From: Xanthostigma xanthostigma
Taxonomy: Eukaryota > Arthropoda > Insecta > Raphidioptera > Raphidiidae
DNA length: 64,000 bases
Reading direction: 5' to 3'
Assembly (NCBI GenBank): GCA_963575645.1
Contig: OY754465.1
Span: 40,636,401 to 40,700,400, forward strand
The notes below the pieces were generated by a model. That model was given only the letters and a program-made list of their open reading frames with translations, made no database searches and was not told the origin of the DNA. A program made the translations under genes and the position numbers. Of this stretch, positions 1 through 64,000 are shown piece after piece (the first letter of the stretch is position 1; each line of letters opens with the position of its first letter).

Positions 1-120
1 TGTACACACAGACAGAATAACTGATCCACACACAAGGAGATCATTTTTCATACAAAATGCCTAGACAAATGGTGTTCAAAAAGAAAAACTGTACAAATAT
101 CTCTGCAATTTTTTTCTTAT

Positions 121-170
121 GAAAAAAATATGTCATCAAAATAAATATATTGTGATGACATATTTTTTTC
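121..170. repeat. Perfect A+T-rich hairpin
   Basis: Arms 121-138 and 153-170 are perfect 18-base reverse complements around a 14-base loop. The arms are rich in A and T and contain the core tgtcatca. No longer element is visible around it. It could be a tiny MITE or a chance survivor of one. A microRNA precursor is unlikely because the arms have no mismatches and are A/T homopolymer-rich. Confidence 0.8.
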
Positions 171-1300
171 TAAGGTCATTTTGAAACAAAATTTTGCAAT
201 CCAGGATGAATCACACTACACTGACAACGGTCACAAAAGGTACAAACGCCAACATCCAGTATACACTCCAGGCGCATTGCATGCGATTGTGTAACATTAG
301 AAGGCATGACATTTGACTTCAAGAGATACTAGGTAGGTATAGGAATGTGGTGTATCAGTAGGTACAGTACAGCATATGTACATATGAAAACGTATGTTGA
401 ATCGTAATTTGTAAAGATCTTTTACAATTAACCCATCTGAAAATCTAACGTTATCAATCAACTAGTTAGCTCTTCATTAAAGTACCCCATACCACTAACC
501 CTTATAAGACATTATATTATTATATTATTGCTGGATTGCAGACAGCATTGTCAAAAAAAATGATTTGACAATGACCTTAAATTGTGATCATATAGTTGCT
601 GTTTTTGGTGTGAAATATCTAATGGCGCGATTGGTTAGTAGTAAAACCGTGCAACTGGCGTGACACTTTTATGGGAGGACGTTATGTTTGTGTGCGTTGG
701 ATTAAACATGGCTTTAGTTGAAGGCGGCATCTAGGTAACAAGGTGAAATCTAGTTTCCAGTTTACTAGTTAAGTTTTTTAGTTACTAGTATTTCTGACAA
801 TGTTTCTAGCATACTGTCGAATATCTATCGAAAACGTCAATGGAGCAAAAGTAGACTAATTTCATAAGTAAGACAATTCTGGCGTTATCAATGTGTGAAA
901 ATCAATTCAGTACCAACTCACATAGGGTACCGTTTTGCAGTTGTTATCGCTCAAGAGTTTCACTGGACGAATTTTTATTAATAATTATCCTAATAGTTGT
1001 AATCGTAAAAATGTTATCTCCATCCGCTAACGTCGCCATTTTGAACTCAAAAAAAAAGAAAGAAAATGCTCTTACTTTGCTCGATTTGATTTATTTATGG
1101 AATCAATATACAAAAGTTAGATGAGTTTGGGCCATCGAGTTACATAATGTACGTCAATTTCATTATTGTAGCACTTATACAATAGTCTATTAGGAGTTAT
1201 AAGGTCGTAGGGACGGACAGACAGACAGAACAGGGTCCCACCATTTCGCACTATGATACCCTAATAAATGACGAAAAATTGTTAATCTGTAATGAATATT
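171..1300. other. No gene recognised
   Basis: Unique-looking A+T-rich DNA. A small inverted repeat lies at 547-572 (9-base arms attgtcaaa). Around 1205-1225 there is a run of gacggacagacagacag, often seen in lepidopteran interspersed repeats. The 77-codon frame starting at 891 has no recognisable similarity and is probably accidental. Confidence 0.6.
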
Positions 1301-1310
1301 AGACATTTAT

Positions 1311-1447
1311 CTGGGATTATTGAGAGAAGTCATGGAGAACTATTACAGGATTTACCGTTCCTCGACGAGAGGCACCGATGGAATTCGAACCCTGTACCTT
1401 CTGAATGCGAGTCTAATGCTCTCACCACTAGGCTATTCACTCGGTGA
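1311..1447 (-). mobile_element. tRNA-derived SINE copy
   Basis: On the minus strand, 1447-1375 reads as a tRNA-like head. A box A (tagcctagtgg, 1425-1435) and a box B (ggttcgaattcc, about 1381-1392) are correctly spaced for internal RNA polymerase III promotion. Below 1375 follows a short non-tRNA body that recurs at 3115-3250 and five times at 62125-62850. The acceptor stem does not pair, so this is a SINE and not a functional tRNA gene. Confidence 0.7.
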
Positions 1448-1450
1448 AAT

Positions 1451-3110
1451 GGTTGTAAATGGTCTTTCTTAAATAACTTCAAAGATTTACGAAATGAATC
1501 GATGTTCCTATTTTAATACGTTCCTTTCCATTTGAATGGAATATAATATTACGGACAGTGTCAAAAAGAAGAGGCGAATGAGATAGAGTATTCTCTGTCC
1601 TGTTTACGGTAGTGTATAAGACAGTGACAGTGAAATAAACACAGTGTTGGCTGGAGGAAGAGTGAGGTTGTTGGAAAGTGGAGTGGAAATGTAGAGCTCA
1701 GAGAGAGTGACAAGTCTCTCCGTGTCGGAGTATATCTACAATCACAAAGTAAAATAGCTCATGTTGAATATTTGAAAATTTGGTTTATAACATAGCATCA
1801 TTTGGAACCCTCCACCCAAAACAAATATCACCCCTTTTTCCGTATTATTAATGTTGTATTCTTTCATTCGACGTATGTGCCATCCAGTATAGCTTGTGGT
1901 CAAAAATGGGATTTTTTTAAAAGCTAATATTTTCAGATTAGTTAGTACTTAGAGTACTAAATAAATATACCTCAGACAGCAAGTCAGCAGTTGCGATACT
2001 TGACATCGTGTCGGGTGCTTTAAAGATAAAAAAATCTAGTGATTATTTTATAAAAGCCCCGAGACGCCAGATATTTACATCAGACATTTTAAATGGCTCA
2101 TGTTATTTGTCAGAGAACATTATTTTAGCGTTTTGGTTGAAGTTTTTAAGCTATCCAATTAAAAAACCAAACAGTATGTATAAATTTTTACATGTCATCA
2201 AAACGACATGTTTAGGAAACTTTATAGGGAAAACGCCCCAAAATCAAGAAAAGTCATAGAGGAAATAGGTGTCAGACTAGGCCTAATGAAGCCATATACA
2301 AAGTTTGGAGAGAGTATGTATCAATAAAATTTTTGCCGACGGGCACTCTGACTAATACTAGTTAAAAAAAACTTTCAAATTTTAATTACAAGCTCTTGGG
2401 CTAGTAGCTTTTGTTAGTAGAGGAATTTATAATTTCAATTTATTACCATTCAAGAAATGCTTATACCAGTTCTCAAATGAGAACCAGGAAACTAAACAGC
2501 TACAGTATTCCCGCGAACTCGGCTATTTTCAAGGCCATTAATCATACGTGATTAAAAATCTGACTTGTGCCATTTTAACTACGACCTCAGAAATAGCTAA
2601 GCATATCACGGCATGGTATAGGTATTACATATTCAGAAGTAAAGAGGTTTGAAATTGAAACGGGAATTGGCAGTGTGCGACAACCTGGATTTATCATTTG
2701 CAATTCAGATATTCGCCTATAATGTAGCCAATTCTGAACAGAAATGAACCTACCTGTCGTTGGTCGGATGCAAAACTAACCAATGCCAAATATTCCCGTT
2801 TAATTAATATGATGATGTATGGACCGTTTTTCAAGTTTAAATTAATGTCAATCGTGAAAAACTTTCTATTTAGGTAATCATTGAATTAGATATTAGTCAT
2901 TTTAATGTACTAAAGAAAATCTCGAACTTATACATTTGACATAAGCAATTTGTTTATATAGTTACCGATAAACAGAGCTTTGCTTTAATTACAGATTTTT
3001 TCAATGCAGAAATTATAGAAAATTAGGATAAGTTAGGTAACGTTTGTGCGAGCATAGGAATTTGGTAGTAATTGGCCATGGTCATAAATTAAGAAACCAC
3101 CTCGATATGT
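1451..3110. other. No gene recognised
   Basis: A+T-rich sequence without a convincing ORF or recognisable repeat. Positions 1560-1740 are less A+T-rich and contain gtgaaataaacacagtg, which slightly resembles the end of an insect LTR, but no paired LTR, primer binding site or polypurine tract is visible. The 83-codon frame at 2008-2259 shows no family features. Confidence 0.5.
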
Positions 3111-3114
3111 ATGT

Positions 3115-3250
3115 GGAATTATTGAGGAAAACTTCAACAAGATGATCGACATCGCTGTTTCTCGACAAGAGGCAATTGTACATTATTGTCTCCATCAGGA
3201 ATCAGCACCCAGTAGGTACCTTCTGAATACGTGTCTAGTTTTCTTACCAC
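3115..3250 (-). mobile_element. Decayed tRNA-derived SINE copy
   Basis: Same family as 1311-1447 on the same strand. Shared blocks include ggaattattgagg (about 3115), ttctcgacaagaggca (about 3160) and aggtaccttctgaat (about 3216). Box B is damaged (the sequence reads aatcagcaccc) and box A is hardly recognisable, so this is an old copy. Confidence 0.55.
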
Positions 3251-3289
3251 CGTTCACAATTAGTTTTCTTCCAACAAAATATTAACGTT

Positions 3290-3410
3290 GGGGGAGGAAC
3301 AATTTAGAAAGAAGTTTAACGATTTTTCGCTTGTGGCCGAGCTTTCGACAAATTTATTTTCATCTTTAGGGCCTCAGGCTAGTTAGAAGATGGTAAATTT
3401 TACTAATTTT
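3290..3410 (-). mobile_element. Fragment of hammerhead-motif element (63-kb family)
   Basis: The reverse complement matches the inner part of the element at 62865-63265, including ggccacaagcga and the neighbouring aggaacaat. It contains a decayed form of the hammerhead-like motif at 3335-3373. There the 4-base stem I (ggcc with ggcc) survives, but CTGARGA has become CTAAAGA and GAAACGTT has become GAAAGCTC. Only one arm is present. Confidence 0.55.
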
Positions 3411-3773
3411 CTTTGGGTTACTACAATTACATTATTTCTTTAAAATTACAATTTAATTAATTTATTTAAGTTTAAGAATTATTTTTATGTGCACTATGAA
3501 ATTTAAAACTGTTCCTCTGCCAAACTTTCCCTCAACCTTACCACTATGCGACATCGCTCGGTTCTTAGTATAAATAAAGTATAAATAAATGTAAAATTAT
3601 TAAATTATGAAATAATTTAATTATTAATTTAATTAACAACACACTGAAAGCACACACGGTCCTACTAAATATTTTTTCTTTGAGTGGACATTTTTAAAAT
3701 CTGCGCTTATAGACAATCACGAATTTGTAACTGATAAGTTTGATAATTTTTTTCCAAACATAACTATGTAATA

Positions 3774-4056
3774 CGGGGGTCGGCAACCTGCGGCTCTCCA
3801 GTTTCATACGCAAAAAATAATCATTTTATTATATAAACCCTTAAAAAACGTCCAATCGATCCATGATTGAGTACCATGTCTATCTCTCAGCCATTTCCAC
3901 TCCTGTCTCATCCGCACCGCGCCCGTCGCGACGTGTCGTCCTCGGAAGCAAATACTATAATACTGAAACGAAAATGTTTTGTGGCTCTTTAAAAACTGGT
4001 AAATTTTGTAAAATGTGATTTTTGGCTCTTCCGTCTCAAAAGGTTGCCGACCCCTG
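3774..4056. mobile_element. hAT-like MITE, 283 bp
   Basis: The ends form terminal inverted repeats: left cgggggtcggcaacc and right ggttgccgacccctg. This is a classic hAT-superfamily terminus. Subterminal blocks also pair (gtggctct near both ends). The flanks share taata, but I could not define an unambiguous 8-bp target duplication. A 141-codon minus-strand frame running from 4229 to 3804 crosses the element and is not a gene. Confidence 0.65.
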
Positions 4057-4175
4057 TAATAGGGAACTAGTTTCAAGTCTGTTTGCTCGAACAAATCACG
4101 AGTCGAACACTCTTCAGTTCTACTGCAACACGATACGACTGCATATAATGTCTTCGAATAAAAATCGACTACTAC

Positions 4176-4230
4176 TATCGGAAAACTTTTGTGATTGTCA
4201 GCAAACGGTTTACAAATCTGTTTGAACAAC
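4176..4230 (+). repeat. Dispersed block shared with 22678-22729
   Basis: About 53 bases are shared with 22678-22729 in the same orientation at roughly 80 to 85 percent identity, centred on gattgtcagcaaa and ggtttaca. Neither copy shows the ends of a known element. It may be the edge of an unrecognised dispersed repeat. Confidence 0.55.
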
Positions 4231-4239
4231 TTATTAGTA

Positions 4240-5150
4240 ATCAGGGTTTTGGGTGAAACCGCAAATATTGGAACAATAAAACTTTCACTGCGTACATTCC
4301 TGAATACATCGATTTTTGTAGGAACATACGGATATCCAATGAAGTTAGACGTGAATGTTTCAGCACCGAACTGAAACGGTGTAGTCTATCAATATTAATA
4401 AATCTTTTGACGTGCGTGTAATGATACCTAAGTATGCATACTTGAACACCTGCACTGCGTATTTCAAAGTATTGAACTTTATCAATTAAACATTTAAGAC
4501 TTTTTAATGAACAAAGTTCTGAAGTGAAGAATATCGGATACGAAATTCAGATGGCTAATGAATTCTTTGCAAATGTGCATTTTTTAAACCTATTAATTTT
4601 TAATTTTGCGTTTTCTTTGAAACTCAAATACAATACATTACTTTTATGTTCTTTTATAATTATAATGAAAAGGTTGCCATGAAAAAATCAGGATCAATAG
4701 AATTTGCGTGATAGTCAGTAACATGAGAGATCAAACAAATAGCGAAACAGGGAGTCCTCGGTATATAAACATTCAGATTCGAATACGATACAACCGCAAA
4801 AAATTGATAGTTGATCACGGAGGAGGATACAATATATTGGTCCAGTAACTTTAGCTTTTTTTCTTGGAATAATTTTAAGTTGAGGTTTATTTGCCTCACG
4901 GAGCTTTATTATGCCATTCTGAATGATACCTGAAAAGCACCCGACTTTCATCAATACGTTTCATTTTCGTAGGGAAGGTGAGTGTGAACTTCAACTCGGA
5001 ATTTAAGGGACGTGGAGTATCGTTTTTACGCTGAATCGAATAAAACCAGAGCCAAGTCAATACGATCAATAGTTAAGTCATAAGGTTTTTTTAGCTATAA
5101 AATACATGTAGTACCTTTTAATTCTAGTATTAGCTTAGGCAACGAATAAT
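4240..5150. other. No gene recognised
   Basis: A+T-rich sequence without recognisable coding potential. Two overlapping 79-codon minus-strand frames (4660-4954) are low-complexity and read the same DNA in different frames, so neither is supported. Confidence 0.5.
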
Positions 5151-6329
5151 TCTAGATGGAAAAGTCGAAAGCAGAACATTTGACTTAGGAACTTTGTTTG
5201 GACTAGTTAGGAGATAAACATACTAAAAGTCCTTACCCCTCCGAGGTACGCCCGAAGGGGGGGAGCACAAAGAAGGTCCCGTTTTTTGGTATTTTGCTTT
5301 CATCTCGAAAACGGTGCGTCGTACGAAATTTTGTTGGAATACATAATGAAAGCTGATAAAATTCTCTACAACTTTAGCTTTCACATTTTTTATCTATCTC
5401 CAATCTTTGCTTAGCTATGAGCTCCGAAAAATGGTCGATTTTCAAAAATGTGTTAAATTCTCTGTAGCACATTGTAACAATACGAATTTGTCAAAATAAT
5501 TTCGTATCGCTCATCCACACTATTAAAAACACCCACACACTATTAAAAAATAACATAAGCTGGGAGTACCTCCACACAGGGCCCTCTTTCCCACTGGGCA
5601 CTCTGGCACGTGCCCAGGGCCCCGCGATCGATAGGGATCCCCTAGTTTAATGGTATACTAAGTACCTAAACTGTTTTAAACAAAAATCATCAGTGAACTA
5701 TTTTTCATATACTTATTTTTTTTGTGTCCTTCATGTTAAAATTGGGAACGTGATCCTTTTAAATATATGCATTTTATATCACATTCCTCGACTTAGAATC
5801 TAGAACCTTGTTTATCTATTTTCTTTGTCTATTCTAACAAAATAGTGCTCTGTTAAGGTCATAGGGGCCCCATAATCCTAATGTGCCCAGGGCCTTCAAT
5901 AGGTTAAAGCTTATGTTATTTTTTAATAGTGTGTGGGTGTTTTTAATAGTTTAGATGAGCGATACGAAATGATTTTGACAAATTCGTATTGTTACAATGT
6001 GCTACAGAGAATTTAACACATTTTTGAAAATCGATCATTTTTCGACCATTTTTCGGAGCTCATAGCTAGGCAAAGATTGGAGATAGATAAAAAGTGTGAA
6101 AGCTAAAGTTGTAGAGAATTTTATCAGCTTTCATTATGTATTACAACAAAATTTCGTACGACGTACCGTTTTCGAGATGAAAGCAAAAAACCAAAAAACG
6201 GGACCTTCTTTGTGCTCCCCCCCTTCGGGCGTACCTCAGAGGGGCAAGGACTTTTAGTATGTTTATCTCCTAACTAGTCCAAACAAAGTTCCTAAGTCAA
6301 ATGTTCTGCTTTCGACTTTTCCATCTAGA
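5151..6329. mobile_element. 1.18-kb foldback with about 415-bp arms
   Basis: Left arm 5151 to about 5565 and right arm about 5910-6329 are near-perfect reverse complements, both bounded by tctagatgg. Inside the arms are landmarks such as gagctcatagct and cgcccgaaggggg. The spacer holds a second, smaller inverted pair built on gtgcccagggcc (5610s and 5880s), apparently another element nested in the centre. There is no coding capacity. This is a large non-autonomous foldback element; flanking target duplication is not evident. Confidence 0.8.
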
Positions 6330-6473
6330 TGCCCCTTATGAGCACTCATTGACTAAACTATATAAAGGTGTTTGAAATACATTAAATTTCCATATAAAAG
6401 TTGCAGATTTATTCGTGAACTATACAACTGAGTTGAAAAATTTGGAAAATCTGATATCGATCATTCTAAAAAG

Positions 6474-6616
6474 CTTCAATAAATAAAATTATCGACCAAT
6501 TTTTCAGACAAATATATTAACAAAAAATTATAAATTCGATACTTCAGTATTGAATTTATATATTTTTTGTTAATATAATTGTCTGAAAAATTGGTCGATA
6601 ATTTTATTTATTGAAG
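6474..6616. mobile_element. Short copy of palindromic element family A
   Basis: Arms begin with cttcaataaataaaattat and continue through tcgaccaatttttcagaca into ttaacaaaaaat. The right arm mirrors them and ends in ttattgaag at 6616. The same termini occur at 12184, 30216, 39574 and 49767. This copy lacks the central hammerhead-like motif that the longer copies carry. Confidence 0.75.
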
Positions 6617-7480
6617 CGTTAATATAATGCTTATACCTAGTTTTTTTTTTTAAACTGTGAATTGTTTACTCAGTGTTTGTCAAAACTGATATAAACGCGA
6701 CTAAAATTGCGAGCAAAATCTACGTTCAAGCTTATATAATAAACTTGAAATCTGACTAGGGTTCAGATAACCCTGCCTAAACCCTAAAAGAATATTTTCA
6801 AAATCCTTTTTCTGAAAAATTTAAATAAAAACATTAGGTCATACAAATAAAAGTCCATAAATTCGAAAGTTAAAGCTGAGTGCAAGCGAAACAGACGTTT
6901 AGAGTAAGTGAGAAAGTTCGAGACTGACACGTGTACGTCTGTTTACCAGATTAGCAACATTTAAACGGAACGCATCCACAATTAGCAAGATGAAGTGAAA
7001 CAGTAATTCATGCCACAATATCTGTCACCTAGAGACAAGGCGAATGGCAAGAAGCAGTGTTTTGTACGCGTCACTGTCTCTGTGCAGTCTACAGCTCGAG
7101 ATCACAATTACTTAATGATGTTAACCGACCTTCCGTTAATGTTCCGTTTCAAAATTATCAAGATGTTCCAGTATTGCTCGATAATAAAAAACGCATCTAG
7201 AATGCAAAAATAATTTATATACGGTTATTCCATATACTTTTACAAGCTCCTATTTAACTTCACGTTCTGTATATTTGTTTATTATTTATTTATGTGTTTA
7301 TGTGATCGATTTTTTACCTACTTTTCGTTAACCGATTGAGTTGAAATTTTGTACAAATGTGTATTCCCGATAACAGCAATTAATCAATCGTGTTTAGAAT
7401 TACTAAATCATCATTTAATTTTAACAAATTGATGTTTTTTTTTTCAAATTAGTTAATTACCGTGAAACTAATATGCATTG
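6617..7480. other. No gene recognised
   Basis: No repeat family identified. The 67-codon frame at 7010-7213 has no recognisable domain. A somewhat less A+T-rich patch lies at 6860-7110. Confidence 0.5.
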
Positions 7481-7484
7481 AGAG

Positions 7485-7536
7485 ATATTAGCATAGACGG
7501 TAGAGCATGAGACTCATAATCACATGGTCCCACGAT
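7485..7536 (+). other. tRNA-Lys-like fragment lacking the T arm
   Basis: The sequence ttagcatagacggtagagc followed by atgagactcataatc matches the D-arm and anticodon-arm region of animal tRNA-Lys (general knowledge). The T arm is missing: after ggtc the text jumps straight to ccacgatg, as if about 11 bases had been excised. It is a pseudogene or a truncated SINE head, sitting next to the foldback at 7548. Confidence 0.5.
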
Positions 7537-7547
7537 GAGAAAACGTA

Positions 7548-7680
7548 TTTTTTATTTTTATTTCTTTGTGTAATAAATATTCTTTTGAATAAAATAATTT
7601 GAAAGAGTGAAGAGAATATTTTATTTTGTTCTTTTCACTCTTTCAAATATTTAATACAACAAAGAAGAAATAAAAACACA
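7548..7680. repeat. Small foldback
   Basis: Left arm 7548-7615 (ttttatttctttgtgtaata, then tttgaaagagtga) and right arm 7630-7677 (tcactctttcaaatattt, then gaagaaataaaaa) are reverse complements. An extra block of about 17 bases is present only in the left arm. Confidence 0.65.
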
Positions 7681-7689
7681 AAAATATTC

Positions 7690-8300
7690 ATTATTCACTA
7701 TCAGAGGGGTCACAAACCACGTTTTTAAAATTATGAACCTATATTATTAAAAAATATTTTTTTCTTTTATAGTACATTTTAATTAAAGCTTGTCTATAAC
7801 ATTTTTTACTAATAATTTTAGATACTATAAAATTGTCTATTTTAAATCTGTTCTACCAAATTCATAAGTGGGGAATGGTCTAATTTTGCTCAAAATTAAC
7901 TTTTCAAATTTTTTTCATTTTGAGGTTCCCCGAGTTCGAAAGACATATTTTTATACTCTGTTCGTCGGTTTGTCAGTCTGTGGGCACGATACAGGTTATA
8001 CGGCTGAACGAATCGAAACCGAATTTTGATACGACGTTTGAGATTCAAAAAAGAAAACCTCTATTGTTTTTGAGAAAAATCAGCGTATGCGTATAAGTTT
8101 TTTTTTCTATTATAGTGGTTATACTTTTAGAACGAGTTATTATCCATTCATTTTTACAAGTTCTGTACAACAAATATTTTTTTCTAAATTTTATAGTTTC
8201 GTATATATTTAAAAATCTACCGTTCTTTTGTTCTGAAGTTTTCACATGCATTGAAACAATTTCTAGCAATGTAAACTAAAGGCGATGCAAATCACAAAAT
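7690..8300. other. No gene recognised
   Basis: A+T-rich. The stretch 7920-8010 contains phrases common in lepidopteran interspersed repeats (gttcgtcggtttgtcagtctg), but no ends can be defined. The 74-codon minus-strand frame is low-complexity. Confidence 0.4.
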
Positions 8301-8312
8301 ATACCTATTGTT

Positions 8313-8464
8313 CAGTGGCGTAACTACAGGGTGGCAGAACGGGCCCCTGATGAAGCTACAACGTGAAGCGTTTTTTTATATTATATTTATTATATTATAT
8401 TTATATTATATTTTATTATCCGATTAATTTGCCACGGGCCTCAGGTGGTATAGTAACGCCATTG
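8313..8464. mobile_element. hAT MITE with 8-bp target duplication
   Basis: The termini are CAGTGGCGTAACTAC and a right end reading TAGTAACGCCATTG, a typical hAT-superfamily inverted repeat. Flanking 8-mers ctattgtt (8305-8312) and ttattgtt (8465-8472) differ at one base, matching the 8-bp target duplication expected of hAT. The centre is a tatta-rich run. It is 152 bp long and cannot encode protein. Confidence 0.8.
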
Positions 8465-8472
8465 TTATTGTT

Positions 8473-9165
8473 AGATATTTTATGTCTGTAAAATTGCAGT
8501 TCTTCACAAACGGGTCAAATTTTAATTTAAGTTTATAGAGTTTGAATCCTTTCGAAAGTGAAAAAATTGGTAAATTGAAAAAATTAATTGTAATTAGACA
8601 CTGGAGTTTAAAGATGTAATTTTTCAAGTGAAAAATCTAAATCTAAATTATAAAATGGAATCAAGTAATTAATTTAAAACATTGTTATCGTGGTTTAAAC
8701 TCCGATAAAGCAAGATGCTGATGAGAACGGCCACTACTGAAGTTGTGAATGAAGGCTAAACCTACTATACCGACACCAAAATGAGATGAACCAATGCGAA
8801 TGTTGTGTTTATCCTCTGAGAATTGAAGTTAGAAACGCGTCTGTATTCTCTTATTGTGTAATGCCTACAGCAAGGATGGACTTATAGATTGATTTGGAAA
8901 TCAGAAAACAAACTTTTAAATCGAACTATCAAAAAAACGTTTGCATAAAAACTCAACAACACAACTACTTTTCGGTTGCTGAAAACTTAAATTTTCAAGC
9001 AGCAGAATACAATACGATTTATTTTACAATCCATAGTTCCTACTCACATTAAAAGGAAGAAAAGTTTGTATGTTTCAGAAACCAATTTCAAAATTCTTTT
9101 TGTTTAAAGTTTAAAAGTCTACTTCTTCCCAAATATGAAGTAACATTATGAATAATTATATAAAT
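8473..9165. other. No gene recognised
   Basis: No coding or repeat signature recognised. Confidence 0.5.
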
Positions 9166-9167
9166 AT

Positions 9168-9520
9168 TACTAGCTGTCTCGCCCGGTTTCACCCGAGTTC
9201 AAAAGAACTAAAAGGGGGGGGGGGAATTAGTACGCACATTCATCTTAGTTTACCGAGATGAATGTTGTGTTCAAATTTCATGAAGATCGGAGTTACCGTT
9301 CAAAAGTTTTTGTCGGACGGACAAATTTTGAGTTATATTTTGCAACATTTTTCATTGATGCTTCTATTGGTCCCAGCGTGATATATAGCCTATAGCCTTC
9401 CTCCATAAATGGGCTATACAACATTTTTTTTTTTCAATTCGAACCAGTAGTTCCTGAGATTAGCGTGTTCAACTAAACAAACAAATAAACTCTTCAGCTT
9501 AATATATTAGTATATAGATA
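9168..9520 (+). mobile_element. Arthropod interspersed repeat (tagctgtctcgcccgg family)
   Basis: It starts tactagctgtctcgcccgg, passes through phrases common to this family (tgttcaaatttcatgaagat, agtagttcctgagattagcg, acaaacaaataaactcttca) and ends near a tattagtatatagat tail. I recognise this as an abundant insect dispersed repeat, but I cannot fix its class from sequence alone (LINE 3' end, SINE or Helitron have all been suggested for similar repeats). Confidence 0.65.
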
Positions 9521-10890
9521 AATAGAAATGAGCAGTAACGGAAAATGTAAAGCAAGTCGGAGATCCCATATACGATCTCTCAGCTGAATAATATTGTTGA
9601 CTGAACTATAAGAGATAAAGTTAATGCGTTTTATAAAAGACTTGTGCTCTTGATGATCGATCTACATAGAAAAAAATCGTTTTTCAAGCAAAAGTTTGAT
9701 CAAAGTGCGTAGAAAAACGTTGTTTCGAATTGGAAATTGTACAAAAAAAAAACTTATATTAATAAAGTTAATAAAAATACTGTTTCAATTGATCAATTAA
9801 TTATTTTTCGAGCACGATCATCGATTGAAAATTCCATAAAGCTTTTCTTACGGAGAAATATGAAAATTTAAAAACGGCTGCCTAATAAGTTTGAAAATCA
9901 GTTCGGTTTATTAAATGACTATATAAGAAAATTTAATTTATAACTTTTTCTGTAGAATTAACTAAAAATTATTGTAATCACGTAAGGGCAAATTCACAAA
10001 AATAAATTGCCTTGCGCATATTTTGTAATTAAATTTGTAATAAATTCAAAATATCAGTTTAGAATTCCTCTGACATGTAAATTTTGATTTGCATTAATAA
10101 GTATGCACAGAAGATAAAAGATGCAAATGATGAAAGTTACTAAACAAGTTAAATTTAATGTTTGTGAGGTTACCAAGAAGTGTTTTAAATTAGTTTATCA
10201 ACTTAAGAATAAAAATTTTGACTTAAAAGTCAGTTATTTAAATCAAATACAATTAAAAACAGTTTTTCCCGTTTTCATTTCGACTTTAATAGTTCAGGAA
10301 TTGAAGGCAAATTAGCTATGAAACCTTAAAAAAATGTATGTAAAAAATTATTTTCCTATTTATTGACACTATACTGATCAGGGAACACTATAATAAAATT
10401 CCCTGAAATTGTTACTTCGGTACCTCAAGATTTTCAGGCTCCACGTCTAAAGGACTAAATTTTACCAAAACCCAAAAATTAGTAAATAATAACTAGTGGA
10501 GTATAAGAAACAACAAATTAAAATTTCTAGTGTCTTCGATGATTCCCTTGATGATCCCCTTTTTCTTCTCACGTCTAGTTTCTGAACAGATATTTGGATG
10601 ATAAAAGAGAACATTACAATCTGTTTTAATAGATGTAAAATTAAAATAGTTGGCAAAACCAAAAGTGCACATCCCGCAAGTTTTCCACTGTATGATAAAA
10701 AAATAACAATTAAAAAATATTTTTAATAAATTTAAAAAGATTTAAAAATTTAAAGAAATAGGTAAATAATTAAAAATTGAAAAAATATTTTTTTTTAAGT
10801 TTGCAAAAATAAAAAAAATTAAGAACTATACATAATATAATATATAATTAATATCAAGTGGAATAAAATAAAACAAAATAAAAAGAAAAA
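9521..10890. other. No gene recognised
   Basis: Very A+T-rich. Frames of 64 and 66 codons (10121-10315 plus, 10462-10662 minus) have low-complexity composition and no motif. From 10680 the DNA is a run of short A/T words leading into the tRNA-like block. Confidence 0.5.
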
Positions 10891-10902
10891 AATCAATGAT
10901 TT

Positions 10903-10973
10903 CGTAAGGAATCGAACCCATCAGGACCTTGCCCTTGGGGATCCAACGGCATAACCATTACGCCACGGCGGCC
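10903..10973 (-). other. tRNA-like sequence (SINE head or tRNA pseudogene)
   Basis: The minus strand reads a box A (tggcgtaatgg, 10955-10965) and a box B (gggttcgattcc, 10908-10919) at tRNA spacing. The T stem has mismatches, the acceptor ends do not pair and the anticodon arm is irregular. It sits in A/T-rich flanks like those around the tRNA-like block at 37020. A working tRNA is unlikely. Confidence 0.55.
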
Positions 10974-10985
10974 TAATACGTGTAG

Positions 10986-12170
10986 TGGTGTTATCACGGT
11001 ATAGAAGTGTAGCACTTGTTTTATGGATTACACTATATTTACACAGCAATTATTATATTGTTTTTAAACTATTAGCTGTCAAAAATAATAAAAAATAAAA
11101 CTGTTTATAAAAATTAAACTACTGAACACATTTTAGTGAATTTAAATAGGGTTCTGGTCTGATAGTAAACAAAGTGAATAAAATATAACCCAAGGCAATC
11201 CGACCAAAATTGCGATCTGTAGAGTCGTGACGTACGTACATACGTACAGACCAACCGACAACTGCTGTTTGTGATTTTCAATTACAATTTTAATAGTATT
11301 TATGAACTCGAATTGATTTAAAAATGGTTCTATTTTATAGATTAGAATCTCCTCTTTTCAAAAAGCTTCAATTTGAATGGATTTCGTGTGAAATTAACTT
11401 AGATATAACTTCTTATATGAACGAAAGTCAGCTCTGACGCACAAAGCGATAATAAAGCACATACCGCTAGTTTAGCGGTATGTGCAAAAAGCATGATTCG
11501 GTTCATCTTTAAAGCATACCTACAAAAGATTGTTTTAGCACGCTGTCAAAAATTCGTTTCTCGCGTTTTTGTTGTTACGAGTATCTCATACACGGCTATA
11601 GCAACAAAACAAGAATAGTTTGATAATTTTGTAATTTGTAATGTCCTAAATTCCAATTAAAAAATGTGGGACGAGCTCATTAAAAACGCTTTTTGAAAAT
11701 AAAATATTTCCCATCCATATTCCCAGCTGTTATAGATACATGGAGAGTGTAAGAATTGGGATGAAGGTAGACACACGAGGAAGAGAGGCGAGAAGAGAAT
11801 GGTAGATGGCCACTGGGGAACACAAAGTCCCGAAGCTAGCTGACTGGTTGCTGCGGTACACCTACACACGCATATATACGTCTACCAATTCATATACGGC
11901 AGGACGTATATATACATGCATATTATACATCTTCATAGTGACTGCCGAGCTGCCACACTCGAGCAAGACGTGTCTGTCAGTGCCAGGTCGAGTTTACCGT
12001 TAACGGCTTGACTACTGAATGTCGGCTTGTGCCACGAGATCAGGCCGCATTGTACCGGCATTCTTTGTATGCGCGAAGATACCGACTTGAACATAAGACA
12101 CCAAATTCTAGTTGATTGGCGACCATGAGATGACCATTCCAACTTCAAGGTTACTAACATTTGTTATAAT
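10986..12170. other. No gene recognised; less A+T-rich patch
   Basis: The patch 11740-12130 has higher G+C and several overlapping short frames on both strands (11657-12160), none with a recognisable domain or codon pattern. It could be an unrecognised regulatory region or first exon. A gtacgtacatacgtac run lies near 11231-11248. Confidence 0.4.
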
Positions 12171-12183
12171 ATAATAAAATACA

Positions 12184-12442
12184 CAAATCTCTGATTAACG
12201 TCTGATTAGAACTCTTCAATAAATAAAATTATCGACCAATTTATAAAAAAAATCTTTCACGAATTTCAAAATAAATAGAAACTAAATATTATTTTTTTTT
12301 TATATTTTTAGATCCGTTCTGAAGAAAATCCAAATCCGGATCGAAACGTTCTGAAGAAGATCCAAATCCGAATAGAAACGTTAATGTATTATTTTTTGTT
12401 AATATATTGTCTGAAAAATTGGTCGCTAATTTTATTTATTGA
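12184..12442. mobile_element. Palindromic element family A copy with 13-bp target duplication
   Basis: Flanked by direct repeats ataataaaataca at 12171-12183 and 12443-12455, so the boundaries are well defined. The left end has the family extension gattaacgtctgattaga before the arm, and the right end stops at the end of the opposite arm. The interior carries two tandem hammerhead-like cores (12315-12386). There is no ORF. Target duplications of this length fit retroelement insertion, as in Penelope-like elements, better than cut-and-paste DNA transposons. Confidence 0.75.
12315..12386 (+). ncRNA. Tandem pair of hammerhead-like cores
   Basis: Two consecutive 32-base units (12319-12350 and 12351-12382) each read CTGAAGA, a hairpin, then GAAACGTT. 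The cgtt that ends unit one doubles as the 5' stem I strand of unit two. Unit two then finds aatg (12383-12386) as stem I partner. Point changes have weakened stem II in both units. The single-unit form is seen at 30339-30378. Confidence 0.4.
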
Positions 12443-12455
12443 ATAATAAAATACA

Positions 12456-14160
12456 TTTATGACGTTCGTTACCTATGGTTTCACATGTAAAATTTATGAC
12501 AGTACGCTTGTCAGTTGACTCATTTAATCAATCACAGCAGGGGGGAACTTTTTTATTTTCATAATATTTATGAGATCACAAAATTTGCAGAGAACTTTCC
12601 TTTAAACGTGTATAAAATAAAAAAATAGTTTTGAAAAGTATATAATTATAATTGATGAAAAAAAACCGTCATAGAATACATCGCTTCTACGCATGTACTA
12701 ATTTTCTTAAAAAACAGTAGGACTTTCTCTATGTTCGTGTCAAATATCCTATTAAAATTCGATTTTGATCCGCTCGTCCGTTTGACCGGTATCATACTGA
12801 CATATGAACAGCCTTTTTGCAAAAACACGTTTTTTACATTCCGTAAGCCTCAAGCAGGGAAAAGTAAAGTTTGACCTAAATTAATATCATTCACTTGTGG
12901 AGATGGTAAACAATGTATTTTTATTTAAAAAACAGAAGCATAAGTTTTTTAAGAAAAACGCTTATTCTCGAACACACTGTATAAGACAATAAAATATACT
13001 TCATTCTATAGATAATGTGAGGTGTTGGAAAAAAGGTGAGGTACAAAACGGAGAGATGTAAAAAATAAAATTTATATTTTGTTTATTAAGTTTGTACCCG
13101 GTACCTCCACCATCATTTTATGAATTTTATCGAGGATGAAAAACTGACAAACATTTATGTTGTTCACATCTTTTATAAAATTGTCCTATAAGTTGTCTAC
13201 AAATTCGGTTACACTGATTGTTACATTATATTTTTTTTAATCAAAATATTTTTCATTTCCAAAAAGCAAAAGCTATAACGAAATATTGTAATATTGTTCA
13301 TTAATAATTAATTAATTAATTAAGTAACAATGAGGGCAGATATCTCAGTAGAGTAGATACTTGCATGTCATCTTTTATTGTGAAGAACAAAAATATACAT
13401 CAATTAAAATACCCTGGTAGTCGAAGCACACTTTTTTTTCCATAAATAAAAAAAAAATACAACTAAAATATGAGTAACATATCTAAACGTTATGAAGCGC
13501 TGGCGTCGTAAAACGTAGCTTTATTTATCATGTATTTTTTAATGTTTACATCAAAGTTAGGCTAATAAAAATATGACATTACCAAAGACCGTTTGTAGTC
13601 AGTGTGGCTAAGAGACTTGTTTAAATGGCACAACTTTAATAATTAATGTTTCACGGATTTTAGAGTTTTGTTAAAAATTTACATTCATTTTCGTTCTGAT
13701 TAATAAAAATGTGATGAAAAATTTCTCGAAAGTACACATAGATATGCGCAGAATTTTGTTCAGGGGGGCAAAAGTTATAAGAGTAAATACTTTCGGTTAT
13801 CATACTGCAATTAGACTATAGACAAAATGTTCTAGGTGATACTTTTACTATTTACCGTTGGATTTTTTACGTTGCGGCATCATAAAGACAAAACTGAACG
13901 CACACTAAAATTTTAATTTATCAACCTATCAAAAGTTTGTATCTAGAGTCTACTATAATATAATAAAAGTATAATATAACATTTATTATAAAATGGCTTA
14001 TATTTCTTTGTTTGGTACATGTTTAATTTTTTAGGTGTTATGTAAAATAATTTTTGTTTAAGAGAGCTTAAGATCGCGAAGTGTTTTTTGGTGTTTATTA
14101 TGTTTAATCACAAAACTACTTTTGACGGCTATTTGTCGTGGATTAGTTATGAATTTTCAT
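12456..14160. other. No gene recognised
   Basis: A+T-rich. At 13400-13440 the minus strand has aaaagtgtgcttcgacta, which recurs at 47925 and in decayed form at 59772 (plus strand). The region 12640-12860 resembles decayed interspersed repeat. No coding support. Confidence 0.45.
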
Positions 14161-14261
14161 TCTTGAAGGCGATCGCCGAAAGGAGGCCGAAACGTTGAAT
14201 TAAAAATGTATGTACTAACTTAACAAGCACAATAAACCGTAAGTTTTACTTAAGAATAGCA

Positions 14262-14450
14262 AAAAATATGTTTTCAAAAAGTATCTTATTTAAAAAAAGT
14301 ATTTAGTACACACGTGTTTTGTATCTAGTATTTCAAATACCATTTCCAAAACTATCTTGTATTTGATATCTCAAATACTTTACTTAGAAGTATCTTGCAA
14401 CTTGTATTTCAGATACTTTTTATGAGGTATCTCTTATCTCTGTTTCAAAT
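14262..14450. repeat. Cluster of AGTATTT/AGTATCT motifs
   Basis: Within about 190 bases the words gtatctta, agtatttagtac, agtatttcaaatac, gatatctcaaatac, agtatctt and cagatac recur, several as perfect small palindromes. Such clusters are found at the ends of some hAT-like elements, where they may act as transposase binding sites (inference). No element boundary is visible. Confidence 0.5.
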
Positions 14451-16600
14451 CCAAGGGAGGGAGGCACTTGCCTCCTTGCGTAGGCCCATGAAAGCATTCT
14501 GTTCTCATCTGAGGTAAGTTTCACCACTATTTAAATTCGTAACATAAGATGTCCAGATGTTTACAAAGAATGCCATAAGGAATACTATTCTATTTCGAAA
14601 TATTGTCACTGATGAGCTATGATGAATAATGTTTACTCTGGAGAGCTGTTTTTCGGAAACGTGGTAGTCGTTATTTCTGCGAAAATACTATAACTTAATT
14701 TTCAAGTCCCCCATGGAATAGGTAGCGTTATGTTTGTTTACCCAACGTTGTCTTACCGCAACCCACCACTAATACCATTTGCACAGTGTTTTGTTTACAG
14801 TATACCTAACAAGAAATTTGCCAACAATATAACAAATTTATAAGCGCGAAATAGTGTGTTGGTAAGAAAATTACCTTAATGTGGTATTCTGGAAGGTAGT
14901 AAACACTCAAATCTCTGTTGTATTTTTAAGACGTCAATACAAAAGTATTTACTGATATTCACGTAAGTGAAACCGCAAGGACTACAAAATTGCACAGTGA
15001 TGTTACGGCTATATATGTAAGCACCTATCCCGTTATATGAGATAGGAGATGTGTTCATATAACAGTCTAAGCTAACCTCAATGACATATTGAAACAGCCC
15101 GAAGCATCGTGAGACATTGCGGGTCACATAGAAGCCTAAATAAGCCTCAGGGAGTTTGCAATATTGATTATTGACTTGTGTTCTGATGGTCTACTGACTA
15201 TAGTCTATAGTGCAACCGCTGCATCGTGTGATCTGAATGTTTTAGAGGATCTGTGTTTCGAAACATTCGTGACAAAAGCAGCGCTCAATTGAACCGATAC
15301 GAATCGATTTGTTTTTGTTTGGTTTTATCCTCAAAAAAAAAAAAAAAAACAGCAGTTCGTGAGTGCGACAAAAATAAATTATATCAACTTTCGAAAGTGC
15401 AGTAAGAAGAACGAACGCATTGACGATGAAATATAAAATCATTGTTCTATAAAGCATTTATTAGTGTGTTTGCCATATTATAGCGCATACACTATTGGCG
15501 TCGGTGGGATGGCGGGACTAACAAATCTGACCATAAATTCTCGATGTTTTTTTATAGCCTTCTGAACAATTTGGCACCATTTATGAAAATGTTTATATAT
15601 ATTATGTATAATGCAGGTATATTTATTGTATATGTATGTTAGCACGATAACCTTTGACAGACTTAGACGATTTAAACGAATTTTGGTCCACATCTTTGAA
15701 TATATCACCGCACGAAGCCTACTTAAAATGGGCCCGATGGTATTTAAGGGTTGAAAAATATTTTTGGACCCACGCATGCAAAATTTTAGTAAAGTCGATC
15801 CAATGATTTTTACTGTGGATCCGACTATGATAGACATTTCTTTAAAAACACTATTTATTGAAAGGACTAGAAAATATGTAAATTAGGTAATCAAAAATAT
15901 ATTTTATTTTTGCACGATCACAATAATTCACCTATATCCGAGAAAGTAAGAAGAAACTATCTAAAGTTGTGACTATCAAAAACTCAATAGAAACGCTCTT
16001 TCCGTTTGGTCTTAATTAGGTATTTTGTTAATTATTCTAGAAACTCAAACGAAAAGATTATAACGTTTAATTTAATACAATTTACGAAGTCTTTTTATAA
16101 AAACGGCAAAAATACATTTATTAATATTTGACAACCTTATGCATATAGGTACATATTTGATGATACATATTTTCCGAAGGATTGTAAAAGATCAACTCAA
16201 TGGATGAGAGAGTACATATAGAGCCTTTTGAGCGAACTCAAATAAAAGCAGACTGAATCGTTTATTTACTTACTAAACTCGTATAACTTTGTCTACGTTA
16301 TAAACATTTGCATGTTACATGTAAAAAATACACTTGTAAATAATGCGCGCAAATACTAGGTATATGAAATATTAGACTAGAAAATCAGGAGTTCAGAAAT
16401 TCTACCGGAGTACGTTTAATCTTAAAAAAATATATTAATTTGTCAGTTCGTCTGACATGAAAAAGATTTCAGAAAGCGTACTATTAATAATAAAATTACT
16501 GATTAAACAAAAGTTCGATATGTAACATAAAAGTACAAAACAAGTTTCCAATATGAAAAAGTAGCCAAGTGTGATTTCATATTTTGACTGTCGACGTGAA
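14451..16600. other. No gene recognised
   Basis: Includes a minus-strand frame of 119 codons (15837-15478) and others of 83 and 71 codons. None shows a domain, signal peptide or repeat I recognise. A poly-A run lies near 15333-15350. I would not annotate a gene here without transcript data. Confidence 0.45.
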
Positions 16601-16609
16601 ATACATTTA

Positions 16610-16700
16610 GTTAATTTTTGAAGTTATACTTCTTTTGGCGCGTTAATAAAAATTGATGACAATGAAATTTTACGGGGCGCACATATTGTAAGATCAAAAT
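16610..16700 (+). mobile_element. tttttgaagt..acttctttt repeat fragment
   Basis: Begins tttttgaagttatacttctt followed by tggcgcg. Related blocks lie at 44150 and 44912 (tttttgaagtgaaacttct). I recognise the phrase as a common lepidopteran dispersed repeat of uncertain class. Confidence 0.5.
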
Positions 16701-16799
16701 TAGTAGGATGAAGTTCATCACAGATGCGCAAGAGTGCTGTAACAGGATGAAGTTTCTCGCAAAAAAAATTGGTTGTCTGTAAAGTCGGTTTACGGACGA

Positions 16800-16966
16800 T
16801 AGTTTTACGTGATAACGTATTCCGCTCGAATATCATATTTAATAATACATTACTGCGCTCTCGCTTGCACGCACAGGGTCAGGCGGAATGTTACGGAACG
16901 TTACACTTTTTCGTGCGTGCAGCTGGTGTTTCATCAATTTATAAGACGTTATCACGTCAAAAACTT
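16800..16966 (+). mobile_element. Inverted-repeat element, gttttacgtgataacg ends
   Basis: Left end gttttacgtgataacg (16802) and right end cgttatcacgtcaaaaac (16949-16966) form terminal inverted repeats. A second copy lies at 41855-42112 in the opposite orientation, sharing also the outer flank gtctgtaaagtcggtttac. The right terminus recurs again at 18137-18154, beyond the minisatellite. The whole 16800-18154 block may therefore be one element that swallowed, or grew, the tandem array. Confidence 0.6.
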
Positions 16967-17000
16967 TTTTTTTTTTAAACCCCTCTTGACGTCAAAAACT

Positions 17001-17884
17001 TAGTCCGCCATCTTTAGAAGTCCGCCATATTGGATTTAAACTAGTCACTTTATTTTTCGAGTTATTCTCAGCAAACCCTTTCATTTGATACCCATATTGT
17101 AGGAAAGCATAATAAAATTAGTCCGCCATCTTTAGAAGTCCGCCATATTGAATTAAGAGTGACGTCACTTTATTTTTCGAGTTATTCTCAGCAAGCCCTT
17201 TCATTTGATACCCATATTGTAGGAAAGCATAATAAAATTAGTCCGCTATCTTTAGAAGTCCGCCATATTGGATTTAGAGTGTCGTCACTTTATTTTTCGA
17301 GTTATTCTCAGCAAGCCCTTTCATTTGATACCCATATTATAGGAAAGCACAATAAAATTAGTCCGCCATCTTTAGAAGTCCGCCATATTGGATTTAGAGT
17401 GACGTCACTTTATTTTTCGAGTTATTCTCAGCAAACCCTTTCATTTGATACCCATATTGTAGGAAAGCATAATAAAATTAGTCCGCCATCTTTAGAAGTC
17501 CGCCATATTGGATTTAGAATGTCGTCACTTTAATATTCGAGTTATTCTCAGCAAACCCTTTCATTTGATACCCATATTGTAGGAAAGCATAATAAAATTA
17601 GTCCGCCATCTTTAGAAGTCCGCCATATTGGATTAAGAGTGACGTCACTTTATTTTTCGAGTTATTCTCAGCAAGCCCTTTCATTTGATACCCATATTGT
17701 AGGAAAGCATAATAAAATTAGTCCGCCATCTTTAGAAGTCCGCCATATTGGATTTAGAGTGTCGTCACTTTATTTTTCGAGTTATTCTCAGCAAGCCCTT
17801 TCATTTGATACCCATATTATAGGAAAGCACAATAAAATTAGTCCGCCATCTTTAGAAGTCCGCCATATTTGATTTAGAGTGACG
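17001..17884 (+). repeat. 120-bp minisatellite, about 7.4 units
   Basis: Units start at 17001, 17121, 17241, 17361, 17481, 17601, 17721 and partly at 17841, with an exact 120-bp period. Each carries agtccgccatctttagaag, ccgccatattgga, a gacgtcac or gtcgtcac variant and tttcatttgataccca. Units at 17281 and 17761 share private changes (attat, gcacaat) and lie exactly 480 bp apart, showing a four-unit duplication. Because 120 is a multiple of three, one frame stays open over several units (17159-17533, 17639-17872). A single diverged relative is at 40062-40290. Confidence 0.92.
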
Positions 17885-17989
17885 TCATACAGCTAACCAT
17901 GCATTGTCATTCAAACTAAACGTGTATACAAATTTTCATCCCAATCGGTTGATGATATCTGCCGCTCGAATATCATATTTAAGTCAGGC

Positions 17990-18154
17990 GGAACGTGACA
18001 CATTTCGGAACGGGACAGATTTTGGAACGGTACAGATTTCGGAACGGGACAGATTTCGGAACGTGACACTTTTTCGTACATGCAGCCGGTGTTTTATCAA
18101 TTTATAAGATTGGTGTTTCATCAATTTATAAGACGTTATCACGTCAAAAACCCT
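17990..18154 (+). repeat. 17-18-bp tandem repeat and element terminus
   Basis: Five short units of the type ggaacgggacagatttc run from about 17990 to 18075. Then a block of about 24 bases containing catcaatttataaga is duplicated (18092-18133), and the terminus cgttatcacgtcaaaaac follows at 18137-18154. This mirrors the sequence left of the minisatellite (16890-16966), so the array is bounded by related element ends. Confidence 0.7.
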
Positions 18155-19650
18155 ATCAACAGAACACAATTAGAGACCATTGACTTATACTAGTGGATAT
18201 GCCTTCGCCATAATATTATATCGTTGTAGTTGTTGTTCAGTTCATTTAGTGAGGGGGATAGAGTATGGTAAAGGCCATGGTCGCATGGGCGGAGCGACTA
18301 ATAGCTGTACTAATGCAATTTCACTCCAGTTTTTTTATTATTTGTTTTCAATAAATTATAGGTATAGGTATTTGTATGTAAATTAAAAATTTGTGTTTAA
18401 GCACAATTTCTAATACGCATCCATTTTTTAAAAACAAAACTATCAAACATTACCATTTAGTTTTTCATATATTTTTTGTTATTGTGAAAAAAATAAGCGC
18501 TTTAAACGCCGATATCGGATCCGTTCGGTGTAAAACTGACTAGATACATAGATGCATTCATTCGTTTATTTTTGTGTTTTCTAAATGTTCCAAACGTTTG
18601 GAAATGCTTCGAGTCGAGCCCATTCAGTGCGGGCTCAGTATTAGACTACAGTGTGTTAAAAACCCGACGCAGAATCATGCTGATATCAATTCCTGGCACG
18701 TACATTGCGACGGTTACCGGACACTGGTCATCCAGAGAGAGCAGGACTCTAGGATAGTATCTATGCAAGGATGCAATACTGCGGACTTCATTAGCGACGT
18801 TGAAGCAACGCTTTGATACTTTTACCCGTTTATTGTCCACCTTTGTTACGTTGTTTTATTATTATACCGTCGATTTATATCGTAAATAGGATCTGTGATG
18901 TTGCTCACTCACTTGCTCTCAAACAGCGTGGGACTTACAGTTAGGGTTGCCATCTGTTCTGTTTTCCACGGACACTGTTCTATTTTTTAAAAATTCGGGT
19001 AAACTTTTCAAATGTGTCCAAGGTAATTTTACGTAAATTTCTAAATTTACATTTAAAAATAAATATTTTAGACTTTCAGCTATTTTTAAAATACACACAA
19101 CTGGCAAACTCGTCTCGTCAAATTTTTCGCACGATCTTCAATATACTTATTTGCATCTCTTCACATTCACGGGTCGTAAAACGTCGATGAGTTTTCTCTG
19201 TCTACTTTCCTCTCCCGATGACTCACCTCGTCATTTTTATCATTTTTGCTTGAAATCAGCGCTTTTAAAGTATTTTCACATAAAAAATACTGATAACGTA
19301 TCGGTGGACTTAAGCTTCAATTAAAAAAAAATGTGTCAATAGGTTGCATAGGGATTGCTGGCGAATTGTCTAGAGAAATATGGCTAGTGTTTTAAATATT
19401 TTGATGCTTGCTAAAATTTTTAAGTGCTTAATTAAAAAAAGTGATCGTTACCTTCAAACTCGCATTGAATTACTTCTCTTATGTCATGAAAATAACATAC
19501 CTGAAACAAAAAAAATATTATTAATATTTGTTAATATTCATAAATATATCAGGAATAGTACTTTATAAAAATTCCTATCAGGACATCTAAAAAAATATTT
19601 ATCACAGTTAAAAAAATCTGTTTTATTTTTATATTCTTTCAGTGTTCAAT
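18155..19650. other. No gene recognised
   Basis: Contains overlapping frames of 60 to 80 codons near 18572-18840 on both strands with no recognisable similarity. At 18942 the phrase tagggttgccatctgttctg resembles a hAT-type end, with a weak partner tggcaaact near 19104, but no target duplication is seen. Confidence 0.4.
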
Positions 19651-19657
19651 TTTTTGA

Positions 19658-19698
19658 TTTGTTAACTTCTGCTATAGGTAGCTATAGAAGTTAACAAA
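19658..19698. repeat. Perfect 13-bp hairpin
   Basis: Arms tttgttaacttct (19658-19670) and agaagttaacaaa (19686-19698) are perfect reverse complements around a 15-base loop. No larger element is seen. Confidence 0.7.
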
Positions 19699-22600
19699 AC
19701 AAAATGTCACAAAAATGTGTGAGAGTATGTCGCGGAAGTGACGTTTTATCATTTCAAACACAACTTTTCTAAAGCGTATGCTATAATATATCATCCTACT
19801 TAATCAGCTGTGAATTTTTTTTCAGGTTATTGTATTCGAATCTGAATGTTAACACATCTCATGGGAGTATCGGAAAGATTGAAACCAAATTACTATAAAA
19901 TTTTAGTTTATTAACAGTAATCAATAGCACATTGCTGTAAAAACAATAATAATAATAATAATAAATAAATTTTATTAAAGAAAATTCACATTTACATAAG
20001 TAATACAATTATTATATGTATATACCTACTGTTGATACATTTTTTTCGTGTATGTTAACAGTTACTGATTGTTTTTTTTCCCTAAAGATTGACATTTTGC
20101 TAATAACTTTTGTTTATAGGAAAAAATTGAAAAAAAAAACCTATATCACTCAATGTAAAAACAATGGAAAATAATGCTGTTCATCCTAAATGACACATTT
20201 CTATATGTGTTGAAAAATTTTCTTGAAAAAATATACTCAATATTCGTTTTCGGAGAAGAACATGTTATGAAAAAGCGTATTAACGGAATATTATCGAATC
20301 GGTTGCCAAATAAAATAGAATACACCAAATTAGCAGAATAAAGGATATAATATTTCTTGAGAAATACCTAATTCTGTCAATTCATTTTTCACTAAGTGCA
20401 TCCGAAGAGGTTTTGCATTTGGTGTATTCGACAGGACTAAGATGTTGATCACAAAGGCACATAATATATAGTGAATGTGGAGTTGAATTCTAAAAGCAGT
20501 TGTGTCCATCTGAACTAAAATGAGATTAAATAAAAAAGAATTGCAAAAAAATGCTTCCTTCACTACGAATTAACAATTCATTTTAAACGCTTTTGACAAG
20601 TTTATTTTTTGTAAAAAAACACACTATTTTTGAACAGTTTGTGCCACTTTTTACAAAGATAAATTTTAGTTTGCAAAAAATGTATCGGATTAGGTACCAA
20701 AAAAATGATTATCATTGCTTTTTATGGTTTATTAGTATGAGAACAATTGAATTGCCAAAAAAAAAAAAATTCAGTGATTTATTTATATTTCAGATATTCT
20801 CCTTTTTTAATAATTTTAATTTTTAATAACAAAATAATTTTTTCAAATCAATCTCTTCATTCACTACATTAGGTAAGTATTACCAAAACACCCTTTTCAA
20901 AGAATTTGTCTATAATGAATAATTTTATGGAAACTTATTTTTACAAATAAATGAATTTTATCTACAAGCTCCAATAAATTTTTCGTCAGCAAAAACAATC
21001 ATAAGGAGAAAAGTAAATGAGAGTCTAAAAACTTAATTACTGAAACTAACTTTTTCAAATTTCACTTAACAATTCGTGAAATCAGATGGACAGAACTGTT
21101 TGTGAAATCAAGCTCCTCAAATGTAAAGTAGTCCTTCTCGTCGGCCTACAGCAGAAGAAGGATTTATCTTTGGACGTCAGCCTTTCACGACATCTGCCGA
21201 ATCTAAATCAGCACAAAGTTCAAAGAGACGACAGAGTCGATGTTGGGTTGAAAACGGGAGCGGAAGAAGAAGTAAATAAGCGCAGAACACACGCGGGATG
21301 TGATAAGAATATAAGGGAATAAGAGCTTATACTAACTTATTTGAGATGCGTCCTGCTTTTGAAATACGTACTCTTCTATATGCAATCTACAGGATGACTA
21401 TCTTGATACGCAAAGAATTTCAATACATGAAACCTTAAATTACGAGCGAATGCGAATATTTTCGACAGAAAGTATATTTCGTCTGTAGCGCGCGTAATTG
21501 ACAGTAAATCATGCTTCACGAACGGCCCCCGGTTGGACTGAATTTGTCTTCAGCCCGGCCAGTATTTATCCAGGTGAATTTCATTTTTATCAGCGTGATT
21601 TAAAACGAGATTAAAGATTTTCCTCATCTCAAATTTCAAAACGAGAACGAGATTAAATTATATTAAACGTGCCGAGACAAGATATTAATTGTTAAACCAA
21701 TCATATGATAAAAATAAAGATAACTTTTTCTCTGTTGCAATTAGGATTGTCAAATTGGCATATGACATTTGGTGGTAGAAAATTTTGCTCGAATAAGCGA
21801 AACAGTATAAGTTCATTGTGAAAATATATATTACAAAAATAAAACAAATAAAAAAAATGTTTAATTGAAACAGAAGCCGAAACGTTTTCTAATATCACGT
21901 TATCAATTAGCTATTGCTCTGCAAAACTTTCTTTACTGAAAGTTATTTTATAAAGGAATATGAAGAAATATAAATGTTTCTTTTACCTTCTAAATAGTAT
22001 AATATTAATAATGGATTCCAGGCTTAAACAACTCAATTATTCACACGATAACTTTCAGATGTTTTAATGAATTTTCGAATTATAAAAAAAACGCGGACTT
22101 TCCCAGGTTTTCAAACTATTCCAAGCGAGGCACTATAAAACGTTGTCACGATAAAATTATTAATTTTGTAAAAAAAAAATACTTAACTAAAGTTGAGTAT
22201 AAATTCATAGCTTGTTTGAAATCCCACTGCGTTAATGAAATGCAGTGACTTCTTTATCGTTCCAATTCATTATTTTTAGTTATTTACATGCAACAGTTAA
22301 ATAAAGTTCGGATAACAATAAAACGGTATACCTTGCGTCGTTTTCAAATACAAATAGATTATTGAATAAGATTCCAGACGTCTCCCAGCTGGATACATGC
22401 ATATTTAAGTTTGTTTCTGAAGACAATATAGGATTTGTTCGTAACAATTTTAAGATTTTATTATTCATGAGTTAAATATGACGAATTGTGGGCTAATCTG
22501 AAGCCTATTTGGTGGAATAGCAATCGCGGTGTTTACAGTAGGCAAAAAAAAACAGGTGATGTCAAAAAAATTTCTCGAACCTTCTGCTGAATTACGCAGT

Positions 22601-23690
22601 CTCATGCACCTTGACAGTTTAACAAAATCGCAAGTTTTTGTATCGCGCGTGCTTCTGATTAAACACTCGCGTACTATCCGGAAGCTTTTCTGATTGTCAG
22701 CAAAAGGTTTACACGTCTGTTGGAACAAATGACAGTGATACGGCTGTATCTAATATAAACATATTCTCTTTGTTATTTAAGTTCACCAGCAATTACGGCT
22801 ACTTTGGCCTAGTGCCAAGTCATATTTTCGTTAAACTTTTTAAAAATAAATAGAAAATTTAAGTAATACTTTCACCAGTTCTAGAGAGAGAAATTGTAGA
22901 TTAAAAACGATGAACCGCTGATGCCATCAGCATCTATTCACCAGTTTTTAGATCGAGGAGCGATGGAAGCGTCACTGCACAATCGATTATTCTCAAGCTC
23001 TTATTATTTCGTAACTTTGTTAAGATTTAACATTTTTGTACGGATTTGCGGCTTTTAACTGCTCAATAAATATTAAAAATCTCACTGGGAACACTGCTGA
23101 CTCTTACAGACTATTTCTAGATGCCTGTAGGAACAAACCTTTGATAAACTTTGGAGTCTTTTCGAATACAATCCAAACTAACGCAACAAAATAAAAACAT
23201 TCACTTTAATGCACCAGAGAAATAAATACGTGAGTGATAATATAGAATACGATATATTCCATGGTTTTGTTGGAATGTATAGAAATGGATCGACGATAAA
23301 ATGAAACTTGTGTTTCTGAAACTTTTACAAAGCTTTTTTGTTTTCATCGCTTTACGCGCACTGAATCTTTTACGTTTCCTCCTGTTTTATTTATTAAGGG
23401 TTCAATAATTTTTATATAAACTGATTTTCTTTGAAACTATTTTTAAAGAATTCATACTACGTTAGATATATTACAACTAACTGCCTATAAATCACGTACA
23501 CAATAAAATCCGTCTCATAAAACAAAACCAATATATTACGTTATATATATATCCACATTTCAGACGATAATCTATTATTAACGATAAATAATTCTGTATA
23601 AGTCAATGAACATTTATAAAATTAATAAAAAAAAGATTATTCCATTGGTGGTATAGTCAAAAATATAAAACGAACTTTTAACTGATCATT
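19699..23690. other. No gene recognised
   Basis: Contains an (aat)n microsatellite at about 19949-19972, a less A+T-rich patch at 21080-21560 and the dispersed block 22678-22729 shared with 4176-4230. At 21868 the phrase gccgaaacgttttct looks like a deleted hammerhead-motif remnant. Frames up to 87 codons (22465-22728 minus) have no recognisable features. Confidence 0.45.
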
Positions 23691-23698
23691 CTTGCAAA

Positions 23699-23770
23699 TG
23701 GTGGAATTACGGGTTACTATGGTGGGAGTACGGGCAAATATGGTGGAAGTAATGGTGGAAGTACGGGTAT
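23699..23770 (+). repeat. Short tandem repeat atggtggaagtacggg
   Basis: About four imperfect units of 12 to 21 bases repeat the words atggtggaa and gtacggg. One plus-strand frame across it reads glycine-rich (GGSTG, YGGS). Nothing around it supports an exon, so I treat it as a minisatellite. Confidence 0.6.
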
Positions 23771-25110
23771 GCATAGACTACAGAGAGACAAAATGACACA
23801 CCATTTATACGTATTTGAACAGTTTTCACAAAGAACAAATTATTATTATTAAATATCTGTATCTTACGAAGGCCAATGGCGCGAAAGAATTAATGAAACC
23901 AAGTAGAAATATCTATATCACCAGCAAATTAGGTAAAATAAATAAAGTGCAATCATACTTTGACTGTTATTATATTAAAATAATCGCAATAAAGTAAAAA
24001 CATAACTTTAGAAAATAAGGAAAACTTTACAAAATATAAATTAAGGGATATAGTAATTAATAATAAATTATTATGATTTATTCTGTAAAAACATACAACA
24101 AAAGAAGAAAACAATATCGACAAGATACAAGGAAAACTGAAAAAAATGAAATAAGAAATCATTCCTCGCTGATACTTAGATGGGTCGGAACACTCGGAAC
24201 AGAATTAAAAACAAATATTTGGTTCTTTTTTTTTCTACAAATAGTAACATTAATTTAGAAAATACGACAGTACATAATATTATGATTGTCAAACTGAAAA
24301 TGGTCTGAATTTGTCAAATTGAACAAAGCGTGCAGGATTTACTATTAAATTGCAAAACTTTATAAAAGTTTAGAAAGAGTTATACAGTAGGTACACTAAA
24401 GTTCTTTCGGTAACTAAATTACGTGCTCCATATGCATTTTTCTTTTGCACAAATATATCTACGAAGTAATTTGGAAAGCTACTGCCAAAAAGTGGTGTCA
24501 CCCATTCAAAAGAAAAAGTAAAATAGCTAGCATTATTGCCAACGAAAACAGATAAATAAATGGCAAAAAAATTAACTGTGAACTATTTCGCCATTACTTG
24601 TTTTGTAAGTTATTAAATAAATTATTATTTATCGTTACTATTTCCTGCACCAGCAAACGATTGTTATCTAAGCAACCGTTTGTAATTGAATACATACATA
24701 TATGAACTTTTCTACTAAGAATTAGGAAGTATCCCATTTATTTTTATATTTTGAAAAAAATCCTAAAAATTACAAAATTAATGCCGACAGAATTTTTGTA
24801 ATATCTTTTAAAATACCAAACTTATATTACTTCGCAGTTTAAGTTTGACAATTCTCCGCGCAATGACGTTCAGTTCAGCGGACGTCACGCGGCACAAGTG
24901 TATATTTACATTTTACAGTAATTAATAATATAGCAAGTCATGAAGGCAATAGAGAATTTATTACCAGTTCAATAGATACGAAAATTAATGTCAAATAATA
25001 ACAAAATATTTGAAAATTATACAAAATATTTTCTGTCTCTACGATTGTTTCGGACAATCATTCCAGCTTCAGGAGTACAAAAGATGGACTTACAGTGGTA
25101 GGTTTACAAT
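23771..25110. other. No gene recognised
   Basis: A+T-rich, with low-complexity frames of 60 to 69 codons on both strands between 23815 and 24258. No repeat recognised. Confidence 0.5.
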
Positions 25111-25111
25111 A

Positions 25112-25716
25112 ATTCGCATAGAGCTCAAAATTGGTACAGGTCTTAGGTACACTATTACAAATGAAATATCAAAAGTTCTCACAGATTCTACATCTGCTAA
25201 AATATTTATTCAAGGTCAAAGGTTAAAAGTATCGGTTTTTTGCACTTTTCTCGTAAACGGTAAATGTTATCTTAAAATAGATCAGACAAAAGTTGTAGAT
25301 CATGCAATTGTCTACAAGAATTTATTGTTCTTACACGTTTTTCCCTACGAATCACCATTCTTTTGAAATGGTGATTTCATACATCGAAAATACTAATATG
25401 CATATTAATATTTAACGTTATCTATGATAAATACGTTCAGTACGAACATCGATATTTTGATCCCATATCTCAGGAATAGTGATTCGTAGGAAAAAAGTAT
25501 AAGAACAATTTCTGTAGACAATTGCATGGTCTCCAATTTTTGTTTGACCTATTTTTAGATAAAATTTATCGTATACGAGAAAAGTAAAAAAACCGATACT
25601 TGTAACCTTTGACCTTGAATAAATTTTGATGCAGATGTAGGATCGGTGGGGACTTTTGATATTCTCTTTGTAATAATGTACTTAAGACCTGTACCAATTT
25701 TCAGCTCTATGCGAAT
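25112..25716. mobile_element. Imperfect foldback, about 250-bp arms
   Basis: Left arm 25112-25362 (from attcgcatagagct to cctacgaatcacc) and right arm about 25469-25716 are diverged reverse complements with a spacer of about 105 bp. The 118-codon plus-strand frame (25010-25366) is made largely of the left arm. It is not a gene, because the opposite arm holds the same sequence broken by stops. Confidence 0.7.
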
Positions 25717-26212
25717 CATAGTAAATTGAAATGTTTATTTTGACTGGACTATTATATAAAAGCCACAACCCGTATATTTATAAATGACATTTTTGTATCT
25801 TGATTAAATTAAATAAAAAATAAAAACGCAATCATTTCACCCTGAACGTATCCGATATACGTATATGTAAGTAGGTAGATTTTGTAGAATATACGTCCAC
25901 AATTTCAATCTATCAATTGATCCAGAAAAGTCTGTGGACCGTTACAAATTACGTATTTACAAACTACATATACAGAGAACCGTTATTCAGGAGAGAAAAT
26001 TACAACGGGAAGTAAGAAAGACGCATTGCAAATCCGTTGCCAAAGTTTCTCGTCGTTCAATATACCATGTTTGCATAATATTATTTCCTTTATCATCGTA
26101 TTTATATCGGTACATCGAGAATTTAAACAGATATGCTACTATCATTCAATTTTATTTTGTCACTAGTCACAAGGCGATTACTAGCTCGCATTATTATGGT
26201 AGAGTCCTTAAT

Positions 26213-27033
26213 TAGTGATGGGATATTTCGAATGAAAATAGTTTAACCATATTCGCTTATTAAAATATTTCGAGATATATCAAAGGATATTCAAAATCAT
26301 TCGAATTATTTTTATACCTACAATTTACAGTAATAAATGATTATAATACGCTCTCTGCTTGCTCTCTCTTTGAAACGTACATGTTTTCTCATATTCTCAT
26401 CAGCTATTACACTTAAGACAGTTCACAGTACCTAGAATATGATTGCTTACATCTTTTTACTAGACTGCGGCGAAGAGGAAGGTTTACGAATTTAGCAGTC
26501 TATGTATGTTTATATTTACGGATGTTCCACCGTAGCGCCAGAACGATTCATTCGATTTTGATAAATAAGGTGTCAATCGATTTGCTATTATAGCCCGGGT
26601 AATATAGGCGACATTTATTTTTTTTTTGGTCCCAGAAGATAGCACTGAATTCAGGTGACTCAGTCAATTCTCATTATAAAAAACTAGTGCCAAATTCACG
26701 TGTTATAATAATATATCGAATGCACAGACAAATCGAATGAATTTGTGTTTTCACTCGCATAGTTTCTAATTACTCGAAGATATTAATGCAATGCACAGTA
26801 TTGAATATGAGTACTTACGTCTTTTATCTGCGTCTGTTCTATGAAGCACTACAAGCAGATGGCTCTCTCAAGACTGCCAATCGAAACAGAGAGCAAAATT
26901 CATTCGAGAGTTGAATTCACGCATAGTACCAACACACTAATGCAAAGTAATAATTTTGAATGAATTATTCAATAATACAAATCTTTCGAAGAGCAACATT
27001 TCGATTATTAAAATAATTCGGTTATTCCCAAAT
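26213..27033. mobile_element. Possible decayed hAT-like non-autonomous element
   Basis: Begins tagtgatgggatatttcgaa, a hAT-type start, and ends near cggttattccca, which is a plausible mutated partner. Many words of the type attcgaat or tttcgaag lie near both ends. The interior includes an unrelated phrase (gttccaccgtagcgcc). No target duplication was confirmed. Confidence 0.35.
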
Positions 27034-28140
27034 CTATTCTTAATAATATATAGCCTCCAGTTTGAAGGTTTAGATTAGATTATGGATTAATAGACACTTG
27101 GCGGTTGATAAGCGTCTTTGGCAGGTTAACATAAATTGATAAAATATCGTCCGATGACACTATTTGGTATTTTTGCTTCAGCTATCAGGTTTTATCATGA
27201 ATAAAGATAAATTGATTTTGAAGAATTATATAACATAATATAATCTACCTATTTCAGGATCGTACATCCTTCTCGTTTAGTAGTAGTATTCAAAAATAAA
27301 TTGTTGAAATTGTATCAGATGTCTCTGAAAATACTAACCATTCTTTTCGCTGACAGTTCATTCCTGTTTTGTCATAGTTTAATAATATATTTAGCCTATC
27401 ACTGGGAAATATGTAGGTTTGTAAAAATTAAACAATAAAAGCTCTATTTCAATACAATCTTGAAAGATATAATTTACATTAGAAAAAAATATGAAACATT
27501 TTTTATCCCACGTTGAAGATTTTTCGTCATGAAACGAAACCACTGTTTGATTACCTTTGTTCTCTGTAAATACACTTCGAAATAAAATAATCTTGTAAAC
27601 ACCCCATTCTGGTATAAAAATATATATACCTAAATAAAATTGTAACAAAACAACTATCTATAACTTCATTATATTGAAGGTTTTCGAACAAAAAGTAATA
27701 AAGCGATAAAATACATTCTTTATTTTCAAAAATAAAATAATATTAGTCTTATCTAACAAAGTTAAAATGTTTCTAACATAATATATTTTCAATATTTACA
27801 CTCTTTAATATTAACTTAAACTGATAAAACTGCATTGTTCTAACAAGTCCCGTATATTTCCAATCTTAATTCATTTATGTTATCAGCAAATCTAGCGATA
27901 TTAGGAGCGCGTCTGAGCACATGCTGTGTATTTAATGTATGTGTTGTGTGTGTGTGTGTGTTACCTGTAATGGGATGTGTAAGCACATCAGCTCGATTGG
28001 TTAATTGATTTCATGAAGACAAGTGAGCAGTACAAACTATTAGTTCAAAGCACAATATGCACAGGGTTCAAACAGGTACCAACGAACAGAATTGGCATAC
28101 GTGCACGGGTACAAAGTGGCTTAGTGTATTGGCGAAATAT
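27034..28140. other. No gene recognised; GT microsatellite
   Basis: A (tg)n run lies at 27945-27961. The 85-codon minus-strand frame at 27391-27648 is unsupported. Otherwise A+T-rich unique-looking sequence. Confidence 0.5.
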
Positions 28141-28144
28141 TTAG

Positions 28145-28515
28145 TTTTTTAGGGTTCCGTACCTCAAAAGAAAAAAATGAACCCTTAGAGGACCACTGCG
28201 TTGTCCGTTTGTCAAGACCCTTTTTATCAAGAACGCGTGGAAGTATCAAGTTGAAATTAATATCAAATACTCAGATCTGCAATCCCTTGAAGCTGTGAAA
28301 AAATCTAACTTTTAAGAAAACGCAATCAAAAGATACGGCCGTTAATGTCGCATATTTCGACACTTCCAAGGAAACAAAAACCTATAAGATACTTCCTGTT
28401 GACCTAGAACCATGAAATTTGTCAAGAAGCAATGTCTTATAGCACAAGTAAAGGGAAAAATCCGAAAACCTTAAATTTGTAATTACATTACAAAAAAATA
28501 TTTTTTTTTGCTGTA
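28145..28515 (+). mobile_element. Lepidopteran tagggttccgtacctc repeat, first part
   Basis: Starts ttttttagggttccgtacct and continues with gttgtccgtttgtcaagacc, phrases I recognise from an abundant lepidopteran dispersed repeat. The matching far end (acggaaccctcaggg, cactttcacttgtc type) appears at 29640-29792. The sequence between is probably later insertion. Confidence 0.6.
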
Positions 28516-28531
28516 ACAATACATAATATAC

Positions 28532-29025
28532 TATTAGTGATGTGCCGGATATCCGTATCCGTATCCGCGGATATCCTAGGGAGAAAAAAGATCCGTATCC
28601 GTATCCGTTAGTTTTTGGCGGATCTTTTACGGATCTTTTACCTTATTAATTTTCAATTCATAGATGAAATTTTATATATATACAGGTGATTAGGAATAAT
28701 GAAAAAGTGTTAAATTCCATTCAGATTATTTTTTATTTTTTAAAATCGTATTTGGCATCTTTATATTGCAAACATTTATCGTAGTTAGTACCATACCAAT
28801 AGTACACAACTCAAAAGGACTAAAAAACTATCTTTATAATGAGATATTGCATATCGATCTTTGGAATGAGACGATCTGTTATGAGAGTTAACTCTTAAAG
28901 AGGTCAATAACTTTTTCCCATAACAGATAGTCTCTTTCCAAAGGTCGATGTACAATATTTACCGCCGCGTACTCTAAGAAAGTTAAGATCCGTATCCGTA
29001 TCCGCGGATCTTGAAACCAAATATT
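28532..29025. mobile_element. ATCCGT-repeat element
   Basis: Begins tattagtgatgtgccggata and carries runs of atccgtatccgtatccgcgg at both ends (28555-28610 and 28986-29010), the second being the same motif again. A diverged inverted repeat lies inside at about 28845-28965 (gatctttggaatgagac with ctctttccaaaggtc). The start resembles hAT ends; the class is uncertain. Confidence 0.5.
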
Positions 29026-29640
29026 GGAACTGCTTCTATGCAATAAGGGACGCAATGGTACACTTCAGCGACTTCTCGCCCTTTCCCCTCCAGTCTGCTT
29101 TAGCTGGGCGCACTGTACTCGAACATTTATTAAAATACAATTATGAGAACTCTCGCATCGTACGGCCGCCAGTTTTATACTGACTCACTTATCGGAACCT
29201 TTAATGTTTCCCGTTCACCTAGAATCTTGTTTGGTGCGAAATAAGCATATATCTATTAATTAACTATATGAATCATTGCCTATCTACTCAGTGTGCGTTG
29301 AGTGAACACAACAAAGCGTATCGAAAATATATCTGCGTTTCTTTCTTCGATGTAATTCCCTGATTTCTCCGATAATAGGATTGGTTGATGTACTTCCATT
29401 CAATCTGAATAAAGCAACTCTGTTTCAAAAACTGTGTCTTTTTCTATGACGTTAACATGGGCGTACCCAGCTTTTAGCCCAGGAGGGGGCAAAGGAGAAA
29501 TTTCTTAAGCCGGGTCCCCCGTGCTTGTTTTACGCTCCTGGATACCTCAGTGCTTACGGTGTAAAAAAAGGCAGAAGTATATGTTAGCACCCTAATAGTT
29601 CGATTGCGATTTTATTCCTATGCTCAGTATACAATAAAAG
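29026..29640. other. No gene; hAT-like terminus fragment
   Basis: At 29457 catgggcgtacccagctttt resembles the terminus of a common DNA-transposon repeat, without a visible partner. A less A+T-rich patch lies at 29040-29230. No coding support. Confidence 0.4.
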
Positions 29641-29792
29641 TGTATCATGGAAATGAGGTTGCATAGAACAAGGAAAGAAAAAAATTCGAAAATCATAAAA
29701 TTCTCATTATATCTAGAATTATTACATGATAAATTTAATATTATGAAATAACGGAACCCTCAGGGGGCGAATTCTACTTTCACTTGTCTTTT
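29641..29792 (+). mobile_element. Lepidopteran tagggttccgtacctc repeat, far end
   Basis: Contains acggaaccctcaggg and ends cactttcacttgtc, corresponding to the far end of the repeat that starts at 28145. The reverse-orientation equivalent is at 60455-60500. Confidence 0.5.
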
Positions 29793-29804
29793 TTTTGTAA
29801 GACA

Positions 29805-29930
29805 CATTCCCATTTATAGCATTGAAGAAGTTGCAAATCGGGATCAAAACGTTAATTGTTTGAATTATTATATTATTTAATTTTTGTCAGCATATTCTCT
29901 GAAAAATTGCTCGGTAATTTTATTGTCATA
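29805..29930 (+). mobile_element. Decayed single arm of palindromic family A
   Basis: Reads ttgaagaagttgcaaatcgg, then gatcaaaacgtt, then through tctgaaaaattg to taattttattg. This matches the right arm of 30216-30472, 400 bp away, with many substitutions. GAAACGTT has become CAAAACGTT, so the hammerhead-like motif is dead here. Confidence 0.6.
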
Positions 29931-29940
29931 ATCTAATAAC

Positions 29941-29993
29941 AGGGACCAAAACGGCCGGTACTAAAACGGCCGGGACCAAAACGGCCATACCAA
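29941..29993 (+). repeat. Short tandem repeat gaccaaaacggccg
   Basis: Three to four units of about 15 bases (gggaccaaaacggccg, gtactaaaacggccg, ggaccaaaacggcca, taccaaaaagtcc). They contain the self-complementary cggccg. It may be the end of an unrecognised element. Confidence 0.7.
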
Positions 29994-30280
29994 AAAGTCC
30001 TGCTTCGAGCAGCCTAGACGACATCAAGAATACACTTTTATCGTGAGAGTAAAAAAATAATTTTTTAATTAATTTAAATAAAGTTTTAACAGAAATGGTG
30101 CGATTTAATTAATGATTTACTCTATTCTTCTGACCAGCTTTTACTGTGAGTGGGGAAAGAATGTGCATATCCTGCGATTTCGCAGAATTCTCGTTATCGA
30201 ACTGAGTTTATTTCCTTCAATAAATAAAATTATCGACCAATTTTTCAGACAATATATTAACAAACAATATAAAATTAATA

Positions 30281-30320
30281 CATTAACGTTTCGATCCGGA
30301 TTTGGATCTTCTTCAGAACG
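30281..30320 (-). ncRNA. Hammerhead-like motif (minus-strand arm)
   Basis: Exact mirror image of 30339-30378. Transcription of either strand through the palindrome yields one sense motif and one antisense motif that can pair with each other, so folding as a ribozyme would compete with the long hairpin. Confidence 0.4.
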
Positions 30321-30338
30321 GATCTAAAAATTTAGATC

Positions 30339-30378
30339 CGTTCTGAAGAAGATCCAAATCCGGATCGAAACGTTAATG
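30339..30378 (+). ncRNA. Hammerhead-like motif (plus-strand arm)
   Basis: Stem I cgtt (30339-30342) with aatg (30375-30378), including one G-U pair. Core CTGAAGA (30343-30349) plus A. Stem II gatcc (30351-30355) with ggatc (30362-30366) and a 6-base loop. Then GAAA (30367-30370) and CGTT. A canonical hammerhead has CUGANGA and GAAA around stem II, as here, but also a stem III between GAAA and the cleavage site. Here stem III is reduced to the self-complementary ACGT, which could pair only between two molecules. There is also one extra base before stem II. Catalysis is unproven. Confidence 0.45.
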
Positions 30379-30721
30379 TATTAATTTTATATTGTTTGTT
30401 AATATATTGTCTGAAAAATTGGTCGATAATTTTATTTATTGAAGAGTTCTAATCAGACGTTAATCAAAGATTTGAGTTTATTTCCTCTTAGTTTATCTTT
30501 CCTTGGGCGCGGTAAAAAAATAAATCTTTTTTATAAAAAAATGCAGCGTTATTTCTGAAATTAACACGAAAAACTAAAGAAGGAAAGTCCAAAATGAGAC
30601 GGAACTAACAATAATGAGACGATACCGAAACCAAAACAACACTGCTATTCCTTTAATAACACAACTGTTGTGATATTTTCAGAAAAATTGTCTCTTGCAA
30701 AGCTTTAAAAACTGTATCCCT

Positions 30722-30790
30722 TTGTAGGGCAACGTTTCCCAAAGTGAGAGTCGCGGCCCCTCAGAGTGTCATTAAGCTTTAATTTGGAGG
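30722..30790 (+). mobile_element. hAT-type terminus fragment
   Basis: The phrase cgtttcccaaagtgagagtc followed by gcggcccc resembles a widespread hAT terminus (cagtgtttcccaaag type, from general knowledge). A partner end was not found. Confidence 0.35.
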
Positions 30791-31263
30791 TCTTAATCGA
30801 CGTATTAAGCTTATTTGAGTCAAATAGCACAACAATATCATCTGAATTTATGTTGCCTAAACGCTGATGACCCCACATGTCGAGCGTCTATAATCTATAA
30901 CCTCTCTTTCCTACTTTGTCTTGCGAGGTGAGAGCATTCTGTCACTATTCTTATCTAATTTAGGACCGCCTATTTGAGAAGCACTGCTATAGAATGCATA
31001 TACGGTTATTGGCACACTATACGGGTTTACAATACTGTCATAATGCGCCCATACAATACTCCTTTGCGTACCAGTTAATGGGAGCGAATGGAGGTCCAGA
31101 ACAACGACGAAACGAGCTGAATATAATGTCATCAATGACAACACCGCACACAAGTCTCTACCACTGACCTCTAATGAAATGTGGATAGTCCAATGCTTCA
31201 AAACTTCTTACAAGCGCCAGAACACGGGCAGGGCGTAATCAGAAAGAGAGATAGTTTAGTTCA

Positions 31264-31912
31264 CATGTCCCTTTTTCATGCATTCCAGTCCTCCTTCTCC
31301 GAAAATTATGATCATGGTGTCATTCGATTCAGATTGATATCTAGAAACTTTTTGAAAAAAATGAAGTAGGGGACGAAAAAATTGCAAAAGTAGTAAACAT
31401 TTTAGTAAAAAAAGAGGGGTTTGGTTTTTTGCAAGCATGTTAAAAACTATTGCAGGTATATGAAATCACAAAAAAGATTCAGAAAGAGCAGGAAATTTTA
31501 CACAAAAAAGTACCTTCTCCCGGACCTCTACCACCAATAGTTCTAATTTTAATTTAGAGGTGAAAATAGGCCTAAAAAATTTTTTTTCTCTTTTTTATAT
31601 AATTTTTAATATTCTTGTTTTTTAGCTTGTCGTATAAAAAAGACCTATTTCCACCTCTAAATTAAAATTAGAATGGTGGTAGAGTTATGGGAGATGGGAC
31701 TTTTTCTTAGGAAATTTCCTGCTCTTTCAGAATCTTTTTGTGATTTCAGATATCTGCAATGGTTTTTGAGATACTTGCAAAGAATCAAACACCTCTTTTT
31801 TCTTTATACTAAAATGTTTATAACTTTTGCAATTCCCCACTTCAATTTTTTCAAAGTTTCTAGATGTCATTCCGAAATTAAAGGGACATTTGTTAGTGAG
31901 GGAAACTTTGTT
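31264..31912. mobile_element. Imperfect foldback, about 300-bp arms
   Basis: Left arm 31264-31590 and right arm 31600-31912 are diverged reverse complements. Landmarks are catgtccctttt with aaagggacat at the ends, gattcagaaagagcagga with ctgctctttcagaatc in the middle and tctaattttaatttagaggt with its complement at the centre. The 80- and 60-codon frames in this interval are artefacts of it. Confidence 0.7.
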
Positions 31913-33130
31913 TAGAACAAATTGTAGCGTGAAATTTGAATTAGCAGTACAGCTACATACGCTGTGTTGAATAAATGATATGTTTATATTTTACTTTTTA
32001 CTCAATGCCAGAGTAATTTTACTCGACAAATTCTGTTCCCAGCGGGTACTAAAGCGGGCGCGCTTCACAGAAATTGTAAAACTGCATACAGTATGGACTC
32101 GTGAATTAAATTTCATGTGCTCGTTTATATTGCGCTCTTGCTAAGTGAGCATTTCCCTGCAATTCGCTTGCGTTATAAAATTTTTTACACACTTTAAGGT
32201 TCTAAGTCAGTCATAGCAATGTTCCAACAACCAGCGCACACTGGGGCCAAATATATAAATTGTTGGCAGAAATTATTTTAATATTTTTTTGTGTTTTTCT
32301 AGGTAAATAAAACTTGTATAACGAACATTATAAATATATTTAATATTTTTATGCTATGATTACATTGCCAAAAATAATTATTACATGTATTGGATATATG
32401 CAGCAACTTTATAGGGAAACGTCGGAATCATTATCACTTAACGATTCGTTGCTATCTATTTCTTTAAACTACTGACATTTGGTGCGTTTAGTGTCCATAA
32501 AACCTGATCCTTAAAAGAGAAGAAAGAAATATCATTAAAAATGACAACTACCATAGTCTCATTTTTCACTGAAATTTTCTTCAAAAGGCGCAAATATGCG
32601 CAACATTTTGTTCGTGATTCTACAAATATAAATTACAAAGACTGATTCAGAGTTAGAATTAGGAACAAGGTCTGCCCTAATGACAAGTAAAATCTTATAT
32701 GTAGATTCAAGTAACAAGTTCAATTAACATATTTATTTTGGTTATATAATTAGAACATCCTATTTACCTAAAAACCGTAATAACAAGAAACAAAAGACCA
32801 ACCTGAGGGTAAACATTCCATGCTATTAGCAATTTTTTATATAATAACACTGAGGCGCACTGTTAACACAAAGTAATAGCCAAATTTCATTCCGCTCGTA
32901 TTCGCTATGTGCAGCTGCTTGGAACGAAGGCGTTGAACGACAATGCGCACGTAGCGGCGAAAGATAGCAAACCTTCTGCTCGTGTACCATTGACATAAAC
33001 CTAAGGTGAAAAATGACAGTTCGTAAATGCTGCATTATTAAATTGTAATAACTAATAATACATTAAAAAATAGTGATGTTAGCTTTTATTGTTTCTCAAA
33101 ATATAAGCATAAGTTAATTCAAAGATAAAA

Positions 33131-34850
33131 ATGGATTTCCATCGTGAAAAAGCAGAAGTAAGTATCATAACCTTAATTTTACATTGACAATAATGTTCCA
33201 AAAAAATTCATGTGAACACACTATGAAAATATATATTTCATATAAAATAAATATAAGAATAATGAAATTTAATAATTTTTATGAAAATACAACTTGAATT
33301 TTGTTATTAAATTAATAAAATAAGACGTATCTTTTATTTTTTAGTGGATATACGTACATCCATTTGGAATCCTACATCACAAGAGATCTAATTTGCAGTG
33401 CACATTTCATTGGGAACAAAAAGGGAGAAGAAGAACTGGGTCCTAATTACGTATCCAGCAAATTTTCTTCACCTCAAAGGAAACCAAAATTAAATGAGAA
33501 TCAAGTTTTGACAAGACATCAACGTTTCATTAAACGTAGGCTACAAAATATTTCATTATAGTGGGTTCAAGTTCAAAAAATAATAAAGATTCAAGTCTCA
33601 ATTCAAAAAGTGCTGCAAATACGGAAGATAAATGTTCAGTGTATGAAAATAACTGACAGTGTACATGGCAATTTAATGATTGTTGATTCGAGTACCAAAA
33701 GCAGAAATGATGTAGAATGCCAAGCTGATATTTTTGCTTATTGTAATACCTAGTGTTAAAAAAATACTGTTTTGTAATAACATTATTCAAAAAGGCTCTA
33801 ATACTTGTGATGCTCAAACTCAAACTGAGATTAATTGAAATAAATACCACAAAACAGTTTAGAAATCAGAAGTGTGGTACGCCCAGGGTTGCAGGCGTCT
33901 GGCTTTTTATGGTCGTGTCCGGCTTTTGTTAGGCTTTTGGCCTATGTACTTTTAATTATAGACTTTTTGATATTTTTCAAGAGTTTGAAATTGCTATTTT
34001 TTAATAAAGATCTTTTTGTTTTTATCCAAAAGAATGGATATACGTTTTTGATTTGGTTAACAAAAACTTTTAGTATTTTGTTATATTTGTTTTGTTTTTT
34101 TTTAATTTACCTATTAATAGATTACAGAAGACTGACCATTTTTCACTTCATCAATATCATAGGTATAAATACAAATGATAATAATAGGTGCGTAGAACTG
34201 TTAATGTTGTTAATTTTATAACAAATCTGTGATTCACATTAAATAATTAATAAACAACTTTATTACGAACCTAACTGAGTTTTTTTTATTTTAAATGTGA
34301 TGTTCGGCTTTAAAAAGGTGTGTTTGACTTTTAAAAAATGTATGTCCGGCTTTTAGGGCAAAATGTCCGGCCTAATACAGCGCCGAATCCGGCTTTTGAA
34401 TTTTAAGGCCTGGCAACTCGAGGTACGCCTCAAAAATAGTTTGTCGAATGTCGATACAGCAGTTGAACCTGATTGTGATGTACAATGAATTTGTTGATGA
34501 TTCAATTACTTTTCAAGGAACAGTTACAAATGATAAACAGCTAAGAAATCTTTCTGGTGTATCATTTGAGACTTATAATTATTTTCTGAACAAATTGACA
34601 GTTTCACAAAAAATTCAAATATCTAAAAATTAGACTATTTATTTTTCTTTTCAAGATGAAAACTGCTTTGACATTTATAGGAATAGGTGCAATATTTTCC
34701 GTACACAGGACAACACTGTCTAGAATTTTTATTCCACTTTAGAAAATCTAGCTGAAACAACATCAATTACACAGCGATAGCTTTACCCTTTGGCACAGTT
34801 TGAGGGTGAAAATTTAAAGAATGATTTATTTTTTCAAAACCCGTTTTTAA
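33131..34850 (+). pseudogene. THAP-domain transposase pseudogene
   Basis: A possible first exon starts at 33131 and ends before gtaagt at 33158. An acceptor ttttttag ends at 33344, after which the joined text reads REKAEWI, a plausible piece of a THAP zinc finger. After a frameshift, 33364-33561 reads LICSAHF and GPNYVSSKF, matching the C..H and proline-x-x-F end of THAP domains. Next, 33805-33835 reads CDAQTQTE. After the hAT insertion, 34488-34632 reads SFETYNYFLNKL, and 34656-34742 in another frame reads IGAIFSVHRTTLSRIF, a close match to the helix-turn-helix before DDE_Tnp_4 domains. Stops, at least two frameshifts and the insertion make it non-functional. Confidence 0.65.
33884..34421. 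mobile_element. hAT non-autonomous element inside the THAP transposon
   Basis: Perfect 8-bp target duplications ggtacgcc at 33876-33883 and 34422-34429 bound a 538-bp insert. Its ends, cagggttgcaggcg and ggcctggcaactcga, are imperfect inverted repeats of hAT type. The right part repeats tccggctttt several times. The 115-codon frame over its left part is hydrophobic and phenylalanine-rich and is probably not a gene. The host reading resumes after it, so the insertion postdates the THAP element. Confidence 0.85.
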
Positions 34851-35190
34851 TATAGCATCCATACTTTTCACTTTTATCATTAACTTTAATTTTAATTCAC
34901 GTTTTACTTGTTGTCCCATTTGACATAATGTATTTTAGTAGCAGTGGGTTCGCCGATAAATAACGCTAGATGTCTCCGCTTTGATGTTGCACATAGCGAA
35001 TAGCCGCTAGGATAGCCAACAATTAAACTGGTCTGAACTGGATGACTGCATGATCTGCGCTCGACGCTTGGTGGTAGCGAGTACACGCAATACTCAACTT
35101 TAGTATCTAAGTATTATTTACTACCTGCTGTCGATTTCTGCCATTGGAGTTTCTGCCACAAATTAGTGTACTTGGCCCCACTGTGCAGCG

Positions 35191-36425
35191 TTTAAATTTG
35201 CACATCACTATGGCAGGTTAGAGTGTCGGCCAATCACACTAGTACGTGTATGAAACAACGATATCTGCAGCGTCTAAGCGTCAATCCATGTATTAGAGAT
35301 CGCTAGTCTGTACCCTGTGCAGTAGCATGTATGTGGGTGATTGTTGTGGGTGGTTTAGGACGCACGACGCTCGGTGGTTACGTAACGGCCCCAGCATGTG
35401 TACATAACACGCATGTATCTGTCGCAGACTGATTAGAATCTGCTAAAATATTATACATCCTTTTCGTGCTGAATTAAAGATATTATCCGCTTAAATGACG
35501 AATTTCATTTTTAGATGTTTTTTCTTCTTTTCACGTTTCGAAATACAATTTGGCTTTGTTTTAAAATCATTGTCACATTTCAGTAGTCGTGCTGTGTTAT
35601 TTTTCGGTTCAACGGACTGAGTTCGAAACCCGATGAAACATATGTAACATAGAAGTTTTTTTTTATTCACTCCGTCATTTTTGGTTAAGATATAAACGTT
35701 TTTTAAATAGTCCTCATAACTTTTCTATCCGAGCTTACAATAAATTGCCGTCGAAATATAAAGACCTAGCTTCTCTTGTGACCATCAAAAGTAAAATAAA
35801 CGAATTTTAAAATTAAGAATGAATTTTACACTATACTAGAATTTTTAAACTTAGCTTCTTTTTTTTGAGATGTCAAATAAATGTACTGATAACCTCACAC
35901 GATGAGCGTCTATAATTTGCAATCTAATCTAAAATACAGAAAGAAAAAGATAGTTTAGTTCTCATGCTCATAAAATTGTCATTAATTCCCACAATTCATC
36001 AACTTTGCTATTACACTAAGTTTAAAAATGTGAAAAATAACAAGAAAAGTGATAAATGTGAGACAGGAATAGTGCTAGTAGGGTCTGTACTAACATAGCA
36101 TAGCGACGTAGACGCTAAACGCATTATTTTTAAATTATTTTTCGTTTTAGTGGAGAAAAAAAAAACAACACTGGGTAGGCATTTTGCCAATATTTATTTT
36201 TAATTTAAAATAAACGCGTTTAGCCGCTTCGGGACTGAAATTCAAGAACATCACAAAATGGAAACGGATTTACTTTTGAGAGAAATAAATTACTTTGCGG
36301 CAACACTTACTTTTGATCCTTTTCAAAGGTTTCCATTTTTTTAAATAAAATTAAGTGTTTACGTAAAAGATAGATATAATAAATATAATAAGGTCGATTC
36401 TTATTATTAGAAAAAATGTAAAAAT
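35191..36425. other. No gene recognised
   Basis: A less A+T-rich patch at 35200-35440 has no long frame. At 35904 gatgagcgtctataat and at 35936 agaaagaaaaagatagttta are shared with 30880 and 31243, hinting at a scattered repeat. At 35620 gagttcgaaaccc looks like an isolated box B. Confidence 0.45.
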
Positions 36426-36429
36426 GTGT

Positions 36430-37205
36430 TACTAAAACGCATTACAAACGTAAAACTTCTAATTAAAAATCATACGATTGCATTTGGACAACTGGAACAA
36501 GTGTATTACGAGATAGTTTCACGTTCAGATTAACTTACACAGACGAAATATCTGAACGTGAAACTATCTTGTAACACACTTGTTCCACTTGTCCAAATGC
36601 AATCGTATGATTTTTAACTAGAAGTTTCACTTCTGTAATGCGTCACGAGATAGTTTCACGTTCAGATTAACTTGTACAATCGAAATATATGGATGTGAAA
36701 CTATCTCGTAACACATTTTTGCCACTTGTAAAAATGCAACCGAATGATTTGCAACTAGAAGTTTCACTTCTGTAATGCGTTCTCGTAACACATTTTAAAT
36801 TTTTTCGCAGATTTATTGCAAATAATAAATGAGAAAATACAAGCAAACAACAAAATTTTCGCAGGTTTATTGCAAATATTGTCTTTTTTTTATTTTCGCA
36901 GGTTTACTGGAAATATTGTTTTTTTAGCTCAAGTATTATTCTGATAAATTAAAAATAAAAATTTTATATATAATACGTATACTTAAAAATATTTAAAAAC
37001 AAAACAATTATTGTTGAGCGCGCCTGACGGTAATCGAACCCAGGCCGGTCACTAGGTATGCCAGCATCCTACCACTGAGCTACCAATGCTTACAAATAAT
37101 CATTGTTTATATAGAGTTACTAACAATATAATTTCATGACTAATTCCGTTACATAGGGAAACGAGTTTATCCCCGTTTTTAAAGAAGTATTCACTTCAAA
37201 AAATT
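36430..37205 (-). mobile_element. Double-hairpin element with tRNA-like block (family B)
   Basis: Shares its order of parts with 55495-56005 on the opposite strand: a block with gtttccctatgtaac, a tRNA-like or box B block, an A/T tract, attcttgagct-type sequence, tandem ttcgcaggtttattgcaaat words and then hairpins built on gagatagtttcacgttcag. The first hairpin (36430-36643) has arms of about 100 bases. A second, more diverged hairpin (36645-36785) follows directly. No protein is encoded. Confidence 0.75.
37018..37090 (-). other. tRNA-like block inside family B element
   Basis: On the minus strand, box A tagctcagtggtagg and box B gggttcgattacc are spaced as in a tRNA, but the acceptor ends do not pair and the anticodon stem is poor. 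It lies inside the element, not at its end, so the element is not a simple SINE. In the 55-kb copy only box B remains. Confidence 0.6.
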
Positions 37206-37833
37206 CTATTAAGACTAGATTCATTTTTATCGTTCTATGAAATAAAATTAAACAAAAAAATTTATTCAATTTTTTAATGGTTTCATTGTACAATATTTAG
37301 AAGTTCATTGTACACAATACGTGTTTGATGAGAATAAATGGTGCGTGACAGATTTATTACGATAAAATTAATATAATATTTTTTTCATTAATAGCAATTT
37401 ATGTAAAGTTCATGGTATTGTCATAGGTACATGGAAAATAAATACCCTTATCTGATAGATAAAACAACTAAGAGGGGAAAGTTGTAAATAAACCAAATAA
37501 TGAAGTAGATATTCAGAAGCAGACGTAGAAGTAAATATTTTTATTTTTTTGATAAAAATGGGCCGTTTTTGAATTTGTAAAGCGTATTTTATTTTAATAT
37601 ACTTCAGCTTAGCAAGTAGGGATGTTTCAATAAAATTAAACAATAACTTGATATAAATCTATTTTTGGTTTAGAGTTACAGCAGTACTAAAAAAAAATGT
37701 ATTCTTTAACCTACGTTTATCGCACAGTGGAAAACAAAACGGGGTATGCACGTTTAGCTTTAGCCCGATCCGATTTCGCAGGAATTAGTAGATTGTCATT
37801 TTTTTCGTCGATAATATATATTATAGAGCCTAT
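37206..37833. other. No gene recognised
   Basis: A+T-rich, low-complexity. A frame starting at 37697 runs into the palindrome and is therefore not credible as a gene. Confidence 0.5.
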
Positions 37834-39041
37834 TATTCAAAGCAATGGCACGTCAATCCGGTGTCGGAGAGGCAACCGGATGGCGAGTGGTAATCTGGGC
37901 CTATTAGTGGTGCAGAACCCCCTGGTAGCGGCCAAAGTGACCCCAAATGGACGGGGGCGGCGATATGGGGGTGGGGCAAAATCGAAAAATGTTTGAAAAG
38001 GCAACCGGATAAAAATGCGGTTGCATTGAAGGAAATACCCTAATTATATAATAATTTTTTTTGCCATCCGAAACACGTGGGCCGTTTTTGCACTAGCGAA
38101 TAAAAAAAAAATTAAAAAAAAACTGAAAAGGCAACCGCTTCAAAATTAGTGAGCATACTTATTGACACCACCAAACGTTGGAAAAAAATTGCCATCCGAT
38201 CCTGATGGGCAGTTTCGGAGAAACAACCCCTCAAAGTCCCAGAAAAACCCTTTTTTTCGATTTTTTCAACAATAAGTAAAAAAAACACACTAAAAATTGT
38301 TCAAATCGGATGGCATTCGAAATTTATACTATCCTAAGTACAAATAATAGTGTGTATCAATGCCATCCGATTTCGATTAAATTTACCCCTATTTAGCCAC
38401 ACCCCAAAACTCATGAAAATAACAATTTTATGCCGCGTATGGCATTATTTTTATTGTTATTGAGTTTTGGGGGTTGGCTAAATAGGGGTAAATTTAATCA
38501 AAATCGGATGGCATTGATACACACTATTATTTGTACTTAGGACAGTATAAATTTCGAATGCCATCCGATTTGAACAATTTTTAGTGTGTTTTTTTACTTA
38601 TTGTTGAAAAAATCGAATAAAAGGGTTTTTCTGCGACTTTGAGGGGTTGTTTCTCCGAAACTGCCCATCAGGATCGGATGGCAATTTTTTTCCAACGTTT
38701 GGTGGTGTCAATAAGTATGCTCACTAATTTTGAAGCGGTTGCCTTTTCAGTTTTTTTTTTATTTTTTTTTTATTCGCTAGTGCAAAAACGGCCCACGTGT
38801 TTCGGATGGCAAAAAAAAAATTATTATATAATTAGGGTATTTCCTTCAATGCAACCGCATTTTTATCCGGTTGCCTTTTCAAACATTTTTCGATTTTGCC
38901 CCACCCCCATATCGCCGCCCCCGTCCATTTGGGGTCACTTTGGCCGCTACCAGGGGGTTCTGCACCACCCATAGGCCCAGATTACCACTCGCCATCCGGT
39001 TGCCTCTCCAACACCGCATTGTCGTGCCATTGCTTTGAATA
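37834..39041. mobile_element. 1.2-kb near-perfect palindrome
   Basis: Each arm is about 590 bases, from tattcaaagcaatggcac (37834) and its complement ending at 39041, with the centre near 38437. Arms differ at only a few positions, so the palindrome is young or maintained by gene conversion. Words gccatccg and ggcaaccg alternate through each arm and may be binding sites. The outer flanks share tat, a possible 3-bp target duplication. Frames of 99, 111 and 71 codons in it are mirror artefacts. Transcripts would form about 590 bp of double-stranded RNA. Confidence 0.9.
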
Positions 39042-39573
39042 TATGTCCGTTTCGGAGATTACCTCCTACATTCAAACTTACAAATTTTACCTCTTTATAA
39101 TATCAGTATGAATTTAGATTCACATAATTATATGATCATCGAACAACTTTAAATGCCTTTGTCCCTTATTTGCATGAGCGTTTATCAAATATTGTAGCTT
39201 TCATTTTTGTTTAACTAAATTAACAACTTTACCCTTTTTAAAAACTCTTTCTACACGCAATTGACTTGCGTCGATTGATTATAATTGATAAAAGTTAATT
39301 CAACGTATTAATGCACGACATTTAGGTCAAATTTAATAGTAGTAAGGATATTGTTCCTCTAAATACTACAAATATGCTATTTAAAAATTCTTTAATACAG
39401 CAGATCCTCGGCTATGTGAACACCTCCTTATATGAACCATCTACTATAGCTAACAGTGGAAACAACATTAGAGTCTATATATAGAGTGAACAGCGGCAGC
39501 CTCGGTTAAATGACCAACATTCGGTAGTTCTCCGTCTGTAATAGAAATTCCTTATAAAAAATATTATTATTAT

Positions 39574-39640
39574 TCAAGTAAATAAAATTATCGACCAATT
39601 TTATTTATTTGAAGAGTTTTATTCAGATTTAAATATTATT
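39574..39640 (+). mobile_element. End-to-end stub of palindromic family A
   Basis: The two outer ends (tcaagtaaataaaattatcg and tttatttatttgaagagt) are joined with only accaatt between. Nearly the whole interior, including the hammerhead-like motif, has been deleted or was never copied. The one-sided extension (gaagagttttattcag) matches the intact copy at 30216-30472. Confidence 0.6.
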
Positions 39641-39773
39641 ATTGTTTGAATGTATCGTTTTTGTTAAAAAGAATTATATATATAACAAAAAGTATAAACA
39701 ATATCAGAAAAAAAAATGAAATCATAAAGAATTTAAATAAATGGGGTGATTGGTACACGATTTGCAAAAATAT

Positions 39774-39940
39774 ATGAAGACTCTGATATAGAAAATAATA
39801 AAATGCTAGAAACTAGTTTGCCTGAAGCTGTGGGTATTTGAAGTGAAAGAAACATTCTTAATACTGATGACTTATTAGCATTGCAAAAATGCAGGGACAT
39901 GGCTGTGCAGAAATGTTTGGCACAAAAAAATCAAAAATAA
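39774..39940 (+). pseudogene. pogo-type transposase C-terminus remnant
   Basis: The frame 39866-39940 reads DDLLALQKCRDMAVQKCLAQ and ends with a stop shortly after. It is preceded in the same frame by one internal stop and an acidic stretch (EDSDIENNK). The block LLA..RD.A.QK is shared with the remnant at 40955-41062, which supports both. This pattern fits the last residues of pogo/Tigger transposases (family knowledge). Confidence 0.5.
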
Positions 39941-40061
39941 AACTTTTTATTCAAATTATTTTGGGGTTATAATTTCGTGATTATTCCCAATTATCGGGTT
40001 CATGCAAGCAAAGCCGCGAGCAACAGCTGACAATATATATATATATTTGAAATGTGCTAAT

Positions 40062-40290
40062 TAATTTCATTTGATACCCAACACCGCATCATTAAATTTT
40101 TTTTGTAAGTTCATGACTTTATGTCCTTTAGAGGACGCCATATTTGATTTAATGTGACGTCACATACCCTCTAACTAGCGGACGATCAAAACGCTTCCAA
40201 CGAAAGTGCATTTGTCGAATTATGATAAGTAGTTTACAAGTTATGAGGGAACAGACGAACATACATACATGCATACAAGTACATATTACA
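40062..40290 (+). mobile_element. Single relative of the 17-kb minisatellite monomer
   Basis: tttcatttgataccca, then gtcctttagaggacgccatat, then tttaatgtgacgtcacat follow the same order as one 120-bp unit of the array at 17001-17884. Here they are in single copy and diverged. The preceding gccgcgagcaacagctga is the end phrase of another common arthropod repeat. This shows that the minisatellite grew from a dispersed-repeat segment. Confidence 0.6.
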
Positions 40291-40794
40291 AACATAGCAT
40301 ACCCATTACCCACAGATTACCGGTCAAACTCATAACTCTTCTTTTTGCTTTACCGTAGTCGCGTATTAATTAGTTCACATAGTCAAACATCTGCTATAGT
40401 ACGAAATGATCACTTACAATAAAAATAATATTCTGAACATATTATTTGAATAATACAAACAAATTCCCATGATCATTTTTTTGGTGTATAAAGCATATCA
40501 AAATACAACAGAACCAAAAACAAACGTTAACAAATCTTGAGGAGTGATTAGTTTACAAATTACGGTTTTAATGACCATTTACTGGTAAAGTTTTTTGTGT
40601 AAACTTCTTATTCCCTCCCCAAAATTTCTGCAATAGTGAAGATTCGGTGAAACTGTGGGAAGTTCAAACAGTTCTACAGATAGAGCTACCAAATTTTTAG
40701 AAGTTATATGTAACTGTCACCGTATTCAAATCTGAATCTCTACAGTGTACACATCTCTTAAGAATAGGTACCGGAAACTCTTTTTTTTCATATA

Positions 40795-41203
40795 CAGTAG
40801 AACGCCGATTATCCGAACGCCGATTAACCGAATCGCCAATTATCCGAATCGGTCCTAAGCGTAATATAAAAAATTAAAACCAAGTAATTTTTCAATAAAA
40901 ACAAGTTTTGTGGGGACGCAACAATACAAAAATTCGAATGACAATTGCCGTGTAGAATTCGACGGTGTACAACTTCTTGCCGTCCGACGCCTGCGTGACC
41001 TTGCCGCACAGAAACGAGCTTCAACGTCGAGGCAACTTACTCTGATCGAGATGTTCAAGTGAGCGTTATTGTAGAACTGTGTTTGTTAAACTTAATAAAG
41101 TTTATTCTAAGTGTGACAGTTCGTTTTTCTTTATTACTAGTCTATGTCCGATTATTCGAATCGACCCCAGTCCCAATTAATTCGGATAATCGGCGTTCTA
41201 CTG
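40795..41203 (+). mobile_element. pogo/Tigger-like MITE with TA target duplication
   Basis: Termini cagtagaacgccgattatcc and its near-complement ending cggcgttctactg are flanked by TA on both sides (40793-40794 and 41204-41205), as expected for Tc1/mariner/pogo insertion. Subterminal repeats of gattatccgaa are present. It is 409 bp long and keeps the end of a transposase frame. Confidence 0.85.
40901..41062 (+). pseudogene. pogo-type transposase 3' fragment in the MITE
   Basis: The frame ends RRLRDLAAQKRASTSRQLTL, then IEMFK and a stop at 41060-41062. Basic C-terminal ends of this style are usual for pogo/Tigger transposases, and the block matches 39866-39940. It shows that the MITE arose by internal deletion of an autonomous copy. 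A minus-strand frame of 66 to 67 codons over the same bases is a shadow. Confidence 0.55.
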
Positions 41204-41205
41204 TA

Positions 41206-41850
41206 TTCACACATCACATTATGCAACTGGGCAGGGACTTGTGACGACGATAGTGTCGGAATTTTCGAGAATGCAACGGAACAATTTTTCTTCGTCGGCT
41301 GTACGTAATCTGTGTACATAAATTATGCACTGATGTGTAATAACTTCATTCAACAAAAGCAATTAACTCAACAAAGACAAGCGAAATGCTCTTTGCAATG
41401 TTGCACACACACACCGAAAGGCGTGTAATTGTGTGCTCATAGGTATACTACTTAACCTCACATATGACATATCATCGACATAGAGAATAGACTACATTCC
41501 ATTGCTCAAACCTCAGCAAAAATTGCCACTATTGTGTCAACTAAATGCTATGAAGTGGTTGCCGGTCCTTTTATTTTTATTAGAACGCTACTGGTTTTCG
41601 ATCCACTCAATACAATGGAGACGTTTCTTTGATTTCAAGACGCTATATTTTCTTTAGTTGTAAGAAAGTATAGGCCAAAGCAAAATGATTCGTGAATTTT
41701 TCTTTAAATCTGTTGGTAAATAACGACGAAATAGATTTTTTTTTAATTAACGAACACAAAAATAAAGCATAAAAGGTGCATCGATCATTAGCACTGTTTA
41801 ACAATATTTCATCCAGTACGTAGTATGAAGGTAAAAAATAGACTTTTAAA
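41206..41850. other. No gene recognised
   Basis: No repeat or coding signature recognised. Confidence 0.5.
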
Positions 41851-41854
41851 CTTT

Positions 41855-42112
41855 TGGTTTTTGACGTGATAACGTCTTATAAATTGATGAAACACCGGCT
41901 CCACGCACGAAAAAGTGTCACGTTCCGCCTGAGCCTGAGCGTGCAAGCGAGAGCGCGGTATAAGCGATAGAGAGGCACGATCGGCCCAAGCGTCGGCTTG
42001 TACGCATTTCTCTCTCTTCTCGCGTGACGTCAGAGAGTTCATCAATGTTTCTTTATGGCGTTATCACGTAAAACTATCGTCCGTAAACCGACTTTACAGA
42101 CAACCAATTTTT
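41855..42112 (-). mobile_element. Second copy of the gttttacgtgataacg element
   Basis: Inverted ends tttttgacgtgataacgtc (about 41859) and ggcgttatcacgtaaaac (42056-42073) plus the outer flank gtaaaccgactttacagac match 16765-16966 in reverse orientation. The centre is less A+T-rich and includes ctctctctcttctcgcgtga, absent from the 17-kb copy. Confidence 0.6.
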
Positions 42113-42890
42113 TTAACTAAAACCTCTCGTGTTGTGACGCCAGCTTAAATAATATGTATAATACGCGCGACGAATCAAAAAGGCTCGGAAGTTAGATGCG
42201 AATGCGGGTTACGCTTGTACAGTCTGTTGAAAAACTACAAACTCGCAATTCAACAAAACTAAAATAACTTGATAACAACTTGACAATAGCGTACTCGACT
42301 GTACTTTAAAGCAGGAAAGCGACAAGTGACAGAGGCAACGAGCGATCACGGCTAATCACCGACGAGCGCATGTTCCGTGCAGGTAGCTGGGAGGTGATGG
42401 GAGTCACAATGATTCTAAAATGTACCTTTGCGACGCTGTTTGTGACTAACTTCCGAACCCTTTAGATCCGTGGCGCGTATTATACGTAGTTTTGAAACAA
42501 AGCGTTGATTCACTTTAATCTTAAAACAGTAAACAGCCCCCTGTTATGATAGCATATTGACATTCGTGAAAGTAAAAAAGTATTCTTTCAGAGCGTTTTT
42601 GACTATACACTTCATATCGTGCGAAGTAAGAAGTCGAATGACTTGGATAACTGTTTCACGGTTTATATTATGTATCCGTAAACAGACCGATCACATATCT
42701 GCCGTTCGGAATTCGGATGCATCTACAGTCTACACTCTATACCATATTATGTATTCATAATATAACACAGTCGTGGGAGAAGAGTGGATACCGATACCAT
42801 TATAAACATACGCCACGTTACGATTTTATATTATATTTGTACAGAAGTTCAAAAAAAAAATATTAAATTTATTTGTCGTAGTCATGTCCA
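42113..42890. other. No gene recognised
   Basis: Moderate G+C until about 42440, then A+T-rich. No recognisable repeat or frame. Confidence 0.45.
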
Positions 42891-42964
42891 TTTGTTGAAT
42901 AAGAATTAGAAAATCACAGGAAAGTGGACAGGTTAAAGATAAGATAACACCTTTCTTTATAAAG

Positions 42965-43003
42965 AATAACGTTTCGCTGTTATATTACGCATCTTCAGAT
43001 ACT
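42965..43003 (-). ncRNA. Decayed hammerhead-like motif, family C
   Basis: The minus strand reads CTGAAGA, then a damaged stem II (tgcgtaatataacagc), then GAAACGTT. Stem I is weakened (gtat with attc). The plus-strand arm at 43110-43149 keeps both stems. Confidence 0.35.
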
Positions 43004-43109
43004 GAAATTTTGATACAAATAATTAGTTACATTAAGTTCTCAACATTGTAACATTTGTAACATTTTTGTTGAGAACTTAATGTAACTAATTCTTTGTATC
43101 AAATTTTCA

Positions 43110-43149
43110 GTATCTGAAGATGCTGTAATATAACAGCGAAACGTTATAC
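43110..43149 (+). ncRNA. Hammerhead-like motif, family C
   Basis: Stem I gtat (43110-43113) with atac (43146-43149). Core CTGAAGA (43114-43120) plus T. Stem II gctgt (43122-43126) with acagc (43133-43137). GAAACGTT at 43138-43145. The architecture equals 30339-30378 and 63168-63206 while both stems have different bases, which is compensatory variation. Confidence 0.45.
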
Positions 43150-43223
43150 TTTATAAAGAAAGGTGTTTTCTTATCTTTAATCTGTCCACTTTCCTGTGAT
43201 TTTCTAATTCTTATTGAATTTAT

Positions 43224-43431
43224 TACATTACAGAGTAGCTGCTGTTTGCTACAATTGTTAAGAACACCCATTGTTACAAACGCTATCAACATTAGAAAAA
43301 TTTTAATTTTTCAAACAATGTCACGGGGTTCGTATCCCGACGGTGACATTGTTTGAAAAATTAAAATTGATAGCGTTTGTAACAATGGGTGTTCTTAACA
43401 ATTGTAGCAACAGTAGCTACTCTGTAATGTA
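43224..43431. mobile_element. Palindrome with tRNA T-arm-like centre
   Basis: Arms from tacattacagagtagct to agctactctgtaatgta are near-perfect complements. The centre folds as acaatgtcac, a gggttcgtatccc loop segment, and gtgacattgt. The central segment looks like a box B or T arm. It abuts the family C palindrome with only a few bases between. Confidence 0.7.
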
Positions 43432-44135
43432 TTATAGTAATTACGAACTATACTGTAAAAGAACTCATCAATTAAATTTATTAGTTTTCTGATAAAATAG
43501 TGAAATAAAACATAGCCTATACATTTAAAATCACAAAAAACGTTCATCAAAATTCGTCAAAGTTTTTAAGTTAAATCTGTTCAAACATGCAAACAAAGAA
43601 ATCGTTTATATTAAAAAATACACAGGTGTTGTAGAGCAAAATGATAGAAGTTCGAGTTTGATCTAGTTACCACATCCAATTCCTTGTGTCTGACGGACAC
43701 TTTTTAAGACCAATTGCAGAGTACATTCTATAAGTCAATGACATACTATAATGTGTATAGGTTACTTTATTTGTACAGATGCATATTCATATTATTATGT
43801 ATGCATACATAGATATATATCTACACTACTTATTTGTAGTTGTCGTCATTGTTTTGTTTACTACCCTTCACTACAGACAAAAGCCAAATATTGACCAGTT
43901 CGATTTGATGAAAATATGTTAGTGGCGAGGGCTAGCCTATACGATTATTAAATATTTTGCATGCAACGAGTCGGGAATTTTATGCTCTTTTGTCGTGATA
44001 TTAGCTTTACGTAGCTGCAAATTGAATCAATCCCTGGGTTCCTAATAAAAAAAGAAGGTGTGTGATTAATACCACATAGTGGAAGTGTAACTCTCTCTCT
44101 TACTGATTACTGAAAATACTTGTAGGCGCACAGTT
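43432..44135. other. No gene recognised
   Basis: A+T-rich, no recognisable repeat or coding frame. Confidence 0.5.
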
Positions 44136-44139
44136 CCAA

Positions 44140-44265
44140 TAGTGACTTTAAATTTTTTGAAGTGAAACTTCTATAAACTCGATAGAAGTGGCTCCAATCG
44201 AATTTGAAAAATGCCTGAGAGAAGTAAGTAATTCTGTCGATAAGAAAGCAGGAATAAATACAACC
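44140..44265 (+). mobile_element. tttttgaagtgaaacttct repeat fragment
   Basis: Contains ttttttgaagtgaaacttct and, 50 bases on, aaaatgcctgagagaagt. Both blocks recur in the same order at 44912-44990. The class is uncertain. Confidence 0.5.
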
Positions 44266-44900
44266 TCGGTTCTAGAATAAAGAAATTATTTATCCCATTA
44301 TAAAGACTGTTTCAGAGTATGCCAGGACAACAAATATTTAGTCAAGTACTTTAGTACATGATTTAGGGGAGTCAATACGTTTGGTTCTATTTTTTTGGTC
44401 CACTAACAACCCTCATCAGTGTCCACTATTTATAAAATTGGCCAGTAAGCAAGTATAAATCTGTAGTTTTAGTCGGACGTAAAAATGACGTTTTGTTGGA
44501 GCGAAGACAATAAAGTGTGTACGCTAAGTTCCCACTTAAGCAAGCCAAGCAACATATTTTAATAATAAACAGATTTGGTGAGGAGATTAAACTAAAAATG
44601 TCTTCTTCCATTCTAAAATTATCATTTCAATAAGCTTTATTAGTATGTTAATAGTCCGTTGATCTCGTAATACACCACTCACTAATGTACTATACTCTCG
44701 ACTGCAATGTGAACAGTGAACACTTTGATCAGTAGCTACATCTTTATCCGCTAAATTACTCGTCACTCGACTAATATACTGGCATAACCGCACCAGCCCT
44801 AACATTTATGACAGTAAAAAAATAATTAATCAATTATGTTTTTTGAAGTTTACATATAAACGAGAGGGTACAAAAGAATACCAATCAAAACCGTATGGTT
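44266..44900. other. No gene recognised
   Basis: Short minus-strand frames of 61 and 72 codons (44426-44805) have no recognisable domain. Confidence 0.45.
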
Positions 44901-44904
44901 TCAA

Positions 44905-45112
44905 ACACACTTTTTGAAGTGAAACTTCTTTCGGCACGCTTAACTTTGGGAGTAAGCTGGTAAATGCCTGACGAAATCGTTTACGAAAGTGCATCATCGC
45001 GATGTATATATTGGAAGTTGAGAGGGAGACATAAGTTAGTGAGTGCGACAAAGAGGGGGCATTAAGTTGAGAGGGAGATATAAGTTAGTGAGTGCAACAA
45101 AGACGGAGCATT
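44905..45112 (+). repeat. Repeat fragment with 49-bp tandem duplication
   Basis: ttttgaagtgaaacttcttt and cggcacgct at 44912 are followed by two 49-bp units (45015-45063, 45064-45112) containing gagagggagacataagttag. The second unit differs at a few positions. A 73-codon minus-strand frame here is an artefact. Confidence 0.65.
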
Positions 45113-45870
45113 AATACAACTATTTGACGTTTAAAATGAAAACAATTGTTTTTTGTATCAAAAATACATTTCATCAAATTTTGCTGCATCTTGTAACGGG
45201 AAATAATGTAGGTTATTATTATTATTATTACTATAAATTATGTTAGTAAATATATATACATATTTTGTCTATTAATTAATCAAAAATTATATTTTAAACA
45301 TTTCGTCTTTGTAGATATGTGCTACAGAGTGAGGTAATATTGTGTCGTTAAATCAGGGTATCTAATCAAAATATGGTGATAGATTAACGAATATTACTTA
45401 TTGAATCATTATTATATATGGCAGGAAGAAGTTTTACTTCAGTCGTGTGGTCTAAAGCACACTCGCTTTTTTATCAAAAGGTCTACCCTGGTTTCATCTT
45501 ATTCCTTGTCGTTGTTACAAATAGGAATATTGCAGCATATGTGATGATTGTGTGACGTTCCTTGTTAGTCAGTTGTGCCTTCATCAAACTTTGTTATAAT
45601 ATGATTTTAGAGGATTATCCTTTAAGGATTAACTCATCCTTCCCGTACATGCCTACGAAACGGACAGGCCGAGGAAAATGAATTATATATTCCCGTACAC
45701 GGGGCACAATGCACTACACAAGGAACTTTTCATAGTTTATACCTGTACAAATCTTCAGTTTCAATTTAAATCCATCTGAATTATACAAATACAAAATCAT
45801 ACGTCCAATGTAAAGAAGGTAGGTCCGTCCAATTACGTACGTCGTACTTCGTTATTATTATTTTATTCTG
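45113..45870. other. No gene recognised
   Basis: A ttattattatt microsatellite lies at about 45209-45227. At 45806 the phrase caatgtaaagaagg shares 12 bases with the animal miR-1 core, but no hairpin is present. Confidence 0.45.
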
Positions 45871-45872
45871 TA

Positions 45873-47123
45873 CTAGTCTGAGCCCGCGACTTTGCTCACA
45901 TAAATCTCGATTTTTACGGGAAGCTTCAACAGTATGCTTAGGTATCATAAACAAGGTGTGTTTTGTATCGTGCTCCAGTGTATACTCCTGGCGCTAAATG
46001 AGTAAATACGTGTTTCAGGATTTTTCAAAATTCAACCCCTAAAAGGGTGTAACGGGGGTTTAAAATATGAATGGAGAATCAACATACAGCTCAAACCATT
46101 GTACGGATTAGGCTGAAATTTGGCACACAGATACTTATTAAAACGTAGGCATCCGCTAAGAACGAATTTTTGAAAATTCAACCCTTAAAGGGTGTAACGG
46201 GGGTTTAAAATATGAATGGAGAATCAACACACAGCTCAAATCACTATACGGATTGGGCTGAAATTTGGCACACAGATATTCATTATGACGCAGGCATCCG
46301 CTATAAACGGATTTTTGAAAATTCAACCCCTAAAAGGGTGTAACGGGGGTTAAAAATTTTTAATGGAGAATCAACGGACACCTCTAACCACTGGAGGGAG
46401 TGGGCTAAAATTTGACACACAGATATGACGTAGGCATCCGCTAAGAACGGATTTTTGAAAATTCAGCCCCTAAAAGGGTGTAACGGGGGTTCAAAATTTG
46501 CATGGAGAAGTCATATAAGATAGATGTATCAATTCGAAAATGCGCAGGATTACTCCTGTCAACAAATAAATAAACACGTGTTCCGAGACTTTTTAAAAAC
46601 AGCCCCTTCAGAGGGTGAAAAAAGGTAAATAGTCTAAAAATCAACATGGGTGTCATTTTCAAGGTTTGTCGGGGCGTTGATCACGTGAATGTCATCAATT
46701 TTGCAATTTATTACACTTGAACAGAAAAATTCTAAAAAGTCATAATTTATTATTAATTTGTATTGATCTAAATAACAATTTTTTTCCCGCGATTAAGATG
46801 GATCACGATGAAATGTGACAGTAGTTTCCTTTTATGACGTAAGCACCCGTTAAGAAGGGGTTTTATGTTGTTTAGTTTGAAGAGGACATTCTTTGGAGAT
46901 AAATATCACCCCCACCCCCAACTCCTGCACAGGAATGAGGGTGACTTGGACATTTTTAGGAACACCTATTTTTATCAAAAAATTATAACTTTTCGGGAAA
47001 ACATGTGCAATATTTGCCTGAAAGATTTTTTTACTCGATGCCTTCTCCCTCAACCCCTAATATGCATGTCAAAAGTCGATTTCCATCTCAATCGCGGGCG
47101 TAGCCGCGGGTAGCGGCTAGTTT
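45873..47123. mobile_element. Interspersed element with internal 140-146-bp minisatellite
   Basis: The outer ends are imperfect inverted repeats: ctagtctgagcccgcgactt and cgtagccgcgggtagcggctag in 19- to 22-base form. They match a common arthropod repeat by memory. Inside, units beginning aattcaacccctaaaagggt start at about 46029, 46175, 46320 and 46460, with a partial one near 46599. Each has tgtaacgggggtttaaaat and gaaatttggcacacagat. The 73- and 82-codon frames are not genes. The transposon class is not determinable by eye. Confidence 0.7.
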
Positions 47124-47610
47124 TGAATAAAGCCATCCATTTTAAAAATATAGCTTTTGAAATCTAAACGTTTGTTGTTGATTTTTCGGTACATTCTGTA
47201 TGGAAATACCGTTATGAACAAGCACCACATGCGGTATGCAATTAACATTAGAATTGTTTAAATATTCATCTAGTAATTTACTACAACAGACTCGAAAGTT
47301 TTGTACATAGCTGTTAATCGTGAGCCTTTAGTGTACTTTGGGGTCAGAAAAGTACCTATGATGGACTTTAAACTGGTTAAGAGTTACAAAATATTGTCCA
47401 GAGCTTGCAAATTACGGTTAACTCAGAAAATCTCATATAATGTTATAATTAATATATATAGTGTTTACAAACTATTTTATACATTATAATATTATGTACA
47501 CATAAATGGAGAAATATAATGCGATCATATTTTTAAAGTTCTTTTCTAAAATTTGAACTTGCATTTGCCAATTTCGAGACATTGTTGTGCCAACTTCTGC
47601 AATTAAGGAG
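47124..47610. other. No gene recognised
   Basis: No repeat or coding signature recognised. Confidence 0.5.
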
Positions 47611-47612
47611 AA

Positions 47613-47860
47613 AGGTCTGTTTCAAATATTACGTAACATTTTTTCCCTTTCCCTCTCATAACATATATCAATACCCCTTGATAACAGTTCCAAAACCGCC
47701 ACCCGCATGCGCACTAGGTAAAACGAAGCTGTTAGTGGCGATTTTAGAACACGTTTTACCTACTGCGCATGCATATATTATTATTTACTTATATAGTAAC
47801 GCTGAAGGCAACTATCCCCGTCTTATCTGTGAGAAACAGTACGTAATATTTGAATGGTCC
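47613..47860. mobile_element. Imperfect foldback
   Basis: The ends tttcaaatattacgtaac and gtacgtaatatttgaat pair. The inner blocks aaaaccgccac with gtggcgatttt and cgcatgcgcactaggtaaaa with its partner near 47755 also pair. The 128-codon frame 47582-47968 spans both arms and is an artefact. Just right of it, 47925-47945 has aaagtgtgcttcgactat, shared with 13400-13440. Confidence 0.6.
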
Positions 47861-47968
47861 TATGTAAGAACTATAAAATTTATTATTAATATAACTTTTT
47901 TCTTTTTTTATTTATGCAAAAAAAAGTGTGCTTCGACTATCCTAGGGTCATTAGCACTACTGCCGTAA

Positions 47969-48390
47969 GACATATTGATATACAATAACTTGAATAACAA
48001 TCACATCATACAATACGGCATACGATACATGTAAAGATGATTGCATGATTTTTCGATTCTGTCTACAAATTTGTGCGCATAACTGGATAAAAAGAATATA
48101 AGTAGTACTTTAAGTATGAGTGCCAATTGATATTGTACTAATCGATCTAGCCATTTTCGAATGATATAAGTACAAACTGTTCTATCGTGTAACAGTCTTA
48201 CTGTGTAAAAAAAAATACAATATAGGTACAGTCATTCTATTACTATTTTGTTTAAACTTTTGGTCATTATCTTCATCTTTACACAGAAAACACTTTCGAC
48301 GTCACGCACAGACATTGATAAACTGCATAATTCACTGAAATCGAATCCCGGTCGCTCAGGAAAGACACGACGCTGAACACGTATTTAAGT
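47969..48390. other. No gene; weak box B
   Basis: At 48340 the minus strand has gggattcgattt, an isolated box B-like word with no clear box A. Confidence 0.4.
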
Positions 48391-48394
48391 CATT

Positions 48395-48660
48395 TAATGC
48401 TCTCACAGATCAACGCGGGTCAACGGGAACCGGAGAAAACGCGGCGTAAGATCAAATGACGGGATATGTTAGCATTTACTCGCTAACATATTCCGCTATA
48501 TAATTTGATCCCGTATCGCGCTCGCAAATGTTCCTGCAGCCGCTTCCAACGTTAGTCTGTGAGAGCCTTTAATAAAGATTTGTATTATTATTTCACTTAT
48601 TATTCACGTATTATATTAAACAAGTAAAAAAAAGAGAACTATTGGTGACACTATTAAATC
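48395..48660 (+). mobile_element. Possible LTR-derived foldback
   Basis: Imperfect inverted repeat centred near 48482: aatgctctcacaga with tctgtgagagcc outside, gatcaaat with atttgatc, and gatatgttagc with gctaacatatt inside. The right side continues with an aataaag polyadenylation-like signal (48571) and then a tail ending attggtgacac, which resembles the 3' end of an LTR plus primer site. Evidence for an LTR is only suggestive. Confidence 0.35.
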
Positions 48661-49320
48661 GGCATGATTTGTTGACTCCTAATTTTTAGTATCTTTGTAT
48701 TTTATTTCTTGTTATATGCATTTATTATTTTATGTATTTCAAGTACAGATGGAAAACTAATCTTATTTTTAAAATGTGTTTTGTAATCTTTAAATGTGTA
48801 CTTCTTTCTTGACACTATTTGATTCTAAAGATAACACCTACTTATCTATCTATGATTGAATCTGATTCAATTGCTTTGTTATGGACGAGGTTTGTGTTCT
48901 TTCTATATAAACGAGGTGACAATTTTTCACAAAATGATCAACAAGTACACACAATTAATTTTATGTGGTACGTAATGGCTTCCAGCGCATTTCAATATCA
49001 ATAAAAATGCCTTAATAATGTGGTCGGTGAATATTATAACAGTTGTGGTGTACTTTTGTGCGGTGTGTCAGAGGGCCATACATGTAGCCATTATACGGCA
49101 GTCTCGTCATAATATACCATGCCGTTTTAAATGCGTGCATGTCAACTGTAGTACGCCTCACGGACACATAACAACGCATTCGAGAATGAAAACAAATTCC
49201 CGCACTGAGAATATGTACGTACCCCCCTGTATACTATATATGACTTCTGTGCACACATACATATTCTCCTGACGCATACAGGGTACATCAGAAACGGATT
49301 ATAAAACAAAGTAGAATTTG
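48661..49320. other. No gene recognised
   Basis: Frames of 61 and 84 codons (48819-49004, 49018-49272) have no recognisable domain. The second is cysteine- and histidine-containing but without a zinc-finger spacing. Confidence 0.45.
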
Positions 49321-49321
49321 A

Positions 49322-49505
49322 TCTTTATTTCACTAAAAAAAAACATCCTTTAAAAAAATGGAAAACACTAATAGCGTGAAATAATAAAATTTTTATTTTC
49401 GGCACCAATTTATTTATTTACTTCATTAAATTGACGCCGACCTTAAAAATTTATTATTTCACACTTTTTAGTGGCCTTTTTTGAAGATGTTTCATTTTTC
49501 TTTAT
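49322..49505. mobile_element. Foldback MITE, about 185 bp
   Basis: The left side (tttcactaaaaaaaaacatc, gcgtgaaataataaaattt, ttcggcacc) and the right side (gacgccgacc, aaatttattatttcacac, agatgtttcatttttcttt) are diverged reverse complements. Confidence 0.6.
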
Positions 49506-49866
49506 AAAGTATTTTTATTTTTTAATTTTTAGTGACTGCAATACGTAGTGTGCACGTTAATTGTCGACTACTTTCTTAATATTTCATTACTGATTTAAGT
49601 AAAATTTCACCCTGAAATTATGCCTTATTAAATAGAGTAAGAAAGAATAATCAAAATTGATTCACAAATTAATCTTGCAGGTATGAGGTAACATATGTAA
49701 AAACCCATCTTTTAACCCGTTGAAAACCGATTTAATAAAATAATATATGGTACCAATCGATAAACAATCTTTGATTAACGTCTGATTAGAACTCTTCAAT
49801 AAATAAAATTATCGACAATTTTTTCAGACAAATATATTAACAAAAAAAAATATAATTAATACATTT

Positions 49867-49906
49867 ACGTTTCGATCCGGATTTGGATTTTCTTCAGAAC
49901 TGATCT
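49867..49906 (-). ncRNA. Hammerhead-like motif, family A variant
   Basis: The minus strand reads CTGAAGA, then aaatccaaatccggatc, then GAAACGTAAATG. The final T of GAAACGTT is lost and stem I is imperfect, so this version is probably inactive even if the motif is a ribozyme elsewhere. Confidence 0.35.
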
Positions 49907-50118
49907 AAAAATATAAAAAGTAATTAATATTTAGTTTCTATTTATTTTAAATGAAAGATTTTTTAATATTGAAATATTGAAAAAATAATAACAAACAATA
50001 TTTAAAAAATTTTAAAATTGTTATTATTTTTTCAATATTTCAATATTAAAAAATCTTTCACGAATTTCATTAAAAATAAATAGAAACTAAATATTAATTA
50101 CTTTTTATATTTTTAGAT

Positions 50119-50158
50119 CAGTTCTGAAGAAGATCCAAATCCGGATCGAAACGTAAAT
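50119..50158 (+). ncRNA. Hammerhead-like motif, family A variant
   Basis: CTGAAGA starts at 50123, stem II gatcc with ggatc is intact, followed by GAAACGTAAATG. Same lost T as in the left arm, showing that the two arms share history (copied or converted) in this insert. Confidence 0.35.
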
Positions 50159-50239
50159 GTATTATTTTTTTTTTTTTTGTTAATATATTTGTCTGAAAAA
50201 TTGGTCGATAATTTTATTTATTGACCAATCGATAAACAT

Positions 50240-51645
50240 TCAAAACAAGATAGTGGAAAAAAATTAATCGGTTTATGCCTCGAAGTTATGGCTAAGCACA
50301 CATTAAAAAAGAATACATTAATTAAATTAAAATTTTAAATTCGAAATTCACACCCACGCGCACGGTAGAATAATAACAAAGCTGCGTTCACAGATATTTG
50401 GTATATACCGTATACGCTCTATAAAACTACGATAATTTTAAATGATATCAAAATTTTCTGAAAACATTTTTTTTCAAATTTTCTGAAATTCATGGAATTC
50501 AAAGGAATACATAAGTGTGCGTGGAATCTGCATGTGTTGTTCTAAAAGGATTAAATTAATTTGAAAAATAAAAAAAAAGATTTCTACAAAAATGCACTTT
50601 TCAGAGATTCATTACCTATGCCTTCTAAAAACGCATTTTTTCAAAAGCGACGCATTTTTTTTATACCCTGTATAGACACCGGACACAAAGATATTATGTG
50701 GATGTTGAAAACATTATTCCACTTCAACTGAACATTAAGCGTTATATAACTCTAGTTTTTAAACATTAATGGTCTAACATTTCAAAGCATGTGCCTGCAA
50801 AGTTTTTACTACTATCAATGGACTCGTTTTTTCCGTAATATCAAAGATTTTTTACAAAGTTTTTTAATATTCACGAAATTAGGAACATAGATCTGAATCA
50901 TTATAGATATTTAATAAATATTGCAATGAGATTAACTATGAAACTATTTCCGATTTTTATCGAGCGTCTATAATTCTATTTATCTATCTAACTACATATT
51001 TACTCATTTTTAAGGCGGTATTTTACACCCAGTTTTTTATTCAGTTATAAATTTATAAAATCACATAAACTGAATAATACCTTGCCTTATTTTTTATACA
51101 CCATATTTTAACCGGATTTAAAGAGATTGAAATACTTTGAAAAATTGTAATAATCTTAGAAATCTATTTGTATAAAAATTATTTAAAAACCTTGAAACAA
51201 TTCAAAAGTAACATTACTTTATGGCCTTGTGGAAGTAAAATATTCTATTAAAAAAAAATATGGTGGAAGTGACGTGTCCGATGAATCAAAGGGGAACCGT
51301 GACCTGACAGAGTTCATATAACGCGTAGTTTTTCAATAAAAAGGCAGTTATAAGATGATACACTTAAATAATAAATCAATTAATAATTAATATTTGTAGA
51401 TTCGGTGTATGTTACCAATCTTGGTGAATAATACATATTAATAATAATGTTTCGCAGCAGCGTAAAACATTTTTTATGATTTTTTAAATAATTTAAATGA
51501 AACGTGATATGTATTTAACTTTCAAGTTTTATAGATAGCGCACTTCAACTAACCAGAAAACGAAATCAAAATTCACAGTCATCCTCCACGGGATGTGAAA
51601 TAGTTTTATCTCTATATTTATCTCCGTCGAATAAACTAGTTTAAT
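50240..51645. other. No gene recognised
   Basis: Very A+T-rich. At 50959 gagcgtctataattc repeats a phrase found at 30881 and 35905. No frame of interest. Confidence 0.5.
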
Positions 51646-51649
51646 TCAA

Positions 51650-51852
51650 AAAATATTTTTAACAAAAAAATTGAACTGACTTCACACTAAAAAGTAAAAA
51701 ATAATTGCGTATTGAAATGTTTTGGAGTCGGTGTAGTTCTCGGAATAGATTTCATTTTGGCTGACACCGACTCCAAAACATTTCAATAAGTACGCAATTA
51801 TTTTTTACTTTTTAGTGTGAAGTCGATTCAATTTTTTTGTTAAAAATATTTT
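51650..51852. mobile_element. Foldback with 85-bp arms, RTE-related
   Basis: Arms 51650-51734 and 51764-51852 are near-perfect complements containing ttttggagtcggtgt and cacactaaaaagtaaaaaat. The 29-base loop (ctcggaatagatttcatttt) and the agtcggtgt phrase are familiar from lepidopteran RTE-type 3' ends. It lies directly upstream of such an end. Confidence 0.75.
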
Positions 51853-51879
51853 ATTTTTCTCTTTTTAGTGTTAATCTAA

Positions 51880-52138
51880 CACGAAAAATCGGTGAACATA
51901 CATAAAAAACATTATGCGTGCCTTTGAAATTTGAGAGTTTCCCTCGATTTCTCCGGATTCCACCATCAGATCCTGACTTGGTTCCGATGGGACCACCTCT
52001 GAGGTGCGAATAAAAAAAAAATTGAAAATCGGTCCATAATTGACGGAGTAATCGGTGAACATACATAAAAAAAAAACAAAAAAAAAAAATATACAGTCGA
52101 ACATAGAACCTCCTCCTTTTTGTTGAAGTCGGTTAAAA
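51880..52138 (+). mobile_element. RTE-like LINE 3' end
   Basis: The series tccgatgggaccacctctga, then tcggtgaacatacataaaaa (twice), then gaacctcctcctttttgttg and gaagtcggttaaaa is one I recognise as the 3' untranslated end of an abundant lepidopteran RTE-clade LINE. No reverse transcriptase sequence is present, so it is 5'-truncated, as usual. Overlapping minus-strand frames of 71 to 115 codons are shadows. Confidence 0.65.
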
Positions 52139-52655
52139 ATAATCTGCAGTAAGTTTGAAAACACACAATTTGAAAGGTGTGCAAGTCTGATTGCTATATA
52201 TTTTAAACCAACATACACATTCTACGTACTAAATGTGAAATGTCTGCTTATTCTATGCGTACACATATGAAATGATGGGGTGGACATAGAAAGTCAACCA
52301 ACAGTGAGGGCAGTTCATCACAAAAAGCAACGGGCACCGAGAGTCAGGTCGCATCAGGTCAGGTCGGGTCGGCCGTTTCGTTGTGTATAGCATGTACGGA
52401 TAGGAGTGTTGTGTAACTGCACACGACTGAACAGACGGATGGATGGATGAGAGTAACCAGCTCAGGCAGCACGGAGCAACCAACGGCACCGATTACAGGA
52501 ACAATCAATAACACTTATTCGTTTTGTTACAGTGGCGGGCGCGATTAAAAAAAATTACGGGTAAAGTTCTCTAAGAAGAAAATATTCCTCTGAAAACGTT
52601 TTGTACGGAAGACAATAAGGTCGTCCCACGTATTATTCCTCATATACACAAATAA
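52139..52655. other. No gene; less A+T-rich patch
   Basis: The patch 52260-52560 has higher G+C. At 52346-52361 aggtcg and aggtca are spaced by four bases (DR4), followed by ggtcgggtcgg. This is a possible nuclear-receptor type site or just a short tandem repeat. A 78-codon minus-strand frame has no domain. Confidence 0.4.
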
Positions 52656-52661
52656 ATAATC

Positions 52662-53264
52662 TAAAGAAGTGTGACTTTCTTCTATAACGGTTTAGGCTCA
52701 GCGTTGGCAATTAAGAGGAACGGTATAAGAACGAAAAATCTTATACCGTTCCTTATACACCTATCCCCCGATTTACACGGTAGATACGTTCCTGAGAAAA
52801 ACGTGTAAATCGAAAATTAAAAATTTTCAAGTCAAAACCGTGTAAATCGAAAAGCTTGCAGAAAATGCATAATTTAGCTATTTAACAGTTGTGATTTTTT
52901 CAATATTTTTAGGTGTACACAGAAATAAAAACAAAATGCATTGACAGGTTCTGAAACTGTGAAACTTTCACTCAAATACAATTTTCCGTAGATAAAACTT
53001 TAATTTTATGCGAAGAAATACAGACATAGTGTGCGTGTGCAGCAAGTCAGCACATAAGCTCGGGATTCCCCGTGAGATGTGTACACAGCGCACGTGTTCA
53101 ATCACAGTAGCATTTAGTAGAGTGCGATAAAAACAAAAAAAAAACTTATTTGGAAAACCGTGTAAAAGCGAAAACGTGTAAAACAAGTACCCTGTAAATC
53201 GGGGGATGGGTGTAATTGCAAACGCTGAGCCTAAACCGCTGTAGAAGAAAGTCACACTTCTTTA
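52662..53264. mobile_element. Outer inverted-repeat element
   Basis: Ends taaagaagtgtgactttctt and aagaaagtcacacttcttta continue inward (gcctaaaccg, cgctgag) for about 50 bases each side. A perfect 15-bp hairpin (aggaacggtataaga, 52716-52730, with 52739-52753) lies inside the left end. A second element occupies the centre. Confidence 0.75.
52757..53213. mobile_element. Inner inverted-repeat element nested in the outer one
   Basis: Ends acacctatcccccgatttac and gtaaatcgggggatgggtgt form imperfect 21-bp inverted repeats. Subterminal copies of cgtgtaaatcgaaaa occur near 52801, 52839 and 53158. A 95-codon minus-strand frame (52968-53255) crosses the inner boundary and is not a gene. Confidence 0.75.
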
Positions 53265-55490
53265 TGTTTAGAACGAAGTTCATTTAAATTATCTGCATAC
53301 TGATTCACTTTCAATTTGCCAGATCAGTGGGCGTGCCACAATAGATCTGGTTAGCCAATCACAGACTGATAATAATAATTAATTATATCGACGTCATCTC
53401 CGGTACGGGAACAATTATTTAAAATACGCATTTTTGGAAATCATTGCGCTTGAAAAGTAGTCTCGTGTGAAGCAAGCACATAACAGCAATCAAGAAAACC
53501 GGCGCTAGAAAACTAGTAGGGAAATCTAGCAAGGAATCTAGCAGCGTTTCTAGCCTCGTATGCAGCGGCCTTAAATTGAACATGCGGCACTGTGCAGTGT
53601 GCATACCTATACTAATACACTTGTATACAGACATAATATACAACAAACGGTGTTTTGAATTCTCACCCCTGTTTAGAAAACGAGCCGAGCATTCATAAAT
53701 ACACCACACTGTACACATTTATCACCCGGATATATTGAAAAACTGATGACAAATAGCTAACGACTCCTAATTTAGTGTCACCATTAGCGAACGTTTTTCA
53801 AAATGCGTATAACGTTGTTCTCTATGCACACAAAATATATACAGAATGATTCTTAAATCAATATCGACAACCAAATCAAGCCCCTCTTGAATCGGAAAAA
53901 GAACGCGCTTTTTTCGAAAACAAAACTAACGGTTCCGAACTATACATAGATGTTCGATTTTTGATCCGCATTTGAGCTTCAAATCTAGATTTTTTTATCA
54001 GCTAAATGGAGCGTTTAGTTGATCTCCATTTAGTTGAAAACAAATTACATTCTGAAATCTAGTTTTAAAAATGAAACTCGTGTCAGAAACCGAGTATGAC
54101 TGGATTTTGAAAAAAATCTGTCTTTAATGTCTGTTGTCGAAAATAGAGCCCAAATTACTTGATTGATTGTTTTCTTATTTTCACACCTCGAGGCAAAATC
54201 TCAAAATTGGTTATAAGCTCAAATGTAGAAGAAGTGGCTGCCTAAAACCGTTAATGTTAAATAGCTTACTGTAAAAAAAAAATAGTTTATGTGAATAGAA
54301 TGTAACCCATTATAATTACGAGTAGTGACATTATTTGATACGCGAGATTAGCGAGAGTGTTGTCAGTCACAAAGGTCATAATAGCATTGCGTTCAAGATA
54401 CCTCCCACAAAATAGCTGTTTTTCACATGAAATTAAGTATATTTTTAATATTTTTGACAGCTACATGTGCAGTCATTACCAATCTAATTGGGTTGTTTAC
54501 GGAAACTACGCCTACTTTGCTATCTCTGTTCCTCTTCTAGTGTTTAATGGTAACTGACAGATCGATTGGTACCACAGATATTACTGTTCTGTGATTGGTA
54601 CGATAGCATTTGTTTGTTTCAAATACATGTTCAACGGGTCATATTGACCACCGCTATACAGGGATGAAAATTAGCTATTTTATAAAGTCGAGTGTAAAAA
54701 AATTGTTTAATTACCGTAACATGTACAAATTTTGAAGCAGTTAACAATTAATATGGAAACACACTGTATGTGCACAATTCAGTGTAAACACGATGGGAGA
54801 CAAATTTTTGTTTACTAAGTGAAAAACTTATACTGGAGAACAGCGAAGGGTGTGAAAACATGTTTAGGTGAAACTTAAACAAAATTCGACAGTAATGTAT
54901 GGTTCCCTGACAACATGCATTTAGCAACCGAAAAACATAACTATATAGTAGGTACCTACATGGATTTATGAGAATTTTTGTCATAACCATTTTGCACATC
55001 TGAAGTTCTTATCAATTACCACAAATAACAATTTACTAAAACTTTACAAACCAACAGCAGAACCGAAACTTTATAATTGATTGCCGTGGGTATGGTTACA
55101 GAAGTGCCAGGCATGGTTATAGAAATGCCTAAAAAACAAGTGCAAAATAATAATGACAAATTATAATCATAAAGTTGCGTTTTTATTCTTCACTAGCTAT
55201 ATGCCAAGTTTGGTGGAGTAATTCCACAAGTTAACATGATTTACTACACTTATGTTTGTATGACTGAAATGTTATTATTATTATACCTATTTACCTTTTG
55301 AGAAAAATTAAGACTAATAGTTTATTAACAGAACAATCCTTTCTTCGGATGTGAAGCTACTTAAAATATTTATATTGAATTAAAATTTTAATATCACAAG
55401 TCTCAAATTGTATCGACCTAAGCTATATTACAATTTTCGTAAGATATTTTTGCGATATAGTACAGTAAGCAAACAGACAGAATGCTTTTG
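53265..55490. other. No gene recognised
   Basis: The part 53440-53720 is less A+T-rich and contains repeated tctagca words. A 9-bp hairpin (ctaaatgga with tccatttag) lies at about 54002-54033. The block atggttacagaagtgcc is repeated diverged at 55091-55130. Frames up to 99 codons are unsupported. Confidence 0.45.
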
Positions 55491-55494
55491 AACT

Positions 55495-56005
55495 GAATAC
55501 TTCTTTATAAACGGAGGTAAACTCGTTTCCCTATGTAACAGAATTTGTCACGAAATTGTACTATAAGTAGACCTATATTGGCCCGGGTTCGATTACCGTT
55601 AGTTGTTCGCAACAATTTGTTTTTTTTTTATTATTTTTAAGTATACCTATCATATATAAAAGTTTCGACTAATATCAGAATAATACTTGAGCTAAAAAAA
55701 AAACAATATTTGCAGTAAACCTGCGAAAATAAAAAAAAAAAAACAATATTTGCACTAAACCTGCGAAAATTTTGCTGTCTGCGTATGTTTACTTATTTAT
55801 TATTTGCAGTAAAAATTAAAAATGTGTTACGAGAACGCAATACAGAAGTGACATTCTGGTTGCAAATCATATACGATTGCATTTGGACAGGTGTAAAAAA
55901 TGTGTTACGAGATAGTTTCACGTTCAGATATTTCGTCTGTACAAGTTAATCTGAAGTGAAACTATCTCGTGACACATTTTTTACACCTGTCCAAATGCAA
56001 TCTCT
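55495..56005 (+). mobile_element. Family B element, second copy
   Basis: Opposite-strand partner of 36430-37205. The order is a block with cgtttccctatgtaac, box B gggttcgattaccgt (about 55583) without a matching box A, then taatacttgagct, tandem acaatatttgca and aacctgcgaaaat words, and a hairpin built on gagatagtttcacgttcag. The terminal hairpin arms (55880-55990) differ from the 36-kb copy by small changes. Confidence 0.7.
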
Positions 56006-57385
56006 GAAGCAAAAATATAATCATAGTCGAAAAGAAAATTGTTTGAAATAGTCAACAAAGTTATGATTTAATTTTTTGTATTGTTCAAATAAATTATCAT
56101 TTTAGCTTCGTATAATTTCAAACATTTGCAAAAAAGCATTTAAAATACGAACAAAAAAAAAACAGATAATCGTTCACAATATTCGATTAAATTGGGAAAA
56201 ACAAGTACACTGAGCACAATTTAAGCTAAATAGAGTCAACGAGCGGGGATAAATGCGATCAGCTTAATCAAGCGAATATGAGAGCCATTTTTCATTTGAA
56301 AAGGGGAATAGATTAAAACATCGGTGCCTCGTTGTTGGCTCGCGTTTTGTGCATTGCGTAATGAGACTACAATTTGTAACTGTTTTTGTTTTTTTTTTAT
56401 GTTCACGCGATTGAACCTTTCAACATAATGTTTTAATACTGCTGCAACAAAATATATTAATCAAATATTAATTATTAATACTTAACTGAGTTATCGCAAT
56501 TAGATCGACCAAGAATATTTGGAAAAAAGTATCGGAGAAATATAAAAAAAAGTTGTATTATTTTGTTTGTCTACAATAATATATAAAAAAATTGTATTTG
56601 ATAATTTAACTTTAAACGGATCTTGATGGTAACTTAATTAGTTAATTAATTAAATAATAATAAACGAAAAGAACGTCGGCCAAATACAGCTACATTCTAT
56701 AAGTCCTCTGCAGCATAATATTATGTTTACATTTTTAACAGACAATCTACAAATCCGGGCGAAGCCGGGCCGTTATTTATAAAGTATATGGGTTTAGTAA
56801 GATAAAACTCGATTTATTCGTGTACTATGTTTGGTTGTTCGCTTTAAAATACAACTATATTTTTATTTATATCTATTTTGATTAATACTTTAAGATTATC
56901 ATATGTTATGTTGTACAGCTACATTTTTTAATTCTTTTAATTAGTATGACTCCTAATATTAATGAAGTCCATTTCCTCATTGAAAAATGTGTAATAAATT
57001 TGCGATGTACATTTCCAATCATTTTTGAAGTATTGCAACAAGAGAATTTTCCTCTTATAAAATAAAATATAACACATAAAGTAGCTCTACTGCTTTCAAT
57101 TCTAGTAATATACATAATATAACAAATGAATGCGATAAAAAAGATGTGAAAAACAGCAGCAGCATAACATTACACTATAATATTATGTACGTGTGCCCAT
57201 CTCTATATGTCGCATAGGCGACTTTAAGGACTTAAAAAACAACGTATTTCCTACGGGAATATCAGGGAAGAAAACGTTGACCATAGAAGCATTGACTTAG
57301 CGAAAGCATCTTCTCTATACCTTCTTAAATCAAACGTGCTGTGAGATGTAACTTCCCCAGTTTCATCATACTTCATAAACCGATG
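56006..57385. other. No gene; short repeat end
   Basis: At 56754-56775 caaatccgggcgaagccggg is the typical end of a common arthropod dispersed repeat, without the rest. Otherwise A+T-rich and unrecognised. Confidence 0.45.
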
Positions 57386-57391
57386 AACTTG

Positions 57392-57807
57392 GGTGAAAAT
57401 ATAAGACTGAAAAATGAATTTTAGACGGAATTCAATCTGAAATGGCGAAAATTATTATTTGCACTGAAAACTGACTGAAAATAGACTGAAAAACTTTTAC
57501 ATGAAGAAGGTGAAGATAGAATTCACACTGAAATGAGGCGGAAATATTTTTTCACCCTGAAGTGAAACTGAAACAAGACTGGAAGTTTTATATTAGAATA
57601 GCTGTGTCGGAAAACAGGCTGAATCGAAACTAAAATATCAGTTACTCTTGATGAGTATGAACAAGAGACTGAAAAGAGACGCAAACAAGGCAGAAATTTT
57701 ATCATTTTCCGTCTCTTGTTCACTATCTAAATCTTTTTTCCGTTCGTTTTCCTTCTGCTCTTGAACATAGAAAAAAATTGTAAATTTTTCAGTCTTATAT
57801 TTTCACC
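57392..57807. mobile_element. Inverted-repeat element with internal gactgaaa repeats
   Basis: Perfect 24-bp terminal inverted repeats at 57392-57415 and 57784-57807, both containing gtgaaaatataagactga. The interior repeats gactgaaa, actgaaac or actgaaaa about ten times in the left two thirds, and a complementary cluster appears near the right end (tccgtctcttgttc). No ORF of note. I do not recognise the family. Confidence 0.75.
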
Positions 57808-60450
57808 TGGGAAGGTTCTCTGATATTTTTTTCGTATAAGAAATGGTTTATTTATTCACTACTTTAATATTGATACAATTAGCACATTTGTGCCACTCAT
57901 GGGCTATCAATCCATAACACATATGCCACACCCTACCGCTCGTACTTAATTAAGAGAACATTTCACCAAATCAATATTTTTAGATTTAATTTTTCAATGT
58001 AAATCGATACTTATTAAAAATAAATTTTCTAGCTTTTCAAAAATTTGTCGTCCTCTTGTCCCTAAGCTGGCTAAACGCTCAATTTAAAATAGAACTTCAT
58101 TCACAACGTCACTGTATGTAACACTTACTAATGGACACACACACTACATACGTGCATGCATTATCAGTCACTGTTTTTCTGCGGAGCGTTCTCACAAAAT
58201 ATGTACAGTACTACTTCAAGTAGGTAGATATTATGTTGTATTACACGGCATAAAGGAGAACGTTTGAAAGTAGAACGAAATGCTGTAGAATTCATAAAGA
58301 AATAATGTAATGTTTCACTAGAAAATAATGATCTTATGTCGTTGCATTAATAATATATTATATGTATAAGTTTTATATACATACTGCATTGACTATACAA
58401 CAGTGCTTCCCAAATGGATACATAGATTGCAGATAATAAATACTCAGCAGCTGAAGTTATCAACATCTACGTGCTCAATAGTTCTGTAGGATAGTAACTG
58501 CCAAAATATTTTCTAAACTAGGACATAATATAAAAAAAACTCTGAAAATTTCATTTGCAGTCCCAGACTAGCTAAAATATTTCACCACTTTGTGACTTTT
58601 ACTAGTAGGTAATTTAAAACCAAATCGTTATTCTCTAAATGCATTCACAGATTTTGGATAAGTTTCACGTATGTAGTGTAAACAACATTGTTTTTCCGGG
58701 ACGGTTTTCATACAGTTCGGCTGTTTTCAATTTTTTTGTTTTGTCGTAGTTTTCGTCTGTTTTATTTTATCTTGGAATATGTTGTATAACTACATAGAAT
58801 AAGCGTTTATAATTTTTTCTGTTTACTTATTGTGACTCGATGGCGACTGAGCCGACTTTGGTTAGGTAAACAAACCCAAATTTAAAGTATGCTTTATTTA
58901 CTTCCCGACTATGCCTTGTTTAAAGTAGAATTCCTGTTAAAATCGACATTTACCGCGGTTCAAGACTAGTAAAAATCAAAACAAAAATGTATGTGAGTCA
59001 GGCAAATGTGGGTTAATAAAATTAAAACTAGACTAATAAACTGACTACAACATATTTCCAGCCTTTAGTTTAGTAGTGATCATTCTTTACGATGCACTTA
59101 TGGACTTTATACATCACGCAAGAGAAAAGGATTTGTTCCACACTATAGTGTAGAAGCTGCACGATGGGAAAAGGCAAAAGCGGCTATGTCGAAATATCTG
59201 TATATTTTATTGATGAAAGCTCATGTTTGAAACACGCAGTGCCACAAGGAAATGAAATAATAATTTCACAATTTTTAAGAACGTAAGTTCCGTTTTGAAC
59301 TATTCATTTCATATGTAAATATCTTTAAGTACTACTCTCAGCTAGTAACTCGGTGAAATATCGCGGAAGTGATGCAAAATTCAACTGAGAGCTATATTCA
59401 CCCTTCTAAACTAAAAGAAATACAGAGGCGTTGGTTTGTGCTCACTAGAATCAGCTTAATTTGCTTTATAAATATTCTCAATTTGTAAATTTATGCAATT
59501 TAAGGTGTATACCTACTTTTAAAAAACGCGTATTTTTCATAATAATCTAAATCTCTCCAAACTTTTTCAAACTTACCAAGTAGAATTTGAAGAAGACAGG
59601 CTGATTCCACTGAGCACAAACGTTCGTTTCTCTTGGTTTAAAACTTTAAAAGCCGTACGCTTTCACAGTTTTCAAAACGTCTCTCCCACATCTTATAAGA
59701 CGTTTTTTTTTTTTTTTTTTTATTATAGAGAAAAACAAAAATTAAAAAACAAAAAATAACAAAAATAACTAATTGTGCTTCAATCTTAGGATTATTAGCA
59801 CTGACGTTTTGATTATTGTAGTTTAAATAGAAAAGTTACGAAAAAATAAAACGTTTTTAAACGTTACACAAAATACGTACGTCATGTTAGATTGTCCATG
59901 ACAGATTATTGATTTTTTTCATACCAATTAATAGTGTTGCTAAACCTCAAATTTTTTTCATTATTGCTCAAGAAAAATCAACGTTATGGACATTTTTGAC
60001 GTACGTACACAAAATAGGGTTGTAGATTAAAATTTTGACATGAGTGTTTTAGCCATTTAACCATAGATATAGAGATAGAAGTATCATTGTTAATGTATGT
60101 GTGTGAAGGTAGGACAGGATGTGTATAGTACTTCCGGATTGAAATTCTCAACGGAAAATGGAATTATTTAATACCTTTGCATACGTAACTACCTACATTG
60201 ATTATTGGACTGCACAGTATAGGATAGATCCTGCTATAATATTCTCGGACTAAATTAGACCCTTTATAATCCTACCTTAAAAAAAATTCAATTTTAAATT
60301 TATTTAATCCTGGAGTACTGGGGAATATTTACATAGTGGTTACAAAATTGATATTATTACAATATGTCAAATAATAATTTTTCAGTCAAACGTTAACTTC
60401 TATATAATTCGGAGGTCTAATTTATAGTGTGGAGAGGTTTAATATTAGTA
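57808..60450. other. No gene recognised
   Basis: A poly-T run lies at about 59706-59723, followed by tgtgcttcaatcttagg, a decayed match to 47928. At 58403 acagtgcttcccaaatgg resembles a hAT end. No credible frame. Confidence 0.45.
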
Positions 60451-60454
60451 TAAA

Positions 60455-61235
60455 AAAAACTGGTCAAGTGAAAGTCGGACTCGCGCACTGAGGGTTCTTT
60501 GCTATGGAAAACCCTAAAAACTTGTAAAAAAGGCAAAAGCAATACTGACTCTAGCAACCTTCTGCTCTCAACGTAGGCGTTCTTATCCCCTCAGTCGTCG
60601 AAGGGACTTGCTTTACATTACTATTATTTGTACTTATTATACTCAAAAATAATATGATAACATGGCAACTTGATGTCATCTGTTCATTGCGTTCGTGAAT
60701 TACTAACAACTTTTTTTCGATTCCGCGCGTTTTCATCCCCCGACAAAATATCCTATCAGCAAAACTGATGTTGAATTACTGTATTACTATCTCACTTTGT
60801 ATACACGACCCCGTAATTATTTTTTTAAAGAACTCCCTCCAAACCTTCGCCTCTTTTCACTGCACGATAAAAAAAAACTCCATAGCATCGACACGACCCC
60901 GTAATTGTTTTTTAAAGAACTCTCCCCAAACGCCTTCCTCTTTTCACTGCGCAAAAAAACGCCATCGCATCGACACGACACCGCAATTGTTTTATGTCTG
61001 GGGATATTTTGCCCGTAGGATATTTAGTCAAGATGTTTTGTCGGATGTTATGTCAGATGATCAAGACGCGCATTTTCTAGGGTATATTTAACTATTTTTA
61101 GTATTTGTAGTTTAAGTATAAGATATGAGTAGGTACCTAATATTAATTCGTTCAGAAGTTAGAAGCCTCAGACAGACGGATGGACAACTTTTCCACAACA
61201 ATAGGATTCCGTTATACTTTATGACACGGAACCCT
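60455..61235 (-). mobile_element. Lepidopteran tagggttccgtacctc repeat, interrupted
   Basis: 60461-60505 on the minus strand is the far end of the family (ctggtcaagtg, gtcggactcgcgcactg on the plus strand). 61176-61235 carries its near end (cagacggatggac, gacacggaaccctaa). Between them, 60741-61060 holds a separate insertion bounded by ccgacaaaatatcc and ggatattt words. Confidence 0.5.
60803..60995 (+). repeat. 82-88-bp tandem repeat, about 2.2 units
   Basis: Units start at 60803, 60891 and 60973, each with acacgaccccgtaatt, aagaactc and cctcttttcactgc. They lie in the insertion inside the interrupted lepidopteran repeat. The 107-codon frame at 60768-61091 arises because the units translate alike and is not a credible gene. 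Confidence 0.7.
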
Positions 61236-62120
61236 AACAATTCAAATTAATATATTTCGTTTAATATCTGCAAATTTGGTGTTCAAGATATAGGTATAAT
61301 CAATTATTTCCGAGTGTTTTCTTTTTTTACAAAAATCTGTCAGCATCTTGTCAAATGGGGTCTGATGATGCAAACAACACACATAATTCGATAAGCACTA
61401 ACCACAACAAATTGGAACCTATGATATGCGTCAAGAAGAAACATTTCGTACATTAAAAGAATTTTTCAAACAGGTTCTTGAGTTTTGAGGTAACTCGTAT
61501 ATATAGACTCCTTCTAGTATATAATATATTAGTAGAGATAAAAATGTAATAAACTAGAATGTATAATGAAAAAACACAATAGTAAAATATTTCATTCAAA
61601 AAATTCATTAATAGATCAAGATATTATGAATTCAAAATTTTAAATGAAACCAAAAATTTAACCGCGTTTATTTACCTTTCAAAATACGTGAACAAATAAC
61701 AAACATTCTCTGATTTTAAGCCATAAAACGTACAACTAAAACACATTTTCTCTGATGTATATCAGTAATAAAATATTGTTATAACGCATCCGGAAAATTG
61801 AGTGTGAGAAAAGCCATACACACAGTCGTATATGTGCAGATCGAGTTGGAACTGAACAGGAGATGAGGTAAATAACAGGGTTGTAGTTCAATGATACGAC
61901 AAGTGTCAGTAACGACAATAGCAGAATATCTTTAACAAAATTCCCACGTTGGAAATATTCCCAGAAAGTTGCTAAAACTCTTCTAAATATGAATATAAAT
62001 TTATACTTAGTGAAATGTGATGTTCAATTGGGAGAATTATATGAAATTAGTATTTTATGAACATAATATGAGTTTGACATGACCTTCTGTAAAGAACTAA
62101 TTCGATATTTATTTGGAAGT
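61236..62120. other. No gene recognised
   Basis: No repeat or coding signature recognised. Confidence 0.5.
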
Positions 62121-62124
62121 CAAT

Positions 62125-62850
62125 AAGGTGTCCGGCACAGGTTAGTTTCTCGACGTGAAAAAAAAGTTCTAGCCTCTGCCAGAATTAGAACCCAAAACTA
62201 CCCGAAACCTGATGTTTCACCAGTATACATCACTCATTCGACAGATACCACGCAACTATTTGCAAATACACAAAAACTTGGCAAGTCTTTCTTAATCAAT
62301 CTCAATAAGACGGCAGGTACAGGAATTATTATTTATCGTAGAAAAACGTCCAAAGATGTACTCCCACCGGTATTCGAACCCAGTCTCTTTCCAAAATAAG
62401 TCGTGCTCTCACCACTACACCGCTCGTTCTTTAAATCTTACGCATTATAGCAAGTACACTTTTTTGTCGGTAAGATTTAGGACTGCAGAATCATCCGCAA
62501 CATGATGGTCAGTTCAGAAATTTTCGTTCATCGCAGTATTCGAACCCAGTACGAATATTAATAATATAGTTCTACTCCACTAAAACGGTACAGGGGACCG
62601 GTATAGGAATTATCATTAATTTCTCGTAGAAAGCAGTTCTACCACATCTGCTCCCATCAATATTCGAATCCAGTACCTTCCGAATGTTGATTTAGTTATA
62701 TGTCATTTAAAGAGTAGGTACTAAGTCGGTACGGGAATCATCACTTCCCGTAGTAAAAAAACCTAATCACATCTGTCCCCGCCAGAATTCGAAGTTAGTT
62801 TCTTCCGAATATTAATTTAGTGCGCAAGACACTTAGTAAATACCACGTAT
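62125..62850 (-). mobile_element. Run of five tRNA-derived SINE copies
   Basis: Five minus-strand box B words follow at about 62184 (attagaaccc), 62371 (tattcgaacc), 62538, 62661 and 62786, spaced 122 to 187 bp. Most are preceded on the plus strand by a shared body (gtacaggaattatt, tctcgtagaaa) and followed by box A-like sequence (tctcaccactacaccgct in the second). They are the same family as 1311-1447. All have the same orientation, so tandem duplication or repeated insertion into one another is likely. Confidence 0.65.
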
Positions 62851-62864
62851 TAGTAAGAAGAGTA

Positions 62865-63265
62865 GTAGAAGTTTTGTTCCAAAATATGTATTGAAGGAGA
62901 TTTATTTGGTTGAGGAACAATAGAACAGAATAGAACAGAACAATTTTATCAAAAAAACTGTTTTACGATATTTTTAAATTAAAAATTTTGTTAAAATTCA
63001 TAATTTTAAATGATCATGTATAGGTCCTACAATAATCTACACAATTTACCATCTCAACTTGCATTGAGGTATGTTATAATGTTTGGTTTATCTGATTTGT
63101 AATGCATTTATTTGTAATTTAGAAATCATAATAATACTAATGTAATTAAATACTATACATGTTCATAGGCCCTGAGGATGAAAATATAATTTTCGAAACG
63201 TTGGCCACAAGCGATACTTTGATAAAGCTTATTTCTATTGTTCCTCAACCAAATAAATCTCCTTC
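62865..63265 (+). mobile_element. Palindromic element with hammerhead-like motif (63-kb family)
   Basis: Perfect 35-bp inverted repeats (tgaaggagatttatttggtt and onward, about 62893-62927; mirrored 63233-63267) enclose the motif at 63168-63206. Flanking agtaagaagagta (62852-62864) and agtaagtagagta (63266-63278) differ at one base and look like a 13-bp target duplication. The left end extends beyond the arm by about 28 bases, giving the same one-sided asymmetry as family A. The 74-codon frame at 63159 is an artefact. Confidence 0.7.
63168..63206 (+). ncRNA. Hammerhead-like motif, 63-kb family
   Basis: Stem I ggcc (63168-63171) with ggcc (63203-63206). Core CTGAGGA (63172-63178) plus T. Stem II gaaaa (63180-63184) with ttttc (63190-63194). 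GAAACGTT at 63195-63202. Same layout as 30339-30378 and 43110-43149 with different stem bases. It lacks a closed stem III, so it is not a textbook hammerhead. Confidence 0.45.
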
Positions 63266-63278
63266 AGTAAGTAGAGTA

Positions 63279-64000
63279 TTTTGTTGGCAGGATTTGGCGT
63301 GGCAACCAGTGTTTTTGAATCTAAACTGTCAGAATACAACCCCGATACGTGAATTGTATGGAAAAGGAAGAATGTGGTGGTAAAAGGGAATACAATAATT
63401 GGACTCGGGAAAACGCGTCTTGAATACCAAGTGCATAAGTGTTAGAGCTACTGACAGATACACACATACATAGAGTGTGGGATTGTGACGCGCAGCGTCG
63501 AGCGAGGAACAAACCTTCACAACACAACACGAACACAAGTGAAAAGAACTGAACAATAACGTTCAAGGAGGCTGTTGGCTCACTATTTACTGTATAAGTT
63601 TGGATTCACTCAAGATCGGATTCGATTCGAAGCTATTTAAACGGGGGACTTAATAATGCAATCACCATACTTGCATTGCATTCTTGGTTTATTACAGATT
63701 TGAGTTGAAAGAGAATTGGGAGATTTGTCGTTCTTTAATTCGGAAATACGACCTCTAAAAAATAGCTGCTTTTCATGTCTGTATAGCGGTAGTAAAATGA
63801 CCCATTTCGCACTAGTTCGTGAAGTAAAATAAATGCAAAATATAGTCGTACTACCATTTCCATAGTAAAAGTATGAAAATCAAACCCCAACTTCCAATTG
63901 GAAGTGAACTTGTTTAAGATTGAACTGTCTTTTTTTAAATATGTGAAAACCAGCGATTTTATAATGCTAAAATGTTTCTCGTGCGTGATGATATTTATGG
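63279..64000. other. No gene recognised
   Basis: Two overlapping minus-strand frames of 81 and 75 codons (63321-63566) read the same DNA in different frames and have no domain. The remainder is A+T-rich and unrecognised. Confidence 0.45.

What the first reader, a model, noticed from the sequence alone, without database searches (positions are those of the whole stretch)
30339..30378. A hammerhead-like RNA core conserved by covariation across unrelated palindromic elements
Seen: at 30339-30378, 43110-43149 and 63168-63206 the same layout recurs, a 4-bp stem I, CTGARGA plus one base, a 5-bp stem II with a 5- to 6-base loop, GAAACGTT, then the stem I partner. Stem I is cgtt/aatg, gtat/atac or ggcc/ggcc. 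Stem II is gatcc/ggatc, gctgt/acagc or gaaaa/ttttc. The surrounding elements share nothing else, so pairing is kept while sequence is not. Known: hammerhead ribozymes have CUGANGA and GAAA around stem II and occur in Penelope-like elements. Deviations: one extra base before stem II and no closed stem III. The self-complementary ACGT could form stem III only between two copies, as in double-hammerhead models.
Basis: partly seen in the sequence, partly recalled or inferred. Interest (0 to 1): 0.88.

Follow-up and report, generated by a model that had tools for sequence, protein, structure and literature searches.

The report
Penelope retrotransposon hammerhead ribozymes in palindromes
The repeated RNA motif is the small hammerhead ribozyme that Penelope-type jumping genes are known to carry, and the palindromes around it are broken copies left by those jumping genes; the motif is of a known kind, but the copies show a regular insertion pattern that bears on how such elements insert.

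Summary
CTGARGA...GAAACGTT occurs 7 times in the window (0 in 100 shuffles); CTGANGA...GAAACGTT 13,647 times in the 623-Mb host genome (reversed pattern 42). Stems I and II covary (92% of cells paired, 50% in shuffles). It is the minimal, stem III-less type I hammerhead of Penelope-like elements (PLEs), a published class said to cleave as dimers. In relatives elsewhere in the genome, the families of all three window elements have GIY-YIG or RT/GIY-YIG coding sequence upstream; 27 of 30 GIY-YIG loci, many of one family, carry a hammerhead downstream. The palindromes are PLE insertions: head-to-head arms, target-site duplications, one 'tail'. In the two full palindromes a long hairpin would sequester the ribozyme. 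Less expected: in one family 48 of 49 copy 3' ends fall at two sites, about 54 and 89 nt past the cleavage site, and in 14 of 14 paired copies one arm used each (40 of 1,611 candidates scored). This suggests two separate reverse-transcription starts per insertion, one per target strand. Cleavage is untested.

The parts
30339..30378 (+). Element 1: minimal type I hammerhead core with stem I (GATCC family)
   Evidence: model R2 51.3 bits, E 3.7e-13 (this copy is in the model)
30281..30320 (-). Element 1: same hammerhead on the other arm
30217..30472 (.). Element 1: whole head-to-head PLE insertion; arms 30215-30328 and 30331-30444 are 100% complementary; right arm carries the extra tail 30445-30472
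30203..30216 (.). Element 1: left target-site duplication TGAGTTTATTTCCT
30473..30486 (.). Element 1: right target-site duplication TGAGTTTATTTCCT
43110..43149 (+). Element 2: minimal type I hammerhead (GCTGT family)
   Evidence: 53.1 bits, E 9.5e-14 (this copy is in the model)
42964..43002 (-). Element 2: hammerhead on the left arm with a 1-base deletion in stem II
42874..43216 (.). Element 2: head-to-head PLE insertion, tail on the left arm. Candidate 8-bp duplication AATTTATT at 42866-42873 and 43217-43224, chosen because its place fits; 8 bp is not above the null and a 9-bp repeat lies at places that do not fit
63168..63206 (+). Element 3: minimal type I hammerhead (GAAAA family)
   Evidence: 53.0 bits, E 1e-13 (this copy is in the model)
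62865..63266 (.). Element 3: asymmetric PLE insertion; short left arm with tail 62865-62925, long right arm without tail
62853..62864 (.). Element 3: likely left target-site duplication GTAAGAAGAGTA
   Evidence: read by eye; 11 of 12 letters equal the right copy; the exact-match scan found at most 7 there
63267..63278 (.). Element 3: likely right target-site duplication GTAAGTAGAGTA
   Evidence: read by eye
50120..50159 (+). Element 4: hammerhead with A17 (GATCC family)
   Evidence: 46.5 bits
49862..49901 (-). Element 4: hammerhead on the left arm, weakened stem II
   Evidence: 37.6 bits
49767..50223 (.). Element 4: head-to-head PLE insertion, tail on the left arm; 15-bp target-site duplication ACCAATCGATAAACA at 49752-49766 and 50224-50238
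12319..12382 (+). Direct tandem of two damaged hammerhead cores, 32-bp period (GATCC family)

Best explanation
The motif is the minimal type I hammerhead ribozyme of Penelope-like retroelements. It has stem I, the CUGANGA and GAA core plus one extra A or U before stem II, stem II, and no stem III of its own; the self-complementary ACGU that follows GAA can pair only with a second copy. In an ORF-bearing unit of this genome it lies just before the ORF and again after it (HHR, RT + GIY-YIG ORF, HHR, period 2,719 nt). Reverse transcription appears to start at two sites a short way 3' of the cleavage site (about +54 and +89 in the best sampled family; the two arms end 61-90 and 84-136 nt past the core in the other pairs measured), so the hammerhead is among the first sequences copied and is kept in many truncated copies. 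The palindromes are insertions in which both target strands primed cDNA on PLE RNA, one at each start site, and the two cDNAs were joined head to head. Shown here: sequence, covariation, link to PLE ORFs, insertion anatomy. Inferred: self-cleavage as a dimer or with help of the PLE protein; two-sided priming. The window copies are most likely inert by-products.
For: Covariation: 14 distinct rows, 92.0% of cells paired against 50.2 +/- 3.7 in shuffles (0 of 500), 56 cells with changes on both sides against 17.6 +/- 3.4 (0 of 500), score 1.09 against 0.21, slid structures 0.14-0.24; the 10.1-11.1 pair is invariant G-C. Over 20 clusters, stem II 87/100 and stem I 56/80 cells paired against shuffled means of 53.0 and 31.2, maxima 68 and 48 in 2000 shuffles. 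Position 17: T 13,431, C 6,271, A 879, G 165 genome-wide, as expected of a hammerhead (H17). PLE link: RVT_1 + GIY-YIG in one ORF (L067 and L061); 27 of 30 GIY-YIG loci have a same-strand hammerhead downstream; the families of elements 1, 2 and 3 have GIY-YIG or RT + GIY-YIG coding sequence upstream in L003 (best E 3e-13), L085 (5e-20) and L084 (5e-6; 4e-7). Anatomy: of 22 neighbouring pairs under 2 kb, 21 are -/+, 1 +/+, 0 +/-; duplications of at least 11 bp in 19 of 23 pairs against 14 of 506 mismatched pairs; two 3'-end classes and 14 of 14 mixed pairs. The published PAc element has a reverse-transcription start 111-118 nt into the ORF and its hammerhead cut 26 nt into the ORF, that is 85-92 nt past the cut (PMC11167929), matching the +89 class.
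Against: Rfam finds no hammerhead in the window even at E<=10. No cleavage was measured. The number of pairs with a double change (8 of 9) is not above its shuffles (251 of 500). Folded alone, cores 1 and 2 prefer other folds by 0.2 and 1.4 kcal/mol. The PAc hammerhead showed no cleavage without its protein, and its catalytic mutants still inserted (PMC11167929), so the ribozyme's role is unclear. G17 is not absent: 165 copies, with at least three recurring groups among those listed. 18 of the 30 GIY-YIG loci (L063-L080) match the profile nearly identically or carry one same family, several loci overlap, and the model was partly built from two of the loci (L057, L080). Element 3 has the weakest GIY-YIG link, and its core lies beyond the stretch fetched as L084. 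One search scored only the 40 best of 1,611 candidates.
Confidence: 0.9

Rival explanations
1. The conserved core is not used as a ribozyme here but as a recognition hairpin for the PLE reverse transcriptase/endonuclease; the hammerhead resemblance is inherited.
For: Cleavage-dead PAc hammerheads still insert in vitro, and reads beginning or ending at the cut site were not found in RNA-seq (PMC11167929).
Against: The fixed letters are those of the hammerhead catalytic core; G10.1-C11.1 is invariant; position 17 is T, C or A far more than G. In PAc an RNA shortened to +20, which lacks most of the hammerhead, was still active as template.
Confidence: 0.1
2. The palindromes arise by snap-back self-priming of one cDNA instead of two separate starts on the two target strands (self-priming was proposed for A. 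vaga PLEs, there on an antisense template).
For: Some palindromes are perfect to the centre: element 1 with 2 nt between arms and the C4 cluster with 3,142 nt self-palindromic at 100%. Self-priming was argued from palindromic junctions in PMC3846280 (passages).
Against: If the tail-bearing cDNA folded back, its arm should be the longer one. In the GAGAG family the tail arm is the shorter in 7 of the 8 pairs where the listed starts differ clearly, the longer in one, and in 6 of 14 this cannot be told; window element 3 has a 61-nt tail arm and a right arm of about 330 nt.
Confidence: 0.2
3. The elements are animal non-LTR retrozymes: non-autonomous circular-RNA elements with a canonical type I hammerhead, not PLE remnants.
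For: Type I hammerheads in short repeats are typical of animal retrozymes (PMC7229834, passages).
Against: Canonical retrozyme hammerheads sit in short direct tandem repeats (PMC7229834). Here neighbours are head-to-head (21 of 22), stem III is missing, and PLE coding sequence lies upstream of relatives of the same families.
Confidence: 0.02
4. The palindromes are miniature DNA transposons (foldback or MITE type) and the core a chance inclusion.
For: Long inverted repeats and target-site duplications.
Against: The two outer ends are not equal: one arm runs further than the other (19 of 19 pairs with a duplication, 16 by 24 nt or more; 14 of 14); duplications vary in length and sequence; the core covaries across families and sits beside RT/GIY-YIG ORFs.
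Confidence: 0.01

Closest known systems
Minimal type I hammerhead ribozymes of Penelope-like elements (Cervera & de la Pena 2014; Lunse, Weinberg & Breaker 2017)
   Same: Type I core lacking helix III, thought to cleave as dimers, in PLE pLTRs of many animals. Known to me through passages of papers that cite them (PMC7761336, PMC6155905, PMC6466107, PMC7229834); the two primary papers are not held.
   Different: About a dozen families in one genome, nearly all with one extra A/U between A9 and stem II; whether the primary papers describe that base could not be checked.
Poseidon PLE of Anolis carolinensis, PAc (Frangieh et al. 2024, PMC11167929; parts 1 and 2 of 4 and passages read)
   Same: Hammerhead at the ORF start; cut site 26 nt after the start codon, a distance the ATG-bearing core of element 2 matches exactly (26 letters from ATG to the expected cut; counted); a reverse-transcription start 85-92 nt past the cut; tail of 30-40 nt; both target strands cut and extended.
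   Different: There no start-site difference between strands was seen in bulk; here, in the family counted, each insertion has one copy of each end class. The in-frame ATG of elements 2 and 3 runs into a stop within 4 codons.
EN-containing Penelope elements of the rotifer Adineta vaga (PMC3846280; passages read)
   Same: Inverted head-to-head pLTRs, a tail of about 31 bp on one of them, short target-site duplications, palindromic junctions.
   Different: The word hammerhead does not occur in the paper (listing); palindromes are explained by self-priming; duplications of 8-10 bp in the passages against mostly 11-17 bp here.

Membership tests
Hammerhead ribozyme (general) | Core C3 U4 G5 A6 N7 G8 A9, G12 A13 A14, A15.1-U16.1, H17 | tested here: met
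   All letters present; A and U of ACGU serve as 15.1 and 16.1; position 17 is T, C or A in 20,581 of 20,746 genome matches. Core list as in PMC3088659 (passage).
Hammerhead ribozyme (general) | Stem II abuts A9 directly | tested here: not met
   One extra base before stem II; first base after A9 is A 61, T 36, G 2, C 1 in 100 cores.
Hammerhead ribozyme (general) | Stems I and II supported by covariation | tested here: met
Hammerhead ribozyme (general) | Closed stem III | tested here: not met
   ACGT has no loop; possible only between two copies.
Hammerhead ribozyme (general) | Match to an Rfam hammerhead model | tested here: not met
   None at gathering scores or E<=10.
Hammerhead ribozyme (general) | Self-cleavage after H17 | not testable with these tools
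   No experiment possible.
Minimal PLE hammerhead | Type I core lacking helix III, in PLEs | tested here: met
   27 of 30 GIY-YIG loci; HHR-ORF-HHR unit on C4.
Minimal PLE hammerhead | Cleaves as a dimer | not testable with these tools
   Self-complementary ACGU is compatible; not measured.
Penelope-like element | One ORF with RT and GIY-YIG endonuclease | tested here: met
   L067: RVT_1 1.8e-11, GIY-YIG 1.1e-5; L061: 3.6e-11 and 1e-5. No PLE coding sequence was found in the window; for its families: L003 (GIY-YIG), L085 (RT and GIY-YIG), L084 (GIY-YIG).
Penelope-like element | Inverted head-to-head copies, tail on one arm, target-site duplication | tested here: met

The most novel reading that the evidence does not exclude
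Each PLE insertion uses both internal start sites exactly once. A dimeric PLE particle nicks both target strands; one 3' end is extended from the distal site (+89 in the family counted), the other from the proximal site (+54), on RNA still uncut at the 3' hammerhead. Cleavage at that hammerhead would part both start sites from the template, so the ribozyme would act as a timer or off-switch, perhaps by pairing the hammerheads at the two ends of one unit RNA through ACGU.
Probability: 0.35. Interest if true: 0.65.

Novelty: new member of a known kind. Interest (0 to 1): 0.42.

Why it matters
As a ribozyme it adds about a dozen covarying families to a published class, and it explains how palindromes without shared letters come to carry one core: they are debris of one retrotransposon type. 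The more useful part is the insertion record. The genome holds over 20,000 core matches; in the subset examined the 3' ends fall in two classes, one of each per insertion. PLE integration is poorly understood; the pattern makes a specific model (two starts, one per target strand) testable in the existing in vitro PAc system.

Tried and rejected
Rfam at gathering and at E<=10: no hammerhead; the best hits (MIR2599, mir-3913, MIR5565, MIR2619) are below their gathering scores and fall on palindromes. Seven frames of 120 aa or more in the window were listed but not searched against families; tblastn of seven query proteins against the window gave nothing at 1e-3 and one match at E 0.61. Starts at 182-187, 14-19 nt before the core, recur at 3 loci, perhaps the RNA 5' end (small sample). 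Snap-back self-priming: weakened. The first structure string was one column off on the 3' side; its pair count and model R1 were discarded and redone. Rows left out of alignment A1: 7 of the 20 clusters (L007, L039 and window 12319, GATCC relatives; L058, a GCTA relative; L081, imperfect stem II; L001 and L006:1501, probably chance); two window copies (30343, 63172) were added to the remaining 13. Of 21 -/+ pairs, 20 were fetched; all were chosen because both cores are intact. Lunse 2017, Cervera 2014, Arkhipova 2017 and Craig 2021 are not held (one search used a wrong DOI), so whether the extra base before stem II is in print is unknown to me; a search for it did not settle it.

Full report
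OBSERVATION. The three sites are as described. The pattern CTGARGA-N(12-30)-GAAACGTT has 7 exact copies in the window and none in 100 shuffles; a relaxed scan adds the pair 49866(-)/50124(+) ending GAAACGTA. In the window's own genome (623 Mb in 28 contigs; window at C2:40636401-40700400), CTGANGA-N(10-30)-GAAACGTT has 13,647 copies, the reversed pattern 42. This is not chance.

STRUCTURE. From the first 100 cores listed for C1 (up to 6.7 Mb), stem II with exactly one base before it and at least 4 pairs fits 76 of 100; the base after A9 is A 61, T 36, G 2, C 1. Clustering 74 copies from fetched loci and the window by their 3' flank gave 20 clusters (some are relatives of one another, two look like chance): stem II 87 of 100 cells paired and stem I 56 of 80, against shuffled means 53.0 and 31.2 and maxima 68 and 48 in 2000 shuffles. 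On an alignment of 15 chosen sequences (14 distinct), 92.0% of cells pair against 50.2 +/- 3.7, and 56 cells show changes on both sides against 17.6 +/- 3.4 (0 of 500 shuffles each); the count of pairs with a double change, 8 of 9, is not above shuffles (251 of 500). The ninth pair is invariant G-C at 10.1-11.1. The shuffles do not model relatedness, but sliding the partner by 1-3 columns drops the score from 1.09 to 0.14-0.24.

POSITION 17. The base just before the expected cut is T 13,431, C 6,271, A 879 and G 165 times (reversed-pattern controls 19, 39, 17, 17). Descent explains part of this, since copies are related. A17 occurs in repeated families. G17 is rare but also recurs: about 21 of the roughly 100 places listed belong to one divergent family (stem GCTAAC/GTTAGC), 6 are one identical GAAAA-type core and about 6 a GGCAT-type core (my reading). 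So the H17 preference is strong but not absolute. Rfam's hammerhead models do not match, even at E<=10; for a motif without its own stem III this is no surprise (inference).

HOST ELEMENT. GIY-YIG was sought in the genome: 37 matches, 30 given as loci. L067 and L061 carry RVT_1 and GIY-YIG in one open frame; a GIY-YIG domain is shared with no other retroelement subclass (PMC12910113, passage). With a covariance model from the cores, 27 of the 30 loci have a hammerhead on the same strand downstream of GIY-YIG at E<=0.05 (exceptions L052, opposite strand; L054, probably a host gene; L059, none). These are not independent: L063-L080 are mostly copies of one family, L060/L062, L067/L068/L069 and L077/L078 overlap, L057 and L080 helped to build the model, and L055 is marginal (E 0.047). 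On C4 one unit reads HHR, 804-aa frame, HHR with period 2,719 nt. For the window families: GATCC (elements 1, 4) has GIY-YIG about 190 nt upstream of the core in L003 (E 3e-13); GCTGT (element 2) has RT and GIY-YIG upstream of an identical core in L085 (E 5e-20); GAAAA (element 3) has GIY-YIG upstream of a family copy in L084 (E 5e-6; 4e-7), the weakest link, and that copy's core lies beyond the fetched stretch. Reversed proteins gave nothing better than E 0.29.

INSERTION ANATOMY. Of 22 neighbouring cores closer than 2 kb, 21 point away from each other (-/+), one is +/+, none +/-. In 23 such pairs (20 loci, 3 in the window; both cores intact by choice) the arms match outward past the core and, in most, stop 64-90 nt on; L039 and L047 stop early (9 and 32 nt), L038 runs on weakly, and L045 matches to the end of the 260 nt compared. 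Exact direct repeats of 11-17 bp flank 19 of 23; mismatched flanks give 11 or more in 14 of 506. In these 19 one arm is longer (shorter 61-90 nt, longer 84-136 nt past the core), by 24 nt or more in 16 and by 9, 13 and 18 nt in three. A search with 531 nt of one young family (cut site at query 231) scored the best 40 of 1,611 candidates and listed 56 hits; 7 run on into the element, and of 49 with a 3' end 27 lie at +49 to +60, 21 at +86 to +96, 1 at neither (I set the classes after seeing the ends). In all 14 loci of that list where both outer ends appear, one is proximal and one distal. In the element 2 family, 11 of 13 non-self -/+ pairs show one arm ending at +65 to +69 and the other running to the query's end at +73; in 2 both run to the end (my count). 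In the window, element 1 has its tail on the right, elements 2, 3 and 4 on the left (element 2 by a weak 8-bp repeat, element 3 by eye).

READING. Frangieh et al. (PMC11167929; parts 1-2 and passages) found for the Anolis element that reverse transcription starts inside the RNA at two adjacent sites that define the tail, most often 111-118 nt into the ORF; that the hammerhead cut is 26 nt into the ORF (so that start is 85-92 nt past the cut); and that both target strands are cut and extended. The +89 class here agrees, and the head-to-head form follows if the 3' end of each target strand primes a cDNA. The same paper saw no strand difference in start site in bulk; the one-of-each rule per insertion is my inference. 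PMC3846280 (passages) describes inverted pLTRs, a tail on one of them, duplications, and palindromic junctions read as self-priming. Perfect palindromes such as element 1 and the C4 cluster fit self-priming; the shorter tail arm in 7 of 8 informative pairs and element 3 do not.

CONSEQUENCE FOR THE RIBOZYME. Because copying starts just past it, the core is kept in many truncated copies, hence its abundance (inference). Of the 49 copies with a 3' end, 46 begin upstream of the cut site, so their templates were not cut there; three short tail arms begin 3' of it (239, 257, 283). Transcripts of elements 1 and 2 would fold as long hairpins (-175.8 and -219.1 kcal/mol against -106.8 and -160.9 with stems I and II enforced); element 3 keeps stems I and II in its best fold; alone, cores 1 and 2 prefer other folds by 0.2 and 1.4 kcal/mol. 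The window copies are therefore most likely inert; the covariation records selection in complete elements.

KNOWN OR NEW. PLE hammerheads that lack helix III and act as dimers are in print (Cervera & de la Pena 2014; Lunse et al. 2017, known to me only through passages of citing papers: PMC7761336, PMC6466107, PMC7229834, PMC6155905). So this is a new member of a known kind. My paper searches cover open-licence papers only; I saw no statement of the strict one-proximal, one-distal rule in the passages read, which is not proof that it is unpublished.

Noticed in passing
window 43205-43450: A second, different palindrome directly beside element 2 (arms 43246-43294/43362-43410, 96%), with a GC-rich centre; it gave a sub-threshold MIR2599 match.
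   Followed up: no
window 51693-51809: A near-perfect palindrome of about 117 bp with several sub-threshold microRNA-precursor matches on both strands.
   Followed up: no
window 17045-17533: Open frame of 162 aa built of about 40-residue repeats (SLYFSSYSQQ...), i.e. a tandem repeat of about 120 bp.
   Followed up: no
window 12319-12382: 32-bp direct tandem of the core whose unit ends share CGTT; probably a template jump or slippage at this microhomology.
   Followed up: partly
window 3331-3377 (-), 14155-14204 (+), 29817-29861 (+): Weaker hammerhead-model matches (22.3, 18.9 and 12.7 bits; the last at E 0.45), perhaps older PLE remnants.
   Followed up: no
L085:491-1808 (-): The GIY-YIG region of the element 2 family looks split by roughly 190-240 nt, possibly an intron.
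   Followed up: no
G000, GAAACGTG matches: At least three recurring groups with G at position 17, the largest with stem GCTAAC/GTTAGC: exceptions to the H17 rule.
   Followed up: no
L068:864-1394 (-), query 182-187: Several copies start 14-19 nt before the hammerhead core, including copies that run on past it towards the ORF: perhaps the 5' end of PLE RNA.
   Followed up: partly
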